IMG/VR virus record: IMGVR_UViG_3300027969_000465
Coordinates: 1 to 21,602 of that record
From: a virus
DNA: 21,602 nucleotides
Reading direction: 5' to 3' (one strand)
The notes below the pieces were generated by a model. It was not told the origin of the DNA. It did not search any database and saw nothing but the letters and a program-made list of their open reading frames with translations. Below, piece after piece: positions 1 through 21,602 of the stretch; within the stretch, counting starts at the first letter, position 1; each line of letters opens with the position of its first letter. The position numbers and the translations under genes were made by a program.

Positions 1-432
1 GGTGAATTTATAATATTTGTCATAAACTTCTACCAAAGTGGAGTCAGTTAACACATCTTCTCTACTCGGGAATGTTCCTGTTGCGGAATGTCCTTGATAT
101 GAAGGTTCGTAAGGTAATAAATTATACCTATAACCATCCTCATTTAAATCGTCAATGTTTTTATATGGATATAATTGTGAAATGATTGGGTTTTGAGCGT
201 CTTCATCAGTTATTGGAATGAATACTGAAACTTTGGCGTTTGGAACTCCAAATCCTCCGTTCACTAAAACTCTTCCGACAACAACACCGTAATCAGAACA
301 CATACGAGTATATATATCATTCTGAAATATCTTCAAAGATAATATCTCCAAGTATTCAAAATCCTGATCTAATTGTATTTTAATGGATTTGTCTACACCT
401 GGTTGGGTTCTAATTCTATATGATTTTGGCAT
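1..432 (-). CDS. Long virion structural protein, N-terminal 144 residues (partial)
   Basis: The frame opens at ATG 432 and stays open to the window edge, so the 3' part of the gene is missing. The N-terminus begins MPKSYRIRTQPGVDKSIK. Residues about 51-73 (VVGRVLVNGGFGVPNAKVSV and onward) look like a carboxypeptidase-regulatory-type beta-sandwich: V-x-G-x-V, then G-V-P-N-A-x-V-x-V. Such modules are common in extended tail or surface proteins. The gene follows gp6 by a 72-nt AT-rich gap that contains ACTATTTATC (456 to 447) and has no Shine-Dalgarno sequence. Its position after gp25 and gp6 points to a baseplate or tail-periphery component. I recall this N-terminus from hypothetical structural proteins of marine T4-like phages but cannot verify that. 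The exact function is unknown. Confidence 0.75.
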   Translation of the reverse strand, partial: MPKSYRIRTQPGVDKSIKIQLDQDFEYLEILSLKIFQNDIYTRMCSDYGVVVGRVLVNGGFGVPNAKVSVFIPITDEDAQNPIISQLYPYKNIDDLNEDGYRYNLLPYEPSYQGHSATGTFPSREDVLTDSTLVEVYDKYYKFT

Positions 433-504
433 TAAATTCTTTTTTTGATAAATAGTTTATTTCCTATTTTCAAAAAATAATTCTTTTATTCCAAAAATAA
501 ATCA

Positions 505-2343
505 TCAAGAGAAATTGACGGTTTTTAAATTGAGAACTCTAACATTAATATCCTTGTTTGGATATCTAATTTGATAGATTTGAGTAGGTTCGGCAAATAT
601 CGTATCCGTTACTAAACCAATCTCTTTAGTTGCTGGATCGGAATATGGTTGAGATGTTTGAGATGAAGAATATTGTCCCCCAACATTATTAATAAAACTC
701 ATATCAGAAATACTAATAACACCGTTTTCGCTTTGAATTAACCTTCTTATTTCGGACACATACACATTCTCTCCCATTTGTCTTTGTAATGGACTAAAGT
801 ATGTTGAGATTATGTCAATTATTTTTGCAACAACTGAACCTTGATTTTGACTTGCATCTAACACCACATCAACATTAACACTTAAATCTACAACATTCGC
901 AGTTTCAATTGAAATGTAGTCGTTTATCATTCTATAATTAGATAGGTAATTGGCGACATTACTTTTGAGTGTGTTTGATATCACTTCGGTTAATTTACCT
1001 TCAGCATCATAAGATAACATTTTTATTTTTATCTTATTGTTTTCTTCAGTTATTGCAACTTTACCAGGTGCCCCGAATTGTGACGGCATATTCCTTAAAA
1101 TTGATTGGTAATCATTTATAGTTACCGCTCTGTTTTGTGCCGCGAAATTATATGTAACAAATTGTCTCACCTCCTCTGTTGACGGTGCGTTAGCCCCTCC
1201 AATTGCCGCAGTGACATTATTACAAGACAATGAATTAATAACCGTTGTATTGACAGATTGTGAAGGACCATTTACATAGAATGAAACTGTCCCTATTTGG
1301 TTAATAACATTAACACCTAAATTAGTTCCTTGTCCACCACCAACTCTATACTGAATGAATAATGTTGTGTTGGATTTTAATGCTGCACCTAACGCCAAAT
1401 TATTAATATATTTACTCAAATCTAACTGAAATCCATTTCTTGCAAAATCTCTTAATTGTTCATCCGCAGAAACATTACCTCCACCAAAAGTTAACTTCAT
1501 AAACCCTTCAGGAGTGTATTCTGTAATGAATTTAGTATTTGTTTCAATGTATTTACCAACTTTAATTCCTGGCTGATCAGATACCTTTGTTGGATCCTCA
1601 ATAAATACTCTATTCTCCGCCAATGCTGGTACTTCATACCATCTATCATTTAAACTTAAAAATTCTTGTGTATTTGGAACCGTTGAGTATTGTGTTCCAT
1701 CTTTCAATAAAATACTTGTAACCCCTAAAACATTTTTTTCAGGTAAGAAAAGTTCAAAGAAAGGTTTAACATCATTTGGTGTTATAACTCTCCTAAAAAC
1801 TTTAGTTATACCATTAACAACCACTTCTCTTTTTACAATAGTGTAGTTAAGTAATTTACCACTACCATCAAAATTAGGAATTTTTAATCTATTTGGTGAA
1901 CCTTCAGAATTAATAGGCGATGAAAAATCAATATCGTAAACGGTTTCAAAAGGTTGTCCCGCACCATTAACTTGTGATCCTCTTCTCAATATCCCACAAT
2001 ATCTTAAATCTTCTCTGTCACCAAATGCGGGAACCGTAATGGATAAATCAACCAATGCGACCGAAGGTCTTAATCCCGGTATTTTTAAACCATATGTTCT
2101 CGCAATGTTATATATTGACGATTTTTGTTGTGCGTATTGTAACACAGTTTCTTGAATACTTCTATCAATATTAAAGTGTAGGTTGTCGGTTACCGCAGCA
2201 TTCAAATCTAACATTACCGAGAATATCCCAGCATCATTAAAATTCTGAACTAAATCGGGATAATAAGTTCTTGTAAAGTTTATTAACTCCGTTCTTATTC
2301 CCTGAAAATCTCTCGTTGTATACGATATTTTTTTATTTGCCAT
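505..2343 (-). CDS. gp6: Baseplate wedge subunit, gp6-like (baseplate J family)
   Basis: This 612-aa protein matches T4 gp6 in size (about 660 aa) and in layout. gp6 forms the inner ring of the baseplate wedge that drives sheath contraction. The most diagnostic stretch is about residues 330-415: a glycine-rich GGGQGTNLGVN, then VSFYVNG, then NAPSTEEVRQF leading into AVTINDYQSIL. This is the typical baseplate-J core order. Residues about 480-570 (VDLSVNVDVVL, followed by a helix and SEIRRLIQSENGV) resemble the family's C-terminal domain. ATG 2343 lies 6 nt after the gp25 stop, with the two stops TAA and TAG in tandem just before it, so the pair is probably cotranscribed. No Shine-Dalgarno sequence is present. 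The neighbouring gp25 supports the assignment. Confidence 0.88.
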   Translation of the reverse strand: MANKKISYTTRDFQGIRTELINFTRTYYPDLVQNFNDAGIFSVMLDLNAAVTDNLHFNIDRSIQETVLQYAQQKSSIYNIARTYGLKIPGLRPSVALVDLSITVPAFGDREDLRYCGILRRGSQVNGAGQPFETVYDIDFSSPINSEGSPNRLKIPNFDGSGKLLNYTIVKREVVVNGITKVFRRVITPNDVKPFFELFLPEKNVLGVTSILLKDGTQYSTVPNTQEFLSLNDRWYEVPALAENRVFIEDPTKVSDQPGIKVGKYIETNTKFITEYTPEGFMKLTFGGGNVSADEQLRDFARNGFQLDLSKYINNLALGAALKSNTTLFIQYRVGGGQGTNLGVNVINQIGTVSFYVNGPSQSVNTTVINSLSCNNVTAAIGGANAPSTEEVRQFVTYNFAAQNRAVTINDYQSILRNMPSQFGAPGKVAITEENNKIKIKMLSYDAEGKLTEVISNTLKSNVANYLSNYRMINDYISIETANVVDLSVNVDVVLDASQNQGSVVAKIIDIISTYFSPLQRQMGENVYVSEIRRLIQSENGVISISDMSFINNVGGQYSSSQTSQPYSDPATKEIGLVTDTIFAEPTQIYQIRYPNKDINVRVLNLKTVNFS

Positions 2344-2349
2344 ATTCTA

Positions 2350-2808
2350 TTAAATATTAATGATAACAAAATCGCTTGATTCAAAAGCACTATTAGTGGT
2401 TTTATAATCAATTCTAATTTTTGCCGTATGTTCTAATTGTGATATATTTGAGACGGTAAATTCTCTTTTATCCTCACCATTTATGTATGTTCCTTTACTT
2501 TCTTCTTCCATTGATGCATCGGTTATCTTAACATCAGTCACCAATAACCCCGGCATATAATTTGAAACCGAATCTCTAATCTCCGACTCTATTTCCGCAA
2601 ATGTTGGACCGTCCAATGGTTCAAAGATGTATTCATATAATCTTGTTCCAAAATCAGGTAAAAAATACCTAGTTCCTTTTCGGGTTAATAATAAATGTAT
2701 TAAGTTACTTCTAATCTCCTCATCTTTAGTGTCAGAACAATCTAAATACTTACCAACATACGAATCTTGAAAGGGAAAATTTATCCCATATGTAATTCCA
2801 TTTCCCAT
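2350..2808 (-). CDS. gp25: Baseplate wedge subunit gp25 (GPW/gp25 family)
   Basis: This 152-aa protein carries the GPW/gp25 signature: EIRSNLIHLLLTRKGTRY at about residues 31-48, then FLPDFGTRLYEYIFEPLD at about 49-66. In T4 and in contractile injection systems gp25 sits at the sheath-baseplate junction, nucleates the sheath and contacts gp6 and gp53. Length is close to T4 gp25 (132 aa), with a slightly longer C-terminus. The start at 2808 (ATGGGAAATGG) is the first in-frame ATG after the intergenic hairpin. The sequence TATTTAT lies 5 nt upstream of it and no Shine-Dalgarno sequence is seen. The gene is followed directly by gp6, the usual partner. Its upstream neighbour is not structural: it is the putative metallopeptidase cassette, separated by a terminator. 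Confidence 0.93.
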   Translation of the reverse strand: MGNGITYGINFPFQDSYVGKYLDCSDTKDEEIRSNLIHLLLTRKGTRYFLPDFGTRLYEYIFEPLDGPTFAEIESEIRDSVSNYMPGLLVTDVKITDASMEEESKGTYINGEDKREFTVSNISQLEHTAKIRIDYKTTNSAFESSDFVIINI

Positions 2809-2839
2809 ATCTAATAAATATAATGTTTGGGGGTTTTAT

Positions 2840-2878
2840 ATAAATAAAAAATCCCAACATAAGTCGGGATTATATTTT
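2840..2878 (-). terminator. Rho-independent terminator inside 39-bp direct repeat, copy A
   Basis: On the minus strand the arms AATCCC (2871-2866) and GGGATT (2855-2850) flank a 10-nt loop and are followed by a T-rich run. The site begins at the last stop-codon base of the metallopeptidase gene. The whole 39-bp block is identical to the block at 3793-3831. Confidence 0.85.
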
Positions 2879-3765
2879 TAATTATTCTTATTTTCTTCCG
2901 CAATTTTCATAACAATCCTACCAAGACCTTTTCTAAATCTATTAAGACCATTCTCTAATTTTCCACTTAATTCTTTTTTAAATTTGTCTATTTGTAAATC
3001 GGTAACAGTGTTATATTTTGGTTTCATTTTAAAATAATGATTTAATATACCTAATAATTTAGTATACTCATTTTCACCATTTTCATTATAATAACCATAT
3101 GTTAATTGTTTTAACAAATTTTTTGATAATTTATTTAATAAATCAATTAATGTTGAGTTATTAAAATAATCTTGATAAAAATTATTTTTTTCGTTAAGGT
3201 ATTTGAATAATTTTTTAATTTTTTCGTTCTCACTCCCATCAAGTGTTTTATAATATTTCGCACCTTCAGCATAAGCTTCGTGTAAATGAGCCTTAACTTC
3301 TTCATCATTTAACAAATATAATAAAGTTCCTAATTTATATTTGTTAGAAAAAAGTGTTGGTAATTTCATTGCGGTACTCATAGTAAAATTTGGTAATATA
3401 TTATCAAATTTACCTTTTTTATAAATAAAATCAACACCGTGAAATGCTTCGTGTAAAATTGTCTTATACTGATCATTTGATTTAAATCCAAAAATTAATC
3501 TAGCACCTTCAGGTATTATCACAGATTCTTGCTGATTAAAATATGGGTTTAAACCCCCTCTATCTCTAATAATTATTTCTTCAATATTTAAAATATTTAT
3601 ATTTTCATCAATAAGAATTTCTGACTCATTTTTCAATCTTGGTAGATTTTCAATAATTATTTCAGCCAGTTTTTTTGCATCGTCAGATACTCCTAAATCC
3701 TCATTTATAACTCTTTTAACAATTTTTACTAAATCTGATTCAGATAATCTAATAATTTTTCCCAT
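2878..3765 (-). CDS. Putative HExxH zinc metallopeptidase with N-terminal capsid-targeting-like tag
   Basis: A 295-aa protein that I do not recognise as a named gene. HEAFHGVD at residues 105-112 fits the zinc-protease HExxHxxD pattern. A second motif, EAYAEGAKYY at 163-172, resembles the third-ligand helix of anthrax-lethal-factor-type gluzincins (E-x-x-A-E). The 54-residue spacing is plausible, with E163 the best ligand candidate and E155/E156 alternatives. The N-terminal 22 residues form a basic amphipathic helix (RLSESDLVKIVKRVINE) ending in I-N-E. This resembles T4 capsid-targeting peptides cut by the prohead protease after (I/L)-x-E. The rest is Lys/Asn-rich and helical; no signal peptide or membrane segment is seen. 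Three 60-base lines (3061-3240) count 18% GC by hand, against 32% for three nrdA lines. Identical terminators flank the gene, so it looks like an independently acquired cassette. Peptidase activity and packaging are inferred. Confidence 0.6.
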   Translation of the reverse strand: MGKIIRLSESDLVKIVKRVINEDLGVSDDAKKLAEIIIENLPRLKNESEILIDENINILNIEEIIIRDRGGLNPYFNQQESVIIPEGARLIFGFKSNDQYKTILHEAFHGVDFIYKKGKFDNILPNFTMSTAMKLPTLFSNKYKLGTLLYLLNDEEVKAHLHEAYAEGAKYYKTLDGSENEKIKKLFKYLNEKNNFYQDYFNNSTLIDLLNKLSKNLLKQLTYGYYNENGENEYTKLLGILNHYFKMKPKYNTVTDLQIDKFKKELSGKLENGLNRFRKGLGRIVMKIAEENKNN

Positions 3766-3792
3766 AATTTATTTTTTACTATAAATATATTA

Positions 3793-3831
3793 ATAAATAA
3801 AAAATCCCAACATAAGTCGGGATTATATTTT
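3793..3831 (-). terminator. Rho-independent terminator after nrdA, 39-bp repeat copy B
   Basis: The same 6-bp stem (AATCCC/GGGATT, arms 3824-3819 and 3808-3803), 10-nt loop and T-rich tail as copy A, placed immediately at the nrdA stop codon. Only about 28 nt separate its end from the metallopeptidase ATG. Confidence 0.85.
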
Positions 3832-6259
3832 AGGATCCACATCCAAAACAATCAAACTCTGAATCTTCAGGTTTTGGTGGTAAACCATCGTTAGAATATT
3901 CAACTTTTGGTGGTTCAGGAGTTACCTTTGGTTTCTCAACTCTTGAAGTGTTTATTGCCAAGTGTTTAGCTCCTGTGGATATCGCTTTAGTTCTAACATA
4001 ATAACATAAAGTTTTTAATCCTTTTTCCCAAGAGTGGAAATGTGATGAGGTAATCTTTGATAATGTGGGATTAGCCATATAAATGTTCATAGATTGAGAT
4101 TGATCAATAAATGGTGCTCTATCTGCCGCCATATCAATTAACTCTTTCTGTGATATCTCCCAAATTGTTTTATATTTAGGAATTAAATGCTCAATTCTTT
4201 TAACTTTTTTGTTGTAATGTTTGTCTTCAGGATCCAAATAATTGTTAAAATTAATATTTTGAATTGATCCTTCATTAATGATGATTTCATTTTTTAAATC
4301 TTCTGACCAAACACCCAATTTTTCAAAGTCATTAATTAGGTATTTATTAACAATCATAATCTCACCACCAACAACTCTTCTGTTAAATAATGCGGAATGT
4401 GCGGGTTCAGTCATTTCAAATGAACCAGTAATTTTAGCCGAAGATGCCACAGGCATTTGTGCGGTAAATAACGAGTTACAAACACCAAATTCTTTCACAT
4501 CCTCTTTAAGTTGGTTCCAATCCCAATATCCTGACAACTCACTTTCTTTCAAATCCCACATATCAAATTGGAATATTCCTTGTGACATTGGTGATCCGTC
4601 AAAAAACTTGTATGGTTCGTATTCTCCGTTTTTACAAAGTTTATTACTTTCAAAAATCGCAGCGTAATAGATGGTTTCAAAAATTTGTTTGTTCAAAATT
4701 CTTGCTTCTTCATCGGTAAAAATCAAATCAAGAAGATAGAATACATCCGCCAATCCTTGAGTTCCAATTGCAATTGCTCTTTGTTCTAAACCACCTTTAA
4801 GTCCTTTATCTGTTGAGTAAGTATTAATGTTAACAACTTTATTTAAAGCTCTGACAACTTTTCTTACTTCCGTAAATAACAATTGGAAATCAAACTTATT
4901 GTTTTGAATGAAGTTTTTTAACACCATTGAAGATAATGTGCAAATTGCGGTAGTTTCTTCATCGGTGTATTGATATATCTCATTACATAAATTTGATTGT
5001 TTAATCACACCAATATTTTGATGATTTGTTTTTCGGTTAGCACTATCTTTAGAACATAAATAAGGAACGCCCGTTTCAATCTGTGATTCATAAATTTTAC
5101 CCCAAATATCTTGAGCTTTAACTTTTTTACCAAGTCCTAAAGAAACCGCCTTCTCGTAGTTTTCTTCATACTCATCACCAAACGATTCTTGTAGTGGTTT
5201 AATACCGGCATTTTTAATGTCGTTAGGACAAAACAAATACCAATCACCATTTTCTTTAACGGCTCTCATAAAGTTATCAGGAATCCAAAGTGCGGTAAAT
5301 AAATCACGAGCTCTTAATTCTTCAGCACCTGTATTCTTTTTAATGTCAAGAAGATCTATGATGTCTTTATGCCAAGGTTCCAAATAAATTGCTGCCGATC
5401 CAGGTCGTCTCCCTTGTTGATTAAAGAATCTTAATGATTCGTTAACAATTTTAAGATATTTTAATAGTCCACCCGCATAACCACCTGAACTAGTGATTCT
5501 ACTTTCTTTACTTCGGATGTTAGACATAGATAAACCAATACCCGCCGCATCTGATGAATAGGTTGAGATATCGTTTAATGTGTTCAACAATCCGTTTCGT
5601 GAATCCGAATTATTATAATGTAACACACAAGACGCTAATTGGGGAACTTTAGTTCCTGAATTAATCATAATTGGCGTTGCCGGTGAAATTCTTTGTTCTG
5701 AAAGTGATTTGTAGTAATCTAACGCCTCTTCAAATGTGTTAGTCACCCAAAGAGCGACTCTCATATACATATGTTGTGGTCGTTCAATTACCTCACCCGT
5801 TGGCATCTTTAAAAGATACATTTCTTGTAATGATCTCCAAGCAAAATAATCAAAGTTGTAGTCATTATCGTGATGGATTACCGCATCTATAATTTGTTCA
5901 CCATATAAATCAATAGTTTCAATTAACTTATCGTTAACAACACCGTGATTATTCAATAATTTCATAGTTTGTGAAAAACTATCATTCGTCTCTTTATGGT
6001 ATGATGATATTGCAACTGATGACGCTAATCTTGAGTAATCGTGATGACTACCGGTATATGATGCCGCAATCTCATAAACCAATTTATCAAGTTCTTTTGT
6101 TGTAATTTCTCCTTCAGTAGGTACGGATGTGATAACTTTAATGAATATTTCATCAGAATTAACATTCAAACCTTTTGATGATCGTTTAACACGATTATAA
6201 ATTTTTTGTGGATTAAACGCTGCCGAATCTCCACTTCTTTTAATAATTTTTAATGACAT
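3830..6259 (-). CDS. nrdA: Ribonucleoside-diphosphate reductase class Ia, alpha subunit
   Basis: The 809-aa catalytic subunit that reduces ribonucleoside diphosphates to deoxy forms for phage DNA synthesis. An N-terminal ATP-cone occupies about residues 3-90 (KIIKRSGDSAAFNPQKIYNR). Active-site motifs are intact: SGTKVPQLASCVL with C211, NLCNE with N423, C425 and E427, and AICTLSS with C440. Radical-transfer tyrosines Y753 and Y754 lie in CYYVRTKA. The C-terminal tail ends CFGCGS, supplying the redox pair C804/C807 with two residues between the cysteines, where E. coli NrdA has four. No intein or intron interrupts the gene. It starts 15 nt after nrdB, so the two subunits are made from one message, and it ends directly in a terminator. 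The ATP-cone suggests ATP/dATP allosteric control. Confidence 0.96.
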   Translation of the reverse strand: MSLKIIKRSGDSAAFNPQKIYNRVKRSSKGLNVNSDEIFIKVITSVPTEGEITTKELDKLVYEIAASYTGSHHDYSRLASSVAISSYHKETNDSFSQTMKLLNNHGVVNDKLIETIDLYGEQIIDAVIHHDNDYNFDYFAWRSLQEMYLLKMPTGEVIERPQHMYMRVALWVTNTFEEALDYYKSLSEQRISPATPIMINSGTKVPQLASCVLHYNNSDSRNGLLNTLNDISTYSSDAAGIGLSMSNIRSKESRITSSGGYAGGLLKYLKIVNESLRFFNQQGRRPGSAAIYLEPWHKDIIDLLDIKKNTGAEELRARDLFTALWIPDNFMRAVKENGDWYLFCPNDIKNAGIKPLQESFGDEYEENYEKAVSLGLGKKVKAQDIWGKIYESQIETGVPYLCSKDSANRKTNHQNIGVIKQSNLCNEIYQYTDEETTAICTLSSMVLKNFIQNNKFDFQLLFTEVRKVVRALNKVVNINTYSTDKGLKGGLEQRAIAIGTQGLADVFYLLDLIFTDEEARILNKQIFETIYYAAIFESNKLCKNGEYEPYKFFDGSPMSQGIFQFDMWDLKESELSGYWDWNQLKEDVKEFGVCNSLFTAQMPVASSAKITGSFEMTEPAHSALFNRRVVGGEIMIVNKYLINDFEKLGVWSEDLKNEIIINEGSIQNINFNNYLDPEDKHYNKKVKRIEHLIPKYKTIWEISQKELIDMAADRAPFIDQSQSMNIYMANPTLSKITSSHFHSWEKGLKTLCYYVRTKAISTGAKHLAINTSRVEKPKVTPEPPKVEYSNDGLPPKPEDSEFDCFGCGS

Positions 6260-6274
6260 AGTTTTTTATTTTTT

Positions 6275-7222
6275 TTAGAAATCGTCTGTGAATGATATTC
6301 CCTCGTTCAATTTAGCCTTTTGATATTCCATTGTTCTTGATTCAAAGAAATTACCTTTAGTTTCAACTGCAATTTGTTCCATAAATTTAAATGGTTGTTC
6401 AACATTAAACTGTTTCTTACAACCAAACTTAACCAATAATCCGTCAACAACAAATTCAAGATATTGTTTCATTAAGTTAGAATTCATACCAATAAGTGAC
6501 ACTGGAAGTGATTCAGTAATGAATTCTTTTTCAATTTCAAGTGCAGATAATAGAATTTCTTTAATTCGTTTTTCAGATGGTTTGTCCTCACAATGATTAT
6601 TTAATAAGTGAATTGCAAAATCACAATGTAGGTTTTCGTCTTTGAATATTAAGGAATTTGCGTTACACAATCCTTGCATTATACCTCTTGATTTTAACCA
6701 AAAAATTGAACAAAATGAACCTGAAAAGAAAATACCTTCAACCGCTGCAAATGCGACTAATCTTTCTTGAAAAGATCCATTTTCAATCCATTCTAACGCC
6801 CATTTTGCTTTCTTTTGGACTGCAGGTAATCTGTCAATTGCGTTGAAACACTCGTCTTTTTCTTTCTCATTGTTAATGTAAGTATCAATCAATAAAGAAT
6901 ACATTAATGAGTGAATGTTTTCCATCGCTAACTGAAATCCATAAAAGAATTTAGCTTCAGGGTATTGAACTTCACGATAAAAGTTTTCCGCTAAATTTTC
7001 ATTCACAATACCGTCAGATGCTGCAAAGAACGATAATACATTCTTAACAAAATATTTTTCATTATCTGTCAACTTTTCCCAATCACGAATATCATTCGTT
7101 AAGTCAACTTCTTCAGCAGTCCAAAACGCCGCTTGGTGTTGTTTGTAAAATTCCCAAATATCGTTGTGTTCTATTGGAAATATCACATATCTTGAGGGGT
7201 TTTCTTCTAAAATTTTTTCCAT
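6275..7222 (-). CDS. nrdB: Ribonucleoside-diphosphate reductase class Ia, beta (radical) subunit
   Basis: The 315-aa di-iron tyrosyl-radical subunit that partners NrdA. Metal ligands can be placed as D40 (EEVDL), E101 and H104 (ENIHS), E162 (VEGIFFSG), and E196 and H199 (DENLHCDF). The radical tyrosine is Y108, four residues after H104 as in E. coli NrdB. A stable Tyr radical is therefore expected, not a Tyr-less or Mn/Fe variant. The C-terminus SFTDDF is the short tail expected to dock on NrdA. The sequence resembles the eukaryotic-like R2 group ([13 protein letters not shown]). ATG 7222 is 11 nt after the helicase stop. The leader AACAAAACAATTAAAAA overlaps the helicase stop codon and resembles the leaders of the helicase and uvsX genes. 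Confidence 0.96.
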
Positions 7223-7233
7223 TGTAATAATTT

Positions 7234-8613
7234 TTAATTGTTTTGTTCTTTTTGTTTTCTTTTATCCATCAACTCTTTAACTCGTTGTCGTTGTCTTTCC
7301 TCTTTTTGTTCTTCAACACCTAAAAAAGTCATAGAACTTTCGGTATCAATTTCCAACATACCATTATCAAATTTGCAGTTTTCAAACACAACACCGTCGT
7401 CACCAATTCTTGATTTGGTTATTGCGATAGTCGCTAATTTCATTTCTTTCTGTTGTAGTGACTTTGCAACAGAAATGATTACGTGTCCAACTTGTGCCTT
7501 TTTAATAGAACCACCCATTTGATCTGTTGTAACAACATCTGATGATATAGAGTTCCTATTACCTTGAGTTGCGGTCCATCCCGCCATATCAAGTTCGTGA
7601 CACATTGACTCAAACCCTCTCATTACGGAACCTTCACTTTTCCACTCATCACCTAAATTTTTGTCAGGTAGAACACAATCAATATAATCTAATAAAATCA
7701 TATCAATTTTTTGTCCGTCAGCAATCATTTTTCTAACTTGATTCTTTATTTGCGACATCGTTACTGTGTCCGATGGCAATTTTTTCATAATCAACTTGTT
7801 AGGCATACTCTCTTCAATCTCCTTTACTCTTGCCATTACTTCATCCTTTTTTTCTGACAATTCGTCAGGATGAATCTTTGTCCAAAGAGTAAAATGTTTT
7901 CTTTGAATTATCTTTGAGTTGTCTTCAAAGAATATCTGAAGAACATTGTTTCCCATATTAAATGCGTGGTTAGCAATTTTAGTTAACAAGGTTGATTTAC
8001 CCACACCTGTTGGTGCTAAAACAACTCCGATTTCACCTTTCGCTAAACCTCCTTTTAATAATCTATCAATACCTGGAATTCCCATTGGAATCGGATGTCT
8101 ATAGTCGTCATCCAAAACTTGATCCAAGTTACTAAAAACACTTTGAGTATTTGCGTCTTTCTCCCCTACTTGGAGTGCTCCTCTAAACATTTCTTCAATG
8201 GTGTCATAGTTTTCAAATTCACCACCGTCAACGATTTTTTGAGCCTTACTCATTACTTTTACTACCTCTTGTTGTTTACAAAACTTAAGAGCCTTTTCTT
8301 GAACAAAATCGCCTCCCTCAATAGGTGCATCCTTAATTTTGGTAATCATATCCAAAACTACTTTGGATGCCATTTCCTGTTGAAGCTCTGATTTTGTAAC
8401 TTGTTCTAATGTGTCAAATGATGGTGTGTGATTGTATTTTTTATAATACTCTTTCACCATTTGAATAATGATTTTGAAATACTTGTTTTCAAAATAACTT
8501 GGTTCAATCACATCAATAATTGAGTGTGAAAAATCCTTGTCTAAAATAATTTGATTCAGTAATTGAATCTGAAATTTGTTACCTAAATAATCAAAATTTT
8601 TGTTTGTCGCCAT
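7234..8613 (-). CDS. gp41: Replicative DNA helicase, gp41/DnaB-like
   Basis: A 459-aa RecA-fold hexameric helicase, close in length to T4 gp41 (475 aa). The N-terminal about 150 residues look like the DnaB-type helical domain. The motor begins near 178 with [12 protein letters not shown]. Walker A is APTGVGKST at 200-208 and Walker B is MILLDY at 305-310. A following ATQGNR...[13 protein letters not shown] segment fits the DnaB motif-4 / arginine-finger region. It would unwind the fork on the lagging strand, loaded with gp32, UvsX and partners not in this window. The C-terminus is a charged tail rich in E, Q, R and K. The start at 8613 (ATGGCGACAA) is preceded by a 33-nt leader with TATTTAT and an A-rich stretch, with no Shine-Dalgarno sequence. 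nrdB follows after 11 nt. Confidence 0.92.
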
Positions 8614-8646
8614 AGTTTTTAATTTGTTTTGTTAAGATAAATAGTA

Positions 8647-9096
8647 TCAAACTAAACTAAATCCACCATACTCAAAATTAAAATTTTTACCTGAAAAAAT
8701 GTCAGTTAAGTCAGATAACATACCTTTTAGTTGTGGGCGTAGATCCACGGTGTATCTTACCTTTGGGGGGTATACTTTTGCATCAAACATTCTATGACAA
8801 ATTGTCATATCTCCAACTCTAATTACTATACTAAAATTCTCATCACCATCAGTATTTGATGTGTTTAAGACATCAGGATTCTCCTGAATTTCATACTGAT
8901 TGTCTAACATATAAACAATCGTTCTCATCTTTAAATCGTTTTTTAATCTAGTACATAAATCCTCAATGTATTCATATACATCAAAAGAATTTCTTGATTT
9001 AGGATTAAATCCTCTAACATTAAAGAACCTTTGAACGATAATGTTTTCGTTACATTTCAATAAGAATTCTACTTTTGTAAAATCTAAATCTTTCAT
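8647..9096 (-). CDS. Uncharacterised 149-aa protein, translationally coupled to the exonuclease
   Basis: I do not recognise this protein. I place the start at ATG 9096 (MKDLDFTKVEF) because that ATG overlaps the exonuclease stop as ATGA, a classic coupling arrangement. An upstream in-frame ATG at 9174 would only read a basic tail across exonuclease coding sequence. The predicted product is soluble. An N-terminal helix/strand region leads to a beta-rich centre (FSIVIRVGDMTICHRMF at about 94-110), then YPPKVRYTVDLR and an aromatic, glycine-rich C-terminus (NFEYGGFSLV). There is no transmembrane segment, nucleotide-binding loop or cysteine cluster. It sits between the exonuclease and the replicative helicase, so a DNA-replication accessory role is a reasonable guess from context alone. 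Confidence 0.75.
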   Translation of the reverse strand: MKDLDFTKVEFLLKCNENIIVQRFFNVRGFNPKSRNSFDVYEYIEDLCTRLKNDLKMRTIVYMLDNQYEIQENPDVLNTSNTDGDENFSIVIRVGDMTICHRMFDAKVYPPKVRYTVDLRPQLKGMLSDLTDIFSGKNFNFEYGGFSLV

Positions 9097-10109
9097 AAAT
9101 TTGTTTTTTTGTTTCTGTAATTTGTTTTTTCTTTTCTTGTTAATTTTAAAAATGGTTTCAAAAAATTCACCCAAGCGTCGTCACCTTTTGGTAGGTATTT
9201 AAAGAATCCATCTTCCATCATCATTTTAATTAAGTTTCTATATCCCCTTCCGTCAGGATCTAAAGTTTCTGAATAATATAATTCAACTAACTTCTTATCT
9301 TCTTCATTTATTAATGGATTAGATAAATCAACTAATATCTGATTTATAGTGAAGAACTTATCTCCGAGTATCCCCTCTTTGGTTTTCCCACTTGATAGAT
9401 TATTCAAAACAACACTTTTATTTTGACTCTCTAACAACTTTCTACCTTTGTTTAAAACATCGGTGAATGATACTTGCGAATCAAGTATCTCGGGAAATAA
9501 TTTAACTAATGTTTTCTCACCAAGTAAACTAATACCATCAATATTATCTGATGTGTCACCAGCAACTATCTTAAATGTCTTTATATTATAATGAGGGATA
9601 CTATAATCTTTGATTTTTATCTTATCACCATTTTTATAATATCGTTTTTGTTGCGGGGAATATATCGTCACCCTTTCCGAAATAAGTTGAGTAAGATCTT
9701 TATCCGATGAAAAAATTGTCTTATCCTCGTCTTCGGATATTTGACAATAATACGCGATTAAATCATCCGCTTCCGAATGTTCAACTTCCAATTGTCTAAC
9801 AAACATCTCTTCAAGATATTGTTTTACTCTTTGTTTTTGATTGTTGAATGAATACACTTTGTCTTCAGTGTAAGATGATTTACGATTTCCCTTATATTTT
9901 GGGTATAGTAATCGTCTTTGGGATGAATTTTCGTCTCCATCCCAAAAAACAATCACTTTATTGAAGTAGGACTCCTCCAAGAATTTTCGTAAAGTATTTA
10001 GGAAATACCAAATACCCCCGACGTGTTCACCTTCATTAAAGAAATCTTTAACTCCGTGAAAACCTATTTTTAATAAATTGTTACCATCAACAATTAATGT
10101 TTTGTTCAT
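9093..10109 (-). CDS. 5'-3' exonuclease / RNase H, FEN family
   Basis: A 338-aa flap-endonuclease-type nuclease, comparable with T4 RNase H (305 aa) and the N-terminal domain of DNA polymerase I. Acidic metal-binding residues appear in the family order: D8 in LIVDGNN, D57 in VFWDGDE, E113/D115/D116 in EADDLIAY, D136/D138 in SSDKDLTQL, and D185/D188 in AGDTSDNIDGI. The last motif leads into a helix-hairpin-helix-like DNA-binding segment. The basic RRLLYPKYKGNRK stretch at about 65-77 matches the helical-arch region. In T4 the equivalent enzyme removes RNA primers and cooperates with gp32, which lies two genes upstream here. ATG 10109 follows the uvsX stop by 30 nt. The TGA stop overlaps the ATG of the 149-aa gene. 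Confidence 0.92.
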   Translation of the reverse strand: MNKTLIVDGNNLLKIGFHGVKDFFNEGEHVGGIWYFLNTLRKFLEESYFNKVIVFWDGDENSSQRRLLYPKYKGNRKSSYTEDKVYSFNNQKQRVKQYLEEMFVRQLEVEHSEADDLIAYYCQISEDEDKTIFSSDKDLTQLISERVTIYSPQQKRYYKNGDKIKIKDYSIPHYNIKTFKIVAGDTSDNIDGISLLGEKTLVKLFPEILDSQVSFTDVLNKGRKLLESQNKSVVLNNLSSGKTKEGILGDKFFTINQILVDLSNPLINEEDKKLVELYYSETLDPDGRGYRNLIKMMMEDGFFKYLPKGDDAWVNFLKPFLKLTRKEKTNYRNKKTNL

Positions 10110-10139
10110 TTTAATACGATTAACTCGTTCTACAATATA

Positions 10140-11132
10140 TTAAACTTCAAATTCCCCTTCTTCTTCGGGGGATTCATCTAATGAGTAATTAGATCCACCC
10201 AATTTTGTTTCCCAATAATCGGAATACTCTTTTTTGTATTTATCTAAAGATTCTTTACTATCTACGATATATCCTTGTGGAACCGCAATAATTTTACCAT
10301 CTTTATATCCAATACCATTTACGTGATTCTTCAATATTGAGATTTTTGTCCTGATTGCAAATGATACTTTTCTACCATTTTTAGTTGCGTCAATGTGACT
10401 AATTCCCGCTTTCTTCTGATTACCAAATAAGAACACCAATGAAGATGCTAACCATACCGCCTCACCACCTTTAGCCTTGATTTCAGGTTGTCCAAACGGA
10501 TTATCAGGAAGTAACACCCAAGGTTGATTTAAAATCACGAGAGTGTTGTAATAGGGGTATTCTTCTTTTTTAGATTTTGATATTCTTGAATGGATTCCCA
10601 TACCAATTTTATCGGCTAAAACTTTTGCGTTGTGCATTCCCCCTCCTTTTCCTTCAAAAGTCATTTGACAAGGAATTGATCCGATTGAGTCCCACAAGAA
10701 TAAAACACTATAAGGAATGTCTCCTTTTTCTTGTGCGTTCAAGATATCATTAATAAACTCGGTAGCTTGTTCTATCGTATCAAAAGAATCGTTAAAGATA
10801 AACATCCCATCATATTCACCATCTTCATTTTTTTCAGCTTGTAATCCTAACTCAATTGCGTGTTCCCATGACCATTTCTTTTCAGTAATAATAAGAACAG
10901 GTAAATGTCCTTTTCGTTGTGCATCCGCCGCGGCAAGAATCATTGCGGTTGTTTTTGAGGTATTTGAGTGACCCAAGAACATATTTATACCACCCATAAT
11001 AGGACCTGGTAATCCACACGCTTCCATAAACGCCTCACCACAATTGTAATAATTTTCAGGCTTGTATTTAGTTTTGGTGGAAAACTTATTCTTGATGTTA
11101 TCAAACGATATTTCTTTCTTTTTAATCGCCAT
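10140..11132 (-). CDS. uvsX: UvsX-like recombinase (RecA family)
   Basis: A 330-aa RecA/Rad51-type strand-exchange ATPase, shorter than T4 UvsX (391 aa). Walker A is GHSNTSKT at 54-61 inside GGINMFLGHSNTSKTTAM. Walker B is VLFLWDSIGSIP at 143-154. A conserved ILNQPW segment near residues 200-205 and a later KGGEAVWLASS fit the UvsX core and its DNA-binding loops. The C-terminus is acidic (DESPEEEGEFEV), as in many RecA-family regulatory tails. It is expected to drive recombination-dependent replication and repair with gp32. The gene follows gp32 across an 80-nt gap filled mainly by a hairpin, leaving a 33-nt leader. That leader (AACAAAACAAACAAATTAA) is similar to the helicase leader. No UvsY mediator gene was recognised. 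Confidence 0.92.
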   Translation of the reverse strand: MAIKKKEISFDNIKNKFSTKTKYKPENYYNCGEAFMEACGLPGPIMGGINMFLGHSNTSKTTAMILAAADAQRKGHLPVLIITEKKWSWEHAIELGLQAEKNEDGEYDGMFIFNDSFDTIEQATEFINDILNAQEKGDIPYSVLFLWDSIGSIPCQMTFEGKGGGMHNAKVLADKIGMGIHSRISKSKKEEYPYYNTLVILNQPWVLLPDNPFGQPEIKAKGGEAVWLASSLVFLFGNQKKAGISHIDATKNGRKVSFAIRTKISILKNHVNGIGYKDGKIIAVPQGYIVDSKESLDKYKKEYSDYWETKLGGSNYSLDESPEEEGEFEV

Positions 11133-11166
11133 AATTAATTTGTTTGTTTTGTTTAAAGATAAAAAA

Positions 11167-11193
11167 AGGTAGTGACTTTGTAAATCACTACCT
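11167..11193 (-). terminator. Hairpin terminator between gp32 and uvsX
   Basis: A perfect 9-bp stem (AGGTAGTGA/TCACTACCT) with a 9-nt loop is followed on the minus strand by seven T residues. It lies 20 nt past the gp32 stop and 34 nt before the uvsX ATG. Either it is leaky or it stabilises the gp32 mRNA 3' end, because little room is left for a separate uvsX promoter. Confidence 0.85.
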
Positions 11194-11212
11194 ACACTAT
11201 AGATTCTTTTTT

Positions 11213-12079
11213 TTAGAACGGTAATTCTTCATCAATCGCCTCATTTACTTGAGGATCAACAACAGGTGCTGGTGTTGATTTAGAACCTCCGATGGAAGTT
11301 TCTGCAACCTCATCATTAGAATAAACAAATCCACCTTTGTCAGAATCCCATCTTGGAGTTTCTCCACGAGAAATCGCTTCAAGATATTCTACAGGTTTTT
11401 TAGAGTAAACATCCTCCCAAGTTAACTCGTCATTAATCCACTCTGACATTGTGTTAGTGTCTTCGTGAAGTGGTGACGGATCATCATACATTACAGTTTG
11501 GATTACGGTATACACAGATCCTGTGTTAGTTTTCGCCTTTGTCAACTCCAAAATCAAATCTCTACCTTTATCGGCATCGGTAACATCACCTTTTGCTTTC
11601 CAAATAGGAATAATTTTGTCAAGAATACCTTCTTGTTTGTAATTGTGTTTAAATCTCCAAAATTTAACACCGTCTTGTTCGTTGTCACGATCAACAACTT
11701 TCACAATATAAAATTTACGAGCTTTGTATTGTTTGGCAATTTCCTTATCGGAATCCTTACCCGTTGACATCAAATCATCGTGAACTTCATTTAATGGTGA
11801 ACGCTCATTGTCGTTTTTACCTGGATCATAAAGTTTAACCCATTTCCCATCAACTTTAATCTCGTGGAACCATACCTCTTTAAAAGGTGAAGAACCATCA
11901 GGTGTTGGTAGGATTCTTAGTCGTTTCTGACCTTGTTTTTCACTGTCTTTAAGAATTGCAGCAAAATATTTTTTCATTCTTTCGTCCGAAGACATTTTTG
12001 AGGTGTTAGAAGAACCACCTTGTTTTGAGTTCTCGTATTGAGCCAAAACTGCATCTAAAACATTGTTTGTTGTCGCCAT
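11213..12079 (-). CDS. gp32: Single-stranded DNA-binding protein, gp32-like
   Basis: A 288-aa protein near the size of T4 gp32 (301 aa). Residues about 30-60 (DERMKKYFAAIL...RLRILPTPDG) and 66-85 (FKEVWFHEIKVDGKWVKLYD) fit the start of the gp32 OB-fold core. FWRFKHNYKQ and the acidic WINDELTWEDVY segment follow. The N-terminal 28 residues, rich in S, T, N and Q, would be the cooperativity arm. The C-terminal tail after about 245 is flexible and acidic and ends EAIDEELPF. Two departures stand out. There is no cysteine at all, so the zinc site of T4 gp32 (H64, C77, C87, C90) is absent. The tail also ends in an acidic-L-P-F tip like bacterial SSB. The gene has its own sigma70-like promoter (12139-12111) and lies between two terminators, which fits a highly expressed unit. 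Confidence 0.88.
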   Translation of the reverse strand: MATTNNVLDAVLAQYENSKQGGSSNTSKMSSDERMKKYFAAILKDSEKQGQKRLRILPTPDGSSPFKEVWFHEIKVDGKWVKLYDPGKNDNERSPLNEVHDDLMSTGKDSDKEIAKQYKARKFYIVKVVDRDNEQDGVKFWRFKHNYKQEGILDKIIPIWKAKGDVTDADKGRDLILELTKAKTNTGSVYTVIQTVMYDDPSPLHEDTNTMSEWINDELTWEDVYSKKPVEYLEAISRGETPRWDSDKGGFVYSNDEVAETSIGGSKSTPAPVVDPQVNEAIDEELPF

Positions 12080-12103
12080 ATATTTGTGTTATTAAAAGTT
12101 TAC

Positions 12104-12139
12104 AATAGAAAGTATAAATATAAAAAGTGTCGCAGTCAA
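12104..12139 (-). promoter_or_regulatory. Sigma70-like promoter upstream of gp32
   Basis: On the minus strand TTGACT (12139-12134) is separated by exactly 17 nt from TATACT (12116-12111), giving strong matches to -35 and -10 boxes. The predicted start near 12104 leaves a leader of about 25 nt before ATG 12079. It lies between the preceding terminator and gp32. Bacteroidota housekeeping promoters usually differ from this consensus, so the recognising polymerase is uncertain. Confidence 0.5.
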
Positions 12140-12161
12140 TATGTATGTAAAAATTAAAAGA

Positions 12162-12177
12162 AGGGCACTGATGCCCT
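12162..12177 (-). terminator. Terminator after the 222-aa gene
   Basis: A compact hairpin (AGGGCA, 4-nt loop, TGCCCT) is followed on the minus strand by TTCTTTTAATTTTT. It begins 8 nt past the stop of the 222-aa gene and separates it from the gp32 promoter. Confidence 0.85.
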
Positions 12178-12184
12178 CTCTTAA

Positions 12185-12853
12185 TTAAGGCATCATATCT
12201 TCGTCATCGTAAGTATTAAAAGTGTCTTGTATTTGTTTTGGAGAGAAATCCTCAACCTCATCTTTGGTTAAGATATATTCTTCTCTACCTTGTTTTTCAA
12301 ACTGATCTTCTTTGTCTTCAAAATAATCAGATAGTTTTTGATTAAAAGGTCCGGAATCTAAACTTCTTAATTCAAGTTTTTCTTCAGGAGTTTTAGGTCT
12401 AAATTTTTCAATTTTTTGTTCCAATGAATTAACTGCGTTCATTAGGTTATCCATTTCACCCAATCTGTTTTCCAAATTTTCAAGTTGTTTGAATAAGGTG
12501 TCAAAATATTCCTCTTGTTTTGTTTCAATATTTTTTTGTGAATTAACTAAATCAGTAATTTCAAGTTCTTCTTTATCGTCCTCATCTTTACCCACTTCTT
12601 CAACTTCAGGATCTTGAGATACATCAATTGGTTCAGGGGCAGTACCTGCTTCAGGTGCCGGTGGTGGAGGTAAAGCTCCGGGTGCTGGCGGTGTTTCCAT
12701 TCCTGGTTCAGGTGGTAATCCCGCATCAGGTAATGGTGGAAGTGCTGCCGGATCCGGCTCAACGGGAGCCTCTTGTTCCATTATGTAATTATTAATTGAG
12801 TTATATCTATTAATTTCTTCTAATATTTTTTTATCTATTTTCATATTAACCAT
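12185..12853 (-). CDS. Acidic, proline-rich coiled-coil protein with N-terminal tag (unknown)
   Basis: This 222-aa product is not recognised. The first about 26 residues are a charged helix (KIDKKILEEINRYNSINNYI) ending in I-M-E, resembling a prohead-protease-type cut site. Residues 28-80 are a Pro/Ala/Glu linker with runs such as LPPPPAPEAG, followed by an acidic patch at 81-98. A predicted coiled coil covers about 104-152 (heptad-like LENLENRLGEMDNLMNAV). The C-terminal 70 residues are highly charged and end YDDEDMMP. Possible roles are a head core, scaffold or packaged internal protein, or a tail accessory; none can be chosen from sequence. Two starts are possible: ATG 12853 overlaps the upstream stop by 8 nt, and ATG 12844 lies just past it. 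Neither has a Shine-Dalgarno sequence. A strong terminator follows. Confidence 0.8.
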   Translation of the reverse strand: MVNMKIDKKILEEINRYNSINNYIMEQEAPVEPDPAALPPLPDAGLPPEPGMETPPAPGALPPPPAPEAGTAPEPIDVSQDPEVEEVGKDEDDKEELEITDLVNSQKNIETKQEEYFDTLFKQLENLENRLGEMDNLMNAVNSLEQKIEKFRPKTPEEKLELRSLDSGPFNQKLSDYFEDKEDQFEKQGREEYILTKDEVEDFSPKQIQDTFNTYDDEDMMP

Positions 12854-13079
12854 TTAATAATTGTTTTATACCTGTTTTGGTTTCAACTTGAATTTTTTTA
12901 TTTGTGTTCATTGTGTTATCCACTCTCTCAATTAAACCATCTTTCATTCTAAGGGTGTAACAATCTCCAGTGTCTAAATCACAAACTTCTTTATAACCAT
13001 TCCCTTTATCTTTTTCCGTAACTCTTGTGTTTTTACCCAAGTAGTTATCCAAAATTAATTTAGTATTATTCATATCCAT
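12846..13079 (-). CDS. Small 77-aa protein of unknown function
   Basis: A short soluble protein with no recognised family. The centre (YKEVCDLDTGDCYTLRMKDG at about 29-48) contains two cysteines six residues apart and looks like a small beta-hairpin unit. The C-terminus is basic and ends GIKQLLNG. ATG 13079 is followed two codons later by a second ATG at 13073, so the exact start is uncertain. TATTTAT lies 8 nt upstream of the first ATG. The 3' end overlaps the ATG of the 222-aa gene, suggesting coupling of the two. Codon pattern and tight packing support it being a real gene. Confidence 0.65.
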   Translation of the reverse strand: MDMNNTKLILDNYLGKNTRVTEKDKGNGYKEVCDLDTGDCYTLRMKDGLIERVDNTMNTNKKIQVETKTGIKQLLNG

Positions 13080-13106
13080 TTTTATTTATAAATATCATAA
13101 CATTCC

Positions 13107-13155
13107 AAAAAATTAAAGTATTGAACTAATTTGTCTATATTGTTCAATATTACTT
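13107..13155 (-). terminator. AT-rich hairpin terminator after the giant hub-like gene
   Basis: On the minus strand AAGTA+TTGAAC (with a 3-nt bulge) pairs with GTTCAA+TACTT, followed by TAATTTTTT. It lies about 26 nt beyond the stop at 13181, in a 101-nt intergenic gap. The stem is weak because it is AT-rich and bulged. Confidence 0.5.
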
Positions 13156-13180
13156 TTTGTTGTTATAATCGTAATTTATT

Positions 13181-16100
13181 TTACCCACCTTTTTGAAGGA
13201 TAGTATTATATTCGGTGTATGCATCACCAAAAGGTTCTTCTAATTTTTTCTGATCTTGTTCGGTTAAAGTGTCAAATAATTTTTGAGATTCCTTTACCGG
13301 ATAGTTGTTCATATAAAATTTAGAGAACGCCTCACCATATTTAGTTTCGTCAGTCGTATTATTACCCGTTACATAATTTTTTATAACATATAAACTAGGT
13401 CCATATTTTGCAATCATAAAATTTATAAATTGTTCAAAAGATGAAAATACCGCCAAAGGAATGTTTTTACTATTACAATAGTAGTTGTTTTCAAAATATT
13501 TTTTTGAATCTCCATAATTAAAATTTAACGATATTAACCCATAATTGTTACCGTAAGATTTAAAGACATTGGACGGTTTTGTTATTACCGTCATAATACC
13601 ATATATAAATGATCCCAAAATTTTTGAATCGTTACTATTCCTATTTTTACTAACTAATTCATTTATTCTATCCACAACATCTTGTTTGTTGATTGGTTCC
13701 GATGTTAAATTTTCAGCATTTGTAAAATTCTTATAATCGTTATTTAATAACCCAGAACAAGCCTGATTCGCATTAAGAGTTGTATTATTCTCACTAGCAT
13801 TATTTAATTTATTTGCCGTTTGAGATAAATTGTTGACAGATTTTTGAGTATTAATATCTTCATTTTGTTTAATTCTTTCTCGTATATCATTTAGTATTTT
13901 GGTACTGATTGATTGTATAAAACTTTCAATTTTAGGTATACTATAAAAAGGTTGTCTTTGTCCTTCAAAAGTCGTATCAAATCCGTTTTCAGAAATTCTA
14001 TGAGCAACTTTAGTAATCATATATGGTCCACTAAATAATGGAACATTTCTTAAATTAAAATACATCATAGGTTGTATCAAGGCGTTACCCATCATATCAA
14101 TACTACATTTGTAACTTCTATTTTTATAAACATTATATAATGAAACACTTTGAGTGTAACTTCCTCTATTTCTAGACTGATTAGCCATTTGGTTTAAAAC
14201 TTCTAAAGATTCCGTAGTTGGTAATCCCGGGTCTTGAGAAATGTCAAGTTGTTTAAAGATTTGTTGATTTTGTGGTCCAATATCCACATTAAAACCAACA
14301 ACTTTATTTGATGTTGCCCAATCAGTTTTATTTTCTTGACTCTCCACCAATGGATTGTCAGTTGCTCTTCTTAAATCAAAGGCATCATCTCTATATCTAT
14401 AATCAACATTATCGTTAATTGCCAGATGTTCACTTGGTTTATTAGCGTAGAAACAAACAAATTTTGATGTGGTTTCCCTATAATCAACATTTAAATAAGT
14501 CCCAAATAAACTATTCGCAAATTCTAAACTACCTTCAGGTCTTGGTGTGGCATTTTTACTTACATCTCTAATGTTGTAAAAATTTGCAAATGCGGGAATT
14601 ACAAAACTCACAAAATTATTTTGAGTTAGTATTGTGTTTATAGTGTCCAACATTCTATTTGTTGCAAGTGAGCTATCTATTAAAGTTTTTAATTCAAAAA
14701 TATCAACATATATTTGTTGTCCAACATCTCTACTCGCTCTGTCCATTAAAAGAACATCTTCAAATAAGGTTTTGTTTTTAAAATCAGTTCCTGAAATCCA
14801 AGTATCGTTAATACTTTTAAATAAGTCCCACAATTCGTATCTAGTTTGTTCCCCCTCGTAATCGGCTCTAACTTTAGAGTTTGTCTGACTAATATTAACA
14901 TTAGGAAGTTCTTTCCTCAATTTAGTCATTTCTAAATCCAATAAAGTATTAATATATGTGTTACTTTTGTTAATGTAACTGTCCATTAAATTTTTGAATT
15001 TGGTTGAATTGAAATTACTATCTTCCAACTTTTGGGTTGCATATATTTTAATTAATGGTGATAATCTTTTAATTGAGTTATCGGTGAACTCAATGTTCAT
15101 ATCCAAAAAGAAGTCGGTTATATATGAACCATTATCATCATATACTAATTCAGGTATTTCTGAAAAACCAACATATGTTTCCAAAGTTTTCCAAGTTTCA
15201 GGATTTTGTGTTTTAGATTGTAATAAAGTTATTGTCCCACCGGCACTTGGTAAACTATTTGGTGAACCAACATTATACCCTTGGAAACTATACGGATCAA
15301 TTATGATTTGATTTGAATACGAATAGAATAATTTTTTATCAAAATTTGATGGGTTACCATATTTCATAGTAACTTTATATTCCATAAAGGAACCTAACAC
15401 TTGTTGGAAATTTTTAACCTGTGACTCCTGAATTTCATTAATCGTCACCGATCCGTTTACATTATCTTTTGGTTTTGGCACCTTCATTAAAGATCTCATC
15501 AAGGATTGGAAATTATTATTAGTAATTTCATTTGTGGTGTCGGTACCAAGGGTTGGTTTTATATTTGTGTTGTAATTATATACTGAACGACTAAAGTTTA
15601 AAAACTCGTTTTCCATTATATCTAAAATATCTTTTTCAAATGTTGTAAATAATTCACTAATTTTTGAATATTCTGATGTCACCCCACTAATTGAAAACGC
15701 TTGTTGTATTTCCTCATTATTTTTTATATGTTTCAAATAACTATTTGGTAATGGTTTTGATAACTTATCATTGTCAAAATACCCATAATTCGGTGCTTTC
15801 CAAAATAATCTTACTGAACCATTATAAACTGCGGGGTTGTTAACAACTTCTGTCACCAAATCACCATTAGTTTTAAAACATTCGTCTTTAGTTTGATTTA
15901 CCGAAGAACCAAATGATGGCATCGGATATATATTGTTACCATCTGATGTCTCAACAAAACAACTCCAAGATTTTAAATTTAATGATCTATTTGAGTTTCC
16001 TGAATCAAATCCAGGTAAACCGTTTATTGTGGATCCCGCGGCAGATTTTAAATATAATTTTCCATTATTTAAAACTGTTTGTATTTCACTATTTGAGTAT

Positions 16101-19100
16101 GACTGTGCCGGTGGATTGGTAACAAAAAAGTTAATTGCGGTTGTTGCGGTTTGAGGTATGTTTATACCATACACCCCCACACCACCAATAGTTCCACTAG
16201 TTTGTCCTGTAATTGTCGTCCCTAAAGTGATATTTGTTCCCGATAAAATAGCTCCACTAAATAAATCATTCCCACTAACACTAATAACAGTTAATACATT
16301 TCCAGATATTGTTGTAGCACCACTAATTTGTATTTGTGATTCAAATACTCTTCTTCCTTGTAAGAACACATTAAAATCATCAATTAATTTGGGGTAGAAC
16401 CCTGTGTTAATTCTTGTTTGTGAATTTATCCCATTAGTAATTGTATCTTGTAATACAATGTTTTGGGGAACTCCATCAATAACTAATGAATAGGTTTTGG
16501 TAACCGCACTATTTCCCGGATCATAATTGTCCGAATAATTAAAGTCAGTCCAAACATCATCAAGAATATCCACCCCATCTTTAATCCAAGTTTTATATCT
16601 GTTCCAAATAGAACCATACTTCAATATCCAAGCATATGGTATTCTATGAATGCCTCCATATTTTTTAAATGTTGAGATAATATAGTCCAAATCAGATGAA
16701 CTACCATCATTGTCTTCTTTATATTTTTCTCGTAGTGTTGCCAATGGTAAACTATTCAAAAATAAATAAGATGCGGATTTGAACGGGTATAAGTCATTAG
16801 TGTATCTAAAATTAAAAACACCTTTTTGTATTGCATTGATAAAATAGGGGGTATTTAAAATTGAAGTGGTTTGTTCTGAAGTTAATTTATTAGTGTAGTC
16901 AAAATAAGAAAGATTACCTTCAGTGGTATATTGTTCAGTTATTTTTCTTGTTTTATAAAAAGTTTTTAAATCCGATAAATTAATAACTTGTCCAAATGTC
17001 CCACTTTTATTTGATTTATAGTTAAAACTAGTTACAGGTTGTTTATCTTTTGAATTTACAACATCATCATAATTTGTAATACTTTTTATTATCGTATTAT
17101 ATTCTAAAACCTGATTAGTTTTAAATACATCTTCTTTTTTCTGAATACCCTTTCCTCCCGCTAAATAATTATTTACCCAACCTAAATTAGTTATTGGGTA
17201 TGTGTCGGTAAAATCAAAATTTTCAACAATATTTTTATTTCCAAAATAATCTTTAGCCGGAGCATTATCTTTAATTGATATTAACGGTTGTGATTTTTCA
17301 TTGGTTAAGATATCTTGATTATATAACTTGAATGATGTGTTAATATCATTTTTAATATACGAAGTATTAAACTCACCTCTAATATAGTTTTGCCAAGATT
17401 CTCCCGTACCACCATTTGATATGTGTTTTAAAAACGATAAATAAACCCCCGAATTTAAATCATACTCTTTTAATTTTTTAGTTAAAAATGGATTATCATT
17501 ACCTAACGATTGTAACATATTTAATACTTCCGCTTCGGAATAGTATTCTGACATATTATTCAATTTGTTAGAATCCCTACTTAATTTACTGTAAAATGAA
17601 TTAAGTAATAATCGTTCATATATCTCGTAGAAAAATTTAACTTCTTCCACATTCTGATACACTTGATTATTAATTGGGAATTCAATTGCATTAAAACTTA
17701 ATCTATTTGGTTTAAGTAATAGATTGTTAGTGTCTGTTGGGAATTTTGTAGGTACTTTTCTTTCGTAAGTTGCTTTTATAAATTCCTCAACAAATTCCAC
17801 CTCCGGCCATATTTCAGGTTGGTATGCTCTAATTTTAGTCGCAATACTTGTATCCCCAGGATATTTTAATTCATATCTTTCACCTTCTTTTAGATTGTTT
17901 TCAACAATGACTTGAGGCCAAGGATATATCGGTGTTTCGTTAATAGTTAAGTTTTTTAAGTCAACACTACTAGTTGATAACACCGCATCTTTTCTATTAG
18001 CATCATCCCTTAAATCCCAAGCTTTAGTGTGAACCTCATCAAGTAATCTTAAAAACGCTTCACCTTGAGCAAAGAAAACCGCCAAGACATTTCTTATTGT
18101 TGGTGAAAAACCTATACCACCTTCACTAGCACTTTTACTTATATTTAAAACTAAATCTTTAGTAAGTTGTTCTTCTATTGCTTGTTTTTTAGTTTGATAA
18201 TTAGATCTAATTGTTGTTATTTTATCGGTAAAAGATGACTTACCTTTAAAAAAGAATTTTGGTGATGAATCAAACTGCGTTTTTATTTGATTTTGTATTG
18301 CAATTGTTACAGTATTTAATTCTTTACCGGTTCTTTGAGTATAAGTTTTATTTATATCAATTTCGTCTATTGTTGCGTTATAAAAAAAGGTGTTAGTTTT
18401 TTTTTGTAAATCAACAAAAATGTCTACAGGTATACTATTTGGTTTTCCTTCACCAAAAACCGAATTACTGTTTAATAAGTTGTTATTTGATTTAACAATT
18501 TTTGATAATTCTGACAACGCTTCTTGTTGTTTTGGTGGTAATTTATACTCTTCTTTAAATTGATATAATAAATAACCATCTTTTTGACCCGGAAGTGTTT
18601 CTGTAACAAATGGATTTTTTGTGTCTAAATATTTATTAAACCAAGAATCAGTTCCTGAATACACGAGAACTTCACCATCATACTTATCCAACACTTTGGC
18701 GTAATTATCAATACTATTTAACACATCCGTATTAGTTTTTGGGTATTGATCAATTATATTTTTTAAAAAGGTGTTTAAATTTATTTGTAATTCTTGAATT
18801 GTTATTTCAGGGAAATTATCCGATATTAATCCTTTAGATTTATATTCGGCATATAATTCTTTCATTTTAGCATAACCCTTACTAGACCATCCACTAACAA
18901 CTTTATCGTTTTTATTTCCATTTCCTGTTGTTGTTTGTGGTATTGTTTCAATTGCCGATTGGAACATTAGTGGTGTTGACATCATCTCCTGCCAATTAAT
19001 GTAGGCTAAAATACTATATTTGTATGTATACATTTTTAATTGTATTCTAAAATTACCACTACTTGGATCAAAACTAGCGGTAAAGTTTTGTAACATAAGT

Positions 19101-19720
19101 GGTAATCTAACCGCTTTACCTAAATAACCTTTTAATGTTAAATAAAATAACGGATACGGTAGTTGAAAAAATGCTGCGTATGGTGAGTTACCTCCAGCCT
19201 CAAACAATGCTCTACCTTTAACATCTTCCATTGTTATATCTATAACAGGTAAGAAGTCGGTACCGTATGAGACATTTATTTGAGTAATACCCAACATTCC
19301 TGTATCAGTCGCACCCACCACACCATTAGACAATGTTTCTTGTCTAAAAAAATAGTCATTACTTTGATTAGGATTTGTTACTTTATCAATTCTTTGTTGG
19401 TTTATCCCTTTACCTTGTAATGTATCTTGTCCTGTTATTTCATCAGTATATGAAGTATCTAAAAAATTTTTTTCTCCGGGATTCAAAAAATTAATTTTAC
19501 CCACAGATATTGTTCTAATAGTATCATTTAATGGAACTCCGATAGCCAATTTTGTTCTAGGTAATACAGAACATTCCAAATTAGCGTAAAATACTAAATC
19601 TTCTTGATTAATAAGTCGTTCACTAGCCTTTCCGTTTTGATCAACGACTTTATTTGGATCAATTACCGATATGTTTTGGTAATCAAATTCTACTAATATG
19701 TTTTCTCCGTTATCTACCAT
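13181..19720 (-). CDS. Giant baseplate hub-like structural protein (2179 aa)
   Basis: The largest gene in the window. Two segments look hub-like. Residues about 143-240 contain FFQLPYPLFYLTLKGYLGKA and SFDPSSGNFRIQLKMY. Residues about 1843-1930 contain IDMMGNALIQPMMYFNLRN then FSGPYMITKVAHRISENGFD, the pattern of gp27/gpD-type hub barrels. If both are right, the hub fold is split by some 1600 residues. Residues about 1135-1195 form a Gly/Thr/Ser-rich beta module (SGTNITLGTTITGQTSGTIG) unlike its surroundings. The C-terminal about 190 residues (SYGNNYGLISLNFNYG, then VFSSFEQFINFM) could be a peptidoglycan-hydrolase-like domain, but no catalytic residue can be assigned. ATG 19720 overlaps the gp53 stop by 11 nt, so translation is coupled. 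No signal peptide or membrane segment was noticed. The hub role is inferred from motif pattern and from neighbouring gp53. Confidence 0.7.
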   Translation of the reverse strand: MVDNGENILVEFDYQNISVIDPNKVVDQNGKASERLINQEDLVFYANLECSVLPRTKLAIGVPLNDTIRTISVGKINFLNPGEKNFLDTSYTDEITGQDTLQGKGINQQRIDKVTNPNQSNDYFFRQETLSNGVVGATDTGMLGITQINVSYGTDFLPVIDITMEDVKGRALFEAGGNSPYAAFFQLPYPLFYLTLKGYLGKAVRLPLMLQNFTASFDPSSGNFRIQLKMYTYKYSILAYINWQEMMSTPLMFQSAIETIPQTTTGNGNKNDKVVSGWSSKGYAKMKELYAEYKSKGLISDNFPEITIQELQINLNTFLKNIIDQYPKTNTDVLNSIDNYAKVLDKYDGEVLVYSGTDSWFNKYLDTKNPFVTETLPGQKDGYLLYQFKEEYKLPPKQQEALSELSKIVKSNNNLLNSNSVFGEGKPNSIPVDIFVDLQKKTNTFFYNATIDEIDINKTYTQRTGKELNTVTIAIQNQIKTQFDSSPKFFFKGKSSFTDKITTIRSNYQTKKQAIEEQLTKDLVLNISKSASEGGIGFSPTIRNVLAVFFAQGEAFLRLLDEVHTKAWDLRDDANRKDAVLSTSSVDLKNLTINETPIYPWPQVIVENNLKEGERYELKYPGDTSIATKIRAYQPEIWPEVEFVEEFIKATYERKVPTKFPTDTNNLLLKPNRLSFNAIEFPINNQVYQNVEEVKFFYEIYERLLLNSFYSKLSRDSNKLNNMSEYYSEAEVLNMLQSLGNDNPFLTKKLKEYDLNSGVYLSFLKHISNGGTGESWQNYIRGEFNTSYIKNDINTSFKLYNQDILTNEKSQPLISIKDNAPAKDYFGNKNIVENFDFTDTYPITNLGWVNNYLAGGKGIQKKEDVFKTNQVLEYNTIIKSITNYDDVVNSKDKQPVTSFNYKSNKSGTFGQVINLSDLKTFYKTRKITEQYTTEGNLSYFDYTNKLTSEQTTSILNTPYFINAIQKGVFNFRYTNDLYPFKSASYLFLNSLPLATLREKYKEDNDGSSSDLDYIISTFKKYGGIHRIPYAWILKYGSIWNRYKTWIKDGVDILDDVWTDFNYSDNYDPGNSAVTKTYSLVIDGVPQNIVLQDTITNGINSQTRINTGFYPKLIDDFNVFLQGRRVFESQIQISGATTISGNVLTVISVSGNDLFSGAILSGTNITLGTTITGQTSGTIGGVGVYGINIPQTATTAINFFVTNPPAQSYSNSEIQTVLNNGKLYLKSAAGSTINGLPGFDSGNSNRSLNLKSWSCFVETSDGNNIYPMPSFGSSVNQTKDECFKTNGDLVTEVVNNPAVYNGSVRLFWKAPNYGYFDNDKLSKPLPNSYLKHIKNNEEIQQAFSISGVTSEYSKISELFTTFEKDILDIMENEFLNFSRSVYNYNTNIKPTLGTDTTNEITNNNFQSLMRSLMKVPKPKDNVNGSVTINEIQESQVKNFQQVLGSFMEYKVTMKYGNPSNFDKKLFYSYSNQIIIDPYSFQGYNVGSPNSLPSAGGTITLLQSKTQNPETWKTLETYVGFSEIPELVYDDNGSYITDFFLDMNIEFTDNSIKRLSPLIKIYATQKLEDSNFNSTKFKNLMDSYINKSNTYINTLLDLEMTKLRKELPNVNISQTNSKVRADYEGEQTRYELWDLFKSINDTWISGTDFKNKTLFEDVLLMDRASRDVGQQIYVDIFELKTLIDSSLATNRMLDTINTILTQNNFVSFVIPAFANFYNIRDVSKNATPRPEGSLEFANSLFGTYLNVDYRETTSKFVCFYANKPSEHLAINDNVDYRYRDDAFDLRRATDNPLVESQENKTDWATSNKVVGFNVDIGPQNQQIFKQLDISQDPGLPTTESLEVLNQMANQSRNRGSYTQSVSLYNVYKNRSYKCSIDMMGNALIQPMMYFNLRNVPLFSGPYMITKVAHRISENGFDTTFEGQRQPFYSIPKIESFIQSISTKILNDIRERIKQNEDINTQKSVNNLSQTANKLNNASENNTTLNANQACSGLLNNDYKNFTNAENLTSEPINKQDVVDRINELVSKNRNSNDSKILGSFIYGIMTVITKPSNVFKSYGNNYGLISLNFNYGDSKKYFENNYYCNSKNIPLAVFSSFEQFINFMIAKYGPSLYVIKNYVTGNNTTDETKYGEAFSKFYMNNYPVKESQKLFDTLTEQDQKKLEEPFGDAYTEYNTILQKGG

Positions 19721-20033
19721 AGTAGAAAAAATGTGTTTCTAATGTTGATTTATAGTCCTGTAATGAAGTTAGTAAAGGATATGGTATTGTCAATATAGCG
19801 GCGTCGGGTATGTTGAACTCAAATCCTGTAAATTGTGGATTTGCCAACATTATTAACCACCCAAAGAGTGGTGATCCATAAAATTGTTGAGATACTTTAT
19901 CCAATCTTGATGTTCCGACTTTATAGATATATGTTTTATCAGAAGTTTTAGCGGGTAATTCCACATACGGAACAACTGTTTGTTGTCCGTTTTGTAAAAA
20001 TTGATTATATCTGTTATAATATTGTAAAGCCAT
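19710..20033 (-). CDS. gp53: Baseplate wedge subunit gp53-like (LysM-type)
   Basis: A 107-aa protein, roughly half the length of T4 gp53 (196 aa). Residues about 34-66 read YIYKVGTSRLDKVSQQFYGS then WLIMLANP, the gp53/LysM-like pattern of a V-G-x-x-x-L-D start, an F-Y-G-D/S turn and a W-x-I-x-x-A-N-P helix. The following IPDAAILTIPYPL completes the fold. In T4 gp53 clamps neighbouring wedges; shorter LysM-type relatives attach to the tube end in contractile injection systems. ATG 20033 lies 2 nt after the previous stop, and its own stop overlaps the next start. The three genes 21602-13181 therefore form one tightly packed tail operon. No Shine-Dalgarno sequence was found. Confidence 0.85.
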   Translation of the reverse strand: MALQYYNRYNQFLQNGQQTVVPYVELPAKTSDKTYIYKVGTSRLDKVSQQFYGSPLFGWLIMLANPQFTGFEFNIPDAAILTIPYPLLTSLQDYKSTLETHFFYYGR

Positions 20034-20035
20034 AA

Positions 20036-21602
20036 TTAAGTGAAAGTTACTTTTCCATTATATGTTTTATTATTTGTGTTTACATTCACATCTAAATATA
20101 AATCCTTTAATCTATTTTTCTTTTGTAGATTATTTCCAACTTTATCTGTGGTGTAACCCACTTTAGAATCAAATTCGGTGATTTTGTATTTTTCATATGT
20201 TTGATAATCACTACCTTTCATTAAATCATCAAAGAATTTTAATTCCGCGTCGTGTTCTTCCTTACATTTTACTTTAAAATCGTTTGATAATTTTTCAATA
20301 CCTTTAACCAATAGTGGGTTTTTATCTATTTTAGGTCCTGATGTTAAATTTTTGACAAACGCATTAAATTTATTATCATCTAAAAATATTGGTGACATTG
20401 TCATATAAAATCGTCTGCTTGCGGTTTCATCACCAAATCCTGCAAACGCTTTAGTAATTGGATCAAAATTATTATCATTATAGTTAATTTTTTTTAACAT
20501 ACTATTAGGATCTATATCCAAGATTTTATCATTATAATTTTTTAGTTTGTTCCCAACTGAAATTGGATTTACATTTGTAGTATATACTTTAATGATATTA
20601 TTAATATTATCACCAGTTAATGTATATACTTTATATTCCCCAGTACCCAATTTAATACCGTCCAATTTATCACAAACAACATCCATTTTTCTCAAAGTAT
20701 AATTATACTTTTCTTGGTATGAAGTCATAGTGTTAACCGGTCCAATAACTATGTTATTTATTTCGGACTCCATTTTACTAACTTCTTCTTCTAATTTAGC
20801 CCTCAACTCTCTTGATTGAGAATTAAGAACATCATAAATTTTAGAATCTTTATCAATAAAATATGAAATCGGATCTTTATCATTTTTAACATCTGATAAA
20901 GTATCTTTAATTAACTTACTAACATTTTTTTCAATTTCTAATGATCTACCATATAAAGGTATATCATCCAAAGGTGTTTCATATTGATTTAACTTACCAT
21001 TATCAAATTTTCTATCACTACTAACTAATCCTACAATACCCATATTAGTAGTATTTGTAATTGTTTTAAGTTGGTTCGTTATTGTTGTGAAATAATTTTT
21101 AGTTCCTTCCGATAATTCTTTAATTAATGTGGTGTAATTCATATCACCTTCTTCAACCTCATTTTTATTTACATATTTTGCCGATAATATTGTCCCAATA
21201 GTCCCCCCTCCTTTTTGTGGTTGTTGGTTTGAAATATCATTTACCCCTACTGTCGGTGTTGCCGTTCCCGCACCTTTAACTATTTTAGCAACCATTTCTT
21301 TCGCCTTTTCTGAATCACTTTCCGTTGATACAGATCTTTCATCATATATTTCGGTGTTACCATAATAGTTAAACGATAATGCGTTTTGTAATTGTTTTAC
21401 AGGTCCTGCCAAACCGTGTCCACCAATAAAATCAAACCCTAACGATATTTTTGCCAACATTGGTTGTACTCCGATACCTTCAGGATTCATATCAAAAACT
21501 AATGGATCGTATTGTATTCCTAATGAATTAGGTATTATTTTAGTATTGTAAAAATCACCAATTCTCAACACCAAGACAGGAGGTGCTCCAAATGCCGTGT
21601 TT
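20036..21602 (-). CDS. Tail/baseplate structural protein, 5' end outside window (partial)
   Basis: The reading frame stays open to the right edge, so this is the C-terminal 522 residues of a longer protein; the internal TTG at 21574 is not a convincing start. The visible part opens with FGAPPVLVLRIGDFYNTKI, then GIQYDPLVFDMNPEGIGVQ and PMLAKISLGFDFIGGHG. The order PPVL-x-R-x-G, DPL-x-x-D-x-N-P-x-G, then a long beta strand recalls tail-tube-like (CIS tube / gp48-gp54) proteins that join tube to baseplate. This is inference from the motif pattern. Residues after about 90 are polar and helical, with a probable coiled coil around SQSRELRAKLEEEVSKMESE. The gene ends 2 nt before gp53, in the same operon as the giant hub-like protein. 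Confidence 0.75.
   Translation of the reverse strand, partial: NTAFGAPPVLVLRIGDFYNTKIIPNSLGIQYDPLVFDMNPEGIGVQPMLAKISLGFDFIGGHGLAGPVKQLQNALSFNYYGNTEIYDERSVSTESDSEKAKEMVAKIVKGAGTATPTVGVNDISNQQPQKGGGTIGTILSAKYVNKNEVEEGDMNYTTLIKELSEGTKNYFTTITNQLKTITNTTNMGIVGLVSSDRKFDNGKLNQYETPLDDIPLYGRSLEIEKNVSKLIKDTLSDVKNDKDPISYFIDKDSKIYDVLNSQSRELRAKLEEEVSKMESEINNIVIGPVNTMTSYQEKYNYTLRKMDVVCDKLDGIKLGTGEYKVYTLTGDNINNIIKVYTTNVNPISVGNKLKNYNDKILDIDPNSMLKKINYNDNNFDPITKAFAGFGDETASRRFYMTMSPIFLDDNKFNAFVKNLTSGPKIDKNPLLVKGIEKLSNDFKVKCKEEHDAELKFFDDLMKGSDYQTYEKYKITEFDSKVGYTTDKVGNNLQKKNRLKDLYLDVNVNTNNKTYNGKVTFT

What the first reader, a model, noticed from the sequence alone, without database searches (positions are those of the whole stretch)
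2878..3765. Putative anthrax-lethal-factor-like metallopeptidase as phage cargo
A lone HExxHxxD motif (residues 105-112) with an E-A-Y-A-E helix 54 residues later (E163) matches the arrangement of lethal-factor-type gluzincins. The gene sits alone between nrdA and gp25, has no signal peptide, and shows 18% GC in three hand-counted lines against 32% in three nrdA lines. A cytoplasmic zinc protease delivered or expressed during infection could process a host or phage target. I know of no standard T4 counterpart. HExxH and the flanking motifs are visible; family and activity are inference.
Basis: partly seen in the sequence, partly recalled or inferred. Interest (0 to 1): 0.75.

Follow-up and report, generated by a model that had tools for sequence, protein, structure and literature searches.

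The report
Capsid-tagged metallopeptidase carried by T4-like phage
An uncultivated T4-like phage carries a probable zinc-protease gene whose first 22 residues look like a removable packing label shared by over a hundred otherwise dissimilar phage proteins, suggesting that the protease is loaded into the virus head and injected into the bacterium.

Summary
The ORF (295 aa, minus strand) and its HExxHxxD motif are real. The anthrax-lethal-factor label is not supported: no ATLF match, no PDB sequence match, no usable structure model. Residues 1-22 (MGKIIRLSESDLVKIVKRVINE) match a leader found on 206 distinct proteins; the 195 complete ones fall into 143 cargo clusters (blastp 1e-4). Conservation stops abruptly at [ILV]-x-E (121 of 143 at the fixed position; 1.3% at control positions), the cleavage motif of the T4 prohead protease. 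Three related genomes encode a gp21-type protease and gp23, and head proteins there carry N-terminal I/L-x-E sites too. An ATATTTAT element precedes 71 of 136 leader genes, 40 of 41 gp25 and 11 of 26 head genes, and no nrdA, nrdB or helicase tested. In this phage the gene is a 953-bp cassette between nrdA and gp25; near-identical phages have the empty site. Other leader-bearing HExxH proteins exist, with different leaders on related bodies. Best reading: a late-expressed, capsid-targeted, probably injected metallopeptidase, working like T4 internal proteins. Virion presence, cleavage and activity are inferred, not shown.

The parts
2878..3765 (-). ORF, 295 aa: leader plus putative HExxH metallopeptidase body
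3700..3765 (-). N-terminal leader, residues 1-22 MGKIIRLSESDLVKIVKRVINE; predicted cleavage after E22 (I-N-E)
   Evidence: leader on 206 distinct proteins, logo and boundary; cleavage itself inferred
3439..3453 (-). HEAFH (residues 105-109), putative zinc site and catalytic glutamate; D112 follows at 3430-3432
   Evidence: HExxH also in leader-bearing proteins of L181, L266, L280 and the p281 family
3277..3303 (-). EEVKAHLHE (residues 155-163), candidate third metal ligand E156 or E163
   Evidence: aligned with E-x-x-A-x-x-x-E invariant in the p281 family, 14 of 14, and with E of ETYARV/ETYTRV in L181/L266; alignment uncertain
3781..3788 (-). ATATTTAT promoter-like element, first base 23 nt upstream of the ATG
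3793..3831 (-). terminator hairpin, copy 1 (after nrdA)
   Evidence: D3; fold -13.4 kcal/mol, z -3.6
2840..2878 (-). terminator hairpin, copy 2 (after the ORF), identical over 39 nt
   Evidence: D3; fold z -4.7; single copy in the empty-site relative L003
2814..2821 (-). ATATTTAT element upstream of gp25
   Evidence: in 40 of 41 distinct gp25 upstream regions
2350..2808 (-). gp25-like baseplate wedge gene, downstream boundary of the insertion slot
   Evidence: (PF04965)
3830..6259 (-). nrdA, upstream boundary of the insertion slot
   Evidence: phrog_84, 9e-171

Best explanation
The gene is a late-expressed, mobile cargo cassette of a T4-like phage. Its product is a pre-protein: a 22-residue leader that targets it to the prohead core (a capsid-targeting sequence), followed by a metallopeptidase body. 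The phage's gp21-type prohead protease would cut after E22 (I-N-E|D). The mature 273-aa protein (31.8 kDa) would then stay in the head with the DNA and enter the host at infection, where it would hydrolyse a host (defence or housekeeping) or phage protein using an HExxH zinc site. Shown by computation: leader, its modularity, the [ILV]xE boundary, the shared promoter-like element, cassette insertion, gp21 and gp23 in related genomes. Inferred: packaging, cleavage, injection, zinc binding, proteolysis and target.
For: Leader on 206 distinct proteins, 195 complete; 143 cargo clusters, 117 singletons; leader columns carry 1.5-4.2 bits up to position 16, 1.05 at 17, 0.61 at 18 and less beyond. [ILV]xE at the fixed place in 121 of 143 against 1.3% at control offsets; within positions 14-21 in 142 of 143 against 7.4% for control windows of that length. 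T4 gp21 cuts after L/I-X-E and ten residues of IPIII suffice for head targeting (PMC9026906, passages); T-even internal proteins are highly diverse with only the CTS conserved (PMC3012670, passages). Related genomes encode Peptidase_S77 (3 of 9 records) and Gp23 (3 of 9). Head-block proteins there show I/L-x-E near the N-terminus: MCP ...FLINE|ATS (residue 60, shortly before the Gp23 Pfam match), KVIRE|ATSD, RRIVKE|APVD. ATATTTAT is upstream of 71 of 136 leader genes (1 of 136 on the reverse complement), 40 of 41 gp25, 11 of 26 head-block genes, and 0 of 15 nrdA, 0 of 10 nrdB, 0 of 24 helicase. A related peptidase body occurs with a different leader: L280 against L181/L266. In the p281 family another leader joins D-[LMR]-G-V right after [IL]-x-E in 17 of 21 loci; this ORF has INE|DLGVS.
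Against: No virion proteomics. The window is a 21.6-kb fragment in which no head gene was seen, so gp21 in this very phage is unseen. 6 of 9 related records showed no Peptidase_S77 and no Gp23 (records may be fragments). The element is not strictly late: the window ORF at 11213-12079, in the replication block, also has it, while 15 of 26 head-block genes and gp6 (0 of 41, perhaps operon-internal) lack the exact 8-mer. Both AlphaFold models are unusable. An HMM of the p281 family does not recognise this ORF: rank 340 of 949 rows listed, below hundreds of shuffles; an earlier three-sequence profile also failed. Pairwise scores with p266, p280 and p224 are near chance (31, 121 and 42 of 500 shuffles as good). 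Some leader cargoes look like peptidoglycan hydrolases, which could fit tail or lysis roles. The leader was not found in annotated phages (short queries, low power).
Confidence: 0.56

Rival explanations
1. The leader is a targeting tag for another virion part (tail tube, baseplate, neck or capsid exterior) and the peptidase is a structural or entry enzyme, not an injected effector.
For: The slot lies next to gp25; some leader cargoes match endolysin or peptidoglycan-binding families.
Against: The leader ends in the T4 head-protease motif, and comparable I/L-x-E N-termini sit on head-block proteins; cargo diversity fits internal proteins better than conserved tail parts.
Confidence: 0.17
2. The leader is a regulatory or stability tag in the infected cell (for example a degron or a binding helix for a host or phage partner); the products act in the cytoplasm and are not packaged.
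For: No virion evidence exists; the promoter-like element is also before one replication-block ORF; AT-rich orphan genes are common as host-takeover genes (recalled).
Against: Sharp stop of conservation at [ILV]xE; element shared with gp25 and head-block genes but not nrdA, nrdB or helicase; one protein with a second full internal leader (L105).
Confidence: 0.16
3. Packaged cargo as in the best explanation, but the HExxH body is not an active protease; it is a binding protein or inhibitor.
For: No detectable catalytic family; third ligand ambiguous; body highly divergent.
Against: HExxH and E-x-x-A-x-x-x-E invariant in 14 of 14 long members of the p281 family; HExxH and a downstream E kept in L181/L266. 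The ORF's kinship to both is probable only.
Confidence: 0.2
4. A lethal-factor-type (ATLF) metallopeptidase.
For: HExxHxxD followed by a helix with E-A-Y-A-E, a resemblance of motif only.
Against: No ATLF row at E<=10; no PDB sequence match; the leader-bearing HExxH proteins L181, L266, L282 and L284 match no Pfam family above its cut-off.
Confidence: 0.04

Closest known systems
T4 internal proteins (IPI, IPII, IPIII) with capsid-targeting sequence
   Same: Short N-terminal propeptide conserved on otherwise diverse proteins, ending at I/L-x-E; high cargo diversity
   Different: Leader is not recognisably the T4 CTS (recalled, not aligned here); many more cargo types; here the cargo is a putative metallopeptidase
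T4 Alt (ADP-ribosyltransferase; enzyme class and injection recalled)
   Same: An enzyme of the prohead core processed by gp21 (PMC9026906, passages)
   Different: Different enzyme class
phiKZ / SPN3US head proteins with prohead-protease propeptides
   Same: Propeptides removed after a short x-x-E motif; two SPN3US propeptides of 20 and 24 residues (PMC10052503, passages)
   Different: Cleavage motif there is A-x-E or S/A-x-E; different phage group
Anthrax lethal factor catalytic domain (PF07737, ATLF)
   Same: HExxH with a downstream glutamate helix
   Different: No detectable sequence relationship

Membership tests
Capsid-targeted internal head proteins (T4 CTS type) | Short N-terminal sequence conserved among otherwise dissimilar proteins | tested here: met
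   206 distinct leader proteins; 195 complete ones in 143 cargo clusters
Capsid-targeted internal head proteins (T4 CTS type) | Propeptide ends at L/I-x-E, the prohead protease motif | tested here: met
   121 of 143 at the fixed position against 1.3%; 142 of 143 within positions 14-21 against 7.4%. This ORF: I-N-E
Capsid-targeted internal head proteins (T4 CTS type) | gp21-type prohead protease in the same phage | tested here: inconclusive
   Found in related records G001, G002, G018 (3 of 9); the window is a fragment in which no head gene was seen
Capsid-targeted internal head proteins (T4 CTS type) | Late expression with head genes | tested here: inconclusive
   ATATTTAT shared with gp25 (40 of 41) and 11 of 26 head-block genes, absent from nrdA, nrdB, helicase, but also before the window ORF 11213-12079; transcription not measured
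Capsid-targeted internal head proteins (T4 CTS type) | Protein present and cleaved in the virion, ejected into the host | not testable with these tools
   needs virion proteomics
Capsid-targeted internal head proteins (T4 CTS type) | Sequence similarity of the leader to the T4 CTS | not tested
   no alignment with T4 internal proteins was made
Anthrax lethal factor type peptidase (PF07737) | Match to the Pfam profile | tested here: not met
   no ATLF row at E<=10
Anthrax lethal factor type peptidase (PF07737) | Lethal-factor-like fold and metal site | tested here: inconclusive
   models unusable, pLDDT 40.6 and 33.0; no fold search run
Zincin (HExxH) metallopeptidases | HExxH conserved in relatives | tested here: inconclusive
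   kept in L181/L266 and in 14 of 14 long p281-family proteins, but the ORF's kinship to them is probable, not proven
Zincin (HExxH) metallopeptidases | Third metal ligand | tested here: inconclusive
   E156 and E163 both align with conserved glutamates

The most novel reading that the evidence does not exclude
A widespread group of uncultivated T4-like phages uses one leader (plus a few sister leaders) as a plug-in address label for a large, fast-turning arsenal of injected proteins. The metallopeptidase in this window is one injected effector, exchanged between phages as a promoter-gene-terminator cassette, with leaders and bodies swapped at the protease cut site. The leader could then be used to list the injected proteins of such phages from sequence alone.
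Probability: 0.48. Interest if true: 0.86.

Novelty: new variant of a known kind. Interest (0 to 1): 0.72.

Why it matters
Proteins that phages inject with their DNA can decide whether host defences win early in infection, yet for uncultivated phages nobody can tell which proteins these are. A sequence-readable address label would turn that into a list: at least 143 cargo clusters here, few with a known family. A packaged metallopeptidase would be an unusual early weapon. The leader may also serve as a loading tag in T4-like phages other than those of enteric bacteria.

Tried and rejected
Lethal-factor reading: Pfam, PHROGs, NCBIfam and PDB sequences gave nothing credible; PDB searches with L181 and with the p281 pair gave only weak, unrelated rows (best E 0.18 and 0.013). 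Structure: AlphaFold on the single sequence (pLDDT 40.6) and with two other leader-bearing HExxH proteins (33.0); no fold search was run on such models. Close relatives: one other contig carrying the same protein at 100%, none in annotated phages; the leader alone found nothing in annotated phages. Domain alignment A4 was misaligned and not used. Genome collection: no relative of the L181 family. A looser leader pattern in the nearest annotated phages gave 5, 0 and 0 matches (LR756508, immuto, Mel-JY01) against 2, 1 and 0 in controls; one (L274) starts near a stop codon; not claimed. HMM of the p281 family against this ORF and 1,000 shuffles: negative; a three-sequence profile: also negative. 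A search of 50 further records with the ORF-p281 alignment: 0 of 50. Defence library: 7 families among 142 cargoes, best E 9e-7, none for this ORF.

The longer subtype ends four residues later (17 of the 22 exceptions).

Selection bias: the leader columns R-L-T-E-S-D-L and the hydrophobic positions after them were fixed by the search pattern or the regular expression, so their bits are inflated; the M-K-K start and the K-R-V-I-x-E end were not. Dropped before counts: 11 of 206 incomplete proteins; 7 of 143 representatives without 60 nt upstream; 1 of 143 under 60 aa.

Full report
Observation. The ORF 3765..2878 (minus) has 295 codons, HEAFHGVD at residues 105-112 and E155, E156, E163. GC is 23.5% against 33.0% in nrdA. 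It stands alone between nrdA and a gp25 homologue. The record is a 21,602-base virus contig.

What it is not. Pfam, PHROGs and NCBIfam list nothing credible for it (only TetR_C_8 at 0.32), annotated phages hold no relative, and no PDB sequence matches. No ATLF row appears at E<=10.

The insertion. Two exact 39-nt copies of an intrinsic terminator flank the gene (folds). The relative L003, 96-97% identical over the flanks, matches window 9760-3790 and 2878-1; the two matches overlap by 43 nt in L003, which is the single terminator copy of an empty site. L003-L010 have 72 nt between nrdA and gp25. The inserted unit is 953 bp: promoter-like element, gene, terminator. Loss by recombination between the repeats, rather than gain, is not excluded. 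Of the 80 gp25 loci kept (L003-L082, of 598 found), 7 carry, directly upstream of gp25, another protein with the same type of leader (L011, L012, L064, L065, L066, L071, L078; 5 distinct proteins), there behind a different upstream gene than this nrdA, and 2 (L014, L034) carry one with another leader-like start. The rest of the 80 show no such protein there.

The leader. This ORF begins MGKIIRLSESDLVKIVKRVINE. A strict pattern found 12 places in the 304-kb record G001, 4 in each of two others and 1 in each of two more, all on one strand; 12 of 17 records had none, and the reversed control pattern matched nowhere. In all, 206 distinct leader proteins were collected, 195 complete, 40-502 aa, from 119 loci. 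By blastp (E<=1e-4) on the part after the leader they form 143 clusters, 117 of them singletons. Few have a known family: of 142 scanned, Pfam, PHROGs and NCBIfam place some as peptidoglycan hydrolases or endolysins and one as a phosphoribosyltransferase. One protein (L105, 440 aa) has a second full internal leader; L092/L093 (196 aa) shows a partial second one by eye; the other three internal matches look like start-site choices or a partial leader.

The boundary. Over 143 cluster representatives the leader columns hold 1.5-4.2 bits up to position 16, 1.05 at 17 and below 0.6 from 19 to 33. Position 14 is I, V or L in all 143, position 16 is E in 85%. [ILV]xE stands at the fixed place in 121 of 143; the same test at 35 downstream offsets averages 1.3%, maximum 3.5%. 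Within positions 14-21 it occurs in 142 of 143, against 7.4% (maximum 9.9%) for windows of that length downstream; 17 of the 22 exceptions are a longer subtype with the motif four residues later. T4 gp21 cuts after L/I-X-E, and ten residues of IPIII suffice to enter the head (PMC9026906, passages read). [quoted passage not shown]

Head genes of relatives. G001, G002 and G018 encode Peptidase_S77 (E 3.0e-23 to 1.7e-24; 3 of 9 records) and Gp23 (3 of 9). The G001 capsid protein matches 2,481 annotated phage records, none over 80% of its length; most listed rows are annotated as major capsid or head proteins. The capsid proteins read ...ASFLINE|ATS at residue 60, shortly before the Gp23 Pfam match; other genes of the block begin MKNLNKIISKVIRE|ATSD or MGHKELEKLIRRIVKE|APVD. 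The bars mark inferred cuts.

Expression. ATATTTAT lies within 60 nt upstream of 71 of 136 leader genes against 1 of 136 in the reverse complement; the background is 1.2-1.7% per 60 nt. It precedes 40 of 41 distinct gp25 genes and, within 80 nt, 11 of 26 head-block genes (2 of 3 gp21-type proteases, 2 of 3 scaffold candidates, 1 of 3 capsid genes), and 0 of 15 nrdA, 0 of 10 nrdB, 0 of 24 helicase and 0 of 41 gp6. The ORF has it 23 nt before its ATG. Of 15 window genes checked, 4 have it: this ORF, gp25, the small ORF 12846-13079 and the replication-block ORF 11213-12079; the last speaks against a purely late element. I read it as a promoter active with the structural genes; transcription was not measured.

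Other leader-bearing HExxH proteins. L181 (283 aa) and L266 (292 aa) share 58% identity and the motif TILHEMGHLIDF. L280 (403 aa) has a related body (z 22 and 23.5 against shuffles) but a different leader. The p281 family (L285-L305: 21 loci, 15 distinct proteins) keeps HExxH and E-x-x-A-x-x-x-E in 14 of 14 long members; 17 of the 21 loci start with yet another leader type ending [IL]-x-E-D-[LMR]-G-V, and 4 do not show it (3 with another start, 1 cut short). This ORF reads INE|DLGVS at the same junction, a string found in no other of the 206 leader proteins. Pairwise its body scores z 4.2 with p281 and 3.6 with p181 (3 and 1 of 500 shuffles as good), but near chance with p266, p280 and p224; hhalign with L181/L266 gives E 4e-4, probability 34%. 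HMM searches do not separate it from shuffles. I call the relationship probable, not proven.

Mechanism. Shown: modular leader, protease-motif boundary, cassette difference, shared element, gp21 and gp23 in relatives, conserved HExxH in other leader-bearing proteins. Inferred: targeting to the prohead core, cut after E22, packaging, injection, zinc-dependent proteolysis, target.

Prior description. The strings RLTESDL, LTESDL, TESDLTRI and SEEQLKKL occur in no paper of the held library. Searches on capsid targeting, prohead proteases, flavobacterium phages and injected HEXXH metalloproteases gave listings of T4, giant-phage, P1, N4 and unrelated papers (listings only, 10 of 161 shown). The library lacks most subscription papers.

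Noticed in passing
window 12185-12853 (-): ORF begins MVNMKIDKKILEEINRYNSINNYIMEQEAP and is acidic and proline-rich after that; it may be another head-core or leader-type protein with an I-M-E site.
   Followed up: no
L014:2866-3933, L034:4699-5256: A second leader-like start, IITE(E/Q)EKxxILEM, on dissimilar cargo upstream of gp25.
   Followed up: partly
L105:9514-10833, L092:1486-2073: Proteins with a second internal (L092: partial) leader; the downstream part of the L092 protein resembles separate leader genes in L105 and L084, which suggests gene fusion or a protease-cut polyprotein.
   Followed up: partly
L224 minus strand, 414 aa: MNILITESQYNRVVLNEQ leader-like start on an HExxH protein (MIHEIQHILDD) not clearly related to the others.
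   Followed up: partly
window 13181-19720 (-): 2,179-aa ORF with only weak tail-protein matches (phrog_52, 7e-5) and no relative in annotated phages.
   Followed up: no
L064:5162-5932, L065: Leader protein with a transglycosylase-like stretch (GRESSFGSGLRYS, by eye; no credible Pfam match), another possible enzyme cargo upstream of gp25.
   Followed up: no
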